The notes beneath the pieces are model-generated. The model ran no database searches. It saw nothing but the letters and a program-made list of their open reading frames with translations, and was not told where the DNA came from. A stretch of 60,249 bases of DNA, from IMG/VR virus record IMGVR_UViG_3300023210_000037, positions 1 through 60,249 of that record. One strand, 5' to 3'. Numbering within the stretch: position 1 is the first letter of the stretch; each line of letters begins with the position of its first letter. This stretch comes from a virus. Position numbers and translations under genes: made by a program. Shown here in pieces: positions 1 to 60,249 of this stretch.

Positions 1-185
1 CTGCAGGATACAAAAAAGATGTAGAATTAGAAATGTTAGATCCAACTGGTGTTGTGGTACAAAAATGGATTTTACAAGGAACACAGATTAACGATGCAGA
101 TTTTGGTTCTCTAGGATACACAGAAAACGAATTAGCTACTATCGATGTCACTTTTAGATTTGATAGAGCAATAAATGTTTTTTGA
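1..185 (+). CDS. 19: Tail tube protein, C-terminal end (gp19-like, partial)
   Basis: The window opens inside this gene; reading from base 3 there are 60 codons to TGA at 183-185. The visible end contains ELEMLDPTGVVVQKWIL, then GTQINDADFGSLGY and ATIDVTFRFDRA, a beta-strand pattern typical of the end of T4 gp19-type tail tube subunits, where the last strands complete the tube ring around the channel. A tail tube gene directly before tail chaperone and tape measure genes fits the common order of tail modules. A strong terminator follows 27 bases after the stop, so this is the last gene of its transcript. The start lies outside the window. The family call is from pattern recognition of a short fragment. 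Confidence 0.65.
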   Translation, partial: AGYKKDVELEMLDPTGVVVQKWILQGTQINDADFGSLGYTENELATIDVTFRFDRAINVF

Positions 186-211
186 GAATTCCTTTATCGA
201 ATGTTTACTTT

Positions 212-250
212 ATCCCTTTTATATATAATCATATATAAAGGGGATTTTTT
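212..250 (+). terminator. Rho-independent terminator after tail tube gene
   Basis: Bases 212-226 pair with 231-245 (15 pairs with one G-T wobble) around the loop AATC, and the stem runs into TTTTT at 246-250. It closes the tail tube transcript; a late-type promoter motif follows at 264. Confidence 0.88.
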
Positions 251-263
251 ATATAATTTCAGA

Positions 264-271
264 TATTTATA
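264..271 (+). promoter_or_regulatory. Probable late promoter TATTTATA
   Basis: TATTTATA lies 23 bases before the ATG at 287 and just after the terminator at 212-250, so a new transcript must start about here. The same octamer precedes seven other genes in the window at 12-26 bases. It is the reverse complement of the T4 late element TATAAATA. Confidence 0.6.
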
Positions 272-286
272 AGAAAATGTTATTTA

Positions 287-2689
287 ATGAAAAAAATAAT
301 AATTAGCGAAGAACAATATAAAAGGGTATTTCTGTTGGAACAACCTGCACCTAAACCTTCTAATACTAAAGGGGATCCGAGTCAATTCGGCACACAATCG
401 TGGCAGGAACAACAACGGGATAAAAGAACCGAAAAAAATAAAAGTTTAGGTATTAGTAATAAAGACCCATACGGATGGGCAACATACGGAGCCCCAAATA
501 AACAAACGGGTACATATAAAAGTGGTAGTGATACATTTACATATGGTCCATTAGACCCTATTCCATCCGAATCAATTGATGCATTAGAAGAGGCTGCCGA
601 ACTTGAGATGAAGGATTCAATGGATAGAATAGCTTCGCTAGATGCTGAACAGGAGAAAAATAGTTTTGGTAATTGGAAAGATAAAAGTGGTTTGGATGCA
701 TCACAAGCAAAAATCGATTATTATCAAAACCAGATGGACGCAACTGGTGCTGGTAAATTAGGTGTAGATGCGAAATTCAATGCTAATAAAACGATACGAC
801 AATTCGGTACTGGTGGTGAAGATAATTTATTGTTGCAAAGTGCGAAAAATTTCAATAAATTGATTAGTAAGGAATGGCAAGAATATTTAATCAAGAGTCA
901 GTGCAAACCCGTTGTAAGGAAAAGATGTGCATCCCATTGTGGTGATAGTAAAGAGGAAGTCATGAAAAATGCTGAAGCTAAGAAATGGTGGAAAGAAGGT
1001 TTGGAAGAGGATTACGTGACTGCAAACGGTAAATATGGTCTTGCGAACAGGGCGGGTTGGTTTAATTCACTGAAAATTTGTGGGAAAGCTGCTGGAAAAG
1101 AAACATATGTGAAAGACAGAGTTGGTTTCGATAGGCGAAAAGAGAGTCAGTGGTGTATATGGAAGATGGTAGAGTCTACTGATACTGTTTGGAAAAAAGA
1201 TTGTCCCGGATGTTTTAATAAATCAAGCGGTGGACTCTTTGTTTACCCCTTAGTAGAGGATATGTCAGATTGGAATGTAACAAATAACCTTAATACCTCT
1301 AAATATACATATCACTGTGGGTGCGTTAACAATATGACCAAATCATTGGCTGGGTGTCCAGACAACAATCTGACTAGGTTTGGGATGGAATCTGCGGCTT
1401 TTATAAGGGGGATTGATCAAAAACAAGCTATTCATGCAGCTAAAAATGAACCATCATTTTTTGAGAAGCTTGCTGATTGGGGGGTATATTGTATCTCGGA
1501 TCCTCATTGTCTAATAGATGTGGCATCCGTTGTAGTATTGGTAGTTCCTGGTATTGGACCATTACTATCAATGGGATTAGATGTTGCAAATGGTATAATA
1601 TATGGTGTCGAGGGTTACATGTCAGATAATAAAACGGATAAATATGCTAATTATACTGCTGGTGTTTTAACAATTGTCGGTGGGGTTGCAACAGGTTATA
1701 AGTTAGCAAAAAGTTTAGCTAAAATAAAAAACGCATCTCCTAAAGTTATGAAATTTACTGATGATTTCTTAGGGGAAATAGCTGAGAAATACGGGAAAAA
1801 AGGAACTGTAATTGATGATGTTATTAAAAAGGATATCGATGATATGTTTAAGAAAAAGATGTTATCACAAGGTTTAACCAAAGCTGAAGTAAAATATTCT
1901 GTAGATATAATTAGTGATGTTTCAAAATTCATAGGGGACAAGAAAAGTTTAAAAACTTATGTGAATGGGTTACAATCACTAGAAAATAAGTTTGATAAGG
2001 TGAAATTACAACAAGTATTTGCTAAAAAAAGATACCAAAAACTTTTAAAAGAGTCCGATGGTGATGTTTTAATTGCGTTAGATAAATATAGTAAATTACC
2101 TGAAGGGAAAATGGTATTAACTCAGTTAGGTTTCTTTGCGGCAGGGGAAGCCTTATTACCTGGGTTAATAAATGGTTATATTACAGATAAATCATTATCT
2201 GGTGATTGGGGACCGCGAAAGTTAGTAGAAGCATTGGGGTATGATTGGGTTCAAACAAAGAAGATTTTTGGTGCAATTTCTAAAACAAATGAGGATGGTA
2301 GTAAAAATGAGAAATGGACTAAAGAAAAATCTATTGCTGATAATACACTATTACAGAAAGCTATAAATAGTGGGTGGAGACCATACGAGATGAGTGAGAA
2401 ATTAAATCCAACTACTAATGAAAGAATTCCAGTGCCGGAAAAGTATCAAACAGAACTTTATAAACAAAATATAAAGGGTGAAAAACAACGTAATATAGAT
2501 CAAGCTCAAGGAATGGGTAAGGGTTATGACAAAACAATGGATGATATTAATAAGGGTGAGCTGGAAGGGTTAACAGATGAAGAAAAGAGAAGAATAGAAA
2601 AGGAAGGAAAAAAAGAAAGAGAAAACTTCACTCTTCCACTTGATGACGCATCAGAGCAATATTTTATAAAAAATTATTTCAAGATATAA
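287..2689 (+). CDS. Unknown 800-aa protein with capsid-targeting-like leader
   Basis: No family is recognised. The N-terminus (SEEQYKR at residues 7-13, then LLE at 16-18) matches the leaders of the proteins starting at 2860, 3510 and 19573, and resembles T4 capsid-targeting sequences that end in an (L/I)xE prohead protease site. The first half has scattered cysteines (about residues 205-360, including pairs CPGC and CGC). Residues 405-470 are hydrophobic and glycine-rich (VVPGIGPLL), like membrane-associated regions ahead of toxin domains in polymorphic toxins. The C-terminal third is charged and helical. ATG at 287 is preceded by a late promoter motif. Inference: an internal head protein, possibly ejected with the DNA. 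Function unproven. Confidence 0.6.
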   Translation: MKKIIISEEQYKRVFLLEQPAPKPSNTKGDPSQFGTQSWQEQQRDKRTEKNKSLGISNKDPYGWATYGAPNKQTGTYKSGSDTFTYGPLDPIPSESIDALEEAAELEMKDSMDRIASLDAEQEKNSFGNWKDKSGLDASQAKIDYYQNQMDATGAGKLGVDAKFNANKTIRQFGTGGEDNLLLQSAKNFNKLISKEWQEYLIKSQCKPVVRKRCASHCGDSKEEVMKNAEAKKWWKEGLEEDYVTANGKYGLANRAGWFNSLKICGKAAGKETYVKDRVGFDRRKESQWCIWKMVESTDTVWKKDCPGCFNKSSGGLFVYPLVEDMSDWNVTNNLNTSKYTYHCGCVNNMTKSLAGCPDNNLTRFGMESAAFIRGIDQKQAIHAAKNEPSFFEKLADWGVYCISDPHCLIDVASVVVLVVPGIGPLLSMGLDVANGIIYGVEGYMSDNKTDKYANYTAGVLTIVGGVATGYKLAKSLAKIKNASPKVMKFTDDFLGEIAEKYGKKGTVIDDVIKKDIDDMFKKKMLSQGLTKAEVKYSVDIISDVSKFIGDKKSLKTYVNGLQSLENKFDKVKLQQVFAKKRYQKLLKESDGDVLIALDKYSKLPEGKMVLTQLGFFAAGEALLPGLINGYITDKSLSGDWGPRKLVEALGYDWVQTKKIFGAISKTNEDGSKNEKWTKEKSIADNTLLQKAINSGWRPYEMSEKLNPTTNERIPVPEKYQTELYKQNIKGEKQRNIDQAQGMGKGYDKTMDDINKGELEGLTDEEKRRIEKEGKKERENFTLPLDDASEQYFIKNYFKI

Positions 2690-2699
2690 TATAGGTTAT

Positions 2700-2876
2700 A
2701 TGAAAAAAAGAAGAGAGAAAATATTAAACATTAAAGAAAGATTAAACGAAGTTAGTAATCTTTTCGGAAAACATGGGATTAATCCGGAACACGATATATT
2801 TATTAAAGAGGAATTAAATGGGTTCATAAAAGAATTAGAAGAAATTGAAAATGACATTAATGACGAAAAAAAATAA
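2700..2876 (+). CDS. Small charged helical protein, 58 aa
   Basis: The short frame from ATG at 2700 to TAA at 2874-2876 begins 11 bases after the preceding stop and fills the gap to the next gene. The product is rich in Lys and Glu (KERLNEVSNLFG, KEELNGFIKELEEIEND) and should form one or two amphipathic helices or a short coiled coil. It overlaps the start of the next gene by 17 bases if that gene begins at 2860. No family is recognised; the tight spacing and unbroken charged helix support a real gene. Confidence 0.55.
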   Translation: MKKRREKILNIKERLNEVSNLFGKHGINPEHDIFIKEELNGFIKELEEIENDINDEKK

Positions 2877-3510
2877 ATTAATACAAGAAGAGATTAATAG
2901 AGTTAAAACTATAATGGGTTTAACTGAACAAATGTCAGTTGACGGTTGTATTGATTACTTAGAGGACTTAAATTATAATATTGACGATCCCAGTGAAGAG
3001 GTAAGTGGAACGGAAAAGTGTTTGAAAAAGAACATTTTAAAATGTGTGGTATCTGTACTTAAAGCCAATAATGTTGATGAAAACCAAATTATTACTCAAC
3101 CATTCACCAATGGGGGTAAATGTTATACAAGGGTTACTAATTCCAAAGATAGAGGGAGATTGAAAAGTGGAAACTTAACGTTTTGGGAGAATGGGGTGTT
3201 AACTTATATAGGTATATTTAAAGGTTGGCAGAAAGTTCCAGATAATATCACTAATGAAGGAGATGTTAAAATAGGTAAATTCCAATTTGAGGGAAGGTAT
3301 AGATGTGACCCAAGTAGTGGTAAAATAACATATAGTTTTTTCAAACTTGCTGGGTTAAGGAATGACAAGAATAAGGTAACAGACCCTTATGAATTTGAGC
3401 CTAAGGACTCTAGTGGTGTGGGTGTGGGATACCATATTGGGGAGTATTTCAAAAATGATAATATAGGTGAAAGTGGTGATGTAATGAGAATAATTAATAA
3501 GATGATATGA
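2860..3510 (+). CDS. Unknown 216-aa protein with capsid-targeting-like leader
   Basis: ATG at 2860 is preferred over TTG 2845 and ATG 2851 because it places the shared leader at the very N-terminus as in the sister proteins: KLIQEEINR at 6-14 followed by LTE at 21-23, a candidate prohead protease site. The mature part would begin around Gln24. The remainder is a soluble domain with five cysteines in its first 80 residues (CIDYLED, EKCLKK, LKCVV, GKCYTR) and a later beta-rich segment (FWENGVLTYIGIFKGWQKV, KFQFEGRYRCD). No known family is recognised. The stop overlaps the next start (ATGATGA), which suggests coupled translation. Probably packaged inside the head, by inference from the leader only. 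Confidence 0.6.
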   Translation: MTKKNKLIQEEINRVKTIMGLTEQMSVDGCIDYLEDLNYNIDDPSEEVSGTEKCLKKNILKCVVSVLKANNVDENQIITQPFTNGGKCYTRVTNSKDRGRLKSGNLTFWENGVLTYIGIFKGWQKVPDNITNEGDVKIGKFQFEGRYRCDPSSGKITYSFFKLAGLRNDKNKVTDPYEFEPKDSSGVGVGYHIGEYFKNDNIGESGDVMRIINKMI

Positions 3511-5270
3511 TGAGAAAAAAATATAACACATTATCAGAAGAAATGAATCGGATGAAGTCATTATTCACCGAAGAGAGATTATATGGGAATCTTGTGGATA
3601 AACCATTATTAACCGAAGCAAATTTTGCTAGGTTTATTGACAATGCTTTCCTTAGAAACAGTGGTAAATTATTTAAACAAGTTGATACTAAAACTGGAAG
3701 AATGATAGAACGAGCTGTTCAAAAAGAGATTCGTAGTTTCGATGATTTTCGATTACATTTAGAAGAGTTTGGGACGATATGGAAAATGATGATGACTCCT
3801 CAAGAATACGTACAAGGTTTGGCACACATTACTTATTTATCTAAAATGGAAAAAGCTGGAAGGTTTGCAGAGAATAGTGTAAGACGTCCAGATGGTGTTT
3901 TTGAGAAACTTAATATCTATGAACCACTTACACCTGGTGGGAGAGCATATATTGATTTGATTCCAGAAGGTGGGGGATTGCGATCTTTGGCAATGATTAA
4001 GTTTTTTGATGAAACAGATATTGGTCCACTTACTAAAATTAAGAATGCTAAAGGAGAGGAAGTGGTTGTACATAGGGCATTTGATCCAGAATCAAATCAG
4101 GTATCACTTATAGATACGGATAGCAATGGTAATTTAACATTACTTGATGGTAAGGGAAAGAAAGAACCGTTATTAGACGGAGATGGTAACCCTATTAAGG
4201 GTAATACTATTAAAAATACTACTGACGTTGAATATGTGGAGGTATTTACAAAAGAAGAATTGGCTAATCAATTGGATAACCAAGCAAATAACACAATTGG
4301 TGAGGGTGGTGTACAGGTTTTGGGTGATGGCAATGTTGTTCATATTAACATTGGTCAAACTCCAGTAAAAGAGGTCGTTGATGAAACAATAAAAACAACA
4401 TCGGAAGCTATTGCTAAGAAGACTGGAATCGCTGGGGGATGGCAAAAGGTTAAGAAAGTATTAAAATATGTGGGAGTAGATAATCAGATTTTGGCAACTA
4501 TTTTTAATCCCTATGTTATCGGAGGGGTTAAGAAATCAGGGTTGATGAAAAAGCGGGGAACTGTTTTTGGGGTTAGAATGACTCTGCATTATTTGGGGTA
4601 TTACTTTTTCATTCACAAACTTTGTGATGCCTCTAATTCAGAAGAAGGTGGTGAAGATCCTGAGCCTTACAACCTAATGAACCTCTATAATGAAGAGGAT
4701 TGGATATTCTCACCATGTTTTTATCCATTATGGCCTGTAAGATTAATTACTGATTGGAGTTGGATTACGGGTAGATTAAATAAATCACAAAAGAATTTCT
4801 GTAGAAAATTTGATACTGACGAAAATGGGAAAAGAACAAAAAGTGAAGAATGTGCCGGATTTTTTCAAAAGATTGATAATGCATTAAAAGGTGTAGATGA
4901 TAAAAATAATAGTGTGTGGTGTGAAAAATATAAGGGTAAATCTTCTGAAGAAGTATTTAGTGCACAAATTGAAGAAGCACTTGACTTAATGGATACTGAG
5001 GAAGTGACAGCGGGGAAAGAAAAAACCATTGGGGATATTATGGGAAATCTAGGGTTTAACACAGACAAAGCACTTGAAAAATTTAAAGCTTCTCCTTCAT
5101 GGGAGGAATTCGATTTGAGGTGTTCGGCCAATCAAATACAATGCGATCCGCTAGAATTTGATAATAACGGAAAATCAAATGAAGTAGAATATATACCAAG
5201 AGAAGGATCGGACGGAAAAACTGAATATGTAGTGTCAAAAAATGATACTACCGAACTTGACGATCTTTAA
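3507..5270 (+). CDS. Unknown 587-aa protein with capsid-targeting-like leader
   Basis: Two adjacent ATG codons (3507, 3510) overlap the upstream stop. The leader TLSEEMNRMKSLFTEE again combines the EExNR core with an Glu-ending cleavage-like site (FTE). Residues about 50-110 are basic and helical (RMIERAVQKEI, WKMMMTPQEYV). A hydrophobic segment lies around residue 365 (LHYLGYYFFIHKLC), and the C-terminal third has several cysteines and acidic stretches. No enzyme motif was found. With its two leader-bearing neighbours it forms a three-gene cassette between the tail tube and the gp26-like gene. Most likely an internal head protein; T4 internal proteins differ in sequence, so the function remains open. 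Confidence 0.58.
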   Translation: MMRKKYNTLSEEMNRMKSLFTEERLYGNLVDKPLLTEANFARFIDNAFLRNSGKLFKQVDTKTGRMIERAVQKEIRSFDDFRLHLEEFGTIWKMMMTPQEYVQGLAHITYLSKMEKAGRFAENSVRRPDGVFEKLNIYEPLTPGGRAYIDLIPEGGGLRSLAMIKFFDETDIGPLTKIKNAKGEEVVVHRAFDPESNQVSLIDTDSNGNLTLLDGKGKKEPLLDGDGNPIKGNTIKNTTDVEYVEVFTKEELANQLDNQANNTIGEGGVQVLGDGNVVHINIGQTPVKEVVDETIKTTSEAIAKKTGIAGGWQKVKKVLKYVGVDNQILATIFNPYVIGGVKKSGLMKKRGTVFGVRMTLHYLGYYFFIHKLCDASNSEEGGEDPEPYNLMNLYNEEDWIFSPCFYPLWPVRLITDWSWITGRLNKSQKNFCRKFDTDENGKRTKSEECAGFFQKIDNALKGVDDKNNSVWCEKYKGKSSEEVFSAQIEEALDLMDTEEVTAGKEKTIGDIMGNLGFNTDKALEKFKASPSWEEFDLRCSANQIQCDPLEFDNNGKSNEVEYIPREGSDGKTEYVVSKNDTTELDDL

Positions 5271-5337
5271 AAAAATCCCTATCCGATATTTAATTTCTAA
5301 AACTTTACTTAAAATAAAAATATATTAAATTAGTTTC

Positions 5338-6108
5338 ATGGAAGATAAAAGTTTTGTAGACCCGAATTATACACCTTCAGAGTATAAGGTACCGTATGAT
5401 GTAATTGAATTGCCGTCACAAGGCATTCTATACCCCAATGGAAAATCATCAGTTAAAGTAGAGTATTTAACTGCATATGATGAAAACATATTAACATCTC
5501 CAAACTTATTAAATAATGGTAAGTTTATCGATGTATTATTAAAAAATAAAGTTAAAGAATTAGGTTTCGATGTGGATGAATTACTAGCTGGGGATCGAAT
5601 AGCTATATTATTATTTTTAAGGGCAACAGGATTAGGTCACGAATATCATCAGTTGGTAATCGATGAAACTGGAAAAGTTGTTGAGGGGGTTATTGATTTA
5701 ACTATTTTAACTACTAAAAAACTTGAAATTACACCTGACAATAACAAAGAATTTGATTTTGTGTTACCAACCTCAAATAAAAAAATTAAATTTAGGTTAT
5801 TAACTGGTAAGGATGAATCTGACATTGACATTATGGATAAAGAAAATGAAGAAAAAAATGATGGTGTTTCCACCTCATCTTCATTACGTTTGGAACGAAG
5901 TATAATGGAAATAGATGGTGTCAGAGATAAAATGAAAATCTCACATATACTTAAAACATTAAATCTTTTGGATGTTAGAAAATTTAAAAAGTATGTAACT
6001 GAAATTGAACCAGGAATAGATTTTAACACAACAGCTAGGATTCAGGGGGGTGAATCCGTATCTTGCTTTCTTAGATTGGGACGGAGTTTTTGGAATCCTG
6101 AAATATAA
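5338..6108 (+). CDS. 26: gp26-like baseplate/tail assembly protein
   Basis: The 256-residue product matches the T4 gp26 baseplate family by pattern: an early VIELPSQGILYP motif (about 23-34), LTAYDENILTSP (about 44-55), KFIDVLLKNKV, then LLAGDRIAILLFLRATGLGHEY (about 82-103). The zero frame ends with an atypical tail (SVSCFLRLGRSFWNPEI) straight after a run of six G at 6045-6050, whereas another frame continues with protein-like sequence from 6050 to 6241. This looks like a tail-chaperone-type programmed frameshift upstream of the tape measure gene. The product would act in baseplate hub or tail assembly. An intergenic gap of 67 bases precedes it, with no clear promoter motif. Confidence 0.72.
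   Translation: MEDKSFVDPNYTPSEYKVPYDVIELPSQGILYPNGKSSVKVEYLTAYDENILTSPNLLNNGKFIDVLLKNKVKELGFDVDELLAGDRIAILLFLRATGLGHEYHQLVIDETGKVVEGVIDLTILTTKKLEITPDNNKEFDFVLPTSNKKIKFRLLTGKDESDIDIMDKENEEKNDGVSTSSSLRLERSIMEIDGVRDKMKISHILKTLNLLDVRKFKKYVTEIEPGIDFNTTARIQGGESVSCFLRLGRSFWNPEI
6043..6051 (+). promoter_or_regulatory. Candidate programmed frameshift site (CAG GGG GGT)
   Basis: Zero-frame codons are CAG 6043-6045, GGG 6046-6048, GGT 6049-6051. A glycine tRNA on GGG can slip +1 to 6047-6049 and re-pair perfectly, and reading then resumes at GTG 6050. A -2 slip gives the same new frame. Six consecutive G are striking in DNA this AT-rich. Confidence 0.5.
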
Positions 6109-6241
6109 TAATTTTACCACAAATTATTTAAATGAAATATTTATTTTAGTGAAACATGGATTCACATATAGTGATGCAATTATTATGCCAACTCATATTC
6201 GTAAGTATTACATTAACATTTTAAGACCTAAAGAAGAATAA
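6050..6241 (+). CDS. gp51-like C-terminal extension, probably made by frameshift
   Basis: This frame is +1 (equally -2) relative to the gp26-like gene and overlaps its end. It codes for AFLDWDGVFGI, then a helical segment ending FTYSDAIIMPTHIRKYYI. The last part resembles the end of tail assembly chaperone second domains (short acidic helix, M-P, then R-x-Y). It could start independently at GTG 6050, but it has no ribosome site and the G6 run at 6045-6050 sits exactly at the junction, so a fusion with the preceding protein is more likely. Without it, 171 bases between 6108 and 6280 would be unexplained. In T4, gp26 and gp51 are separate neighbouring hub-assembly proteins. Confidence 0.6.
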   Translation: MNPYLAFLDWDGVFGILKYNNFTTNYLNEIFILVKHGFTYSDAIIMPTHIRKYYINILRPKEE

Positions 6242-6255
6242 TCCACATTTTCTTA

Positions 6256-6263
6256 TATTTATA
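6256..6263 (+). promoter_or_regulatory. Probable late promoter TATTTATA
   Basis: TATTTATA, extended to TATTTATAAATA, sits 24 bases before the ATG at 6280. It therefore contains both the window's recurrent octamer and the classical T4 late element TATAAATA. Confidence 0.6.
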
Positions 6264-6279
6264 AATAAAACATAAGAAT

Positions 6280-6948
6280 ATGATTAATCAAAATAACTTA
6301 GAAAAACATAACAGGTTAGTTGAGGAAATTAATTCCGATATTGATGGGTTATTGAATGAGGTTGATTTAAGCCCCATGGAATTATTAAAAGATGCTGGTG
6401 CCTTTTTAACTGGTGGTCCTGCAGGAGTTGTACGTAGAAGAACCGCAAAAGCTATAGCAGATGAGTTGGAGGATGAAAAAAAGAAAAAGGAGAAAAAACT
6501 AAAGAAAAAAGAAAAAGAAGCAGAGGGGGTTTCTAAAGAAGATAAAGAAACTAAAGAAGGGATATCATCCCTTAGAGATGAGTTAGCAGAATTAAAAAGG
6601 TTAATTAAGGGTATGCAGGATACGAAAACTGGTGATTTATATTCCTATATTGAGGTTGACTTCCCAGAGGAAATTACATTAAATATTAAAAAATACGGTA
6701 ATAAAGAAATGAATCGTAAATTAAGTGGAAGAATGTTTTTCAATGTAGATTCAATTAATGACAGATACAAATATATTGATATGAGGACTAAAAGTTTGAC
6801 GGAATCCTTTTATTTTAGGTTGCATTATAAAACATTAGATGTCGGCAAAAAACAATCTGGTAAAATAAGATTAATATATAGAAGAGGTAAAGAAAATTTT
6901 AAGGGGGACGAGGAAAGTTGTAACTTTGAAATTAAATCTCTTAAATAA
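6280..6948 (+). CDS. Unknown 222-aa protein with Lys/Glu coiled coil
   Basis: No family is recognised. Residues 1-45 are helical and acidic, followed by a glycine-rich FLTGGPAGVVRRR segment (about 43-55). Residues about 62-110 are an extreme Lys/Glu coiled-coil stretch. The C-terminal half is beta-rich (LYSYIEVDFPEEITLNI, FRLHYKTLDVG, KIRLIYRRG). It lies between the tail chaperone genes and the tape measure gene, where tail assembly or baseplate factors are common, and has its own late-type promoter. A late tail-morphogenesis role is inferred from position only. Confidence 0.6.
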   Translation: MINQNNLEKHNRLVEEINSDIDGLLNEVDLSPMELLKDAGAFLTGGPAGVVRRRTAKAIADELEDEKKKKEKKLKKKEKEAEGVSKEDKETKEGISSLRDELAELKRLIKGMQDTKTGDLYSYIEVDFPEEITLNIKKYGNKEMNRKLSGRMFFNVDSINDRYKYIDMRTKSLTESFYFRLHYKTLDVGKKQSGKIRLIYRRGKENFKGDEESCNFEIKSLK

Positions 6949-6957
6949 TATTAAATT

Positions 6958-7092
6958 ATGAATGTAAATAAATTTTTATTAGCAAAACTTAAAAATGTAA
7001 GTGATCGTATTGATCAAGTAGAAAAAAAACTTTCTAAAGAGGTGAAAGGGGATAAAAATACTGGAACTAAAAATAAAAAAACTAAAAAATAA
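6958..7092 (+). CDS. Short basic protein, 44 aa
   Basis: An ATG at 6958, nine bases after the previous stop, opens a 44-codon frame ending at TAA 7090-7092, six bases before the tape measure start. The product has one helix with a heptad-like pattern (LAKLKNVSDRIDQVEKKL) and a lysine-rich tail (KNKKTKK). The compact head-to-tail spacing supports a real gene. No homologue is recognised; binding to the tape measure or to nucleic acid are both possible. Confidence 0.5.
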   Translation: MNVNKFLLAKLKNVSDRIDQVEKKLSKEVKGDKNTGTKNKKTKK

Positions 7093-7097
7093 TTTTT

Positions 7098-8981
7098 ATG
7101 GATTGTCCTGATGATGTGTATGAAGGTGTTGATTGGGGAAAACAAATTAAATGCCTTAAAATAGAAATTGAGGGTCTAAGAAAAGAGATCGAAAATACCA
7201 CAGTTAGTGCTGGTAAAATGTCCTCAAAACTGGGTGATACCTGGAATGTTCTGAAAGATATGAAGGGTACTATCGTATCCATGCGTAATGAGATGATGAA
7301 ATTTGTTCAGTCCGCTGAACAACAATATAAGTTAGGTGAGGCAATAGCAAAGGGGTATAAGGATACTGCAATAAGTATAGGGTTAAGTACAAAACGAAGT
7401 GCAGCTTTATCTCAAGAATTTAAGGGGGCATTAACAGAAATTTCTAAGTTTGGTGGTGATATTAGTGATGCAGAAAGAATATATAAAGAGTTTGCCGATA
7501 GTTCAGGTAGAGTAAGAATATTAGGTGATGAAGAAGTATCTAATATATTTAAACTTGAAAAAGCAACTAATTTATATGGTGATCAAGCAACTAGTTTATA
7601 TGAGACATTAGATTTAATGGGTGTTTCTAATGAGGAAGCAACAAAGAGGATGGTAGAATTGGTTACAGAATCACAAGCTATAGGGTTAAATTCTTCTAAA
7701 GTGTCAAAAATGATGGCAGCGAATATGAAATCTATGCAATCATATTCTTTTAGAGGGGGAGTTAGAGGGATGACAGAAATGGCTAAACAAGCTGTTAAAA
7801 TGAGAATTGATGTAGGTGATGTTTTACAAATGGCGGATAAGTTCTACCAACCAGAAGCGGCGTTAGAGGCAGCGGCAAATTTACAAATGTTAGGTGGTGA
7901 TATTGCTAAGGCATTCGGTGATCCTTTTGAAACGATGTATTTGGCTCGTAACAAACCAGAAGAATTGGCGAAAAGATTACAAGACATGACTGAAAATATG
8001 CTTCAATTTAATGAAGTATCTGGAGAATATGAATTACCTGCCGAAGCAAGAATGCAATTAAAATCTGCTGGAGAACAATTGGGTATTAATACTGAAAAGA
8101 TGGTGGAGATGGCTCGTCAATCATCAAAAATGAAAGATATTAAAAGTCAATTATCTGGGTCTATATTTAGTGAAGATGAGATGGAGGGTATTTCCTCATT
8201 GGCTAGAATGGAAGATGGGGAGTTTAAAGTTGATTTTAGAGATAAAAATGGTGAAAAGGTAACTAAATCTATTGATGAATTAACAAGTGGACAAGCAAAA
8301 ATGTTATTAGAAGCACCTGAAAATGAGGTAGAATATATGGATGAGATGTTGTACCAATCTCAAAGAACGAATGAAACTTTAGACAACATGTATAAGAGTT
8401 TTGAATTTGGTTTTGTTCAAGATATTGATTATTATAAGGCAATTGAAACATCGACAAAAGAAAGTATTAAACAACTGGATGATCTTGGGGTTTCAATAAA
8501 AAAATTAGGTAAAGATGGTCTGGGACAAACTTGGGTAAGTGGTAAAGGAGACGAATTTAAAGATAAACAAAAGAAGTTGGATGAGGCAATGTCATCACAA
8601 ATTAAAAGTATTACTGGAATTGTTGACACATTGAGTATTAACCCTACAGATGGTTCTAAAATAACATTTGATGGAAATAACAAATTAATATTTAAAAATG
8701 CTGTATCTCCATCATCAGACGCCCAACTTATGCCAGATACATCTGGTGTTGGTAATAATAAAGCTACGGTGAATCAAACAACGAGCACAATAAAAATGGA
8801 ACCATTGGAAATTAATTTCAATATAAAGGGTGATACTCATTTAAGGGATGTAGCTACAAAAGAACTAATGGAAAATATAGCTCTAAAAGCTGTAATGCAG
8901 ATAAAAGAAAATAGTGGAGTCCCTACAGGAAAAGAAGCGGTAGATCTATTGAATATAATGAAGATAACATCGGTTGGATAA
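7098..8981 (+). CDS. Tail tape measure protein (gp29-like position)
   Basis: At 627 residues this is close to T4 gp29 (590 aa) and would set a tail of roughly T4 length. The N-terminal 50 residues form a coiled coil (IKCLKIEIEGLRKEIENT). The middle is a long Ala/Met/Gln-rich helical region with short repeats of a membrane-active flavour (ALEAAANLQMLGGDIAKAFGDP, about 254-275), typical of tape measure cores. The C-terminal region is more hydrophilic. Position directly downstream of the gp26-like chaperone/frameshift genes is the classic place for a tape measure. Sequence families of tape measures diverge strongly, so the call depends on architecture, length and position together. Confidence 0.75.
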   Translation: MDCPDDVYEGVDWGKQIKCLKIEIEGLRKEIENTTVSAGKMSSKLGDTWNVLKDMKGTIVSMRNEMMKFVQSAEQQYKLGEAIAKGYKDTAISIGLSTKRSAALSQEFKGALTEISKFGGDISDAERIYKEFADSSGRVRILGDEEVSNIFKLEKATNLYGDQATSLYETLDLMGVSNEEATKRMVELVTESQAIGLNSSKVSKMMAANMKSMQSYSFRGGVRGMTEMAKQAVKMRIDVGDVLQMADKFYQPEAALEAAANLQMLGGDIAKAFGDPFETMYLARNKPEELAKRLQDMTENMLQFNEVSGEYELPAEARMQLKSAGEQLGINTEKMVEMARQSSKMKDIKSQLSGSIFSEDEMEGISSLARMEDGEFKVDFRDKNGEKVTKSIDELTSGQAKMLLEAPENEVEYMDEMLYQSQRTNETLDNMYKSFEFGFVQDIDYYKAIETSTKESIKQLDDLGVSIKKLGKDGLGQTWVSGKGDEFKDKQKKLDEAMSSQIKSITGIVDTLSINPTDGSKITFDGNNKLIFKNAVSPSSDAQLMPDTSGVGNNKATVNQTTSTIKMEPLEINFNIKGDTHLRDVATKELMENIALKAVMQIKENSGVPTGKEAVDLLNIMKITSVG

Positions 8982-9197
8982 TGCGTTATCTCAAAAAATA
9001 ATTTATTTTCATTTTGACCTTTACTTACTAAATTTTTCCTTGTATATTGGACCAACTAGAACAAATTAAAAATAAATAATTAACTAAAACAAGAACAAAA
9101 CAAGAAAAATATACTTAATATTCTTGTAATTATAAAGTTCTCATTAATTTATTTCCTGAAATTTACTCTTTAAATATTTATATAGAAAGAATAATAT
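8982..9197 (+). promoter_or_regulatory. Intergenic control region with late promoter at 9175-9182
   Basis: This 216-base stretch holds no credible gene. It is extremely AT-rich, with a weak GATAA/TTATC hairpin at 8977-8990 lacking a T run. TATTTATA at 9175-9182 lies 23 bases before the ATG at 9198 and probably starts the transcript for the 9198-18319 block. Confidence 0.55.
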
Positions 9198-12100
9198 ATG
9201 TCCGGGATTTTAAATCAAACATTAACCACTACCCAATTCGGTATTTTAACCACTGAAGAACTTAGAAATAAGTTATTACTTAGGAATTTACCGCCACCTG
9301 TAACTAATTCTGTTGACCATTCTGGTTTTGCTTCATCCCTTCAAGATATAGGAACAGTTATTACTACACCTATTTGGGGAACTGAAAGTGAGAATATTCC
9401 TACTCATTATGATGAAGATGAACAAATATTACCATTTGGGCAAGTTAGAAGAAATGAATTTAATGTTAATAATAATAGATTTATCCCATTAAACGATGAA
9501 TATGAAACTTTCCAACTTAATACTCCTGCTGAACCATATTCAGATTCTTCAACAAAGGTAAGGGGTCCTTATCCAACATATTCAAATACTGACCAATTTT
9601 CATTAATAAGTAGTGGTATTAAACCATATGTTGCTTTTCCATTTAATGTAGTAGATAAATTAAATTCATTAACTTTTCAAAATGAATCTTCTTTGGGGAT
9701 AATAGGTGCAGAAAAACTAAAAGATGTTGTTATTGCTAAAGTTGCTCAAGTTCAAGAACAAGTTATTTCAGAATCTTTAAATAATTGGGTTATAACACCT
9801 TTTGATCCACCAGAAAATGAAGCTGGTGAATATTCAAATACAATGAAGGGTGAAGATATTGTATTTAATAGTTTACCTTTTGGTGCTGTTGGTTGGCAAG
9901 AATATAATAGGTTATCCAAATCAAATAAAATAGGTGGTTCATCAGATGGTAATACTGAAGCAATATTATCCACAGAACAAAGAGTTAATACATTATTAAC
10001 AAGAACTGGTCTGAATTCATCTACCTTTTTGTTTAATGCTTTGGGTTTAAATCTTTATGTTCCAAACTATGAAGATAGGAGATTGACTAGTGATTCTAAT
10101 GATGGTACGAATAGTAGATATTATATTGGTAGTGAAAGAAGTACAAATAGAGGGGCTAAGGTAACCAAATTATTCACTTCTGATGAATTTAATGGTGCCG
10201 ATGGTAGTAGCTCACCTGGTGAGTCAGGAGGGATTACCAGTGTAAACCAGGAGTTTTACTGGAGTACTGATAATAATAATTTTAATGATAAAACTTTATT
10301 ATCTGCAACACAAGACCTTGTTAATGAAAATCCAGATGATGTTTTCATTGATCAAACAAAAAAATATTTTAAAGATAAAATAAAGGACCAATTAATTAGT
10401 AGGGGGAGTGCGATAAGTAAGGAATCATATCAATCAGCAATTGCAAACGGTAAATTTTGTAGGGTATGGACAGTGGAAGATGGGTATTCATATAAAAACG
10501 CTATAAGGAAAAGTGGGTTGTTTAGCTCAGATGATATATCAAAGCCAGGGTTTTCTGTAACTTCCGACAATGCAGCATTAAGTGTGTTAGGTCAAAATGG
10601 GATAGTTAAAACCTTTCCAGTTGCAGATGATTCAACAACAACATATAAAAAATATATGTTATCTTTGGAAAATTTAGCTTGGGCTGATAATTTAGCAGAT
10701 TTACCTATGAGTGAAACTGGTCCGGGTGACCCAATGAGTAATAATAAAGGTAGAATTATGTGGTTCCCACCGTACGATTTAAATTTTGATGAAAATATAA
10801 GTGCGAATTGGACAAAAACTGATTTTATAGGTAGGGCAGAACCAGTTTATACATACAATAATACAACACGAAGTGGTCAACTTAGGTTTAAAGTTTTGGT
10901 GGATCACCCTAAAGTGATTAATGCTTATAGAGGTAAACGAACAAATGAAATAGAAAGATTTTTTGCTGGGTGTTTATCACCACAAGAATTTTTAGATTTT
11001 TTAGATAAAAGCGATGGTGTAAGTGAAAACGCAAAAACCCAAATTGAAAAAAAATTAAATCAACAACAACAACAACAAACATCATCTAATTATACTGCGA
11101 AAGAAAAAAACCAACTATTTTATACTAAAAACCAATCCGCTGGTGTTAATATTGATTCATCCGCAATTACATTATTCTTATCACAACAGAAAGCAACCAA
11201 TAAAACAGTTAAGGTTGTTATAAATGGTTATGCGTCTAGTGATGAAGCAAACCCTAAAGATTTAGCATCCGAAAGAGCTGCCGATGTTAAAACGCAGGTA
11301 TCTGTCGTTTTACAAACATTAAAAGGTATTAAATTTACTATACAAACTAAAGCTACCGAATCTAAATTGGCGAATGACCCACAAAGTAGAAGGGTGGATC
11401 TGATAGTATCATATGATGCTACAAAAGATCAAAGTGCTAAACATAAAAGTATTGAACCACCAGGAGATTTAGCAGCACTACCAGTAGATTCACAAATTTT
11501 TGATAACGTTAGGATAGATGAATCAAAATATTTTGATTATGTTAATGAAACTTACCCAAACTATTTTGCTAGTATCTCAGAAAAAATAAAATACTTTCAT
11601 CCTGGATTCCATTCTACAACACCCGAAGGGTTAAATACTAGAGTTACCTTTTTACAGCAATGTACTAGACAAGGACCAAGTATATATGATAAAGATGATA
11701 CTATTCAACCACAAAATTTAGCATTCGGTAGACCACCAGTGTGTATATTAAGAATTGGGGATTTTATTTATACAAAAGTAGTAATTAATAGTTTAACAAT
11801 AAATTATAATACTGGTAACGCACCACAATGGGATCTTAACCCTGAAGGAATAGGGGTACAACCAATGATGGCAGATATCACCATGAGTATAGATATAATA
11901 GGTGGTCAATCACTACAAGGACCAATTAACCGACTACAAAATGCATTATCATTTAACTATTATGCAAATACTGAGATGTATGAACGAAGGTCAGATAGGA
12001 TTGAGATAGATAGATTTATAGGTGCTAGAATTGTAGATGGTAAAAAGGCTATGTTCCCACAAATCCAAAACGCATTAAAAAAATTATCACTAATTGGTGA

Positions 12101-12641
12101 TGCACCTGATGGAGCAATAAAACAGTCTGTACCATTAAACCAAATGGATGAAAATATACCAGATAACCCTATTGATGTAGCACCACCAAATGAAACACCA
12201 CCAACATTAATAATAAACGCTAGCAATAAAAATATATATGTCGAATCATTGGTGGCAGGTGTACCGACAGTACCCGATAGTAATATAGAGGTAATAATAA
12301 CGGATAGTATTGATGACTCCCAGTGGATTAAAGAACAATTTTCAGAAAGTAGTGAAGTATTTGATATAAGTGGGATAAATAAATTCTCCATTGCGTTTAG
12401 TAATTCGGAAAAGATAGTAACCATAGAATCTGAAATCACCACATTAACAGCTGATTACGCATCAGAAACAAATCCCAATATAAAATATAATATTTTATCT
12501 GAGATTGTTAGTAAAAAAGCTGAAATTAAAGCGTTAGAAGATATTATACCTAATGTTGTTGTTACAACTTATTATATAGATAATGAGAAAGCAACCCGTA
12601 AAATAAAAACATTTACAATCAGAAATAATAAACTAAATTAA
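9198..12641 (+). CDS. Baseplate/tail-tube-type protein with inserted OmpA-like domain
   Basis: This 1147-residue structural protein has a large unrecognised N-terminal half. Around residues 520-590 it contains a segment (FPPYDLNFDENI, FIGRAEPVYTYNNT, LRFKVLVDHP) typical of contractile tube or tube-adaptor proteins. The second half of that fold appears near residues 850-920 (CILRIGDFIYTKVVINSL, then IGVQPMMADITMSI and GPINRLQNALSFNYYANTE). Between them, about residues 635-750, lies an OmpA-like peptidoglycan-binding domain: NGYASSDEANP at 676-686, LASERAADV at 689-697 and a closing SRRVDLIV. It probably sits in the baseplate hub and touches the cell wall. gp53 follows three bases later. Exact T4 counterpart uncertain (gp48/gp54-like role possible). 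Confidence 0.68.
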   Translation: MSGILNQTLTTTQFGILTTEELRNKLLLRNLPPPVTNSVDHSGFASSLQDIGTVITTPIWGTESENIPTHYDEDEQILPFGQVRRNEFNVNNNRFIPLNDEYETFQLNTPAEPYSDSSTKVRGPYPTYSNTDQFSLISSGIKPYVAFPFNVVDKLNSLTFQNESSLGIIGAEKLKDVVIAKVAQVQEQVISESLNNWVITPFDPPENEAGEYSNTMKGEDIVFNSLPFGAVGWQEYNRLSKSNKIGGSSDGNTEAILSTEQRVNTLLTRTGLNSSTFLFNALGLNLYVPNYEDRRLTSDSNDGTNSRYYIGSERSTNRGAKVTKLFTSDEFNGADGSSSPGESGGITSVNQEFYWSTDNNNFNDKTLLSATQDLVNENPDDVFIDQTKKYFKDKIKDQLISRGSAISKESYQSAIANGKFCRVWTVEDGYSYKNAIRKSGLFSSDDISKPGFSVTSDNAALSVLGQNGIVKTFPVADDSTTTYKKYMLSLENLAWADNLADLPMSETGPGDPMSNNKGRIMWFPPYDLNFDENISANWTKTDFIGRAEPVYTYNNTTRSGQLRFKVLVDHPKVINAYRGKRTNEIERFFAGCLSPQEFLDFLDKSDGVSENAKTQIEKKLNQQQQQQTSSNYTAKEKNQLFYTKNQSAGVNIDSSAITLFLSQQKATNKTVKVVINGYASSDEANPKDLASERAADVKTQVSVVLQTLKGIKFTIQTKATESKLANDPQSRRVDLIVSYDATKDQSAKHKSIEPPGDLAALPVDSQIFDNVRIDESKYFDYVNETYPNYFASISEKIKYFHPGFHSTTPEGLNTRVTFLQQCTRQGPSIYDKDDTIQPQNLAFGRPPVCILRIGDFIYTKVVINSLTINYNTGNAPQWDLNPEGIGVQPMMADITMSIDIIGGQSLQGPINRLQNALSFNYYANTEMYERRSDRIEIDRFIGARIVDGKKAMFPQIQNALKKLSLIGDAPDGAIKQSVPLNQMDENIPDNPIDVAPPNETPPTLIINASNKNIYVESLVAGVPTVPDSNIEVIITDSIDDSQWIKEQFSESSEVFDISGINKFSIAFSNSEKIVTIESEITTLTADYASETNPNIKYNILSEIVSKKAEIKALEDIIPNVVVTTYYIDNEKATRKIKTFTIRNNKLN

Positions 12642-12644
12642 AAT

Positions 12645-12974
12645 ATGGGAACAGAATATTATAATAGGTATCAAAAGTTTAATTTTAATGGTAAATACAC
12701 ACCACTACCATTTATAAAGATAGAACCAAAATCTAGCGATAAAACTGTGGTATATAAAACCGAAAGAGATAGAATGGATAAATTAAGTGAACAATATTAT
12801 AGTAACCCATATCATGGGTGGTTAATAATGTTAGCTAATCCACAATATGGTGGTGTCGAAGGCGACATCCCCAATAACGAGATTATTAGAATCCCATTCC
12901 CATTTAAAGATAGTTTGCAACAATATATAAGAGCGGTACAAAGATATGAAACTTTGTATGGAAGTAATAGTTAA
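12645..12974 (+). CDS. 53: Baseplate wedge subunit gp53-like (LysM-type)
   Basis: The 109-residue protein contains the LysM-like signature of the T4 gp53 family: RDRMDKLSEQYYSNPYHGWLI (about 41-61), then MLANPQYGG and NNEIIRIPFPFKD near residue 80-95. T4 gp53 (196 aa) holds baseplate wedges together; this one is roughly half as long, essentially the conserved core. It is packed between two large tail proteins (3 and 8 bases spacing), which is consistent with a baseplate operon. Good pattern match in the core, with no catalytic role expected. Confidence 0.75.
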   Translation: MGTEYYNRYQKFNFNGKYTPLPFIKIEPKSSDKTVVYKTERDRMDKLSEQYYSNPYHGWLIMLANPQYGGVEGDIPNNEIIRIPFPFKDSLQQYIRAVQRYETLYGSNS

Positions 12975-12982
12975 TAATTTAT

Positions 12983-15900
12983 ATGTCGAATAAAACCCCT
13001 AAAGTAGAAAATAAAGGTGCAGGTTTATTTTTAGTTGACCCCAACCCACCTGGAAGTGGAGTATTACCTGCAGAGGACATGTTTATATATGTTAAATTCA
13101 CTGCAACAGAGAGAAGTAGGGGGGTTGTAACACTAACAGATTCAGACTCTTCAATAAATGAATCTAGAGATGGGGAAATAAATTTTGTTGCAACTGAAGT
13201 TAAATATGATGCATCGGGAGAACCATTAAAAAATTTAATGGGTAAAACAGAATCTTATGCCACCACAAATTACACAGATATAGGTGGTGTCAAAAATTCA
13301 TATAGTAGTGGTTCATTAGAAGGATTTGGAATTAAAAATATTTCAATAAAATATAATGCTAGTTTAGTTCCTCAAGTTGATATTTCATTTACAGATGTGA
13401 GAGGAAGTGCACTATTTGATGTTATCGAACAAGATAATAGAAAATCCCCTTACAGTTTATTTTTCAAAATGCCATACCCAATTTTTAATCTTACGGTAAA
13501 GGGTTATTTTGGTAATCCCGTTGAGTATTGCTTACATATGGTTAATTGGACATCTAAATTTGACCCGGGTACAGGTAATTTTGATATAACCGCAAATTTT
13601 TTAGGTTTTCAACAAGCATTTTTAGCGGATATGACAATAGGGAATGTAATAGGCGTTAACAATACTGATTTAGGTAAAGAAGCGTTGGCTAATTTACCTA
13701 TGAAGGCACAAGATCCTGTATACCCAGATAAAATGATTGACATTGGACCTACACCATCATTGGATTCATTCATAAAAAAAATCAGTAAATTACAAGTTGA
13801 TTTAGAATTTCTTAAATCTAATGATGATACCTATAAAAAATTAATTATACTAAACACACAAAAGAAAAAACTAAAACGTATACAATCATTTATAGGTGCA
13901 CCCATCCCAAAGGATGTGGGCAACCCAACCACAAAAACCCCATATAGTGAGATACCCAACGACAAAGACGTTATAGTAACATCAGAAATCCAAGGTGAAG
14001 GTTCATTAATATTAAACCAAGAATATTTATCTATTAGAGATTACTTAATTTTTAAATATTCATCAATTGTTTCTGTAAATTACTACATGAATACAATATT
14101 AGATTTATTAGAAGACTATCAAAAGTTTAAGGTGGTTAATTATAAACAATTAAAAACTGGTATTGTTGATGGTATAATAATAGACGGTGATACCATAATT
14201 AATGAAACGATTTTTCCCATTAGTAGAGGAGACGGTGAGATAATAGATTATTTAACTGGTTTAGAAGTATCTACCGCAGGAAGTACTCTAACAACTAAAA
14301 CCGCTGGAAAAGGGTATCCGTCATTTCCTACTACATTAATAGGTGCAATAGATGGATTAAAACAACCAAGTCCCATTTCAAGTCAATTCCAATCTCCCTC
14401 TTCTCTAAATGGGGAATTCCAAAATGGAGATGTAGATATATCGCAATTTGTAAGACCAACATCCGCCAAGAGCCAATTCTTATCGAAAGATCCTGTTTTT
14501 GTGTTAGATTTTAGAAAAATGAGATCTGAGGTTAAAAGAATGATAATTGATATTGATAAACAAATAAAGGAAGATACAAAGTCTGTTAATGTTAAAATTA
14601 ATGAAGAATTAAAAAAGTCTATCGGTTATAACCCTACTGTTAAAACAGTTTTTGAGATATTATGTAATAATGTACAATCTTTAGTGGATGTAACATATAA
14701 AGTTGCTATGCAAGCAGAAGGGCAAACTAAAGAGAGAGCAAAAGAGTTAAAAAAGAATGTTCTTGATACTGATATAGACACTGATGAATCAGGTGATTTT
14801 AAGAACTCAACTATATACGCATTTCCCAAGATTATACAGATTTCAGATGCCGGTGAAGCACAAGAAAAATATGTGGGTAGTAAGGATTTAAATTTAACCA
14901 CTAATTCATTTCCTGAAATAAAATTTATTGAGGATGTTGCTAAGGGGATAACAAAAAGTAGTTCAGAATTAAGAACGATTAGAAAACAAACAAGTAAATT
15001 AAAACAACAAGGTTTCGATACTAATTCTTGGGTACCAAATAACCCAATAGATGTTGCAAATGACAACCCATTTTTATTTATTAATAGTATAGAATCACAA
15101 GGTGACGAGGAGATAAAAAAACAATTTTATAATATTTTATTAACTAGGTACGCAGTATGTAAAAATTATAGTAAAATGCCAGAAACCCAGTTATCGGCAT
15201 TTGGTATATTTGACGCAATAGATGCGAAGAAATCTATTTTTGATACTACTGTTAGAAAAGTATTATCCACAGCATTAAGTAAGTCAGGGTCAGATGCTAT
15301 AATATCTAATGGGATAACAAGTGGATATGTGATTGAACAAAGTAATATCCCTATAATAAACGAAAGTGGCGATGATTTACCTAAACTTGGTGACATAGAA
15401 ATTAGTGGTTTTAGAAATGATGATGTAGAGTATATTGAAGTAGAAGATAATGGTGGTAAAATTATTGGTTCAAAATCTGCATTATGGAAGGAAGTAACGA
15501 ATAAGAAGAAATATGATAATATATTTGGGGAAAAAGTACAAACTGGATTCGATAAAACCATAGGTAGTTATACACAATATCTAAATCATTTAGTTTTTGT
15601 AAATGCTAGTTACGATGTTTGGGGGGGGAAAGTAAATAAGAAATTAAAAAAAGGACAAACTGCGAATAATACCTTTTCTATAAAAGATAATGATATAACC
15701 CGAATCGATGGAGGTCAGCCACCCCCTGAAGGTGCAACTAATAATGTGGATACACCGATTAAAACTGACTATATAAATGTTTTAAGCGCTGGTAGTGGTA
15801 GCGGTGGTGGACAACAAGTTGAGATACCAAGATATTTAACAACTGTATCTCCGTCATCCAACCTACCTGAAGAGTCTAGCATATTATATAATAATCCACA

Positions 15901-18319
15901 TCCTGGTGGTAATAAATCTAAAGCGTTATTACTATTAAATACGTTACCATTTGTCCCATTTCAACACGTAATCGACAACTATATCAACAAAACACATAAT
16001 GGGAAATACTTAGACATTATAAGATTACCCAGATACTATCTTTTATTTATCGCTGGGACACTATGGAGGGCAACAGAGTCATCAGACCCAATAGACTGGT
16101 CCAATTCAGAAGTGGATTCAGTTACAATAAATCAATATTTGAGTACTATAGGGGTTAATAAATCGTATGGTGGTACACCCACTATTAGTGCATCATTAAC
16201 ATCATTACCCACAAAAACAAAAGAAACATTAATAGAATTTTTTATACAGTGGGTAACCAATGAATTTGAAACCTTCGAATCACAAGTAGTGGATTATACT
16301 ACGGAAGAGGATATTACGGCTAAGTATAAAAAAGGTGAAGGTATAGCAAAGAAGTTATCTGGAAATATAAATTTAATAATAAATGCAATAGATATATTTA
16401 CCCCTAACGCATTAGATAGTGGATTAAACCTAGATGGTTTCGAGGACTATTATAATAGTTTTGTTGATAATTTTACCAAGGAAGAGGATTCGACAGAAGA
16501 AAAAGACCCCGCAGTAATAGAAAAAGAAGATACCCAGCTTGAACCAATTAAACTACAAATGTATAACTATTTTAAAAATATATATGATAAATGGATTGCG
16601 GGTAGCCCACAAGATCAACTATCATATAATGCTTGTGGAGAAGCTGGAAAAAATCTTATAGATTATTTTAAATTCATAAATAGAGGATTTAACGATATAG
16701 GAAATAAAGCAGTTATAAACTTAGATAGTGTTGCCACCTTATCGGAAAATATGGATACTAACTTCTATTTTTACATATCAAAAATACTAAGAGACAGTAA
16801 TTTTTTATTTCAGATAATGCCTAGTTACATTAACTTTAAAGACGAAGAAGAAATGAAAGATATATTTAGACCAGTAACTGATATATCCCAAAGAAATAGT
16901 AGTAGTGGACCAACTTATCTATGTATATATGCAGGTGGCACTTCAGAAGTTTTGGATTTAAACGAAAAAAGTAGATACACATATAAAAACGATGGTTTCT
17001 CTTTCCACAATGCACCATCAGATATGGAAAGTACTGGTGGTGAAGAAGACTTTAATTTAGTAGCGTTTAGAGTTGCATATGGGGCAGAAAATCAAACAAT
17101 GTTTAAGAGTGTTTCGTTAAACCAACAAGAACATAGAGAAACAGCAGAATATTTTGCAGCTTTAACAGATTTAATAGATAAAAGAGGTGGAACACAAAGA
17201 TCTTATCAAGGAACAGATTTATATAAAATTTTCAAAACTAGATCATATAAAGCTGAAGTTGAGTCATTGGGGTGTATGAGCCTACAACCTATGATGTATT
17301 TCCAGTTAGATAATGTACCGTTTTTTAATGGTGCATATATGGTACTTAATGTTAGTCATACAATAACCCCTAATCATATGGTAACCACTTTTAGTGGTTT
17401 ACGGCAAAGTAAAATATTAAGCCCACCAGTAGAGGAAATAACCACATTTTTAGATTCAGATTTAACAGAAACAATAGAAGAAGATACAGAGTTTGTTTTC
17501 CAAAATCAAAATAATCCTGATAAGTATAATGTTGGTGTCGACACAGATAAAGAGCCAGATACCCCATTTGCTTTATCACAAATTACAGAAAACGCATTAA
17601 TAGACATGGGGGTATTAAAATCAAACGCTAGTGATTTAGGAATTATTTTACAAAGCCAATTTGCGGCTGGTACCGACCCAGTAATCAGTAAATCGCAAGT
17701 TACTATGTTGTTAGCTAATATGTTAACAATGTCATCTGACGCAAATGGGCATGGATTTAGTCACATTGTTGAATCTTGGCCAGAGATTGATAGTCCCACC
17801 AGACAACAACAATCATACTATGATAAAGAAAATAAACTTGGTAACCCATCAACAGATGACGATAACCCGGATATAATACAATCAATAAATCCCATAAAAT
17901 ATAGCCTTCTGCAAGTACAAACAATTGCACATAAATATAGAAAAAGGGGGTACATACCAATAGTTGGTTTGGATGAATACAAAGAAGCATCGTATGTATT
18001 AGGTGTGGATTTAGTTACTAATCCAGATCTAATAAATGAGGATAAATTATTGGCGGTAAGGGTTTCTTTATTTAAGTGGAAACTAGGGATATGTTCCCCA
18101 TTTTCATACTCTAAAGGTGGTAGTGCCAATAATTTCACAAAAACAGTTGCCATACTTTCAGGTGAAAAGGGAGGAACAATTGGAAAAAGTTTTGATAATT
18201 TTGCTAGGGTTTTAAGTAGATTTGATTTGATAGGTATAAATATTGAAGGTACTACTTCTGATTGTAATAGCGATACTTCATCACAGGTGGCACCAGATAC
18301 TTCTATTGTTGGTAATTGA
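12983..18319 (+). CDS. Giant baseplate hub-like protein with degenerate GH19-like end
   Basis: The product has 1778 residues. Residues about 100-240 hold a beta-rich domain (FGIKNISIKYNASLVPQVDISF, DVRGSALFDV, FFKMPYPIFNLTVKGYFGNP) that suggests a tube- or gp27-like hub fold. Residues 1432-1480 (MSLQPMMYFQLDNVPFFNGAYMV region) look like the closing strands of a hub domain. Residues about 1580-1750 resemble a GH19 chitinase/lysozyme: KSQVTMLLANML, FSHIVES (E1597), YYDKENKLGN, YRKRGYIPIVGLDEY from 1652, LGVDLVTNPDLI. The usual HE catalytic pair is not visible and several active-site positions differ. It is comparable in layout to T4 gp5, a hub protein carrying lysozyme. Central regions are unrecognised. 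Confidence 0.62.
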   Translation: MSNKTPKVENKGAGLFLVDPNPPGSGVLPAEDMFIYVKFTATERSRGVVTLTDSDSSINESRDGEINFVATEVKYDASGEPLKNLMGKTESYATTNYTDIGGVKNSYSSGSLEGFGIKNISIKYNASLVPQVDISFTDVRGSALFDVIEQDNRKSPYSLFFKMPYPIFNLTVKGYFGNPVEYCLHMVNWTSKFDPGTGNFDITANFLGFQQAFLADMTIGNVIGVNNTDLGKEALANLPMKAQDPVYPDKMIDIGPTPSLDSFIKKISKLQVDLEFLKSNDDTYKKLIILNTQKKKLKRIQSFIGAPIPKDVGNPTTKTPYSEIPNDKDVIVTSEIQGEGSLILNQEYLSIRDYLIFKYSSIVSVNYYMNTILDLLEDYQKFKVVNYKQLKTGIVDGIIIDGDTIINETIFPISRGDGEIIDYLTGLEVSTAGSTLTTKTAGKGYPSFPTTLIGAIDGLKQPSPISSQFQSPSSLNGEFQNGDVDISQFVRPTSAKSQFLSKDPVFVLDFRKMRSEVKRMIIDIDKQIKEDTKSVNVKINEELKKSIGYNPTVKTVFEILCNNVQSLVDVTYKVAMQAEGQTKERAKELKKNVLDTDIDTDESGDFKNSTIYAFPKIIQISDAGEAQEKYVGSKDLNLTTNSFPEIKFIEDVAKGITKSSSELRTIRKQTSKLKQQGFDTNSWVPNNPIDVANDNPFLFINSIESQGDEEIKKQFYNILLTRYAVCKNYSKMPETQLSAFGIFDAIDAKKSIFDTTVRKVLSTALSKSGSDAIISNGITSGYVIEQSNIPIINESGDDLPKLGDIEISGFRNDDVEYIEVEDNGGKIIGSKSALWKEVTNKKKYDNIFGEKVQTGFDKTIGSYTQYLNHLVFVNASYDVWGGKVNKKLKKGQTANNTFSIKDNDITRIDGGQPPPEGATNNVDTPIKTDYINVLSAGSGSGGGQQVEIPRYLTTVSPSSNLPEESSILYNNPHPGGNKSKALLLLNTLPFVPFQHVIDNYINKTHNGKYLDIIRLPRYYLLFIAGTLWRATESSDPIDWSNSEVDSVTINQYLSTIGVNKSYGGTPTISASLTSLPTKTKETLIEFFIQWVTNEFETFESQVVDYTTEEDITAKYKKGEGIAKKLSGNINLIINAIDIFTPNALDSGLNLDGFEDYYNSFVDNFTKEEDSTEEKDPAVIEKEDTQLEPIKLQMYNYFKNIYDKWIAGSPQDQLSYNACGEAGKNLIDYFKFINRGFNDIGNKAVINLDSVATLSENMDTNFYFYISKILRDSNFLFQIMPSYINFKDEEEMKDIFRPVTDISQRNSSSGPTYLCIYAGGTSEVLDLNEKSRYTYKNDGFSFHNAPSDMESTGGEEDFNLVAFRVAYGAENQTMFKSVSLNQQEHRETAEYFAALTDLIDKRGGTQRSYQGTDLYKIFKTRSYKAEVESLGCMSLQPMMYFQLDNVPFFNGAYMVLNVSHTITPNHMVTTFSGLRQSKILSPPVEEITTFLDSDLTETIEEDTEFVFQNQNNPDKYNVGVDTDKEPDTPFALSQITENALIDMGVLKSNASDLGIILQSQFAAGTDPVISKSQVTMLLANMLTMSSDANGHGFSHIVESWPEIDSPTRQQQSYYDKENKLGNPSTDDDNPDIIQSINPIKYSLLQVQTIAHKYRKRGYIPIVGLDEYKEASYVLGVDLVTNPDLINEDKLLAVRVSLFKWKLGICSPFSYSKGGSANNFTKTVAILSGEKGGTIGKSFDNFARVLSRFDLIGINIEGTTSDCNSDTSSQVAPDTSIVGN

Positions 18320-18346
18320 TTTTTACTAAAAAATACTTTATATTTG
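18316..18346 (+). promoter_or_regulatory. Host-type promoter TTG-N20-TATATTTG
   Basis: TTG at 18316-18318 and TATATTTG at 18339-18346 match the Bacteroidota -33/-7 elements (TTTG and TAnnTTTG). The start codon at 18351 is only four bases beyond the -7 box, so the transcript should be leaderless or nearly so. Three other promoters here share the exact 20-base spacer. Confidence 0.6.
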
Positions 18347-18350
18347 TGAT

Positions 18351-18953
18351 ATGAATATTGGGAATATTGTATCATCTTCTAAAATTAATGAAGATAATTT
18401 TAAGTTATTTGATGAAATTGAATCAGTAGATAATTCTTTACCTACACTTATTGTTGGTTGGAATAAAACTAAAGAAATGTTTGGGGATAAGGTATCCATT
18501 TTAAATAAGCAAATCAGTGATAATTTATATTGGACATTTTCAACTACTGAAAGAAGGGTGGAATATGATGATGATATTATAACATTTAAACAGGAATGTT
18601 ATAATAATTTCGGGAGTGAATTGTCGTATGTTTATATTGACCCAATACATGATAAACCTAAAAAGATTAAAAAAATATTAAAAAAAATCTATTCATTAAG
18701 CGAATCTATTTCATATTTTACTGATAAAAATATGTTATATATCTTAGGTGAAAATATCGTTTTTGGTGTAAATTTAGAAGTTACAGAGTTTATAGGGATA
18801 AGTACCAATAGTATTATAACAAGAGTAGTTAATTTAAGAAATAGCGTTTTAATCGATAATGAAATATTTAATAAATGTAAGGAATTTATAAAAAAACTAG
18901 ATAATGAGTATAAACTAGTTCCTTATGTTGTTAAATATGGAAAATACTACTAA
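18351..18953 (+). CDS. Unknown 200-aa protein
   Basis: No family is recognised. The protein is soluble, with a mixed alpha/beta pattern: LPTLIVGWNKTKEMFG near residue 29, a basic helical stretch KPKKIKKILKKIYSL (about 102-116), then beta-like segments (MLYILGENIVFGVNLEV). It starts a new unit under a host-type promoter, directly after the hub gene, and the next gene overlaps its end. Expression before the late genes is therefore likely. ATG at 18351 is the only sensible start. Confidence 0.6.
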   Translation: MNIGNIVSSSKINEDNFKLFDEIESVDNSLPTLIVGWNKTKEMFGDKVSILNKQISDNLYWTFSTTERRVEYDDDIITFKQECYNNFGSELSYVYIDPIHDKPKKIKKILKKIYSLSESISYFTDKNMLYILGENIVFGVNLEVTEFIGISTNSIITRVVNLRNSVLIDNEIFNKCKEFIKKLDNEYKLVPYVVKYGKYY

Positions 18954-19350
18954 AATAATTACATTAGCTTCGTTTGTTTTAAACGATAAAATAGATAGTT
19001 TTAAAAAATATCTGTATAAAAGATTTAAAGTACCAAACGAAAGGGTTTTCATATATGATATAGATGAAGATTCAGAAAAGAAGGTTATAACCTTTAGGGT
19101 GTATGTTAGAGATGGTAAAAGGGTTAATACAAGTTCTTTCTTCCCCACCACAATAATAGTTCATAAAAAGGGTGAATGTTTTTATACGATAAATGCGCTA
19201 AATAAATTAATTGAAAAAGAAACTGGAGGTGCAGCTGGAAATATTAATTATAAAGATTATCAGGTAGAATGGGATAATTATCAAGGAAAAATTTTAATCG
19301 TAAAGGCAGGAGAATTATCAATAATGAACATTAATCGTAATTTTTCTTAA
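18937..19350 (+). CDS. Unknown 137-aa protein overlapping upstream gene
   Basis: ATG at 18937 (MENTTKII) is preferred; ATG at 18925 would add four residues. Both overlap the end of the preceding gene (17 or 29 bases), indicating translational coupling. The protein is a compact alpha/beta domain with a basic helix (DSFKKYLYKRFKV), a strand-turn-strand core (VITFRVYVRDGK, TIIVHKKGECFYTI) and a GGAAGN turn. No motif of known function was found. Probably co-transcribed with the 18351 gene. Confidence 0.55.
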   Translation: MENTTKIITLASFVLNDKIDSFKKYLYKRFKVPNERVFIYDIDEDSEKKVITFRVYVRDGKRVNTSSFFPTTIIVHKKGECFYTINALNKLIEKETGGAAGNINYKDYQVEWDNYQGKILIVKAGELSIMNINRNFS

Positions 19351-19358
19351 GAACATGA

Positions 19359-19366
19359 TATTTATA
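19359..19366 (+). promoter_or_regulatory. Probable late promoter TATTTATA
   Basis: TATTTATAAATA begins 23 bases before the ATG at 19382. The apparent earlier start ATG at 19355 would place this motif inside the coding frame, so 19382 is taken as the true start. Confidence 0.58.
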
Positions 19367-19381
19367 AATAAACCAATTATT

Positions 19382-19567
19382 ATGGAAGATAAAAACATAA
19401 ATAAAAACAAAAAAGATTTGGACTCTAAATTGGATGCCTTTTTAGAGGAAGAAAAAGAAGAAAAAGAGTGTGTTGGTGAAGAATGTTTAATTAATGATGG
19501 TAAAGAAATTGTTGAGAGAGTGAATAAAGTTTATAAAACTACCGATGGTAGACAATTATTAATGTAA
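19382..19567 (+). CDS. Small acidic protein, 61 aa
   Basis: The start at 19382 is fixed by the promoter motif 23 bases upstream. The product is highly charged: a Lys/Asn/Asp N-terminus, an acidic helix (LDAFLEEEKEEKE), a short Cys pair motif CVGEEC (about residues 33-38) and a C-terminal KVYKTTDGRQLLM. The stop is five bases before the next leader-bearing gene. In T4, very small acidic head-core proteins such as gp67 sit near other core components, so a head-core role is possible, but no sequence match to gp67 can be claimed. Confidence 0.5.
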   Translation: MEDKNINKNKKDLDSKLDAFLEEEKEEKECVGEECLINDGKEIVERVNKVYKTTDGRQLLM

Positions 19568-19572
19568 TTGAA

Positions 19573-20352
19573 ATGAGTAAAAAAAATCTATTAAAAGAAG
19601 AATTAAATCGACACATGCAACTTTTGGAGTATACATTCTATATGCCTGAAGTGGAAAATGACGATGAAGAAGATAACTTATTGTTTGATAATTCAGTCAA
19701 TTTATATGAGCAAGATCCAATACCGGGTGTTGATACACCTGAAGAAGGTAATGAAGAAGGTGACCCATTTGCTACACCTGAAGAAGGAGCAGTACCAGAA
19801 GAAGGTGCGGAAGTTGACCCATTTGCAACACCAGAAGCAGGTGGTGAATCAGAAACAGAACCAGATATTGACCCATTTGCCGCTGAAGGTGAAGGTATGG
19901 AGGTTGCTGATGAATTTGCAACTGAAGAACCTGCTGATGAGGAAACAGTTGAGGTAGAGGTTACAGATATAGTTGATAAAGCAGAAGAAACAAGAACAGA
20001 AATCGAAGGTCTTACATCCAAAATGGAAGAATTAATGGGTAGTTTTAGTGAGTTATCTGATCAAGTAAGTGGTATGGATCAAGTTATTGATAAGATTGAT
20101 GGTTTAGAAAAAGAAATTGAAAAAAGAAACCCAACCCCAGTAGAAAAATTAGAAATGAGGTCTATGGATTCATTCCCTTATAGTGTTAAATTAACAGATT
20201 ATTGGGAAGATAAAGAAGGTTATGACACAGGAGAAGGAAATGATGAAGAGGAATACGTAATAACTAAAAAAGAAGTAGACGATTACAGCTCATCCGCTAT
20301 AAGACATTCATTTGATTATGATGTCAATGCGGAAGACGATGAAACCTATTAA
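19573..20352 (+). CDS. Acidic leader-bearing protein, possible head core/scaffold
   Basis: The 259-residue protein starts with LLKEELNRHMQLLE, the same EExNR...LxE leader seen in the proteins at 287, 2860 and 3510. Residues 55-125 are extremely acidic and contain three DPFA units at residues 64, 82 and 100, an exact 18-residue period. A coiled coil follows (about 140-190: IEGLTSKMEELMGSF, QVIDKIDGLEKEIEKR). The end is acidic again. Acidic composition, coiled coil and a cleavable-looking leader fit a prohead core or scaffold protein, but no direct resemblance to T4 gp22 can be shown. A strong terminator follows. Confidence 0.6.
   Translation: MSKKNLLKEELNRHMQLLEYTFYMPEVENDDEEDNLLFDNSVNLYEQDPIPGVDTPEEGNEEGDPFATPEEGAVPEEGAEVDPFATPEAGGESETEPDIDPFAAEGEGMEVADEFATEEPADEETVEVEVTDIVDKAEETRTEIEGLTSKMEELMGSFSELSDQVSGMDQVIDKIDGLEKEIEKRNPTPVEKLEMRSMDSFPYSVKLTDYWEDKEGYDTGEGNDEEEYVITKKEVDDYSSSAIRHSFDYDVNAEDDETY
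19762..19887 (+). repeat. 54-base in-gene repeat encoding DPFATPE-type units
   Basis: GACCCATTTGC occurs at 19762, 19816 and 19870, exactly 54 bases (18 residues) apart, each followed by Glu/Gly-rich coding sequence. The array lies inside the acidic protein gene and probably arose by in-frame duplication. Confidence 0.7.
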
Positions 20353-20376
20353 GTTATTTCCCTCGTTTGACAAATT

Positions 20377-20418
20377 AACCTATAATGTATAAATTTATAC
20401 TATTATAGGTTTTTTTTT
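20377..20418 (+). terminator. Strong rho-independent terminator
   Basis: A long hairpin (AACCTATAAT with ATTATAGGTT, plus the inner palindrome GTATAAATTTATAC, one bulged base) runs into eight T at 20411-20418. It separates the late block from the replication block, whose promoter begins at 20420. Confidence 0.9.
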
Positions 20419-20419
20419 G

Positions 20420-20450
20420 TTGACTTTTTAAATAAAAACGATTATAATTG
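20420..20450 (+). promoter_or_regulatory. Host-type promoter TTG-N20-TATAATTG
   Basis: TTG at 20420-20422 and TATAATTG at 20443-20450 have the same 20-base spacer as the other host-type promoters. This -7 box deviates by one base from TAnnTTTG. It directly follows a terminator and precedes the gp32 gene, leaving about 40 bases of A/T-rich leader. Confidence 0.6.
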
Positions 20451-20495
20451 TTTAGTTAGAAAAAATAATTTATTAATTAATTAAAAAAAAATAAG

Positions 20496-21380
20496 ATGAG
20501 TAAAACAACATTAGAATCAATTTTATCACAATACGAAAAAAATAGTGATGGTGGTAAAAAACCAAAAGTATCCAATGAGGATAGGTTAAAAAAGTATTTC
20601 ACAGAAAAACTTAAAAAGGGTGAAAATAACACAACTAAGTCATTTAGAATTCTTCCAGGAAAAGAAGGAAGTTCTCCATTTGATGAAATCTATTTACATG
20701 AAAGAGAAGTGAACCATAGATATGAAAAAATTTATTGTAATAAATTAAATGATGGAGAACTTTGTCCTTTATGTGAAGCTGAGGAAGCTTTAAAAATGGA
20801 TGGTAGTAAGAAAGCCAAAGATATGGCGAAAGAATACACACCACGTAAATGGTATGTAGTTAAAGGTATTGATAGAGATAATGAAGATCATGGTGTTAAA
20901 TTCTGGAGATACAAGCATAAATATACTGGTGACGGTGTTCAAGATAAATTAATGCCTGTATTCAAACTGAAAGGTGACATTACAGATGCTAGAGAAGGTC
21001 GCGATATTGTTATCACAACAAATCGTAATGATAAAGGACATTCTGTTGTTAGCTCTATAATGGCGGATGATGTTAGTTTATTAACATCCGACACAGAAAA
21101 AGCCAACGCTTGGTTTAATAACGAAGAAACATTTAGAGATGTTTATTCTAAAAAATCACCAGAATGGTTAGATATAGTAGCAAAAAATATGACACCTATT
21201 TGGGATTCGGGTCTATCTAAATACGTTGCAGAAGAAGAAAAAGAAGAAACGGAAACTGCATCATTAGAAGATGAAATTAATTTACTTAAAAATGATGTGG
21301 TTACAAATACATTAGAAAATGATGGTGATGGGGTTGATACAACCACACTTGAAACTAATGATGATGAACTACCATTTTAA
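20496..21380 (+). CDS. 32: Single-stranded DNA-binding protein gp32
   Basis: The 294-residue protein coats single-stranded DNA and organises replication and recombination proteins. The zinc site of T4 gp32 is visible: H68/H74, C81, C90 and C93 (pattern H-x-C-x8-C-x2-C). The N-terminal basic segment (RLKKYFTEKLKK) corresponds to the cooperativity region, the core has aromatic and basic residues (TPRKWYVVKG, VKFWRYKHKY), and the C-terminus is acidic and ends DDELPF, the usual partner-recruiting tail. Length is close to T4 gp32 (301 aa). It heads the replication operon under a host-type promoter, with uvsX 14 bases downstream. Confidence 0.92.
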   Translation: MSKTTLESILSQYEKNSDGGKKPKVSNEDRLKKYFTEKLKKGENNTTKSFRILPGKEGSSPFDEIYLHEREVNHRYEKIYCNKLNDGELCPLCEAEEALKMDGSKKAKDMAKEYTPRKWYVVKGIDRDNEDHGVKFWRYKHKYTGDGVQDKLMPVFKLKGDITDAREGRDIVITTNRNDKGHSVVSSIMADDVSLLTSDTEKANAWFNNEETFRDVYSKKSPEWLDIVAKNMTPIWDSGLSKYVAEEEKEETETASLEDEINLLKNDVVTNTLENDGDGVDTTTLETNDDELPF

Positions 21381-21394
21381 AAAAGTGAATTAAT

Positions 21395-22450
21395 ATGGCA
21401 AAGAAACCAATTAAGAAGAAAAAGACTGATTTTTCTAACATCAGAAAAAAGTTTTCATCCAAGGAAAAATATAAAGAACAGAAATATTTTGACTTGGGGG
21501 AGGCTTTCCAAAAAGCAACAGGTATTCCTGGACCAGCTATGGGTCAAATTAATATGATGTTAGGGCATTCAGATACAGGAAAGACAACTGCACTTATACA
21601 AGCCGCAGTCGATGCACAGAAAAAAGGTATCTTACCGATATTCATTATTACTGAACAAAAATTTAGTTTTGAACACGCTAAACAAATGGGTTTAAAAACT
21701 GATTATGTGGAGGAAATAGATGAAACAACTGGTGAAGTTACTGGTTATTGGGATGGATTTTTGTTATATAAATTAGGGTTTGATTATATTGAACAAGCCT
21801 TTGAATATGTAACAGAAGTTCTAGACGGGCAAAAAGAAGGTGAGATACCACACGATATATTATTTTGTTGGGACTCTATAGGTACTATACCTTGTAAAAT
21901 GAGTTTCGATGGAAAAGGTGGAAACCAACATACTGCTAGAACTATTTCAGAAAAATGGGGAATGGGTATGGCTCAGAGAATTACATCTTCGAGAAAAGAA
22001 TCCTCCCCATATACGAACACTATGATTTTCGTAAACCAACCTTGGGTAGAACTACCTGATAACCCCTTCAGTCAACCAAAAATACAACCCAAAGGTGGTC
22101 AATCAATTTATTTATCCTGTGCCTTAGTATTCCTATTTGGGAATCAAAAAAATGCTGGAATATCAAAACTATCTGCCACCAATAAAGGTAGAAAAGTTAA
22201 TTTCGCCATTAGAACTAAGGTTGGTATACATAAAAACCATATGAATGGGTTAGGATACGCTGATTGTAGGATATTAGCTACTACACATGGATTTATCGAA
22301 GATGATAAAAAAGCCATAGAAGATTATAAGGGAGTACAAAAAGAGTATTGGTCAGAAATTTTTGAAAATGTAGGTGATGGTATAGTAGATTTTGAGATAG
22401 AAGATGATGAAACATATATCGAAACACCTGTAGAATATTCTGATAAATAA
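21395..22450 (+). CDS. uvsX: UvsX recombinase (RecA-like)
   Basis: The RecA-fold ATPase catalyses strand exchange for recombination-dependent replication and repair, acting on gp32-coated DNA. Walker A is GHSDTGKTT at 57-65; the Walker B strand is ILFCWDSIG near residue 155. Downstream motifs (TMIFVNQPWVELPDNP, IQPKGGQSIYLSCALVFLF) match the UvsX core. At 351 residues it is slightly shorter than T4 UvsX (391), mainly in the acidic C-terminal part. The gene lies between gp32 and the RNase H gene, a compact replication-recombination operon. Confidence 0.92.
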   Translation: MAKKPIKKKKTDFSNIRKKFSSKEKYKEQKYFDLGEAFQKATGIPGPAMGQINMMLGHSDTGKTTALIQAAVDAQKKGILPIFIITEQKFSFEHAKQMGLKTDYVEEIDETTGEVTGYWDGFLLYKLGFDYIEQAFEYVTEVLDGQKEGEIPHDILFCWDSIGTIPCKMSFDGKGGNQHTARTISEKWGMGMAQRITSSRKESSPYTNTMIFVNQPWVELPDNPFSQPKIQPKGGQSIYLSCALVFLFGNQKNAGISKLSATNKGRKVNFAIRTKVGIHKNHMNGLGYADCRILATTHGFIEDDKKAIEDYKGVQKEYWSEIFENVGDGIVDFEIEDDETYIETPVEYSDK

Positions 22451-22482
22451 TTTTAGTATTAATCTTATAATAGTTATGGAGA

Positions 22483-23526
22483 GTGCCAAAACCAACTAAA
22501 ACAAAAAAATACACACACACCTTATTAGTAGATGGAGATTCATTATTGAAAACCGCCTATCATGGAGCAAAAGACCTTTATAATAAAGGTAACCATATAG
22601 GTGGTATTTTTCAGTTCTTAACTATGTTAAGAAAAGTTATTAATGAAAATCGTTTTGATAAGGTTTTTATATTTTGGGATGGTCAGTTTAGCGGACGTTT
22701 GCGTCATGAAATTTATAAAGAATATAAGGCTAATAGAGAAAAAGATTTCTATAATCATCGAGAACCCAAAGACCCTGATCTATACATCCAAAAACATAGG
22801 GTATCCCAATATTGTGAAGAATTATTCATACGGCAATTTCAAGATGAAATAATTGAGGCAGATGATTCTATAGGGTATTATTGTTCTAATATAGAAGATG
22901 ATGAAAAAGTTGTGATAATCTCTAACGATAGAGATATGTGTCAACTGATAGATGATAGGGTAGCAATATATGTCATTAACCTTAGAAAAATCATAAGTAA
23001 GTATAACTATTGTGAACATTTTAATCACCATTATACTAATGTTAAATTAGTAAAAATATTGTCTGGAGATGCTAGCGATAATATAAAGGGGATACAGGGT
23101 GTTAAAGAAAAAACACTTATAAAGTATTTTCCTGAAATTTGTAAAAAAACTTTGACATTAAAAGATATTATTAGTAAAATTGAAGTATTACAAAACGAAA
23201 GAAAAACAAGATTGAAAACATTAGATAACATAAAAAATAAAGTTACGGTTGGATGTCAGGGTGAGGATATCTTTGAAATTAATGAAAAGATTATAAACCT
23301 AAGAAAACCATTATTAACAGAATCAGCGAAAGAACATCTTAATAATTTATTTGTCTCACCTATTGACCCAGAAGATAGAACAACAAAAAATGTTATTAAG
23401 ATGATGTTAGAAGATGGAATAATAATGGCAATACCCGGTGGAAGAGATGGTTATATAAATTTTTTAAAACCATTTTTAAGAATAATAAAAAAAGAAAAAA
23501 ATTTCTTTAATATAAGCAAAAAATAA
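22483..23526 (+). CDS. rnh: 5'-3' exonuclease / RNase H (T4 Rnh-like, FEN family)
   Basis: The start is GTG at 22483. The 347-residue protein has the full set of FEN metal-binding motifs: VDGD at 16-19, FWDG followed by YKEYKANR, an EADDSIGYYC segment, SNDRDM, and LSGDASDNIKGIQGV (helix-hairpin-helix region). T4 RNase H (305 aa) removes RNA primers and adjacent DNA from Okazaki fragments; this one carries an extra lysine-rich C-terminus. It follows uvsX by 32 bases. No strong ribosome site is present, though AGAG precedes the GTG. Confidence 0.9.
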   Translation: MPKPTKTKKYTHTLLVDGDSLLKTAYHGAKDLYNKGNHIGGIFQFLTMLRKVINENRFDKVFIFWDGQFSGRLRHEIYKEYKANREKDFYNHREPKDPDLYIQKHRVSQYCEELFIRQFQDEIIEADDSIGYYCSNIEDDEKVVIISNDRDMCQLIDDRVAIYVINLRKIISKYNYCEHFNHHYTNVKLVKILSGDASDNIKGIQGVKEKTLIKYFPEICKKTLTLKDIISKIEVLQNERKTRLKTLDNIKNKVTVGCQGEDIFEINEKIINLRKPLLTESAKEHLNNLFVSPIDPEDRTTKNVIKMMLEDGIIMAIPGGRDGYINFLKPFLRIIKKEKNFFNISKK

Positions 23527-23532
23527 AATACT

Positions 23533-24000
23533 ATGAAAAAGAATTATGAAAATCTCCCGTATGAATTTTTATTATTAATTAATGACAAACCAATAGTTGG
23601 TAGAAATTTTTCTATAAGAGGATTTAATAGTGATAGTTTAAGATCACTTGAATTAAAAGAGGTAATAGATGATGCGGTAAACATAATAAAACGCCAATTT
23701 AGATCAAAAACATCGGATTACCTTTTTAAATATTATAATCCTTACTTCGCTTATTCGGATGTTGTTGTTGATACTGAACCACATAAAGTAGATATTTACG
23801 CAAATGAAGACATCTTCACATTACAAATAAAAGTAAAGGGAAATGTCGTAATACAAAAGATTTTTTCTGGGAATCATTACCCCCCAAAAGTAAGGTATGA
23901 TGTAGACATAAGAAAAAATATTCCCGATATCATAGCTACAATACAAAATGGGTTAGTTCAGAAAAATTATACAAAAGAATTGTGCGGTTACGCGCTTTAA
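23533..24000 (+). CDS. Unknown 155-aa protein in replication operon
   Basis: No family is recognised. The gene is packed between the RNase H gene (6-base gap) and the gp41 helicase gene (34-base gap), so a role in DNA replication or recombination is plausible. The protein is basic and mixed alpha/beta: LPYEFLLLINDKPIVGRNFS at the N-terminus, a helix (EVIDDAVNIIKRQFR), a YYNPYFAY aromatic cluster and a strand pair (FTLQIKVKGNVVIQKIF). T4 has a helicase loader, gp59, near gp32, but no gp59 signature can be claimed here. Confidence 0.6.
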   Translation: MKKNYENLPYEFLLLINDKPIVGRNFSIRGFNSDSLRSLELKEVIDDAVNIIKRQFRSKTSDYLFKYYNPYFAYSDVVVDTEPHKVDIYANEDIFTLQIKVKGNVVIQKIFSGNHYPPKVRYDVDIRKNIPDIIATIQNGLVQKNYTKELCGYAL

Positions 24001-24034
24001 AGGATATATATTAATATAGTAAATTATAAAAAAT

Positions 24035-25423
24035 ATGACTAAAAAAAATAGTGTAAATTTAGGTTACTTAGGTTTTAATTTTCAGATAAAATTAGTCAAA
24101 CAGTTAATAGAAGATATAAAATTTTCAGAAGAAATAATGGACATTGTTAGTCCACAATATTTCGACAATGAATACCTTAGATTAGTTGTTGCTAGTGTGA
24201 AAGATTATTATGAAAAGTATGAAACGATACCTACATATGAAACAGTTTTTGAAATTATTAGGGTAGACATTAAACGAGAAATTGTTAGGGATTCTGCTAT
24301 TGAAATAGTGAAAGATGTCAAAAATGGTGATAGCAAGGATTGTTTACATATCCAAGATACTGCACTTAAGTTTTGCAAACAACAAGAACTTAAGAAGGCA
24401 AATCAAAAAATTCAGAAGATATTAGAGTTAGGGGATTTCGATAGGTATGATGAGTGTGAAGAGATATTAAAGGGTGCTTTATCCGTTGGTGGTGAAAAAG
24501 ATACAGGTATCGATGTATTTCATGCCATAGAAGATGTGTTAAGTGATGATTTTAGGTCACCGATTGCCACAGGTATGATTGCTATAGATAACTTAATGGA
24601 TGGTGGTTTATCTAAAGGAGAATTGGGTGTTATATTGGCCCCGTTCGGTGTTGGTAAAACTACTTTGGTAACTAAAATGGCAAATAACGCATATAATTTA
24701 GGTTATAATGTCGTACAAATATTTTTTGAAGATAATCCAAAGGTTATACAAAGAAAACATATAACGTGTTGGACAGAAGTACCGTTAAGTGAACTAACGG
24801 AAAACAGAGAAGAAATTAAAAAAGTAATACCCAAATTTAAATCAAAAGAGGGTAGTTTAATTTTAAAGAAAATGCCCAGTGATGGTACAACAATACCAAA
24901 AATAAAACAATATTTAAAAAAATTAACATCTAATGGTACTAAACCAGATATAGTTTTTATTGATTATATGGATTGCGTAGCTCCAACTAAACAATTCAAA
25001 GATGAGTGGAGTGGTGAAGGAAATGTGATGAGACAATTTGAAACTATGATTACAGAATTAGATGTTGTTGGTTGGACAGCAATACAGGGTAATAGAAGTT
25101 CTATCGGAGCATCTGTAGTAGAAGCGGATATGATAGGGGGATCAATCAAAAAAGGTCAGATAGGACACTTTATAATATCAATTGCTAAAACATTGGAACA
25201 AAAGGAAGCCGGAACCGCAACTTTAGCAATATTAAAATCTAGGTTCGGGAAAGATGGGGTATTATTCGAAGACATATTATTTGATAATGGCACATTAAAA
25301 ATTGACACTGATATATCTAGTGATGTTTCTTTTTTGGACTTTGAAAAAGGTGAAGAAAAGAAAAAATCTAATTTAGTTATTGAGGCGATGAGGAAGAAAA
25401 AACGAGTTTTCGGGGAACAGTAA
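24035..25423 (+). CDS. 41: Replicative DNA helicase (gp41/DnaB-like)
   Basis: The 462-residue protein is a hexameric 5'-3' replicative helicase that works with the primase. The N-terminal half is helical, the C-terminal half a RecA-like motor with Walker A APFGVGKTT at 202-210, an IFFEDNP motif, Walker B IVFIDYMDCV, and later GNRSS and the IGGSIKKGQIGHFIISI segment typical of DnaB-family C-terminal motifs. Size matches T4 gp41 (475 aa). Its partner primase is encoded 32 kb away at 57782. A perfect TAAGTTA/TAACTTA hairpin directly behind the stop (25421-25439) lacks a T run. Confidence 0.9.
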   Translation: MTKKNSVNLGYLGFNFQIKLVKQLIEDIKFSEEIMDIVSPQYFDNEYLRLVVASVKDYYEKYETIPTYETVFEIIRVDIKREIVRDSAIEIVKDVKNGDSKDCLHIQDTALKFCKQQELKKANQKIQKILELGDFDRYDECEEILKGALSVGGEKDTGIDVFHAIEDVLSDDFRSPIATGMIAIDNLMDGGLSKGELGVILAPFGVGKTTLVTKMANNAYNLGYNVVQIFFEDNPKVIQRKHITCWTEVPLSELTENREEIKKVIPKFKSKEGSLILKKMPSDGTTIPKIKQYLKKLTSNGTKPDIVFIDYMDCVAPTKQFKDEWSGEGNVMRQFETMITELDVVGWTAIQGNRSSIGASVVEADMIGGSIKKGQIGHFIISIAKTLEQKEAGTATLAILKSRFGKDGVLFEDILFDNGTLKIDTDISSDVSFLDFEKGEEKKKSNLVIEAMRKKKRVFGEQ

Positions 25424-25514
25424 GTTATTGTTTAACTTATTAAAAAAATTTTATTAATGATTAATTTTGTTAAGTGAATTAACACCCCCTAATAAAAAGA
25501 AAAAAATAGTAAAT

Positions 25515-28310
25515 ATGGATGTAACAAACAAAATATTATCAGACATTACAGTGTATATGAAATACGCTAAATACTTACCAGAATTAAATAGAAGAGAGAC
25601 GTGGGAAGAACTGGTTACGAGAAATAAGAATATGCACATTAAGAAATATCCTGAATTAAAAGATGAGATAGAGGAAAAATATAAATTTGTATACGATAAA
25701 AAAGTATTACCATCTATGAGGTCAATGCAATTCGCTGGTAAGTCCATTGAGATATCACCTAACAGAGTTTATAACTGTGCGTTTTTACCTATTGATTCAG
25801 TAGAGTCGTTTAGTGAGACAATGTTTTTACTTTTAGGTGGAACAGGTGTTGGGTACTCAGTACAAAAACATCATGTAGAGAAACTACAACCAATAAATAA
25901 ACCATATAGTAAAAGAAAAAGAAGGTTCTTAATTGGGGACTCAATCGAAGGATGGGCTGACTCAATTAAAGTATTGATGAAATCATATATTGGTGATAAA
26001 AGAAGTTCTAGTATAGAATTTGATTTTTCGGACATTAGACCAAAAGGGGCTAGATTAGTTACTTCTGGTGGTAAAGCACCGGGACCACAACCATTAAAGG
26101 AATGTATTGTTAAAATAAAAGGTATTTTAGAAAGTAAATCTGATGGTGAAAATTTATCCACACTTGAAACACATGATATTGTATGTTACATTGCTGACGC
26201 AGTGTTAGCTGGTGGTATTCGTAGGGCAGCTTTAATTAGTCTATTTAGTGCAGATGATGACGAAATGATTTCTTGTAAAACAGGTAACTGGTGGGAAACT
26301 AACCCACAAAGGGGTAGGTCAAATAATTCAGCGGTTCTTATTAGACATAAAATCACTAAAGATTTCTTTATGGAATTGTGGAAAAGAATTGAACTGTCAG
26401 GTGCAGGTGAACCAGGAATTTACCTATCAAATGATAAGTCCTGGGGAACAAATCCCTGTTGTTTTGTAGGTGATACATTAGTTGCTACTGCAGATGGAAG
26501 AAACGCTGTTAGTATTGCTCAGTTAGAGAAAGAGAATTATAAAGGACCTGTTTATTCTATCCAAACACAAACCGGTCAAGTAGTAACATCTTATTGTTCT
26601 AATGTTTGGGTGAGTAAAAAAAATGCAGAGTTAGTTGAGGTTAAGTTAGATGACGGTTCAAGTTTTAGGTGTACACCTGAACATAAAATTATGTTAAGGG
26701 GTTGTAACTATGTTGAAGCTAAAGATTTAGTTAATGGGGTTAGTTTAATGCCGTTTAATTCATTTAAAAGACCCGATAGGGATTATAGGATGATATGTTC
26801 TAACACTGGAAGAGATTTAGCTCAATACGCTCATGTATCACAATATTATGATATTATTAAAAATGGATATGAAAAACAACATATCCACCATATAGATGGT
26901 AATGGTTTAAATGATTTACCAGAAAACTTAGAATCTATTAACGCAAAAGAACATAATAGAAACCATATGTTAGGAGATAAGAATTCTTTTTTTAAGATTA
27001 AAGATTTAGATTCTTGGAAAGAGAAACAATCAAGTAGACAATTAGGTGTAAAAAATAGTAATTCTAACGGAATAACAACTGAGGAAATGTTAATTAGGTT
27101 GAGGTCTAGAAGAGTACAAAAGTTGAAAAGGTTAACCCAAAAGGAAATATTAGAAACATGTAATGTTAAATTTTTATCTAAAGGTAGGTTAACTGAAATG
27201 AATGTTAATAGTATATCTGAATTACAGGATGATCTATGTGAAATGATAAACCATAAGGTTGTTAGCGTTGATTTTATATCAGAAAGAGAAGATGTTTATG
27301 ATATGACAGTTGAGGGGACACATAATTTTGGTATTATAACATCCAGTACTGATGATAACTTTATAAATAGTTCAGGTATTTTTGTTCATAATTGTGAAAT
27401 AGCGCTAAGACCATTTCAGTTCTGTAACTTATGTGAAGTAAACGTTTCTAATATCGAATCACAAGAAGATTTAAATGTGAGAGTTAAAGCTGCTGCGTTC
27501 ATAGGGACGTTACAAGCTGGTTATACGGGCTTTCATTATCTTAGAGAGATATGGCAAGAAACTACAGAGAAAGACGCTCTAATAGGTGTTTCTATGACTG
27601 GAATTGGAAGTGGTGTAGTATTAGGATATGATTTAGAAAAATCTGCTGATATAGTAAAGAGAGAAAATAGTAGAGTTGCTAAATTAATAGATATTAAAAA
27701 GAGTTCTAGGTGTACCACAGTAAAACCTGCGGGAACAACATCCCTAACTTTAGGGACATCATCGGGAATACATGCTTGGCACAATGATTACTATATTAGA
27801 AGGGTTAGAGTTGGTAAAAATGAATCAATATATAAATATTTAATTGTTAATCATCCAGAATTGTTAGAGGATGATTTCTTTAGATCACATGATACGGCAA
27901 TTATCACTATCCCACAGAAAGCACCGAAAGGTTCAATATTAAGAACAGAATCACCATTTGACCTTTTAGAAAGAGTTAAAAAAGTGGCGATAGAATGGGT
28001 AAAAAGTGGACATAGAAATGGTTCTAACACTCACAACGTTTCCGCAACCATATCCCTTAAAGAAGAAGATTGGGAATTAGCTGGTGAATGGATGTGGACA
28101 AATAAAGAACACTATAATGGTTTATCTGTATTACCTTATAATGGTGGTACATATACTCAAGCACCTTTCGAAGATATAACTGAAGAAAAGTATAATGAAA
28201 TGGTAAAACATTTAAATAACATTGATTTATCTCTAATCGTAGAAGAAACTGACGAAACGGATTTAAGTGGTGAATTAGCATGCGCTGGGTCATCTTGCGA
28301 AATTAAATAA
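25515..28310 (+). CDS. nrdJ: Class II (B12-dependent) ribonucleotide reductase with intein
   Basis: It converts ribonucleotides to deoxyribonucleotides. ATG 25515 (MDVTNKILSD) is chosen; the frame extends to TTG 25467 but with poor sequence. Numbered from this start: NCAF gives redox Cys88, NPC gives the thiyl Cys315, and QFC gives redox Cys637. The 311-residue intein occupies 316-626. After splicing the thiyl and second redox cysteines are 11 residues apart, as in the Lactobacillus class II enzyme (408/419), and NPC-C-E restores the catalytic Glu two residues on. The C-terminus has CAGSSC (923-928), the reducing cysteine pair. The mature enzyme would be 620 residues, compact for the family. 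A class II enzyme needs no oxygen and no second subunit. Confidence 0.88.
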   Translation: MDVTNKILSDITVYMKYAKYLPELNRRETWEELVTRNKNMHIKKYPELKDEIEEKYKFVYDKKVLPSMRSMQFAGKSIEISPNRVYNCAFLPIDSVESFSETMFLLLGGTGVGYSVQKHHVEKLQPINKPYSKRKRRFLIGDSIEGWADSIKVLMKSYIGDKRSSSIEFDFSDIRPKGARLVTSGGKAPGPQPLKECIVKIKGILESKSDGENLSTLETHDIVCYIADAVLAGGIRRAALISLFSADDDEMISCKTGNWWETNPQRGRSNNSAVLIRHKITKDFFMELWKRIELSGAGEPGIYLSNDKSWGTNPCCFVGDTLVATADGRNAVSIAQLEKENYKGPVYSIQTQTGQVVTSYCSNVWVSKKNAELVEVKLDDGSSFRCTPEHKIMLRGCNYVEAKDLVNGVSLMPFNSFKRPDRDYRMICSNTGRDLAQYAHVSQYYDIIKNGYEKQHIHHIDGNGLNDLPENLESINAKEHNRNHMLGDKNSFFKIKDLDSWKEKQSSRQLGVKNSNSNGITTEEMLIRLRSRRVQKLKRLTQKEILETCNVKFLSKGRLTEMNVNSISELQDDLCEMINHKVVSVDFISEREDVYDMTVEGTHNFGIITSSTDDNFINSSGIFVHNCEIALRPFQFCNLCEVNVSNIESQEDLNVRVKAAAFIGTLQAGYTGFHYLREIWQETTEKDALIGVSMTGIGSGVVLGYDLEKSADIVKRENSRVAKLIDIKKSSRCTTVKPAGTTSLTLGTSSGIHAWHNDYYIRRVRVGKNESIYKYLIVNHPELLEDDFFRSHDTAIITIPQKAPKGSILRTESPFDLLERVKKVAIEWVKSGHRNGSNTHNVSATISLKEEDWELAGEWMWTNKEHYNGLSVLPYNGGTYTQAPFEDITEEKYNEMVKHLNNIDLSLIVEETDETDLSGELACAGSSCEIK
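26460..27392 (+). mobile_element. Intein with HNH homing endonuclease inside nrdJ
   Basis: The 311-residue element starts with Cys1 in CFVGDTLVATADG, has block B GSSFRCTPEHKIML with the TxxH pair, a central HNH endonuclease (IHHIDGNGLNDLPENL, then HNRNH), block F DVYDMTVEGTHNFGI, and ends FVHN before the +1 Cys (27393). All splice-essential residues are visible: Cys1, block B His, terminal HN and Cys+1. It is inserted immediately after the catalytic thiyl cysteine of NrdJ, so the enzyme can only work after splicing. Confidence 0.92.
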
Positions 28311-28311
28311 A

Positions 28312-28488
28312 ATGATAAACCCAACAGAAGATTGGATATATGATTTATATATTAAAGAAACTATAAATCGTAAGATAAAACCAATACCCAAGGATCAACA
28401 CGTAAGTAGGGGTAGTTGTTGTGGGAACGAATGTTTACATTGTCCATACATACCCAAACACGAAAAAGGTGCTACAGATACCAAATAA
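28312..28488 (+). CDS. Small CCGN-x-C-x-HCPY protein (DUF5522-like)
   Basis: A 58-codon frame from ATG 28312 starts one base after the nrdJ stop, so it is surely co-transcribed and probably translationally coupled. The core GSCCGNECLHCPY (about residues 37-49) closely resembles the CCGxxCxHCPY signature of the DUF5522 family of tiny cellular proteins, which is suggestive of metal or cluster binding through four cysteines and a histidine. The N-terminal WIYDLYIKETINR helix also fits. Function is unknown even in cells; the link with ribonucleotide reductase is positional. Confidence 0.65.
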   Translation: MINPTEDWIYDLYIKETINRKIKPIPKDQHVSRGSCCGNECLHCPYIPKHEKGATDTK

Positions 28489-28490
28489 TT

Positions 28491-28520
28491 AAAAGTCAGT
28501 TAATCACTGACTTTTTTTTT
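28491..28520 (+). terminator. Rho-independent terminator after nrdJ unit
   Basis: AAAAGTCAGT (28491-28500) pairs with ACTGACTTTT (28506-28515) around TAATC, and the T run extends to 28520. It ends the replication/nucleotide operon; a late-type promoter follows at 28556. Confidence 0.92.
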
Positions 28521-28555
28521 ATCTACACTTTTCTTTTAAAAAATTTATTGTAGAA

Positions 28556-28563
28556 TATTTATA
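28556..28563 (+). promoter_or_regulatory. Probable late promoter TATTTATA
   Basis: TATTTATA starts 13 bases before the ATG of the gp25 gene and 36 bases after the terminator's T run. The short distance implies a leaderless or nearly leaderless late transcript for the wedge genes. Confidence 0.65.
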
Positions 28564-28568
28564 TACAA

Positions 28569-28952
28569 ATGGCAGAGAGTAGATTTATAAATATTGATTT
28601 TCCCTTTAGGGATAGTAAAGAAGGATTTTATTTTAATTTAACAAAAACAAATGAAACCGCAATACGTGCAGACCTTTTACATTTATTATTAACTAATAAA
28701 GGGGAAAGGTTATATATGCCAGATTTCGGTAGTGATTTAAAAAAGTTTATTTTTGAACCAAATGATAGTATAACACATATCGACATTAAAAATAACATAA
28801 ACGAAACAATAAAAAAATATATACCGAATCTTATAATAGATTCAATAGAGTTTAAAAACAACGATATTGAAGAATTGATAGTTGTTGAGGTAAAGTATAC
28901 AGTAACAGAAGGAGCATTCTCATCTTCAGATGTTGTTGAAATAACATTTTAA
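28569..28952 (+). CDS. 25: Baseplate wedge subunit gp25
   Basis: The 127-residue protein (T4 gp25 is 132) belongs to the gp25/lysozyme-like family that joins the sheath's first ring to the wedge. The diagnostic motif is NKGERLYMPDFGSDLKKFIFE (about residues 36-57) where the Arg, Pro, and FG are conserved; flanking helices (AIRADLLHLLL, INETIKKYI) and closing strands (LIVVEVKYTV) fit. The gene starts a late transcript and is followed by gp6 two bases later, the same order as in contractile-tail gene clusters generally. Confidence 0.9.
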   Translation: MAESRFINIDFPFRDSKEGFYFNLTKTNETAIRADLLHLLLTNKGERLYMPDFGSDLKKFIFEPNDSITHIDIKNNINETIKKYIPNLIIDSIEFKNNDIEELIVVEVKYTVTEGAFSSSDVVEITF

Positions 28953-28954
28953 AT

Positions 28955-30772
28955 ATGATTAAAAAAATAGATTATAACGCTAGGAATTTTGCACAAGTAA
29001 GGACAGAACTTGTTGGATACATAAAACAATATTATCCAGAAATATTTTCAGATTTTAATGATGCATCGGTGGGTATGATGCTATTGGAACTAAATGCTGC
29101 GGTAGGTGATATGTTATCATTTCATACTGATAGGATGTTTAATGAAACACAAATTGATTATGCTCAAGAAAGGTCATCAGTATTAGAATTGGCAAGAACA
29201 TTTGGGTTAAATATCCCAGGTAAAAGACCAAGTATAACAATAATAGATTGGTCAGTAACTGTACCAACAGCTGGTGACACATTTGACGTATCCTACGCAC
29301 CTTTATTATTAAAAGGTTCACAAGCAACTGGTGCTGGTAAAGTTTTTGAGTTAGTAGAAGATTCTGATTTCTCCTCACCATTTACAACAGGAGGAATACC
29401 AAACAGGTTAATAATTCCAAATATTGATGACTCTGGGTTAGTATTAAATTATACGTTAACTAAAAGAGAAATAGTATTAAATGGTACAACAAAAATTTAT
29501 AAAAGAGTAATTAACCAAGATGATTATAGACCGTTTTTAGAGGTTATATTACCAGAAGATAATGTTTTATCTATTGAAAATATAATTACATTAGAAGGTA
29601 CAAATTTAACAACCGAACCAACATTGAATCAGTTTACTGAATTTGATAATAACTTTTATGAGGTGGAAGCGTTGGCACAAGCTGAGGTATATATACCAGA
29701 TGGAAATAGAAAATCAGATAAAACCGGTATAACTCCAGGTAGGTGGATAAATTCACCGAAAAGATTTATAAAAGAATTTACCGATAATGGTTTTTGTAAA
29801 ATTATATTTGGTGGAGGACAATCAGATATATCTGAATTAAATACATTTATTGGTTGCAGGGGTCAAATAGATAGAATAGGTGATTTTGTTAATAATCTTT
29901 CATTAGGTGAGATACCGATACCCGCAAATACGATGTTTGTTAAATATAGAATAGGTGGTGGAAATAGTAGTAATATTGGACCGAATACTTTAACTAGTTT
30001 AGGTAATATAAGTATGACAATTAATGGTGACGAGGCAACAAAAAATCAAGAAGTTAGAGATAGTTTAGAGGTTAATAACCCGATACCCGCAATTGGTGGA
30101 AAAGAACAACCTTCAGTTAATGAGGTTAGGAACTTAGTTAAATATAATTTTGCTGCACAAAACAGATGTGTTACTATTAAAGATTACCAAAGTAGAATAC
30201 CATTAATGCCTGGTAAGTATGGGGTTCCATTTAGAACTGGTGTTTGGGAAGAAAGAAATAAGGTAAATGTAACAGTATTATCATTAGATGAAAATAGTAA
30301 ATTAAGTAACCAATCCACATCTACATTAAAAGAAAATATTGCAGAATATTTGGCAGATTTTAGAATGTTAAATGATTATGTCACAATAAAAGATGGGAGA
30401 ATTATAAATATAGGTTTTGAAATTTCATTATTTTTAGATAAATCAATATCAAAAGGGGAGATTATTACAGATGTTATTGATGCTGTTACTGAATATTTTG
30501 ATATTAATAATTGGGAAATGGGTGATAATATTTATTTGGCTCAGTTAATTGAAAATATTAATAATGTGGGTGGTGTGTTAAATGTTACAGAATTAAAAGC
30601 TTTTAATAAGGTTGGTAATACTAAATATTCATTGAATAGTATATCACAACCTTATGTTGATGAAGCAACTAAAGAAATTGATTTATTGGGTGAGTATACT
30701 TTATATGGTGAACCAGACTCTATGTTTGAAATAAAATATCCAAATGTGGATATAAAAGTTAGGGGAAAATAA
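28955..30772 (+). CDS. 6: Baseplate wedge subunit gp6
   Basis: The 605-residue protein is a gp6/gpJ-family wedge component that forms the continuous inner ring of the baseplate. Signature features: an N-terminal NARNFAQVRTELVGYIKQYYPE, then DFNDASVGMMLLELNAAVGDML (about 33-54), FHTDRMFNETQIDYAQERSSVLELARTFG (55-84), and a C-terminal NLVKYNFAAQNRCVTIKDYQSRIP with a later helix-strand repeat. T4 gp6 has 660 residues. It is adjacent to gp25 as expected. A 68-base gap with no recognisable promoter follows. Confidence 0.9.
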   Translation: MIKKIDYNARNFAQVRTELVGYIKQYYPEIFSDFNDASVGMMLLELNAAVGDMLSFHTDRMFNETQIDYAQERSSVLELARTFGLNIPGKRPSITIIDWSVTVPTAGDTFDVSYAPLLLKGSQATGAGKVFELVEDSDFSSPFTTGGIPNRLIIPNIDDSGLVLNYTLTKREIVLNGTTKIYKRVINQDDYRPFLEVILPEDNVLSIENIITLEGTNLTTEPTLNQFTEFDNNFYEVEALAQAEVYIPDGNRKSDKTGITPGRWINSPKRFIKEFTDNGFCKIIFGGGQSDISELNTFIGCRGQIDRIGDFVNNLSLGEIPIPANTMFVKYRIGGGNSSNIGPNTLTSLGNISMTINGDEATKNQEVRDSLEVNNPIPAIGGKEQPSVNEVRNLVKYNFAAQNRCVTIKDYQSRIPLMPGKYGVPFRTGVWEERNKVNVTVLSLDENSKLSNQSTSTLKENIAEYLADFRMLNDYVTIKDGRIINIGFEISLFLDKSISKGEIITDVIDAVTEYFDINNWEMGDNIYLAQLIENINNVGGVLNVTELKAFNKVGNTKYSLNSISQPYVDEATKEIDLLGEYTLYGEPDSMFEIKYPNVDIKVRGK

Positions 30773-30840
30773 CATTTAAGTGGTAATAGTAATTACTTTA
30801 TGATAAAACGATATTAGTTTATTGTAAAAAATATAAAGTT

Positions 30841-31359
30841 ATGGGATGTAAAGAATGTAAAAGTAAAAAAGGTAAACAAGGTAAACAAGGTAAACAAGGT
30901 AAATCAACGACAATACCTTTAGTACCAGAAGATATAGCTAATGGTGATTTTGGGGGTAATTTTCTATTTAAGGTAGTGGCATTTGCTGCAATAGTTGTTG
31001 CAATACCATTTTTAATAATTATTCTACTTGGTCAGACTTTTATAACCTTTTTTTTACCTAAAATTAAATTTGACTTTACCGGTAAACTAACTAATTTATT
31101 TAAGAAATTAGTTATGTGGTATGCTAAACGCAAAGCAACTAAGGAATTAAAGAAAAAAGAAGAGGAGTTTAAGGGTAACCTTAATTACGATGGTTACGAT
31201 GATTATGATGTTTCTGACAACTCAAATTCCGATGATTATGAAGTATTTGAAACTGAAGAATATACGGTAGAAGATATATTAGAAGACGCAGAAACACTTG
31301 ACTGGGAAAATTTATCTAACCCTAAAGTAAAAAAAGGTAATAACAAAAAAGGTCAATAA
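30841..31359 (+). CDS. Membrane-segment protein with KQG repeat, 172 aa
   Basis: No family is recognised. The N-terminus has CKECKSKK and a triplicated GKQ unit (residues 11-19, coded by GGTAAACAA copies). Residues about 46-72 form one long hydrophobic stretch (FKVVAFAAIVVAIPFLIIILLG) that would span or insert into a membrane. It is followed by an amphipathic basic region (LTNLFKKLVMWYAKRKATKEL) and a very acidic tail. The gene sits eight bases before the 1507-residue Cys-rich protein, which also has a hydrophobic segment, so the two may cooperate. A holin-like or baseplate-membrane role is possible; neither is shown. Confidence 0.6.
   Translation: MGCKECKSKKGKQGKQGKQGKSTTIPLVPEDIANGDFGGNFLFKVVAFAAIVVAIPFLIIILLGQTFITFFLPKIKFDFTGKLTNLFKKLVMWYAKRKATKELKKKEEEFKGNLNYDGYDDYDVSDNSNSDDYEVFETEEYTVEDILEDAETLDWENLSNPKVKKGNNKKGQ
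30871..30903 (+). repeat. Tandem 9-base repeat GGTAAACAA
   Basis: Three perfect copies at 30871-30897 plus a partial GGTAAA at 30898-30903, encoding Gly-Lys-Gln units. Such arrays change length by slippage in multiples of nine, keeping frame. Confidence 0.9.
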
Positions 31360-31366
31360 TGAATAG

Positions 31367-34300
31367 ATGTCCAAGTCAATTAGAGTAAGAACCACCCCAA
31401 ACGGTGACGATAAATACATTAAGGTTGAATTAAAACAAGATTTTGATCTTCTTGAAATTTTAAGTTTAAAATTAAAACAAGAAGACGTGTATCAAAATTT
31501 TTGTTCTAATTATGGTGTTGTTGCGGGGAGGATTAGTGTAAATAATGGCTTTGGATTACCTAACGCTAAGGTATCTATTTTTATACCTATAACAGCAGAA
31601 GATTCACAAGATGAAATTATACGGACACTATACCCATATGAATCTCCCCAACCTCAAGATAAAAACGAACAAGGTATTAGATATAACCTATTACCAAATC
31701 AACAACAAAGTTTTGATCATACACCAGTTGGTACCTTTCCCACAAAATTAGAAATATTAGATAACGCCACCACTCTTGGTATACATGAGAAATATTATAA
31801 ATATACTACTACAACCAATGAAGCTGGTGATTTTATCTTATTCGGTATACCAGTTGGGGAACAGTTATTACATTATGATATAGATTGGAGTGATGTTGGG
31901 TTTTTATCACTTAGACCTTATGATTTAATAGAAAGGGGATTTAATAAGAACCTTTTTTTATCACCATTTAAATTTAGTAGTTCACCAAACCTAGATAATT
32001 TACCACAGTTAGTGGGTCAAAACACCAATATAACGGTTGAACCTTTTTGGTGTGACGATTTAAGTACTGGTAGGGTAGTTGGTATCACACGAAAGGATAT
32101 TGCAATAACTACTATGGATTTAACACCCTCAGCAACATTTTTTGGTAGCGCATTTAGCGATGACGAAAAAGATTCACTTAATAAAAATTGTAGACCTAGG
32201 CGAAAAACGGGGAGATTAGCGGAGGTAATAACAACATCGGGTAAGATAGAAGCAATTAGAAGGACAGTAGAAGGTAGTATAGAAAAATATGACATTTCTG
32301 ATGATGCCATGGACGAAAATGGTAACTGGGCAATGCAATTACCAATGAACATACGTAAAGTAATTACTGATGAATTTGGTAATTTAATTCCTAGTCCAGA
32401 TGGTGTTAGTGGTATTGCAACAGAGGGTGATTATAGGTTTAGGATTTCCATGGATAAAACAGACAACGACAATAAGAAACGTCAAAGAGGAAAATTTTTA
32501 GTTCCAAACATGTCAGATAACTTTATTTTTAATACTTATAGCCTTGGTGATGCCCCTTTTCCTTTTGCCATTAATCAACAACTATCTACCGCAACTGTAG
32601 GGACACCATATTCTGCAGATACCACAAACCAGTATAACTATCTGGAAGATTTTTTCTCGTTTAGATGGAAAAAAGTGTACACTACTAGACAATTTATTGG
32701 TAGGTACTCAAAACAGAAAAACGATGGAAAAAGGAAATTTACTGGGATAAAAGATATTGAGAAAGCTGAAGGCGTAAATAAATTTCCATCTAATAGAATA
32801 GATGGTCAGGTACACCCATTATATAGTTTTTTTGTATTCCTATTAACAATACTAGGGACGATATTTGCCTTAATTAATTGGATTATAATATTCCTTAATT
32901 CAATAATTACAGTATTATGTCAAGTTAAAATACCTGTTGGTCTTTGTATAGAGTCACCATCATGCTCTACCTGCGCAAAAAAAATAAAATGTAGAAAAAG
33001 CGCAAATACTTCAGAAAATATGAGGGGATGTTGTGTGGGTCACCTGGATGATTGTAAAGATGGTTGGGATGATTCGGCAACGGTCAATTCCAGTTACCCT
33101 GGATATGGATACATGATAAAAGGTAACACTGCGTGGCCTTGTTCAGCGTCACCACCAGCTCCATCATATCCTATTTCAGATGCCGGATGTGAAGCTGCTT
33201 GGGGCTCTGTTGACTATGAACTAGATACCGATATAAATCTCGATCAATTTGAAACATCCTCATGTGACGCAGTGTGTGATGGAATTTTAATAAAAGTTGG
33301 AAGCTTTTGCAAGTGTATATCTATCGAATTAAAACTTAAATGTTTATTCGGTGGGTTATTTTGTAAAAAATGCCAACCTTTATGTCCGGGTAATCCCCCG
33401 TTTTCTTGTTGTGGGTGTGGAGATTTCGGGTGTGAGGATGATTGTAATGATGCGGTGTGCGCGTCAGACGATAACGGTGCTAAATGTTGTGAAGAATGCT
33501 GTATAAGAATACCGCTTATTGAACTTACTTGTGCTGAAGATTCATCCTTCCAAAACGTCACACCATATATTATAGGCACACCATTTGCTGGTAAGGTATG
33601 TAATGCTCAACTAATCAGAGGTTATTGTAGAGATTGTTCGGGAATAGGTATCCCATTTATAAGTGGTTGGATTGCATGTAAACTGGAGGGAATGTCAGCG
33701 TTTTTAGGTATGTTAAAATTTGATTTTTATAATGACTGGATAAATGGGTCGTTATATTTCCCATTGATAAAAAGAAAGACTAAAGCAAAAAAGAAAGGGA
33801 GAAAAGCTGGTCAAATAAAATATGATAAGTTTTGTGACTTTGATTGCACCGATTTTCAAGGGGACAGTAAAACATGTTATTTAGTGTCAGTTACTAATTC
33901 ATCTCCAAATGACCAAACCATTAAGATTAAGAAACATGGGGGTAAATTCCAAAACTTCTCCCCACAAAACATTCAATGGTGTGAAGTAACATTTGCCGGG
34001 GGGGAGACAATATCCAGTGCAGAAGGTGGAGTCGGACATACTGTCGCCGCAGATGATCCCAACAATTCCCTTTATAGGTGTAGTTCAGACAATAAAAATA
34101 GTAGTATTAAAACTGCTAGAAAAAAAGCATATGAAAATTTAAAAATTTCTGGTTTTGATGTGAACGGTAATACTTGCAGTTTTTCTTTCTTGGGTTGTTA
34201 TAAAGGTAACGACAGTGGACCCACTTGTCCGTCTGCTTTTGATGATTTTGACAATAACCCTTTCTTAAATCTTGAGAAATCATCATATCAGCAGCCGTCA

Positions 34301-35890
34301 GAACATGATAAACCCTTTTATGTTGAAGCTGAGGATCCAGTTACGGGTATAAAATACCAAAAAAACTTTGGTGGTCATGGTCACCATAAAAATAAGTGTA
34401 ATGACGTTTATAGAGGTGAGAGGTTGGAATATTGGCAAGATAACGGTAGCTGTGCGGGGACAACCTACGATGCTGATGGGAATTTGCAAGGAACTGGTGT
34501 TGGAACCACTGAAATTGCAGATATTGAAGAAGGACCTTGCGGCGGACAAGCCTCACAATGTGTTATAGGGGCTTGTACATGGGGCGCCTGTAGATGTAAA
34601 GCAAATAATGACGCTTGCAGTTCAGAAGACCCTAATCCATGTTGTAACTGCAATCCTAGATCCAATAAGGATAACATCCTTCATGGTATCATTAAAGAGT
34701 TAGATGGTGAACTATACTACGCATCCATCAGCAATGATCGACAAATTTTTTCCCCTACTGGGTCACCACAATCGAGCCAAACTTATAACCCCATTAAAAG
34801 CGAATATAAGTCTAATTTACTATTCCCCACTAATATTTGTGAGGTAGGTAGTTCAGTTTTTTGTGATATAGATGAGTCACCATTTATAATGGATCAACTA
34901 GTACCTACAACATTTAGTATAAGTGAAGAATCTGAAAAATTTAAAGAAGCTGGGTCATCATCCCAGCCTGGTACATTTAACGATCCAATTATGTTAGAGT
35001 CAAAGGAAAGAGATACTTCGAAAATTAATATTAGTGGTTATGTATCATTTGGGATGGTAGGTGTTAAATGTTTAAATACTCAAGCAACTGTAACCCAATC
35101 ACAAATAGGTGTAGATACCATTGATAAAACTGATTTAGACATGGAAATTGGTAAATGTATGATGTATTTTGACCACGATGAAGAAATACGTGAATATTTT
35201 TGTAGAAGGTTTTCTGGATATAAAAATCATGATTTAGATGTTCATTACCAAAGGCCGGGGTCAACCCAATATGATAATGTATATAATACTTACCCAGAAG
35301 AGTTCCCAACAACCGGAAATTTATACTATCAAATTGATGGTGGTACTACACAACAAGGGACAATAAATGACGGTGATTCAATTATTCCGGGAGATAGGTG
35401 TGGTATACAATATAGTAGTTACACATATACCAATTCATTAATGCCCTACGGTAACACAGTAGCGGGTCAAATAGGTGACATTGATTATTTTTATGGTGTC
35501 GCTCCTGGAGTGATGACAAGTGACGCAGCCCTCTCACCGGCATTCCCTACATATGGCGATGGCACTGATGCTTACGGACTAGGTCCTTATTGTCAAACTT
35601 TAACACCATCTATAAATATAGATAGCGCTTCTAACGGTAAACAAGAAGAGAAAGGGATAAACTTCGGAACGTCACAAACACCTTATTATTTTTATTTCGG
35701 TATCTTACCAGGTAAAACAGCATTACATAAAGTAGTGGCAAAATATTTTGCAGATAAAATAGATAAAATAACATTGGGAAAATTAACTGGAGAAAAAAGA
35801 AATAACCAGTCAAACTTTAAAAACGTAGTTAAGAACCCTTTAACTCTTTATAAATCATGTTTAGGTGAAAGTTTAAAGTCAACAGAATAA
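31367..35890 (+). CDS. Giant cysteine-rich structural protein with hydrophobic segment
   Basis: At 1507 residues it lies where T4 encodes wedge protein gp7, but no sequence match to gp7 is visible. Residues about 50-170 contain a carboxypeptidase-regulatory/transthyretin-like beta domain (VAGRISVNNGFGLPNAKVSIFIP, TTTNEAGDFILFGIPVG). Residues about 486-520 are a strongly hydrophobic hairpin or membrane segment. Residues about 520-800 and 1060-1110 are packed with cysteines (CSTCAKKIKC, NPPFSCCGCGDFGCEDDC, CCEECC), suggesting disulfide or metal-stabilised knots. The remainder is beta-rich. It is probably an exposed baseplate or fibre-base component. Start ATG 31367 leaves a seven-base gap to the upstream gene. 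Confidence 0.6.
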   Translation: MSKSIRVRTTPNGDDKYIKVELKQDFDLLEILSLKLKQEDVYQNFCSNYGVVAGRISVNNGFGLPNAKVSIFIPITAEDSQDEIIRTLYPYESPQPQDKNEQGIRYNLLPNQQQSFDHTPVGTFPTKLEILDNATTLGIHEKYYKYTTTTNEAGDFILFGIPVGEQLLHYDIDWSDVGFLSLRPYDLIERGFNKNLFLSPFKFSSSPNLDNLPQLVGQNTNITVEPFWCDDLSTGRVVGITRKDIAITTMDLTPSATFFGSAFSDDEKDSLNKNCRPRRKTGRLAEVITTSGKIEAIRRTVEGSIEKYDISDDAMDENGNWAMQLPMNIRKVITDEFGNLIPSPDGVSGIATEGDYRFRISMDKTDNDNKKRQRGKFLVPNMSDNFIFNTYSLGDAPFPFAINQQLSTATVGTPYSADTTNQYNYLEDFFSFRWKKVYTTRQFIGRYSKQKNDGKRKFTGIKDIEKAEGVNKFPSNRIDGQVHPLYSFFVFLLTILGTIFALINWIIIFLNSIITVLCQVKIPVGLCIESPSCSTCAKKIKCRKSANTSENMRGCCVGHLDDCKDGWDDSATVNSSYPGYGYMIKGNTAWPCSASPPAPSYPISDAGCEAAWGSVDYELDTDINLDQFETSSCDAVCDGILIKVGSFCKCISIELKLKCLFGGLFCKKCQPLCPGNPPFSCCGCGDFGCEDDCNDAVCASDDNGAKCCEECCIRIPLIELTCAEDSSFQNVTPYIIGTPFAGKVCNAQLIRGYCRDCSGIGIPFISGWIACKLEGMSAFLGMLKFDFYNDWINGSLYFPLIKRKTKAKKKGRKAGQIKYDKFCDFDCTDFQGDSKTCYLVSVTNSSPNDQTIKIKKHGGKFQNFSPQNIQWCEVTFAGGETISSAEGGVGHTVAADDPNNSLYRCSSDNKNSSIKTARKKAYENLKISGFDVNGNTCSFSFLGCYKGNDSGPTCPSAFDDFDNNPFLNLEKSSYQQPSEHDKPFYVEAEDPVTGIKYQKNFGGHGHHKNKCNDVYRGERLEYWQDNGSCAGTTYDADGNLQGTGVGTTEIADIEEGPCGGQASQCVIGACTWGACRCKANNDACSSEDPNPCCNCNPRSNKDNILHGIIKELDGELYYASISNDRQIFSPTGSPQSSQTYNPIKSEYKSNLLFPTNICEVGSSVFCDIDESPFIMDQLVPTTFSISEESEKFKEAGSSSQPGTFNDPIMLESKERDTSKINISGYVSFGMVGVKCLNTQATVTQSQIGVDTIDKTDLDMEIGKCMMYFDHDEEIREYFCRRFSGYKNHDLDVHYQRPGSTQYDNVYNTYPEEFPTTGNLYYQIDGGTTQQGTINDGDSIIPGDRCGIQYSSYTYTNSLMPYGNTVAGQIGDIDYFYGVAPGVMTSDAALSPAFPTYGDGTDAYGLGPYCQTLTPSINIDSASNGKQEEKGINFGTSQTPYYFYFGILPGKTALHKVVAKYFADKIDKITLGKLTGEKRNNQSNFKNVVKNPLTLYKSCLGESLKSTE

Positions 35891-35902
35891 TTAAAAAAAA
35901 TA

Positions 35903-35910
35903 TATTTATA
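35903..35910 (+). promoter_or_regulatory. Probable late promoter TATTTATA
   Basis: TATTTATA begins 12 bases before the ATG at 35915 and lies wholly in the 24-base gap after the preceding gene. The downstream group 35915-49799 has no other such motif between genes, so it may be one transcript. Confidence 0.58.
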
Positions 35911-35914
35911 TATT

Positions 35915-37933
35915 ATGAATAAGGGGTATAAAATACTATTAAATAAAGAGAAATCAGTATTGGCAACTAATATTAATGAAGAAATTAATATTAACATCGA
36001 AAATACCACACAACCATTACCTTTAGGTGATGTGGAACATACAGTTAACGCGTTTGAACAATTTGAAAAAGAGCGAGCGGAATCCACAAAGTATAGGTTT
36101 TATGGTACAATAAACCCAATGATATCTAATATGTTGTATAATGACAATGTTTTTATTATAAATGGTGATCAAGGTGTGGTGGGCAAAAAAATATTATCAG
36201 ATAATATTTTTCTAAATGACGGTTGGTACGGTACTTTTTTTGAAAATAACGATACAAGTGAAGAGGGTAGTCCATATGTTAATAAATTTAATGATAACAG
36301 TTCTACTTTATGCGCATTTACCCCTTTTGACCCTGGGTATGAAAGATTAAATATATTGGACACTGACGGTATACCAAACTATATGTTAAAATTAACATAT
36401 CCTTATTCCACAAAAGATATAACTTTAATAGAAAACAATGGTGGTATAACTTTGGCAGATGGTATACCTGTAATAGAACAAATTAAAATAAGTATTAATG
36501 ATAGGGCATATACGGGATTTAAAACCCCTATAAATCATGGTTTAGATGTTGGTGATAAAATTAAAATGTATAATTTTCAGGACCCTACGGGCAATCTTGT
36601 ACTAAGTGCTAGAACTATTAGTGTTTTTTCACTGGGGAATCAAGTAAATGACGATAAAGAAAGGATTTTTGTTGTGGATATTGATCCAACGGAAATAGTT
36701 GCAGATGTTGGTATTAGCACAATTAAAAGAACTGTTATTGGTGTAGAATCAGAATATTATGTAAGATCATTTTCCGCTTTAACTACAAATGAAATAGATT
36801 ATGATTTATACCCAGCAGCTTTTGGTAAAAATTATTTTAATGATCAAGTTGCGGCATTCTATTTTAAAAACGATATTGACATTAAAAATATTAGGGATAA
36901 TTTAGGTAGACCACTTAGTGAGATATACTTAACAATTATTAAACAAGGTGAAGAACTTGACCCCACTAATTATAATCACATGTATTGGATAAACCAACAA
37001 AGTGGGTTAACACCCCCACTAAATACTCAATTTTGGACATCAATAGCTGGGGGTTATATTACTGAAAAAGTTAAAAATGGTAACTATAACATAAGGGCTT
37101 TTAGTGATAATGCCTTTCCACAAAATTATTATACGGGTATTGATATTGGCGCAACAACATACGATGCAGATATTGTAGAATATAATAGTAATACATTACT
37201 TGAGAAAAAATTAGAGGATGTTTATCATAGGATTAATACTGTTTACAGAGAAAACTTATTATCTACCCCCAACACCCCTATTTCAGGAAGTAATCTTACT
37301 GAAGGATATATTTATATGCCACATAAAAAAATGCAGATTAGGGAGTATTCAGATTTTATTGAAGAGGGTGATACTATAAATACTGTAGGTATACCCGATT
37401 ACTCAACGTCAAAATATTCAGCGAGTACACAATCTTTGGCTACCGGACCAATAGAACCCATACCATTAAGTAAAGTATCTAGACAATTTAAGTGGAGGGA
37501 TTTGTTAGATATTGGTTTTATAGATAGTAATGGATTTGGAGTGGATTACCCATTTGAAAGTGGTGCACATTATCTAAATATTGACACTAGATTTTATCTA
37601 CAACGTCAAGACCCACCTTGTAAAGTGGAATATAAAACAAAGGTAACTTCGTATAGTAAATCAAACTTCCCTCCGGATTTTATAGGCGTTTTATCATCCC
37701 CTACTTTTTACCAAAGTCAGATCACAAATTCATCCGTTCTGGGTCAATCTTCATTAGGGTCAGATTGGTTCGATATCATAACAAGCCCCAACTACGCAGG
37801 GGGGTTAAAAATAGAAATGGTGATTGCAACAATAAAATTTTCGGGTATATATAAATTAGGAGATAGATATACCCCTGGAGGGTGCATAGATTTTTCTATT
37901 ATTAACCAAAAAACTATAGATGATGAATGTTAA
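35915..37933 (+). CDS. Unknown 672-aa structural protein, baseplate region
   Basis: No family is recognised. The product is beta-rich with few cysteines. Notable segments include FEQFEKERAESTKYRFYGTINP (about residues 48-69), ISINDRAYTGFKTPINHGLDVGDKIKMYNF (a carbohydrate-module-like or adaptor beta domain, about 190-220) and AGTHYLNIDTRFYLQRQDPPCKVEYKTKV-like strands near residue 560. Position after gp25-gp6 in a late transcript makes a baseplate periphery role likely. It overlaps the next gene by 14 bases, indicating coupled translation. A gp8-like role is conceivable from gene order but not supported by motifs. Confidence 0.55.
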   Translation: MNKGYKILLNKEKSVLATNINEEININIENTTQPLPLGDVEHTVNAFEQFEKERAESTKYRFYGTINPMISNMLYNDNVFIINGDQGVVGKKILSDNIFLNDGWYGTFFENNDTSEEGSPYVNKFNDNSSTLCAFTPFDPGYERLNILDTDGIPNYMLKLTYPYSTKDITLIENNGGITLADGIPVIEQIKISINDRAYTGFKTPINHGLDVGDKIKMYNFQDPTGNLVLSARTISVFSLGNQVNDDKERIFVVDIDPTEIVADVGISTIKRTVIGVESEYYVRSFSALTTNEIDYDLYPAAFGKNYFNDQVAAFYFKNDIDIKNIRDNLGRPLSEIYLTIIKQGEELDPTNYNHMYWINQQSGLTPPLNTQFWTSIAGGYITEKVKNGNYNIRAFSDNAFPQNYYTGIDIGATTYDADIVEYNSNTLLEKKLEDVYHRINTVYRENLLSTPNTPISGSNLTEGYIYMPHKKMQIREYSDFIEEGDTINTVGIPDYSTSKYSASTQSLATGPIEPIPLSKVSRQFKWRDLLDIGFIDSNGFGVDYPFESGAHYLNIDTRFYLQRQDPPCKVEYKTKVTSYSKSNFPPDFIGVLSSPTFYQSQITNSSVLGQSSLGSDWFDIITSPNYAGGLKIEMVIATIKFSGIYKLGDRYTPGGCIDFSIINQKTIDDEC

Positions 37934-38858
37934 TAAATATAAAATACCATTAAGGGATATTAATGTATCCGGCACTTCTGTAAATATACCGATATCGTTA
38001 TCATTTACCCCTGTCGATAATTCTGAATTAATTGAAACAAAATTTATAGAGGATGAGGTAATAAAATCAATAAACCCTATAGTTGACTATAAAAAAGTAA
38101 GGTTTCTTCCTGCCGATGATAATTGGGATTTAATTAGAAAATTAAAAATTAATCTTAATTTTTTTATTAATTTTTATGGTAATATTACCCCTTTTCCTTA
38201 TGATTATTCAGAGTATGCAAATTTAAATACTAATGGTGGGTATGGTGCAGGATATTATAGTGATATTGGGGCATCATTCGATGATTTATTTTGTAGAACT
38301 AGAAGAGTAATGAATAGTTTTTTAAGGTTTAATTTTTTTGATAGTAATATTCCCAGTGAAAATAATTTTTTATTTTTCAACGACATTTTTACTCAGATAG
38401 GTTCAGACCAAAAAAATGAATTTAATTTTGTTTTACCAGCAGAAGAATGCCCAATTAACTATTATTTAGGTGATTCATTATTAGAACCAGAAATGATACA
38501 TGAGGGGTTCTATATGTATTGGTTTAAGGATTTGGTGGACAACGCACTAAATCAAGAATTAGAAATTTATATGACTGCAACATATAACAACTCAATAAAT
38601 GGAGAATCTGTTGGTTTATACACCACCCAATCAGATCTTCAAGACCCCCCTGAGGCAATAGATTTAAATGGACCTAATGGATTAAATTATTTAAAGGTTA
38701 TATTAAAAAATGACAATGGAATATATAAATACAGATTCAGTGGGAGTACGGATCAAATACTTATCAATGGCGGTGGTGTGGATGTTAACCCACCCCTTAA
38801 TAATGATACACCAGAAATAACATTTTGGCAAATAGCACCTAATATAGGAGAGAATTAA
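37920..38858 (+). CDS. Unknown 312-aa structural protein
   Basis: Two ATGs (37920, 37923) overlap the upstream stop. No family is recognised. The protein has an N-terminal beta segment (INVSGTSVNIPISLSFTPVD), a central aromatic-rich region (FFINFYGNITPFPYDYSEY, SFLRFNFFDSN) and a C-terminal strand-rich domain ending in PEITFWQIAPN. The stop TAA shares its last base with the next ATG. An AGGAGA stretch shortly before that ATG is one of the few Shine-Dalgarno-like sites seen. Probably a baseplate or fibre-attachment component. Confidence 0.55.
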   Translation: MMNVNKYKIPLRDINVSGTSVNIPISLSFTPVDNSELIETKFIEDEVIKSINPIVDYKKVRFLPADDNWDLIRKLKINLNFFINFYGNITPFPYDYSEYANLNTNGGYGAGYYSDIGASFDDLFCRTRRVMNSFLRFNFFDSNIPSENNFLFFNDIFTQIGSDQKNEFNFVLPAEECPINYYLGDSLLEPEMIHEGFYMYWFKDLVDNALNQELEIYMTATYNNSINGESVGLYTTQSDLQDPPEAIDLNGPNGLNYLKVILKNDNGIYKYRFSGSTDQILINGGGVDVNPPLNNDTPEITFWQIAPNIGEN

Positions 38859-39757
38859 TGGATTTAATTAAACGAAAACGATCAATAGAGAACTACATTA
38901 TTAGATATGTTCCAGAAAGGTTACAAGATGATCTAGAATTAGATATTAATGCACCAGATTATTTTTATGGTAAAATCCCTAATTTTAAGGTAGATAGTAA
39001 TTGGGAGTATATGAAAGATAGTAATGGTAATGACATCCCGAACACTGTCGATATTGATATATTTTTAACTCAGGATTTTGATGATATGGGAATTTTTACG
39101 GATGCAGTATTTAAATATTTAAAACCATATCTAACCGCATTACAAACCCCAACTAATTTAGGACCTTTTAATTCATTTATATATGGAAGATTCCCATCGG
39201 CTCCTTTGTCATTTTATATCCCACCCATTAAACCAGTAAATGGTACAAGTGATGATGGAAATTTAAGGTCTGTAGAGTCGTATAAAAAGGTTTCATCTAC
39301 AAATGCCCCGATATATAATCCAGGGTTAAATTTATCAGAAGATATTACTATTAGGTTTGATGGGGTAACCGCTGAAGATACAGTTGTGAATGCAGATGTT
39401 ACATATATTTTAGGGGGTGATTTAGACACATTCGGAAATTACATACCAAACACTGGGGTACGTTTTATAACTTTTAAAAATGAATATATTAACACTGAAG
39501 ATCAAGAAGGTAATCCTATTAGGTATAAAAGAACAAATTTTTATAGTCCAGTGGGAGGAATTAATAATAATAATGTAGTATTATCCGCATTAACCAAACA
39601 AGAAGAATATTCTGGTATAGTATTTAAGCCAGAAGTTGAGAGCGAAGTATTTATATATAGAGGTGTAGAAAATATTTTTGAAAAACATGCAATGTTATCC
39701 GAAATAAAAACTACTGACGATATAGATAATAATAGAGGTGGATATTTACGAACATAA
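38858..39757 (+). CDS. Unknown 299-aa structural protein
   Basis: ATG at 38858 overlaps the previous stop by one base (TAATG) and is preceded by AGGAGA, an unusual good ribosome site for this genome. The protein starts with a basic stretch (DLIKRKRSIENYIIRYVPERL), followed by a proline-rich beta region (FPSAPLSFYIPPIKPV) and a C-terminal beta domain (VRFITFKNEY, RTNFYSPVGG). No family is recognised. The tight coupling to both neighbours indicates that this trio (35915-39757) is made in matched amounts, as expected of a structural sub-assembly. Confidence 0.55.
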   Translation: MDLIKRKRSIENYIIRYVPERLQDDLELDINAPDYFYGKIPNFKVDSNWEYMKDSNGNDIPNTVDIDIFLTQDFDDMGIFTDAVFKYLKPYLTALQTPTNLGPFNSFIYGRFPSAPLSFYIPPIKPVNGTSDDGNLRSVESYKKVSSTNAPIYNPGLNLSEDITIRFDGVTAEDTVVNADVTYILGGDLDTFGNYIPNTGVRFITFKNEYINTEDQEGNPIRYKRTNFYSPVGGINNNNVVLSALTKQEEYSGIVFKPEVESEVFIYRGVENIFEKHAMLSEIKTTDDIDNNRGGYLRT

Positions 39758-39769
39758 AAAACAAAGAAA

Positions 39770-40681
39770 ATGGCAACAGGAAATTATGGAACAGTAAGAC
39801 CGGCAGATGTAGCGGTTGAGGACGTAGAAATACTATATAGTTATAGTCAAAACAGGGGGAGTACAGGAAATGTCGACCTAATTAGTTTAGACCCAACACA
39901 AGTATTAATACCAGCAAATAACCCCAATAATTCGCAAGAAATATTAGGTGGTATGTACACATTAAAATTACCCACAAGTGATTTCACCGCAAAAGGGTTT
40001 TATAGTATTATAATTAGACCTAAACAAATAAGAACGGTTATTGAAGATTGTGGTATTTTATCAGCTAGTCCAGATATCGTAGGTTGTATTTTTAATTATG
40101 ATGATTCTAATATAAGTCAACCAGATAAGGTTAAATTTGAAAATGGTAATCTTGTTGGATATAGAATAGAATACCTATCAACCAGTGCTGATGTTGCACA
40201 AGATAAAATACAGAACCTATATAGAATTGTTACATCTAATAATAGAGCTTTAGCTGTTAACCAAAATTTAAATAATAACTCAGATAAAAAATTAACGTAC
40301 TCTTTTGATGATAGTTCATCATTAATTTTTTGTACATTAACACCCTCCTCAGCACCTTCCGTTAAACCAAACGCATTACCATATATCGGTACCCCAGGAC
40401 AGGAGGTTATAATAACCAATACCTTCTTTAACCCAATTATGGTTGAGGTTGAAATGGTTGAATATGACGATGAAACATTGGCATACGCACTCTACTCTAA
40501 CCAAACTAAATCACTAGACGATGGCGTATATACAATATATAACTTTAATAATGACATATATAAACAATACACCTTATTTGAGGTTAAAGATCAATTTACT
40601 GGAAAACCATTGTATGAAGTAAGAGAGCAATTAACTTTACCCGATTTTACTAAGGAATTTGATGACATAACTGATTTTTAA
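39770..40681 (+). CDS. Unknown 303-aa structural protein
   Basis: No named family is recognised. The product is nearly all beta: GGMYTLKLPTSDFTAKGFYSIIIRPKQIRT (about residues 64-93) and VGYRIEYLSTSADVAQDKIQNLYRIVT (about 128-154), followed by a segment with SSLIFCTLTPSS and TPGQEVIITNTFFNPIMVEVEMVEYDDETLAYALY. The strand-turn pattern suits a sandwich domain found in tail-fibre adaptors. It sits 12 bases after the preceding gene and seven bases before the 3036-residue giant, and may dock that protein on the baseplate. Confidence 0.55.
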   Translation: MATGNYGTVRPADVAVEDVEILYSYSQNRGSTGNVDLISLDPTQVLIPANNPNNSQEILGGMYTLKLPTSDFTAKGFYSIIIRPKQIRTVIEDCGILSASPDIVGCIFNYDDSNISQPDKVKFENGNLVGYRIEYLSTSADVAQDKIQNLYRIVTSNNRALAVNQNLNNNSDKKLTYSFDDSSSLIFCTLTPSSAPSVKPNALPYIGTPGQEVIITNTFFNPIMVEVEMVEYDDETLAYALYSNQTKSLDDGVYTIYNFNNDIYKQYTLFEVKDQFTGKPLYEVREQLTLPDFTKEFDDITDF

Positions 40682-40688
40682 ATTTTAA

Positions 40689-43600
40689 ATGGCGAACAAT
40701 AATAGTAATAAGGTTAAAGTTACTGGTTATGCTAAAAGAACATTTTTTAATAGCAATATTGAATATAGGGATTTTAGTGATGACTTAGTTGGGTTGCAAC
40801 TTACAAGCGAAGGTGGTACCCCCCTATTTACTATGGGTAATTTTAAAATTACCACAAACTTATCACCAAAGGTTAATAAATATTATAATCAAGGTACGTA
40901 TTCTTTTTTCTACACTTTAGACAATTTAAGTAGTTTAATTGAAAGTATAAACATACAGAAGAGTCAAAAAGCACAATTAAATTTAAACCTTACAGACCCA
41001 TTAAGTTATGTTTGGTATGGATCATCATCGGAATTAATTAGAATATCGTTAGAAAACCTTAAAAACCAATTTCCTGCAGCTATTTATGTAGATAATAAAG
41101 TTGGTAGTATCACAGGTAATAATATTACGAATTTTAGTTATGACTTAGTAAGGGATGAGTCAACATTTACAGTTAATAGTAGATATTTTGTTAACCCTTT
41201 TAGTGTAAAATATACTACTGACTCATCAATTATCGGAACAGAGGAGCAGATTAATCCACTAAGAAATTTAACACTAAAATATAAAAGTTATATTATTGAA
41301 CATAATGGTATTAGTAAACCCATAATAGCGTTTAGTGGTTCACAACAAACTACAAATTCAGAAGTTATAATTACCGTAAAGGGAAATCCGTTTCCTGAAA
41401 TTACAGGTTTAAATATTTCACAATATTCATTTTTAAATCCATTGTTTCAAGGATCAATACAATATTTTATTAAACCCAACATAACAAAGCAAGATGAGTT
41501 TTTTGCGTCATTAAATGATTTACAGACCAACCTATTACGTAGAGGAACGTTACCAAAATATACTAGTACCTTTAGTGTTCCAGAAATAACTGATGAGGGT
41601 GTTACAGTATACACTCAAAAAACATTAACATTCCCAATCTTAACTGATGGTTATAACCTAAACTTTTTTGATGGGATTTATATTACTTATTTAGATGAAT
41701 TAACTAAAATAGGTGGAGATTTAGATGAAACAAGAACAGATATAATGAAGCGACAATATGTTGCAGATGTAATAACTGGTTTTGATACTATTCCTAGGGG
41801 AGATGGGGATAACCTAGTATTAGATGGTGCTAAAGCAACTAAATTAATAAGATTATATGGGGTTGCTTTTGATCAAGTTAAAAAATACATTAATGGTATT
41901 AAATTTGCACATGTTGTAACTTATGGAAAAGAAGATAATACTCCGGATTCCTTAGTTAAGGACTTAGCGGATATGCTAGGGCTATACACCCAATTTGGTA
42001 GTACCAGACAAGGTAGAATTGTAACACCATTTCTTTCTAATTTAAATTTAGAACAAGTAGATATAATATTATTTAGGAGATTAATCTTAAATGTTGCTTG
42101 GATGTGGAAAAGTAAGGGGGCAAGAAAAGCAATTGAGTTTTTATTTAGGTTCATTGGGGCACCCGAACTATTAGTAACATTTGATGAGCATATAGTTATT
42201 GCAGATAAACCGTTAGATATATCAAAGATTAAAAAACTATTATATCTTTATACGGGATCTTCAGATATAAGTAACTTACCTTTTGATAAGGACGGTTTCC
42301 CATCACCATTAAAAGATGGGGCAATTACTATTGTGGGATACACTTCAACGATAACATCCGGTGCGTCAGGAACAACAACAAGCGCATTTTCTCCGATTTA
42401 TGATAGTATGTGGTTTCAGAAAGCTGGTGGTTGGTATAGGGAAACCGGAGGTAGTAATTCTCAAATTGACATAAATACAGGTAATAACCCTCATGCTGGA
42501 CCATACGATGGTGGGTCAGAATATTTACAACAATTTACAAAATGTCCGCTACCTGACTTTAATGAAAATATTGCAATTAATGTGACTGGTGCAACTATAT
42601 ATGAAAACCACTTTTTAAATTATAATCATGGATTTGTAAATGGGACTTCACCAGATTCTGAAATTTATATTACCCCAGTAGAAAGTACAAATAATCAGTT
42701 TATCGAAAACTGTGTGGATATTAATTTCAATATAGTTAATGCACCTAAACTTTCAGGAGGAACAAGCATTTATGCGTTATTATGTATTGAGGCGATGGAA
42801 GAATATGAGAGATGGTTGGAGTTAATAAAAGAAGATTGTGAATTAATATACTCCCCAGAATGGTATATTGTTAAACAAAATTATGAGGTTGCATCTACAA
42901 ATTATAGTCAGGAGTTAGTAACCGCTCAATGCGATGAAAACCAGTCCTTAGAGGTTTGTATTGATTTTAAAGATATAGAAATAATAGAAAATCCGTGCGA
43001 TAACTACGTAGCACAATATCTAGATAATGGGTTCATAATTTTTCTTAATGGAGATGGTGTAGAAGTGACGTTTGATGAATTCCCGCAATGTTGTGTTGCT
43101 GCTGGTGGACAATTTTTTAGTTATATAAATAATTCGGGCCGAGAAGTTTATTTTTGTGCGTATGAAAGCCCCTGTATTGGCGAGCCAATTGGTGTTACAG
43201 ATGAAAATGTAATTCTATGGGACATCGGCAATACAAATACATTGCCAGAGATGTATGAGGTTAATGGAAATTGTTATCAGCAAGTATCGGATGTTCAAGG
43301 TGCATGGATCAACTGGGAAGATAATAAGTGCACTGCCAACATTAACGGATACACAAACACCCCAGACATTACAGGATATAATGATATTACTAATATAAAT
43401 CTTTTTTTACAAAATAACCCAAGTGCTAACGAAATTAACAATTGCTTCACACAGATAGATTGTGGATTATATCAGACGGTTGAGAGCACTCCCGAATGTT
43501 GTGTTTATAATGGGTTTATCCCCCAGATTGTTGTTAATGATTTGAATGATTATCTTATTGTGTGTGTTTCAGCAGATACCGCAGAAACACCAAATGGTGG

Positions 43601-46600
43601 TAAGCGAAAAATAAGTGAAGGAGGAATTACATTACCCACAGTTAAAGGGTATAATGAATATATACCAAACTCTAACCTAAATGCAACCCCTAAAGATAGT
43701 AATAGTATATCCACACTTGTTAATTACGAAAATGGGGTATACACTAAAGGTTTAGTCGACCCATCTAATAAAGTAAGTACCGATTTTGGGTCGAATAAAT
43801 CCAATCCGGAGTTAATGGATTGTGCATCTTGGCAAGTGGGAGAAATTGATCAATATGGGAGAATATCATTAAAACCTATTTATCCTGTGGATAGTACCGA
43901 AAGATTAGACTGGTTAGATACTGTGGAGACTGGTGCTGACCTTTATAGGGAATGTTGTATATCTAAAGGGTATACCTATGGTACATTTATTATTAACCAA
44001 TTTACACAACAATTAATCTTAGTCGGTGATGATCCAGTCAACCAACCAACATGGAATGCTTGTGTGGATACTAATTTTATCCCTTGTACAGAGATTAAAG
44101 ATTTAAAGTTGATTTTGGGTAGTAATGGTTTAGGTGGATTCTATTTACCAGAAACAGATCAACATGGTTGTGATTGTGAATTAAATATTAGGTTTGATTA
44201 TATGATAAAATATAACCCTACATCTTTAATTGAGTGTGCAGATTGTAAAGGTTGTGAATGTGATACCACTGGTGTGGGAACACCCCTTAATGTAACTAAT
44301 TTAGGGTCACCCCTATTGGTAACAAATGAGATATCAACAGATGTAATAGATGTGACAGATATAGTAGGTACCCCACCTGATGATACAATAAGTGATGTGG
44401 GTCATTTTTTACCGGATACGACAAACAATATATCTAACATACCTTGTTTACCCACTATTTTTCATGATCAAAGCTTAGAAAGTCTATGGTGTCCTGATTT
44501 TATAGTATTTGTTAGTTCTGAAGAAGAAAGTGATTTATTATTAAATAATTTTAATGGTAATACCGATTCAGATATAATAGTGTGGGAAGAAGAGGTTATA
44601 CAATTAAATCCACCAGTAGAATGTTGTGAAGTGTTAGGTGGGACAGTGGTAGAATTATATGGTAAAGAATCATCATATAAAGAATTATGGAAAAGGAAGT
44701 GGGCTGAGATAATGCAGGATATTACCAACAATACCCCACCTATAGGTGTAGACCCAACAATTATTGGTAATATTAACACTTATAATAATATTTTAACATA
44801 TATAAAAGATATAAATGATGGTAGTTGCTTTGATATAGTAGAAACTGAAATCTCTTTTTATCCTGTATGTGATAATGCTATATTCAACCTAACCCCCGGC
44901 GGGCAAATTATTGATGGGGATTATAATTACATAACAACTAAGACTATATGTGCATTATTTCCACCAGATGATTGTATGTATTGGTCGGGTATATTATTTA
45001 ATTTTAGGGCACAATTAAATCAAGCAATTGAAATACAAGGAATATTAGAGGATTGTGTGGATAGTATATCGGGACCTAAATCCACATCTACAATTGATAG
45101 AGAATTAATTGATGTACAGGTAGAAATATCGGAAACAAGTTTTACTAATAAAAAATTAATAGACGACTCCCAGAATAAAATATTGGAACAACAAGATATT
45201 ATTGATGGTGTTAATAAAGAATTAACCGACATTAATAATAGAAAAACCGCAATCAACAGCACTCAAAGTAAACAATTTGCACCAGTAGAATGTGGGGTGT
45301 ACCAACAACAAATTAATATCCTTAATGGGTTCGATGTAAACCAGTATTGTAAAACTAATTCAACTACAACTACACCAGAACAAGAGTTTAATATGTATAA
45401 TAATTGTGTTGAGGAGAAAACTTCAGAAATAAATACCGAAAAAGATGTTTATGAAAAATTAATAACTCAATGTAACATAGCTAACGAATCTAATACTTTA
45501 CTTAACCAAGCAAAATCTGATGGTAACACTGAAAAGGAATCTCTATACACTAAACAATATAATGACGCATTAGAGAGTATAGATGATTTAACCATTTCAA
45601 GTAGTTGTGATATACCAGAATTAAATAGTAAATCTAATGTAGAACAACAACAAGAAAATAATATAGTTGATAATATTAAGATAGTATCTAACATATTAGA
45701 TGTTGACCCAGAAACTTTAAGAAGTGGTCCAAATGTAACAATAACTGAGACACAAAATTTAACATTAAACATAACTAAGGTTAGAGACGCTTCGAATATA
45801 ACTGGACTTACTAATAAAAAAACAGAATCGGAAAAAGTAATTAAAAATATAATAGATGGTGAGAAAAAAATTACTGAACAAATAAATTTAAAATTAAGTA
45901 ATTTAAACACTAAATTAGATGGGCTAAAAACTAAAAAGGGTGAAAGTTATCAGAAAAATGATACACTTATATGTTGTACCGAATTTTTAGGTCAAATTAA
46001 TGTATTATTAGAAGATTTATATGAGTTAATTTCTGATATAGAATCATCAGCTCAGTTATGTTATGATAATTGGGGTGTTACAATACAAAGTAAATATGAT
46101 ACATTAATAAATGATTGTGACACATATTTAAGTTTTATTGATGATTTAAAAATAAATTTCACAATAGAGGTAGATAACAACAATATTGGTACAATACCCG
46201 CAAGCTTAACACATTATAATTTAACAACATTACCACTTACTAATAATATCAACCCAATATGGGAGTTTACACCCCAAAACTATAGCGGTGTCATAATTGA
46301 AGGTGATGAATATGATGAAGTTACCGTAATGAATCAAATAACCCAAGAATTAATTAGTAGTGGGTTTACTGGGTTAACTAATATATTTGAACCACAATGG
46401 CAAACATTAAATTTCAATATCCCTACATCTATTTGTGAGTCACTTAAAAAATGTTACCCTAACAAACAATTTTTTATTGGTATCGAAATTGAAAATTATG
46501 AATGTGATGTTTGTTTATTAATTGATAATATACAAGTCAATTTTAATGAATGTGATATTGTAACTCAAATTACTACAGAGTCTTGCCCAATGCCTGATTT

Positions 46601-49600
46601 AAAATGTATTGTAGATAATAGAAAATCTTGGGTATATTCAGATAAGGGTATTGAATATGTAAATGCGTTAAACGATGGTAGTTGTGTTGATGTAGAAATA
46701 AACTGTGAAGAAATTGCAGGTATTAATTCATCTTACAGTGCTATACTTAAAACACCACAAAATAGATTATGGCAAAATTTAGAATATAGGTATACTGAAT
46801 ATGATTTTGATCATTCTGATTTAATTATTAATACTAAATCAGCCGCATTTAAAATTGACCCAGCAAAAGCAATTGAATGTGATGTTTATAATTTCTGGAA
46901 AAATATAGAGTGTGATGATTGCCCTACTAGTTGTGATTTAAGTTGTTATATACTAACAGAAGATGAATTTTACATAGCAACAGAAGATGGTTGCACTTTA
47001 TTAGTGTGGTGTGATAATGTAGGGGATTATATAAGTTATAATGGTGTGGTTAGGTCAGCAACTACCTCACCGTTAAGTGCATATACTTTAACATTAAGTG
47101 GTGATTGTGATAGTGAAAATTTTAGTTGTGAAACTTATACTACATTATTAGAAACAAAAGTTACAGAACTTAAAGATGAATATTATACATTATCTGGGGA
47201 TTATAATGAATCATTAAATGCTACATACGCAGACCTCAAAGAAAAAGGTGGTGATATTACTAATTTTGGTATTACTAGAAATAATTGTGGTAGTGATACG
47301 GTAATTATTGGTAATTATAAGGATGTAAATGAGTTGTTTGGTTTATTGGTAGAAGATCCTGATGGTTTATTATCTTTTAGTGAGATTTATATATATGATG
47401 ATACTACACCATATACTGGTGGTACATCTACTGAAATATTAAGTGGGTATACTGGTCAAACATTTAATCGTAGAGGTGGAATTACTGAAGAATGTTGCCA
47501 ATCATTAAATTCTTTATTAAATGATACCGGTAAGTATGGAATGGGATTAGGCAAAAATTATGTTTGGAATGACACATTTAGTGCATGTACTTGGAGAGAT
47601 TTAGATAATTGTCAAGGAGATTGTAGTTATACTGGACCAACTACTATAAACTCTACAACGGGTACAACCATTCTATCCACCCCATCCCTTCCAACAGTTG
47701 AACATACAATTTCTATCTCCTGTCTCAAATGCGATCCGGCAGGGTTTGCAGAGTATGCCTATACTAATAGTTTTGGTAATACAATCACTGGTGAGGTATT
47801 CATAAATACAACCACACCTACATTCTGTGCAGTATCTGGATCTTTAGTTATATATTCACTACCACCTACTGCTGTGTCTTCAATAATTACTGGTTTACCT
47901 TGCCCCGCAATAACACCCACATTAGGTGTCGACTACTATAATGTATGTGGTAATTGTTACGAATTTAGCGGTGATACCATAATTACGGGTACAACAGAAA
48001 CTTCAGATGGTGAATTTATACCATTTACATCATCATGTACTGATTACATCGGTAGTGCAACTACTACGGATAGTGGTGAGTTTAATACGTGGATGATTAA
48101 TAATTATTGTAATAGCGTATTTAACGATTGTTTTGAAAAAGTAATTTGTTGTGAAACAGAAAATGTTGATATATGCGTTAAACCGTTAGATTTATTAGAT
48201 ATTCCACCATCTAAAATACAAGTTAAACAAGTATTTGATGAGATGGTTAGGAGAAATTTAATAAATGCAACAAATAGACAAACTATTAGCGGATACCCAA
48301 CCCTTAGACTATTTTACCATCTATATTTAGTGGCAAATAATTGTGGAAGTGAACTAACTGGTAGATTAACCTATAATAACCTATTCCAATTTATGGATCT
48401 TATAGGTGATTATTGGTTAGAATTATTAGAACAAGTTATACCAGCAACAACAATTATGGAAGGTTGTGATAATTCTGGTAAAGCGTATAGAAATACTATT
48501 TTCGATAATAATAAATTTGTGTATAAAAAATACGCTTTAAATTATACTAACTGTTGCCCAACTAAAGTATCCCCTACCGCTATTGGTTGTTCAGATGTAG
48601 ATATTAAGGTCGAAGAATTATGTATAAATGGTGATTGTATGGGGCAAGAATTAGAAGCTTGTAACTCAGAACTACGATCATTAAACGATAAACTAGAGAC
48701 AATTCAATCTGAGATAGATAGAATTAATGATACATTGAGTTTGCCAGTGGATAATACAGACATACCATGTACAATAACTGAAGATGAGATAACTAACTTA
48801 AATGTATTACTATCATATTATCAAGAACAACTTGTACAAGTTACCACTGAAATATTCAATAAAGAAAATGAATGTAGTGATATTCAGGCGAATTTAGAAA
48901 TACAAATTGCTGAAATGGATGCTCAGTTAGCTAATTGTGATACATTCAGTGACCAAATTCAAAATGCGGAAGAAGAATTATTACTTCTTGAAGTTGATAC
49001 ATTCCCATATACCTCAAAAGTAAATTATATTAAAGAACTAACTGAAAAATATGAAAAATGTGTTAGGTTAGCCTCTACACATATTACAAATTATGATACG
49101 GTATTTATTACCCAAACATATAATACAAATGAATATGAGGGAAATGTTACAGTTTATGGTGATGATGAATGGAATGAAAATCAAGAATTAATACGGGATA
49201 TCGATTGTGAAGAAGTAGTTTCAGATCCAGATGTGGGATGTGGTAGAGACTGTGAATTTTCAGTAGAATCTTGTCCATCCTCATCACAAGATTTTGATCA
49301 AACAGAAGGATATAGTTCGTGGAAAGACTTAGGGAATATTGATTGTAATTGTTCTGGTGCAACATTTGCAACCACCACAGTAAACAATGTGGCACCAGCA
49401 CCTTTTGCAGGTGACATACAAACTTGGGGTTATGGGTTTAACATACCATTAGGGGCAGAAATTAGGGGTGTAATAGTTTCTATTAAAAGAAAACAAGATG
49501 TTAATACTGATTGTATATTCTCCGATGAAAGTGTTGAGCTAATGTATGCAGGAAACACCGTTGGAGTTCCTAATATAACACAACAGGGCGTACCGTGGGA

Positions 49601-49799
49601 CACTAATTGGGAAACTGTATATTATGGTGGTGCTACAGATCTGTGGTCAAATAATTGGACACCGAGTCAAATAAATGATTCCACATTTGGTGTGAGATAT
49701 TTACCACAAGTAAGCGCCCCTACTGGGGGTGTTAATATTGGGTACTTAGATTGTATTACGGTAGCTGTTAAATATTTTTATGATGAAAATACAAATTAA
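40689..49799 (+). CDS. 3036-aa giant tail/fibre protein with repeated CC modules
   Basis: One uninterrupted frame of 9.1 kb. The N-terminal 550 residues look like a baseplate-attachment part (RTFFNSNIEYRDFS, MWKSKGARKAIEFLFRFIGAPELL). From about residue 800, adjacent cysteine pairs recur in a related context (ECC or ICC then a glycine or long helix): residues 801, 937, 1089, 1312, 1762, 2269 and 2487, each with further single cysteines, suggesting diverged repeats. Coiled coils occupy about 1480-1760 and 2650-2770. The last 170 residues form a beta-sandwich (YGFNIPLGAEIRGVIVSIKR, TDLWSNNWTPSQINDSTFGVR) resembling domains common in bacterial and phage surface proteins. Likely a long fibre or host-recognition protein. 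Confidence 0.62.
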   Translation: MANNNSNKVKVTGYAKRTFFNSNIEYRDFSDDLVGLQLTSEGGTPLFTMGNFKITTNLSPKVNKYYNQGTYSFFYTLDNLSSLIESINIQKSQKAQLNLNLTDPLSYVWYGSSSELIRISLENLKNQFPAAIYVDNKVGSITGNNITNFSYDLVRDESTFTVNSRYFVNPFSVKYTTDSSIIGTEEQINPLRNLTLKYKSYIIEHNGISKPIIAFSGSQQTTNSEVIITVKGNPFPEITGLNISQYSFLNPLFQGSIQYFIKPNITKQDEFFASLNDLQTNLLRRGTLPKYTSTFSVPEITDEGVTVYTQKTLTFPILTDGYNLNFFDGIYITYLDELTKIGGDLDETRTDIMKRQYVADVITGFDTIPRGDGDNLVLDGAKATKLIRLYGVAFDQVKKYINGIKFAHVVTYGKEDNTPDSLVKDLADMLGLYTQFGSTRQGRIVTPFLSNLNLEQVDIILFRRLILNVAWMWKSKGARKAIEFLFRFIGAPELLVTFDEHIVIADKPLDISKIKKLLYLYTGSSDISNLPFDKDGFPSPLKDGAITIVGYTSTITSGASGTTTSAFSPIYDSMWFQKAGGWYRETGGSNSQIDINTGNNPHAGPYDGGSEYLQQFTKCPLPDFNENIAINVTGATIYENHFLNYNHGFVNGTSPDSEIYITPVESTNNQFIENCVDINFNIVNAPKLSGGTSIYALLCIEAMEEYERWLELIKEDCELIYSPEWYIVKQNYEVASTNYSQELVTAQCDENQSLEVCIDFKDIEIIENPCDNYVAQYLDNGFIIFLNGDGVEVTFDEFPQCCVAAGGQFFSYINNSGREVYFCAYESPCIGEPIGVTDENVILWDIGNTNTLPEMYEVNGNCYQQVSDVQGAWINWEDNKCTANINGYTNTPDITGYNDITNINLFLQNNPSANEINNCFTQIDCGLYQTVESTPECCVYNGFIPQIVVNDLNDYLIVCVSADTAETPNGGKRKISEGGITLPTVKGYNEYIPNSNLNATPKDSNSISTLVNYENGVYTKGLVDPSNKVSTDFGSNKSNPELMDCASWQVGEIDQYGRISLKPIYPVDSTERLDWLDTVETGADLYRECCISKGYTYGTFIINQFTQQLILVGDDPVNQPTWNACVDTNFIPCTEIKDLKLILGSNGLGGFYLPETDQHGCDCELNIRFDYMIKYNPTSLIECADCKGCECDTTGVGTPLNVTNLGSPLLVTNEISTDVIDVTDIVGTPPDDTISDVGHFLPDTTNNISNIPCLPTIFHDQSLESLWCPDFIVFVSSEEESDLLLNNFNGNTDSDIIVWEEEVIQLNPPVECCEVLGGTVVELYGKESSYKELWKRKWAEIMQDITNNTPPIGVDPTIIGNINTYNNILTYIKDINDGSCFDIVETEISFYPVCDNAIFNLTPGGQIIDGDYNYITTKTICALFPPDDCMYWSGILFNFRAQLNQAIEIQGILEDCVDSISGPKSTSTIDRELIDVQVEISETSFTNKKLIDDSQNKILEQQDIIDGVNKELTDINNRKTAINSTQSKQFAPVECGVYQQQINILNGFDVNQYCKTNSTTTTPEQEFNMYNNCVEEKTSEINTEKDVYEKLITQCNIANESNTLLNQAKSDGNTEKESLYTKQYNDALESIDDLTISSSCDIPELNSKSNVEQQQENNIVDNIKIVSNILDVDPETLRSGPNVTITETQNLTLNITKVRDASNITGLTNKKTESEKVIKNIIDGEKKITEQINLKLSNLNTKLDGLKTKKGESYQKNDTLICCTEFLGQINVLLEDLYELISDIESSAQLCYDNWGVTIQSKYDTLINDCDTYLSFIDDLKINFTIEVDNNNIGTIPASLTHYNLTTLPLTNNINPIWEFTPQNYSGVIIEGDEYDEVTVMNQITQELISSGFTGLTNIFEPQWQTLNFNIPTSICESLKKCYPNKQFFIGIEIENYECDVCLLIDNIQVNFNECDIVTQITTESCPMPDLKCIVDNRKSWVYSDKGIEYVNALNDGSCVDVEINCEEIAGINSSYSAILKTPQNRLWQNLEYRYTEYDFDHSDLIINTKSAAFKIDPAKAIECDVYNFWKNIECDDCPTSCDLSCYILTEDEFYIATEDGCTLLVWCDNVGDYISYNGVVRSATTSPLSAYTLTLSGDCDSENFSCETYTTLLETKVTELKDEYYTLSGDYNESLNATYADLKEKGGDITNFGITRNNCGSDTVIIGNYKDVNELFGLLVEDPDGLLSFSEIYIYDDTTPYTGGTSTEILSGYTGQTFNRRGGITEECCQSLNSLLNDTGKYGMGLGKNYVWNDTFSACTWRDLDNCQGDCSYTGPTTINSTTGTTILSTPSLPTVEHTISISCLKCDPAGFAEYAYTNSFGNTITGEVFINTTTPTFCAVSGSLVIYSLPPTAVSSIITGLPCPAITPTLGVDYYNVCGNCYEFSGDTIITGTTETSDGEFIPFTSSCTDYIGSATTTDSGEFNTWMINNYCNSVFNDCFEKVICCETENVDICVKPLDLLDIPPSKIQVKQVFDEMVRRNLINATNRQTISGYPTLRLFYHLYLVANNCGSELTGRLTYNNLFQFMDLIGDYWLELLEQVIPATTIMEGCDNSGKAYRNTIFDNNKFVYKKYALNYTNCCPTKVSPTAIGCSDVDIKVEELCINGDCMGQELEACNSELRSLNDKLETIQSEIDRINDTLSLPVDNTDIPCTITEDEITNLNVLLSYYQEQLVQVTTEIFNKENECSDIQANLEIQIAEMDAQLANCDTFSDQIQNAEEELLLLEVDTFPYTSKVNYIKELTEKYEKCVRLASTHITNYDTVFITQTYNTNEYEGNVTVYGDDEWNENQELIRDIDCEEVVSDPDVGCGRDCEFSVESCPSSSQDFDQTEGYSSWKDLGNIDCNCSGATFATTTVNNVAPAPFAGDIQTWGYGFNIPLGAEIRGVIVSIKRKQDVNTDCIFSDESVELMYAGNTVGVPNITQQGVPWDTNWETVYYGGATDLWSNNWTPSQINDSTFGVRYLPQVSAPTGGVNIGYLDCITVAVKYFYDENTN

Positions 49800-49804
49800 A
49801 ATAC

Positions 49805-49812
49805 TATTTATA
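49805..49812 (+). promoter_or_regulatory. Probable late promoter TATTTATA
   Basis: TATTTATA, extended to TATTTATAAATA, begins 13 bases before the ATG at 49818 in an 18-base gap. It would give the propeller-bearing fibre gene its own late start. Confidence 0.6.
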
Positions 49813-49817
49813 AATAA

Positions 49818-52800
49818 ATGGCAAAACAAGTAAAAATAAATAATCCTTTTAGTGTTAGTGGTAGCATTGTAATTTCCAATGACGGTATATTATCTACCGT
49901 ACCAACAACTAGTGGTGTATATGGTGCTACTTCATTATCACCCTCAAACCTTACGCCTAATGCGATATATTTTCTAGAAAATTTATCACAAATTGATACT
50001 ATAATACCATTAGAATTACCATTACCTATGGGTAATACTATATTTAATACTACCACACCGATAACAGTTTGTTTGTATGGGGACACCAACCCAAGAATAT
50101 TTTCAAATAAAACAATACCATATATTGATAAAGGAAAATCATACGAAGGGTATTCATCCATTGCGGAGGTACCTAATTTTGGTAATTTACCTGTCAGTAA
50201 TGAAAATATGTATACGACTATTGGTAGATCAGATATTAATTCTTTTGATTTACCCCAAATTTCCCCTAGAGGAATGAGAAAGATACCATTAACATCTGGT
50301 GATACAGTATGTTGTAGTAGTGGATATACATATGATAGAATTAATTATAATTGGTTATTCGGTAATAATGCGGGTATAACATTTAACCCTATCCAAAGTG
50401 GTGCAACACCCACACCATTAAGTGGGTCTATGATATCACAAGAAGGTGTTGCATCAATATCAAATCAAAACGGTAAACTATTATTTTATACAAATGGGGA
50501 AACAGTATACACTAGTGGACATACAGTTATGAGTAACGGTACTGGGTTATCCAGTTCTGGTACATCTACACAATCATGTATAATCGTTCCTAAACCAGAA
50601 TCTAATATATATTACATATTTACAACGGATTTTAATGGTAATCCAGATGGGTTTGAATATTCTATTGTAGATATGAGTTTACAAGGTGGTTCAGGTCAAG
50701 TAGGTGGTAAAAACATAAAATTAATAAATGGACCTGTTTCAGAAAAGGTTACTGCGTGTAACCATAGTAATTGTGATGATTTTTGGGTTATAACACATAC
50801 AAGTGGGGATTCATCATATTACACATATAAGTTATCTTCCGGTGGTATTTCAGTTGGACCTGTCACCAATATAGGTAGTATACATAATACTGCTAGAGGG
50901 TATATGAAAACTTCTATAGATGGTAAAAAACTAATTAGTTTATTATATGATGAAGATACTATAGATATTTTAGATTTTGAGTCATCGGCAGGTACATTAA
51001 GTAATTTAATTACAATAACTGGCTACACATTTGATGTTGGACCATATGGGTTGGAGTTCTCTTCAGATTCATCTAAATTTTATGTTTCTGATGGGGCAGG
51101 GGAAAATATAACACAGTTTGACCTTACATATACATCTGCTACGGATATGGTAAATTATGCTATAGAAGTTGCATCAGTTTCGGGTGGTAGTTTAGGTGCA
51201 CTACAGATGGGTCCAGATGAAAAGATTTACGTGGCAGATAAATCTACATATCTTTCATGTTTAGATGGGTTCACTCTGGTGGGTGAAAATTGTGTATCAA
51301 CCACTGCATCAACCACAGTAAGTGCTGAAACCATAGTTAAAGCTGTCACCAACTTTAATTATAATAAATTCGGTGCAAGGTTTTGTATCGCAGGATCATA
51401 TACAACATGTGGAAGTGGGGCACCCGCATCTAATTTTTTTAATACAGGAAACTCTGATCCGTTTTGGGGTACTAATTTAGGGATTGATGGTAGATTAAAC
51501 GAAATAGGTGTTTGGGTTAATGAACCACCGGCTATTGAAGATGAATGGATAGGTTTTTCTAATTGTGTTACCGCACCAACAGATGGTCAATATTTAATCG
51601 CGTTGGCTGGTGATAATGGTATTAGATTTTCATTAGACGGTGTACAACTGGTGGAAAACCCTTGGGATGGTACTATCACTGCGAACAATAATTTTAATTA
51701 CTGGTGGGTTTGGCCATTAGATTTAACCGCTGGTGAACACGTTATTAATTTAGAAGGTTACGATGATGGTGGTGCCGCAGCTTTTGGTTGTGAAATCATC
51801 GGTCCTTACCCATCTGGAACGTTTACAACAAATACAGATTTTAATATTTTCACTGGTACAACTGGAAAGGATTCATACACCGCAAACACTATTTTCTCAA
51901 GTTTGGATGAAATTGGTAATACCTTTGATACACAGTCTAATACATGTCCTAGTGGATACACGTATGATGTTTGTACAGATCAATGTATAAAAGTTGAATC
52001 TGCCGCAACAATATCAGAAAAACCTTATTTACATGTAATACATAGACCAGATGGTTTAGGTGTACAATGTAATTTCCAAGAGAATGGGTTTAATTTAAGT
52101 AGTAGTACAGTTACTGGGACATCATCCACATGGGGATTACCGAATATTATAACCACTAAAAGTCTATCATGTGATAGATATATGTATATATCCGATAGGG
52201 ATAGACCTTCTTTCGAGTTTGATTTTGTTTTTAATGATGTGTCAAATGTGATACAACCAAAAAAGTTAGATTATATAGGTAAATTATATGCGTATAATCA
52301 AGAAACTAAAGAATTTGGTGCTAACATTTTAAATATTAATATTCTACATAATGATTTATCTGCGAGGAATACATCTAATGTGGTAGTCCCAATAAATATA
52401 TTAGATGAGGGTGAGTATATTGTGAAAAACTATTTTAATTATCCAGTATTAACCTTAATCAGTAACCAATTAGATATTAATAGGTCAACTTTTCCTAATT
52501 TTCAAAGAGGTAGTGAATATGGGTTATATAACCCAGAATTAGATTGGTATTTCTTAAATATGTTTAAGGCAGATATCCCCATTATAAATAATAATGATAT
52601 TGATACCGGTAATATAAATAATTTAAAGGTTGTTAGTATTGTTACTGATGGAATAACATCAAGATATTATGGTTTTAACACTAATAGTGACTATTTAGTG
52701 TCATTAAACGGTGGTGTATTAGCAAAGGGTATTCAGTATAGTGCGTCTACTGGTTCAACACAATACCTACAATTATCATTTACCCCATTAATTAATCAAA

Positions 52801-53474
52801 TAATAACAATTGCATATGTTGAAAATGGTGCAAATGGTGACATATATACTGATTTTTATGAAATAATAAGTCCAATACCTAGTGGACCCATAAATGGTCA
52901 AAGTAATACCGATAAAGTATATTTTAATACTACAACTAATAGATCTGAATTTTATATGGATACTGCACCTAATACTATACCTATATTAGTTGTAAATGGT
53001 AATGTATTGTCATACGGTATTGATTATTTATTATCTAGTAGTAATAATAAGAGAATAATAGTGTTGGGTAATGGTGTTGACCCATCATTTGTAGTTGGCG
53101 ACATAATAGAGGTATTTTATTCACCAACAAGTATAGTATTCGGCACAATAGGTGGGGGAATATCGACAATAAGTTGGTCAATTAATAACCCACCAAAAGT
53201 AGGTTATGGTGGTGAATTTACCATTGAGTTTACGAATTTTAGTGATATTAATTATGATACAATATTGTATTCTACTAAGGTTAGTCATATTATTGATCAA
53301 CGATCATACGCCAAAAGTGTTGAATTAACAGGTGTATCAGTAGGTACTAAAATTAGGTATAGAATTAAAAATAAAAAAACATACGAATCAATAAGTGGTA
53401 AAATTTTATCTGATGAGTCAGTTAGTGAGTCTTATTTGGCTCAGGTCAACACTGCTTTTGATGAGATGTATTAA
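49818..53474 (+). CDS. Tail fibre protein with Bacteroidota-type beta-propeller and PA14-like domain
   Basis: The 1218-residue protein begins with a short phage-type N-terminal region. Residues about 176-490 closely follow the propeller of Bacteroidota type IX-secreted and gliding-associated surface proteins: WLFGNNAGITFN, GVASISNQNGKLLFYTNGETVY, TQSCIIVPKPESNIYYIFTTDF, YSIVDMSLQGGSGQVGGKNI, FWVITHT, YGLEFSSDSSKFYVSD, and LGALQMGPDEKIYVAD. Residues about 515-670 resemble a PA14-type sugar-binding domain (QYLIALAGDNGIRFSLDGV, AGEHVINLEGYDDGG). The C-terminal half has beta domains with pyrophoric-free plain repeats of serine and asparagine. It probably binds or mimics the host surface. A late promoter lies 13 bases upstream. 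Confidence 0.75.
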   Translation: MAKQVKINNPFSVSGSIVISNDGILSTVPTTSGVYGATSLSPSNLTPNAIYFLENLSQIDTIIPLELPLPMGNTIFNTTTPITVCLYGDTNPRIFSNKTIPYIDKGKSYEGYSSIAEVPNFGNLPVSNENMYTTIGRSDINSFDLPQISPRGMRKIPLTSGDTVCCSSGYTYDRINYNWLFGNNAGITFNPIQSGATPTPLSGSMISQEGVASISNQNGKLLFYTNGETVYTSGHTVMSNGTGLSSSGTSTQSCIIVPKPESNIYYIFTTDFNGNPDGFEYSIVDMSLQGGSGQVGGKNIKLINGPVSEKVTACNHSNCDDFWVITHTSGDSSYYTYKLSSGGISVGPVTNIGSIHNTARGYMKTSIDGKKLISLLYDEDTIDILDFESSAGTLSNLITITGYTFDVGPYGLEFSSDSSKFYVSDGAGENITQFDLTYTSATDMVNYAIEVASVSGGSLGALQMGPDEKIYVADKSTYLSCLDGFTLVGENCVSTTASTTVSAETIVKAVTNFNYNKFGARFCIAGSYTTCGSGAPASNFFNTGNSDPFWGTNLGIDGRLNEIGVWVNEPPAIEDEWIGFSNCVTAPTDGQYLIALAGDNGIRFSLDGVQLVENPWDGTITANNNFNYWWVWPLDLTAGEHVINLEGYDDGGAAAFGCEIIGPYPSGTFTTNTDFNIFTGTTGKDSYTANTIFSSLDEIGNTFDTQSNTCPSGYTYDVCTDQCIKVESAATISEKPYLHVIHRPDGLGVQCNFQENGFNLSSSTVTGTSSTWGLPNIITTKSLSCDRYMYISDRDRPSFEFDFVFNDVSNVIQPKKLDYIGKLYAYNQETKEFGANILNINILHNDLSARNTSNVVVPINILDEGEYIVKNYFNYPVLTLISNQLDINRSTFPNFQRGSEYGLYNPELDWYFLNMFKADIPIINNNDIDTGNINNLKVVSIVTDGITSRYYGFNTNSDYLVSLNGGVLAKGIQYSASTGSTQYLQLSFTPLINQIITIAYVENGANGDIYTDFYEIISPIPSGPINGQSNTDKVYFNTTTNRSEFYMDTAPNTIPILVVNGNVLSYGIDYLLSSSNNKRIIVLGNGVDPSFVVGDIIEVFYSPTSIVFGTIGGGISTISWSINNPPKVGYGGEFTIEFTNFSDINYDTILYSTKVSHIIDQRSYAKSVELTGVSVGTKIRYRIKNKKTYESISGKILSDESVSESYLAQVNTAFDEMY

Positions 53475-53529
53475 AATTAAAAATAAGAATAATGCAATTA
53501 AAAATTGGTGATAATATTTACATTGTGCA

Positions 53530-53537
53530 TATTTATA
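53530..53537 (+). promoter_or_regulatory. Probable late promoter TATTTATA
   Basis: TATTTATA begins 26 bases before the ATG at 53556, in the 81-base gap after the propeller-bearing fibre gene. Confidence 0.55.
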
Positions 53538-53555
53538 ATAAAATAATAGATAGTA

Positions 53556-55781
53556 ATGAGTTATATAGATAAACAGAGTACCGCATTAGTTAGGGTTAAA
53601 CTAACAGATATAGGTAGAGAGCAATTAGCTAAAGGTCAATTAACGTTCACATCATGGCTTGCAGGTGATTCTGAAGTAGACTATGGGTATGTAAATGGTT
53701 GGAAACAATTTGTCCCTAGTAGTAATGCCGCAACAGGAGAATTTCTCTTTTATGGTGGGGATGATTCATTAACAAGAAATATTTATTCTAAGGTATTAAG
53801 ACCTAAAGATAAACAACCATTTTTTACGTCATTTTTAACCGATAATACATCACCAGTGGCAAATTTTATAATACCACTTAACACACAAAGTAGTGTGCAA
53901 CTAATAAAGGGTGTTGTTAGTAATGAGGCAGATGATAGAGGGTTTTTCTCTGGATCTACAGTAGATGTTGGTTTATCTGCAGTAACTACTACTGATTTTA
54001 TAAAAGAAAAAGGTACAATTGACCTTTCATTATTTACTGGTGAAATCGATACAACACCATATATACAAGGTGTTATATCAGGGTTAACATTAACCGCAAC
54101 TAGTACAGATGATTTTATAATGTTTAGGTTTTCTAACCCAACGCTTGGTAACGTATCTGGAGATACAATGACTGCCGCAACGATTAATCAATTTTATAAT
54201 ATTACAGAGATAAGTGGTAGCACTATCAAAGTAGATAGGGAATTACCAACACTAAGCGGATATTCAGGTACAGTGATAACATACTATACTTTCCCAGGAG
54301 GAGATGATCCAACGAATGACTATTATGGTGCACCATCAACAGTTGCGTATTGGGACACTGGGACATTAGCGTTTGATAGTAATTGTGATATTTGTGTTGA
54401 AAATATTCCTGTGTGGAATATGAATAATGTTTGGTCAGAAAATATGGCAGGACAATGGAATGAACCTATTAATAATTATCATAATCATACATTATTTGGG
54501 TCGGAGCAATATGCAGGTACCAAACAATTTTTAGGTTATAATAACATACCAAGTGTTAGTATAACTAATAAACAATCAGCTAATAGTTATATTGACCCAT
54601 TTAAAAAGGGTATTTCCATTATACACTATACTAATGGTTGTATATCCACCTTCTATGGGGAAATGTTTAATATTGATGGTGCAACTGGTAAATTACTTAA
54701 TTTGGATATACCTGTTATGTGGCATCGAAGAAATGATGTCGGTACCGGTAGTGGTACAACATTAGGTATGAGGTTTACATCTGATACCGTTAAGAAAACA
54801 ATAAATAATGCAGAAGCAGGTGCAACAGATATAGAATATTACGATTTAATAGAGTTTAGTGGTATGTCTGTAACACCATCAACACCACTAGCGGTGGGAA
54901 AAGTATTCCCAAACCTTAAAATTGTGGTTATAGATAATGAAGAATTATTGGCGGCAATGTCATATAAATCTAATAGAAATTATAGTTTACCTGATTTATC
55001 TGCTAGTTTCATTAACCCAGTAGCTGGTGAGTGTAATGGGGTTGTTAAACCCGGTGAAAGTTTATATTTAACTTATACGTTAAAACTTACAGGGTCAACA
55101 GGGTATACACCGACATTACCTTGTCAAAGGTATAGTGTGATAGATAACACAACTATTGGTGATAAAGATGTACAATTTGCGATTAACAATATTGATCAAT
55201 TACCATACATGAGAAAAACTGAAAATGCGGGATATGATGGTTATGGGTTTTATGCGGATCAATTTGTGTTATTAGCTCAGGTTATAGATAAAAATATTAC
55301 TAGCCGACCATATCCAGATCAATGGAGAGAAATAGATTTTACATCTACTAATATTACTGGTGGTGCTGGTGAAACAATTGACCCATTATTATTACAAAAT
55401 CAAAATTCAAACAACACTGGATTTATACTAACTAAATCTCAATATACTGCAGCAACCACCTTTGATTTAGGAACGGAGATAGATTTAGCTAGAGGGTTAA
55501 ATTATGGTAAATTGAATTTTGGTGATGAGAGATTGTTTTATGGTAATTTAAGGACACATATAGGAGCAACTATCTATAAAACATTATTTCTTGTTAATGT
55601 TGATGGTGCAGTAATGGGAAAAAGTACTAACCCAACATTTTCAGTAGGAAGTGATAGGTGGGTAAGTGAGATAGGGATATTAGATAATAATAGTAATCTA
55701 GTTTTAGTTGGTAAACTTTCTAGACCAATAAGAATAGCGGATAGCACTACGGCATCTATTGAATTAACAATAGATTTTTAA
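53556..55781 (+). CDS. Fibre-associated protein, paralogue A (741 aa)
   Basis: The N-terminus (TALVRVKLTDIGREQLAKGQ, then LAGDSEVDYGY at about 36-46) matches the N-terminus of the next gene product (KLTNIGRKRLL, ILGDSDANY), and the C-termini are also alike (VSEIGILDN here, ISEIAITDQ there). The two are therefore paralogues sharing attachment ends. The middle here is much longer, with beta-rich domains and a region around residues 260-330 (FPGGDDPTNDYYGAP, NMNNVWSENMAGQWNEP) that may bind ligand. No catalytic motif is visible. Position at the end of the fibre block suggests a distal or adaptor fibre role. Confidence 0.6.
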   Translation: MSYIDKQSTALVRVKLTDIGREQLAKGQLTFTSWLAGDSEVDYGYVNGWKQFVPSSNAATGEFLFYGGDDSLTRNIYSKVLRPKDKQPFFTSFLTDNTSPVANFIIPLNTQSSVQLIKGVVSNEADDRGFFSGSTVDVGLSAVTTTDFIKEKGTIDLSLFTGEIDTTPYIQGVISGLTLTATSTDDFIMFRFSNPTLGNVSGDTMTAATINQFYNITEISGSTIKVDRELPTLSGYSGTVITYYTFPGGDDPTNDYYGAPSTVAYWDTGTLAFDSNCDICVENIPVWNMNNVWSENMAGQWNEPINNYHNHTLFGSEQYAGTKQFLGYNNIPSVSITNKQSANSYIDPFKKGISIIHYTNGCISTFYGEMFNIDGATGKLLNLDIPVMWHRRNDVGTGSGTTLGMRFTSDTVKKTINNAEAGATDIEYYDLIEFSGMSVTPSTPLAVGKVFPNLKIVVIDNEELLAAMSYKSNRNYSLPDLSASFINPVAGECNGVVKPGESLYLTYTLKLTGSTGYTPTLPCQRYSVIDNTTIGDKDVQFAINNIDQLPYMRKTENAGYDGYGFYADQFVLLAQVIDKNITSRPYPDQWREIDFTSTNITGGAGETIDPLLLQNQNSNNTGFILTKSQYTAATTFDLGTEIDLARGLNYGKLNFGDERLFYGNLRTHIGATIYKTLFLVNVDGAVMGKSTNPTFSVGSDRWVSEIGILDNNSNLVLVGKLSRPIRIADSTTASIELTIDF

Positions 55782-55791
55782 AAATTGAAAA

Positions 55792-57072
55792 ATGGGATTT
55801 ATTAATACAGCAACTACTATAACACTAACCGCAAAACTTACTAATATAGGTAGGAAAAGGTTATTAAATGAAAATAATAACATTCTTTCACATTTTATTT
55901 TAGGTGATTCAGATGCCAATTATCAAACGAGCGCAACGTTACCATCCGGTAAGATACCAACAGATAGTGGAAGTTTAGGTGTCGGTGGTGATGAATCAGT
56001 AGTTAAAAGTAAATTATATGTTAATAACACGTCAACTACAAAAAAATCGGTAAAGTCACAGTCAAACATAATATATACGTCAATTAATAATGTTGGTCAA
56101 TATGTTGCGGCAGCTAGTAACTTAACATATGTAGTTTTAGATAAAAATAGTACATCCACAGATGTTACAAATTTATTTAAAAGTTTAAATTTACCAATAT
56201 TAGAAATAAATAAATCAACCTTTACTGCTACTACTTCCCAAAATGGTGGATGGTTAGATACTGCGTTTAGTGGTTTAGCTACTAATCAGGTATTACTTTC
56301 AGTTATTGATAATAGCCAATACGGTGAATTAATTGATGGGAAATCTATTAAAAGTAGTTTACCTATAGGGACTGGATTCACAACTGGTGGAGATGTTACG
56401 GGGTTTACTGATTACACTTTTTATTCTACATTTGTGAATAGTGGTCAATTTAGTAACGTACAATACGATGATAAATATAAAGATGATAGTGTGTTTACTC
56501 AGGGGTTATTTGGGTCTGGGGTTAATGTTGCATATATGGTTTCAGATGACATACAAAAACCGAATAATGATGTAAATAATAGTTGGGCAACAGGATATAA
56601 TAGTTATAAACCATATAGTCTTGGTAACAAAAAACTTTTAAATACAAAAACAGTTGCGACTACTAGTGTGGTAGCAGACAAAGTTGCGGGTATTGCTTAT
56701 TTAGATAAGGGGTTAATAGTTTATACTGATCCTGATGTAATAAGTAACGTATTAACTAATTTTTCTGGTGCTAGTGCATCCACAAATACCGTAACTAATA
56801 GTTTAGGGTTATATTATTATACTGCAGTAACTTATAATACTATAGTTGATAGTAATAATACTGATTTAATACAAAATATTATATGTGAAGCAGATAGGGG
56901 TGAATTTTATCGATCACAAAATGAGACTATTGATAATAATGATACAGTAAGAATTAGTGAAATTGCTATTACTGATCAAGCAGGTGTTGTTTTAGCGTAT
57001 GTTAAACCAGATCGACAAATAGTAAAATTAAAGAATGATTTGTTAGTTTTTAACATACAAATTGTAATTTAA
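55792..57072 (+). CDS. Fibre-associated protein, paralogue B (426 aa)
   Basis: It starts ten bases after paralogue A ends. The shared N-terminal motif (TAKLTNIGRKRLL at about 13-25, HFILGDSDANY at about 35-45) and the C-terminal ISEIAITDQAGVVLAYVK indicate a common ancestor with paralogue A. The central part is different and shorter: Ser/Thr/Asn-rich, low in cysteine, with a segment SLGLYYYTAVTYNTIVDSNNTDLIQNI before the conserved end. Probably a trimeric or short fibre or plug-like virion component; function is inferred from context only. Confidence 0.6.
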   Translation: MGFINTATTITLTAKLTNIGRKRLLNENNNILSHFILGDSDANYQTSATLPSGKIPTDSGSLGVGGDESVVKSKLYVNNTSTTKKSVKSQSNIIYTSINNVGQYVAAASNLTYVVLDKNSTSTDVTNLFKSLNLPILEINKSTFTATTSQNGGWLDTAFSGLATNQVLLSVIDNSQYGELIDGKSIKSSLPIGTGFTTGGDVTGFTDYTFYSTFVNSGQFSNVQYDDKYKDDSVFTQGLFGSGVNVAYMVSDDIQKPNNDVNNSWATGYNSYKPYSLGNKKLLNTKTVATTSVVADKVAGIAYLDKGLIVYTDPDVISNVLTNFSGASASTNTVTNSLGLYYYTAVTYNTIVDSNNTDLIQNIICEADRGEFYRSQNETIDNNDTVRISEIAITDQAGVVLAYVKPDRQIVKLKNDLLVFNIQIVI

Positions 57073-57110
57073 AATAAAGTTTTTAATAAAAGAAATAAAA
57101 GTTTTTAAGT

Positions 57111-57743
57111 ATGGGTAGAATTTTAGGGCTAGATGTGTCCACCAAGACTATTGGAATTGCATTATTTGAGGATAATGAACAAAGTGGTAAATTACAATTA
57201 TTAACCCATATTACACCTAAAGTCAAACCAAAACCAAATGACCATATTGAATTATTAATAAAAAAAGTTCAGATATTTGAATCTGAGTTTTTAGAAAAAT
57301 ATAGCGATATTGATATTACGCGAGTTTTTATTGAAGAACCATTATTGAGGTCAAATAATGTTAATACTGTTGCTACACTATTAAGGTTTAATGGTATGAT
57401 ATGTAAATCAGTATACGAGGTATTAAATGTTATTCCAGAATTTATATCATCATATGACGCTAGAAAATATGCATTTCCAGACCTTATGGGTATAAGGAAA
57501 ACTAAGAAAAATGGTGAAACGTATAACGAAAAAGAAATAAGTAAGAAATCTCCAGTATTGTTCGGAGGGTATCCTTATGATATTGATAAGAAAAGAGTTA
57601 TATGGGAAAAAGTGAACGAAAAGGAACCACAAATAGTATGGTTATATAATAAATACCAGAAACTATCCAAAGAAAATTTTGATATGACAGATGCTTATAG
57701 TTGTGTAATCGGGGCTATGAGAAAAAATGGTCAATGGAAGTAA
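57111..57743 (+). CDS. RuvC-like Holliday junction resolvase
   Basis: The 210-residue protein has an RNase H fold typical of RuvC-like resolvases: GLDVSTKTIGIALFE with first acidic residue D8, RVFIEEPLL with E75/E76, and FDMTDAYSCVIGA with D191/D194 close to the C-terminus. It should cut four-way junctions in recombination intermediates before packaging. T4 itself uses an unrelated enzyme, endonuclease VII (gp49), for this. The gene sits between the last fibre gene and the primase gene, 38 bases after the fibre stop, with no recognised promoter of its own; late read-through is likely. Confidence 0.8.
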   Translation: MGRILGLDVSTKTIGIALFEDNEQSGKLQLLTHITPKVKPKPNDHIELLIKKVQIFESEFLEKYSDIDITRVFIEEPLLRSNNVNTVATLLRFNGMICKSVYEVLNVIPEFISSYDARKYAFPDLMGIRKTKKNGETYNEKEISKKSPVLFGGYPYDIDKKRVIWEKVNEKEPQIVWLYNKYQKLSKENFDMTDAYSCVIGAMRKNGQWK

Positions 57744-57746
57744 AAA

Positions 57747-57777
57747 TTGTATTTTAGAAAAAAAAATACTATATTTG
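57747..57777 (+). promoter_or_regulatory. Host-type promoter TTG-N20-TATATTTG
   Basis: TTG at 57747-57749 and TATATTTG at 57770-57777 reproduce both elements and the 20-base spacer of the promoter at 18316. The GTG start of the primase gene lies five bases downstream, implying a leaderless transcript. Confidence 0.65.
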
Positions 57778-57781
57778 CTAT

Positions 57782-58729
57782 GTGTCAGAATTAGTTGTGG
57801 AAATATTAGAAGATTTTTTAGGTAAATCACGTAAACATTACGAGGGGAAATCCCAGATTTCATTCGACTGTCCAGAATGTTCATTAGAGAAAGATATGCC
57901 CGATGGTGATGGAAAAGGGAATCTTGAGGTAAATTATAATTATGGTGTGTATAAATGTTGGGCATGTTCAGATATTAACCATACCCATGGTACAATTAAT
58001 AAATTAATAAGGAAATATGGGAATAATAAACATTTTAAACGATATAAATTATTAATCCCCGAAGTTAAATTTAATCACCATGATGATAAACAACATACTA
58101 TAGATGGGTTACCTAAAGAGTTTACACCATTATCTTTGGTTAGGGATAATGAAGATTATTATACCGCAATAAAATATTTAAAAAAACGTAATATTAATAT
58201 TGATTTAATAAAGAAATATAATATTGGGTATGCAGGTATTGGTGATTATAGTAAAAGAATTATTTTCCCATCTTATGATGAGTCAGGTGAAATAAACTAC
58301 TATTTGGGTAGAAGTTATGATAAGTATAACAAACTTAAATATAAAAACCCTGAAGTGTCAAAAATGGACATCATATTTAATGAGGGTAAAATTAATTGGG
58401 ATTCTAACGTTTATTTAGTAGAGGGTGTTTTTGACCACATCTCAATACCGAACAGTGTACCGATGCTGGGTAAAGTATTAAATGATGTTTTATATAAAAA
58501 ACTTATAGAAAAATCAGAAGCTAAAGTTATAATTGTTTTAGATTATGACGCTAAGAAAGATGCTATTAACTTATATAGGAGATTAAATAGTACTAGATTA
58601 CGTAATAGAGTATTAATTGTAGATATGCCAAAGGGATTTGATATTGCAGATGTCCACCAAAAATTAGGTAGTAAAGGGGTTATAAAATTATTAACTACTG
58701 CGAGAAAAATTAAGGAAAGTTTACTATGA
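57782..58729 (+). CDS. 61: DNA primase (gp61-like)
   Basis: The start is GTG at 57782, since the overlapping ATG at 57780 meets a stop after four codons. The 315-residue protein makes RNA primers and partners the gp41-like helicase. A zinc ribbon is formed by C30/C33 and C59/C62 (CPEC, CWAC). The TOPRIM core shows LVEGVFD with E214 and VLDYD with D254 and D256. Between them, YNIGYAGIGDYSKRIIFPSYDESGEINYYLGR (about 143-175) matches phage and DnaG-type primase linkers. T4 gp61 has 342 residues. Its stop overlaps that of the convergent minus-strand gene by six bases. Confidence 0.88.
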   Translation: MSELVVEILEDFLGKSRKHYEGKSQISFDCPECSLEKDMPDGDGKGNLEVNYNYGVYKCWACSDINHTHGTINKLIRKYGNNKHFKRYKLLIPEVKFNHHDDKQHTIDGLPKEFTPLSLVRDNEDYYTAIKYLKKRNINIDLIKKYNIGYAGIGDYSKRIIFPSYDESGEINYYLGRSYDKYNKLKYKNPEVSKMDIIFNEGKINWDSNVYLVEGVFDHISIPNSVPMLGKVLNDVLYKKLIEKSEAKVIIVLDYDAKKDAINLYRRLNSTRLRNRVLIVDMPKGFDIADVHQKLGSKGVIKLLTTARKIKESLL

Positions 58730-59272
58730 TGGTCCCATTCCATACTCATCATCTTCTGGACCTTCGGAATCGGTTTTCCAATACTCTAAGTCCTCCTCTA
58801 TAGTTTCTTCTTTGGATGTAACTTCTTTAAACAGTATATCTCTATCATTACATTCAATTACTTCTTGTTCGGAACCATCAGGGTCTAACCAACCGTTATA
58901 TAATAAAGAGGTGGCTTGAGATTTACTATAGGTTTCTACATTATAGTAATTAGTTATTCTTATATCACACCATTCATCCTCCACTATCTTAAATGTGGTT
59001 AGTTTTGGGGTAATGGGTTTAACAGATTCCCCTAATTTATCAAATTCTCCACCGGTAGCGTAATAATTCTTCATAAATGATGCAAATAAATAATCTCTTT
59101 CATCTTGATCTTTATACCCATAGGTTTTATGTAACATCCCATCTACCCACTCTACTATTGCCGGATCATCTTCCATATAGTTAGGATCAAACCCCTTGGA
59201 TTGTATAAATTTATTTAACTGTTTAAATAAAGATATTAGATACTTTATTCTATATTTTTCTTCTATATTCAT
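58724..59272 (-). CDS. Unknown 182-aa acidic protein, minus strand
   Basis: No family is recognised. The protein begins MNIEEKYRIKYLISLFKQLNKFIQ, an amphipathic helix, contains WCDIRITNYYNVETYSKSQA (about 103-122) and LLYNGWLDPDGSE, and ends in a strongly acidic tail (EEDLEYWKTDSEGPEDDEYG). Its first 23 bases overlap the end of the preceding minus-strand gene, so the pair is one operon. It converges on the primase gene. The pair interrupts an otherwise all-plus window, which suggests separate timing or acquisition. No promoter could be identified for it. Confidence 0.6.
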   Translation of the reverse strand: MNIEEKYRIKYLISLFKQLNKFIQSKGFDPNYMEDDPAIVEWVDGMLHKTYGYKDQDERDYLFASFMKNYYATGGEFDKLGESVKPITPKLTTFKIVEDEWCDIRITNYYNVETYSKSQATSLLYNGWLDPDGSEQEVIECNDRDILFKEVTSKEETIEEDLEYWKTDSEGPEDDEYGMGPS

Positions 59273-59837
59273 TTAACACCTTTTTAATAATATTTTTATT
59301 TTCTAACAAGCTATCATCCACATGTTGTGGGTTCCAATGGATATTTATATCGGAATCATAGACATCCATATCTTCCCCAATCTCTACCTCACCCACCTTC
59401 ATTGTAGTAAAATGTGACTTTCCCACATAAAAATCTGCAGAAGCTCCTCCTTCTGCCATGTCAGATTCACCTCCCCATACATCAAAAGATATCACCCTAA
59501 CGGCAGAAACATCTTGATAATACTCCACTTCATATAGTTTCATTTCGGGTACCACAACCTCTTCAATTGACGACCAATCCATTTTATTCCTACTAGTACT
59601 TGATATTTCATTAACAATATCCCAATTATACTGATAAAGGGATGCAACATACATAGATTCTTTTTTACTTAATCCGTAGATTTTTTTAATCTCGAATAGT
59701 TCAAACATATCCCCATCGGTTTCGGTACTAAATTGCTCCCCTTTTAATAGATTCTCTAAAGTTGTTAGTATGTGAACTTCTAAATTATTAAAAGGTTGAG
59801 TATCCCCTGGGTTCCTTATTAGTGTTTTTTTAGCCAA
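59250..59837 (-). CDS. Unknown 195-aa acidic protein, minus strand
   Basis: The start appears to be TTG at 59837-59835, read MAKKTLIRNPG; the next internal ATG would remove about 42 residues. No family is recognised. It has a helical N-terminal half (LEVHILTTLENLLKG, IYGLSKKESMYVASLYQYNWDIVNEI) and a beta/acidic C-terminal half (MKLYEVEYYQDVSAVRVISFDVWGG, GEVEIGEDMDVYDSDI). It is divergent from the nuclease gene at 59895. The 57-base space between them carries the plus-strand host-type promoter; no matching minus-strand element is evident. Confidence 0.58.
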   Translation of the reverse strand: MAKKTLIRNPGDTQPFNNLEVHILTTLENLLKGEQFSTETDGDMFELFEIKKIYGLSKKESMYVASLYQYNWDIVNEISSTSRNKMDWSSIEEVVVPEMKLYEVEYYQDVSAVRVISFDVWGGESDMAEGGASADFYVGKSHFTTMKVGEVEIGEDMDVYDSDINIHWNPQHVDDSLLENKNIIKKVLNEYRRKI

Positions 59838-59842
59838 AATAT

Positions 59843-59873
59843 TTGATTTTTATAAAATTATTTTTTATCTTTG
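59843..59873 (+). promoter_or_regulatory. Host-type promoter TTG-N20-TATCTTTG
   Basis: TTG at 59843-59845 and TATCTTTG at 59866-59873 match TAnnTTTG exactly, with the same 20-base spacer as three other promoters here. It lies 22 bases before the ATG at 59895. Confidence 0.65.
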
Positions 59874-59894
59874 TTATTAATAAATATATTAAAA

Positions 59895-60249
59895 ATGGAT
59901 ATAATTAAAGAATTGATGGTATTTAATCATATAAAATATTATGATGAGCCACACATATACTATATTAATGGTAAGAAGACAATATCTTGTACGGGATTAC
60001 TACATAAATTTACTACTGATTTTGAAGATGGTATAAATAAACCAGATAAGTGGGCGGAAAAACAAGGTCATATTTATACCCCTAAAAGTATGGCGGATAA
60101 ATATGCTCATAAACAAAACTATTACCCAATGGATGGTGACCCTTATGATAGACCAGATTATGAAAAACCAAAACCCGTAGAGGAATGGGTTACAGAAGAA
60201 GACATAGATAAGTTATGGAAATATAAAAACCATCACGCCACTTATGAGG
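59895..60249 (+). CDS. Probable PD-(D/E)XK nuclease, N-terminal part (partial)
   Basis: The frame is open from ATG 59895 to the window end (118 codons). The early segment YYDEPHIYYINGKKTISCTGLLHKFTTDFE (about 15-44; quoted key residues H20, Y22, S35, T37, F44-like positions) resembles the entry region of RecB/Cas4-type phage exonucleases, where an IYY-x-DG-K then S-x-T-x-L-I-x-x-F pattern precedes the nuclease core. The catalytic residues would lie beyond the window, so the activity cannot be confirmed. A host-type promoter 22 bases upstream and the neighbouring primase gene fit an early DNA-metabolism role. Confidence 0.5.
   Translation, partial: MDIIKELMVFNHIKYYDEPHIYYINGKKTISCTGLLHKFTTDFEDGINKPDKWAEKQGHIYTPKSMADKYAHKQNYYPMDGDPYDRPDYEKPKPVEEWVTEEDIDKLWKYKNHHATYE

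Follow-up and report, generated by a model that had tools for sequence, protein, structure and literature searches.

Uncultured marine T4-like phages were found to put a few short conserved start sequences on dozens of unrelated proteins, and these leaders are best read (probability about 0.7) as capsid-targeting propeptides that are T4-like in function. Because the shared leaders each precede a site of the prohead-protease type, the leader-bearing proteins are probably packed into the head and trimmed there. The capsid-targeting reading draws on the modular conserved leaders, on a conserved P1 Glu, and on the occurrence of the same kind of site in the capsid and scaffold proteins of protease-bearing relatives. 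Capsid-targeting propeptides are in themselves a known kind; the new elements are the leader families, their numerous and varied carriers, a fixed gene cassette and a predicted cleavage site, and a literature search of open-licence papers found no description of these leaders or of the cassette.

The analyzed stretch of DNA (the window) comprises 60,249 bases of the genome of an uncultured T4-like myophage, kin to Flavobacterium phage immuto (NC_055915), and carries a gp26-like hub gene, a uvsX-like recombinase gene, a gp32-like gene, and more tail and replication genes. Its UvsX shares 83–100% identity with those of many uncultured contigs and 43% with its counterpart in the cultured phage immuto. 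The search set comprised 25 related contigs in full, 8 in part, immuto and the window, in total 2.34 Mb, in which a simple script called 2183 ORFs. Several contigs are near-duplicates (e.g., G001/G005, G003/G007, and G006/G016), so body clusters are a better count than ORF hits.

At least two leader classes, 18–46 residues long, were distinguished: class A, with the consensus NEEIxRMKSLFxEERLYGNLV, and class B, with the consensus SExQYKRxFLxE, a second leader carried by the protein at 287. The preliminary description had assigned one common leader to the four proteins starting at 287, 2860, 3510 (here 3507), and 19573. A sequence check confirmed that the four N-termini read as described; the common leader stands for 2860, 3507, and 19573 (class A) but not for 287 (class B), and the core of the proposed motif is present, although in class A it is longer than stated and includes EERLYGNLV. 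Collecting leader proteins, as had been advised, here across the related contigs, yielded a larger set: the class A regular expression gave 64 N-terminal vs. 1 internal match in the 2183 ORFs, with the carriers falling into 27 body clusters (clusters 33 and 34, being script artefacts, were excluded); for class B, 17 N-terminal vs. 11 internal matches were obtained. A DNA-pattern scan of IMG/VR with the core K-x-x-[FLMI]-x-E-[ED]-R-L-[YF]-G-N returned 48 stretches; with a single exception, the ORFs had the core ≤32 residues from an in-frame Met. In the exceptional ORF, G025 14308-17907, a class B and a class A protein are fused in frame, and the second leader and its LINE↓Q (arrow, cut position) are retained mid-protein. 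The class A matches together with the IMG/VR scan indicated that the shared leader is not due to chance. The expressions had been fitted to the leaders, so fair controls come from the internal matches, from the shuffles, and from the comparison with the bodies. A short N-terminal segment common to unrelated proteins, one trait of T4-type propeptides, is thus present. A search of the isolate collection returned one weak match at chance level for class A and none for class B, and no cultured phage with either leader was found there, a point that counts against the capsid-targeting reading.

In the window, a cassette comprising the genes at 287, 2860, and 3507 separates the tail-tube gene from the gp26-like hub gene (all features given here are on the + strand), and in 21/21 relatives with both flanking genes a cassette of mostly leader-bearing genes lies at the same place. 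Typically it comprises a variable class A gene, in some versions with peptidoglycan-binding or MORN domains, together with counterparts of the three window genes: a large class B gene whose product contains a hydrophobic region (287), a small gene of class A (2860), and one encoding 500–870 residues (3507). The left flank, an ORF at 33..185, was too short for an automatic search and was assigned by eye to the end of a tail-tube (gp19-like) gene, as it agrees in location and C-terminal sequence with the tube gene preceding the cassette in the 21 relatives. The first cassette gene begins with the class B leader MKKIIISEEQYKRVFLLE (287..340), with a predicted cut after E18 and before Q, E18 being invariant in 19/19 family members and Gln following in 15; the predicted mature class B protein (341..2689) is large, contains the hydrophobic region, matches no known family, and gave a low-confidence structure model (mean pLDDT 48, too poor for a fold search). 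Next comes a small conserved leaderless ORF (2700..2876), perhaps a chaperone gene; similar ORFs were found in G034, G024, and G015, in the latter two with the same neighbors, the class B gene and the small gene of class A. This small gene has the leader MTKKNKLIQEEINRVKTIMGLTE (2860..2928), which lacks the EERLYGNL block, as does that of about 40% of the family, yet retains the site, with a predicted cut after E23 (LTE↓Q) and this Glu aligned in 16/18 members and one residue off in the other two. Its predicted mature product (2929..3510) is a small Cys-containing protein with a folded domain from about residue 50 and no known fold. The third gene has the full class A leader MMRKKYNTLSEEMNRMKSLFTEERLYGNLVDKPLLTE (3507..3617, start at 3507 or 3510) with a predicted cut after E37 (LLTE↓A; aligned in 18/19 members), and its predicted mature protein (3618..5270) matches no known family. 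The right flank is the gp26-like baseplate hub gene (5338..6108; PHROG 150 baseplate hub, E 2.1e-7; T4_baseplate Pfam match weak and below the cut-off), which adjoins the cassette in the relatives as well. The gene following the hub has an N-terminus that likewise ends in LxE.

The 19573 family lies outside the cassette, immediately upstream of the gp32-like gene. Its window member has the class A-like leader variant MSKKNLLKEELNRHMQLLEYTFYMPE...NLYE↓Q (19573..19710), with a predicted cut after E46 (LYE↓QDP) and an alternative LxE at QLLE19. The leader and xxE↓QDP are present in all listed family members, with LYE, LNE, or ITE preceding QDP in every one of them. The predicted mature protein (19711..20352) has an acidic region and a coiled coil, for which only weak coiled-coil matches were obtained, and may be a prohead-core protein or cargo. 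All four cut sites had earlier been placed within residues 16–23, and this position held for 287 and 2860; for 3507, where FTE at 20–22 had been named, the conserved Glu is instead E37, and for 19573, where LLE had been named, the LxE followed by Gln is LYE46.

The leaders are far better conserved than the proteins that carry them. In alignments of the three cassette families, mean pairwise identities were 0.52, 0.66, and 0.48 for the leaders vs. 0.18, 0.22, and 0.15 for the bodies, an approximately 3-fold higher conservation across contigs, and the fully invariant columns of the 287 family (M1, E8, Q10, F15, and E18) all lie within the leader. The earlier claim that the bodies are otherwise unrelated is borne out by the 27 body clusters under the class A leader. 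The core occurs in 32 distinct DNA versions, which show 1.4, 1.0, and 5.5 differences at the first, second, and third codon positions, respectively, and the excess at third positions was also seen between genes of one genome; as the leader DNA differs mostly at third codon positions, selection acts on the protein and not on the DNA. Neighboring genes of one cassette have common leaders, as would be expected if gene starts had recently been duplicated or exchanged between neighbors and had no function in the protein. However, such exchange was rejected because third codon positions vary freely, even within one genome, and the approximately 3-fold higher conservation of the leaders across contigs likewise speaks against it, so that it is considered extremely improbable.

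Past the core, a spacer of variable length, from none to >20 residues, leads to [LIV]xE, with the next residue mostly Gln, Ala, Gly, or Ser, and P3, P1, and P1′ are retained despite the changing length. The wide site [LIVMFY]xE[QAGS] was found ≤30 residues past the leader in 23/27 class A clusters (shuffles: mean 6.2, maximum 14; non-leader N-termini: 16%), and the strict site [LI]xE[QAG] in 19/27 (shuffles: 2.6, maximum 7). The four clusters without a wide site in these 30 residues count against the reading, although two or three of them show a related LxE. In MAFFT alignments of the three cassette families, the P1 Glu was aligned in 53/56 proteins, the three exceptions each having a Glu one residue away. 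By presence and conservation, therefore, the leaders appear to end in an (L/I)xE site of the prohead-protease type.

The same type of site was found in the head proteins of the relatives. Their major capsid protein has ASALLTE↓ATD or ASALLNE↓STS at residue 60, where LLTE↓A or LLNE↓S sits at the equivalent of T4 gp23 FLTE↓A (FGSFLTE↓AEI at residue 65 of the gp23 sequence, whose propeptide has 65 residues; PMC5694885), and the P4–P1′ residues of the predicted 3507 site are identical to those of the capsid site ALLTE↓A. In their scaffold protein, SLNE↓Q or SLKE↓Q is accompanied by numerous additional LxE sites, and VSE↓S, IKE↓S, ITE↓S, and LNE↓S are repeated. Their protease carries MSE↓S near the C-terminus, reminiscent of the auto-cleavage at the C-terminus that has been reported for SPN3US (PMC10052503). 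As capsid, scaffold, and leaders have the same type of site, one protease specificity could explain all three, and cleavage at the leader sites is strongly implied by these sequences. The commonest P1′ residue, Gln in the leaders vs. Ala or Ser in the capsid protein, counts against the capsid-targeting reading.

A search of the 60-kb window fragment, which has no head module, found neither a prohead protease (Peptidase_S77) nor a capsid gene, which is a further point against the capsid-targeting reading. A gp21-like Peptidase_S77 prohead protease is encoded by the relatives G001, G015, G016, G018, and G026, and by the more distant immuto, from which we infer that the window phage would have its own. 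In the proposed mechanism, the leader (class A, class B, or the 19573 variant) would bind the prohead core or scaffold and bring its protein inside the prohead, where a gp21-type prohead protease would cleave on the C-terminal side of the [LIV]xE Glu, the next residue usually being Gln, Ala, Gly, or Ser. The cut would free the mature protein within the head, and mature proteins could then exit with the DNA at infection. Core binding, the cleavage itself, head location, and ejection into the host are proposed for the window clade.

In T4, a ten-residue targeting sequence brings the internal proteins into the core and is removed by gp21 (PMC9026906), and ipII and ipIII both begin with MKTYQEFIAE↓A in our sequence comparison. 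Similar to the window proteins, T4 IPI, IPII, and IPIII have a short N-terminal segment ending in (L/I)xE on differing proteins, the bodies evolve fast, and the gene content varies between phages. The T4-like layout proposed in the preliminary description is thus supported in part: a detachable leader with a conserved (L/I)xE is found on many unrelated bodies, while two of the cut positions and the class of 287 had to be revised. The leaders here, with 18–46 residues and at least two classes, are longer than the T4 sequence, sit on many more and much larger proteins, and occur in a cassette between tail-tube and hub genes. They have no similarity to the T4 sequence MKTYQEFIAE, and as only the layout is alike, the parallel is one of function and not membership by sequence. 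Targeting, cleavage, and injection have been shown by experiment in T4; in the window clade they are predicted. In giant phages of the SPN3US/phiKZ type, head protein propeptides are cut after Glu by a gp21-related prohead protease, and gp53 and gp54 have the identical N-terminus MANFVKSKLARESVE on diverged proteins (PMC5694885; PMC10052503). Compared with the leaders here, however, their motif is mostly AxE or SxE, the propeptides are mostly much longer, and the bodies are paralogous instead of unrelated.

Immuto, the nearest cultured relative, encodes a full head module of the T4 type, comprising a prohead protease, a scaffold-like protein, and a capsid protein. As a separate case that speaks for capsid targeting, it also has a leader of its own, FDLKKFLVENKLTxNSKLLKE, on five proteins, each with an LxE as in the window leaders, although its annotation does not describe a leader; in the isolate collection, this sequence matched immuto alone. 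One of these genes lies between the prohead protease and scaffold genes and two are directly upstream of the terminase gene; the immuto leader genes lie near head and replication genes and outside the tail cluster. Compared with the window clade, the leader sequences are unrelated, and immuto lacks the tube-hub cassette, having no gene at that place. At the place equivalent to that of 19573, upstream of the gp32-like gene, the immuto gene carries the immuto leader, and its body showed no similarity to that of 19573.

A tail-associated role is the main rival to capsid targeting. The effectors of contractile injection systems have N-terminal loading signals on unrelated cargo encoded beside tail-like genes, which resembles the window leaders in N-terminal location, unrelated cargo, and tail-gene neighborhood; these signals are not known to have a conserved LxE site or to involve a prohead protease. 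Accordingly, the leader could dock proteins to the tail (tube end, hub, or tape-measure complex), the cassette would encode tail-delivered proteins for envelope penetration or effector functions, and LxE would be part of the dock or be cut at another step. The cassette lies inside the tail gene cluster in the 21 relatives, which counts against capsid targeting and keeps tail docking alive; the peptidoglycan-binding domain of one cassette family and the LxE at the start of the gene after the hub fit it as well. However, the 19573 family and several class A genes (e.g., 19573, G016 14779, and G016 17229) lie outside the tail cluster, the immuto leader genes are away from it, and the conserved Glu and P3 residue match the capsid and scaffold sites of the relatives. 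A scan of the leader-bearing proteins for tail or baseplate homology gave no confident family. Leaders spread equally over enzymes and tail proteins had been named beforehand as evidence against head packaging; by inspection, no class A leader is on a recognizable tail or replication protein, while class B-like leaders occur on two peptidoglycan hydrolases (NlpC/P60 with PG_binding_1; Peptidase_M23) that may act elsewhere, a point against the head reading. On this balance, tail docking is regarded as unlikely.

Under the capsid-targeting reading, the fixed tube-hub cassette could be a dedicated, fast-evolving cargo set that is addressed to the head by the leader code and delivered as a multi-protein set comprising the large protein with the hydrophobic region, peptidoglycan-binding, MORN-repeat, and further proteins, a suggestion to which we give slightly less than even odds. 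Only a few phages have known internal head proteins, and the fast evolution of the bodies makes such proteins difficult to recognize; for all three of those in T4, a role in countering restriction enzymes of the host is by now known (PMC12373910). With a conserved leader and cleavage site, packaged proteins would be predictable from their sequence, here for at least 27 class A families and the second leader class, nearly all without a function by annotation, and PG_binding_1 and MORN were the only known domains found on class A bodies in the family search. The outcome includes a concrete prediction of the prohead-protease site for this phage group. If true, the cassette would amount to an effector system carried in the virion and labeled with a readable address tag, and packaged proteins could thereby be predicted from sequence across uncultured T4-like phages.

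The AlphaFold2 model of the 2860 protein (mean pLDDT 83) showed the leader as a low-confidence helix (52–64) outside the confident folded body (mostly 81–96), and a fold search with this model gave no match at E≤0.001. A common amphipathic helix in the leaders was rejected, as the hydrophobic moments were inconsistent (0.15–0.43). The predicted helicity of the leader, the class B-like leaders scattered over many genes without an assigned role, and the small leaderless cassette ORF, which could be a chaperone, would fit a docking tag for another partner (an assembly chaperone, a host structure, or a replication compartment) that is not removed by the prohead protease, LxE then being a conserved helix end. 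This is regarded as quite improbable, as a spacer of variable length with P3, P1, and P1′ kept suits a protease site better than a helix end.

Class B-like leaders were also found on other proteins of the relatives, namely MKRILVTESQYSKLVKLLNEQ on an M23 peptidase (locus L207, 11654-13909, minus strand) and MKIKITEQQLIKIKE on a protein with NlpC/P60 and PG_binding_1 domains (locus L101, 10552-11574), and about 50 further class B-like N-termini occur across these relatives. The gene 3′ of the hub gene, at 6280-6948 in the window and also present in the relatives, encodes a family with variable helices as N-termini. Most of these helices terminate in LxE or LxEQ, as in NNIIKEVIIDIDNLIVEQ, and they look like an additional leader type.

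In the related contig G025, a single 1199-residue ORF (14308-17907, minus strand; locus L241) consists of a class B and a class A cassette protein fused in-frame, and the leader of the class A part is retained in mid-protein together with its LINE|Q; a start codon inside the ORF is also possible. In the window, a small leaderless conserved ORF (2700-2876) is flanked on one side by the class B gene and on the other by the small class A gene, whose start at 2860 it overlaps. Similar ORFs are present in the relatives G015, G024, and G034, and the product is possibly a chaperone. The cassette of G030 contains an internal gene in opposite orientation (locus L250, 7324-7884), which looks like an insertion and whose product carries, on by-eye reading, an apparent bacterial signal peptide.

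In Flavobacterium phage immuto (NC_055915), the gene at 117631-118632 is annotated as cob(I)alamin adenosyltransferase; since its product bears the phage's own leader, this annotation is suggested to be unreliable. The scaffold gene of the relatives (G001, 5860-7443) contains near-identical repeats (YGGNKGDESRSHRDYMEEG), the copy number of which varies from contig to contig.
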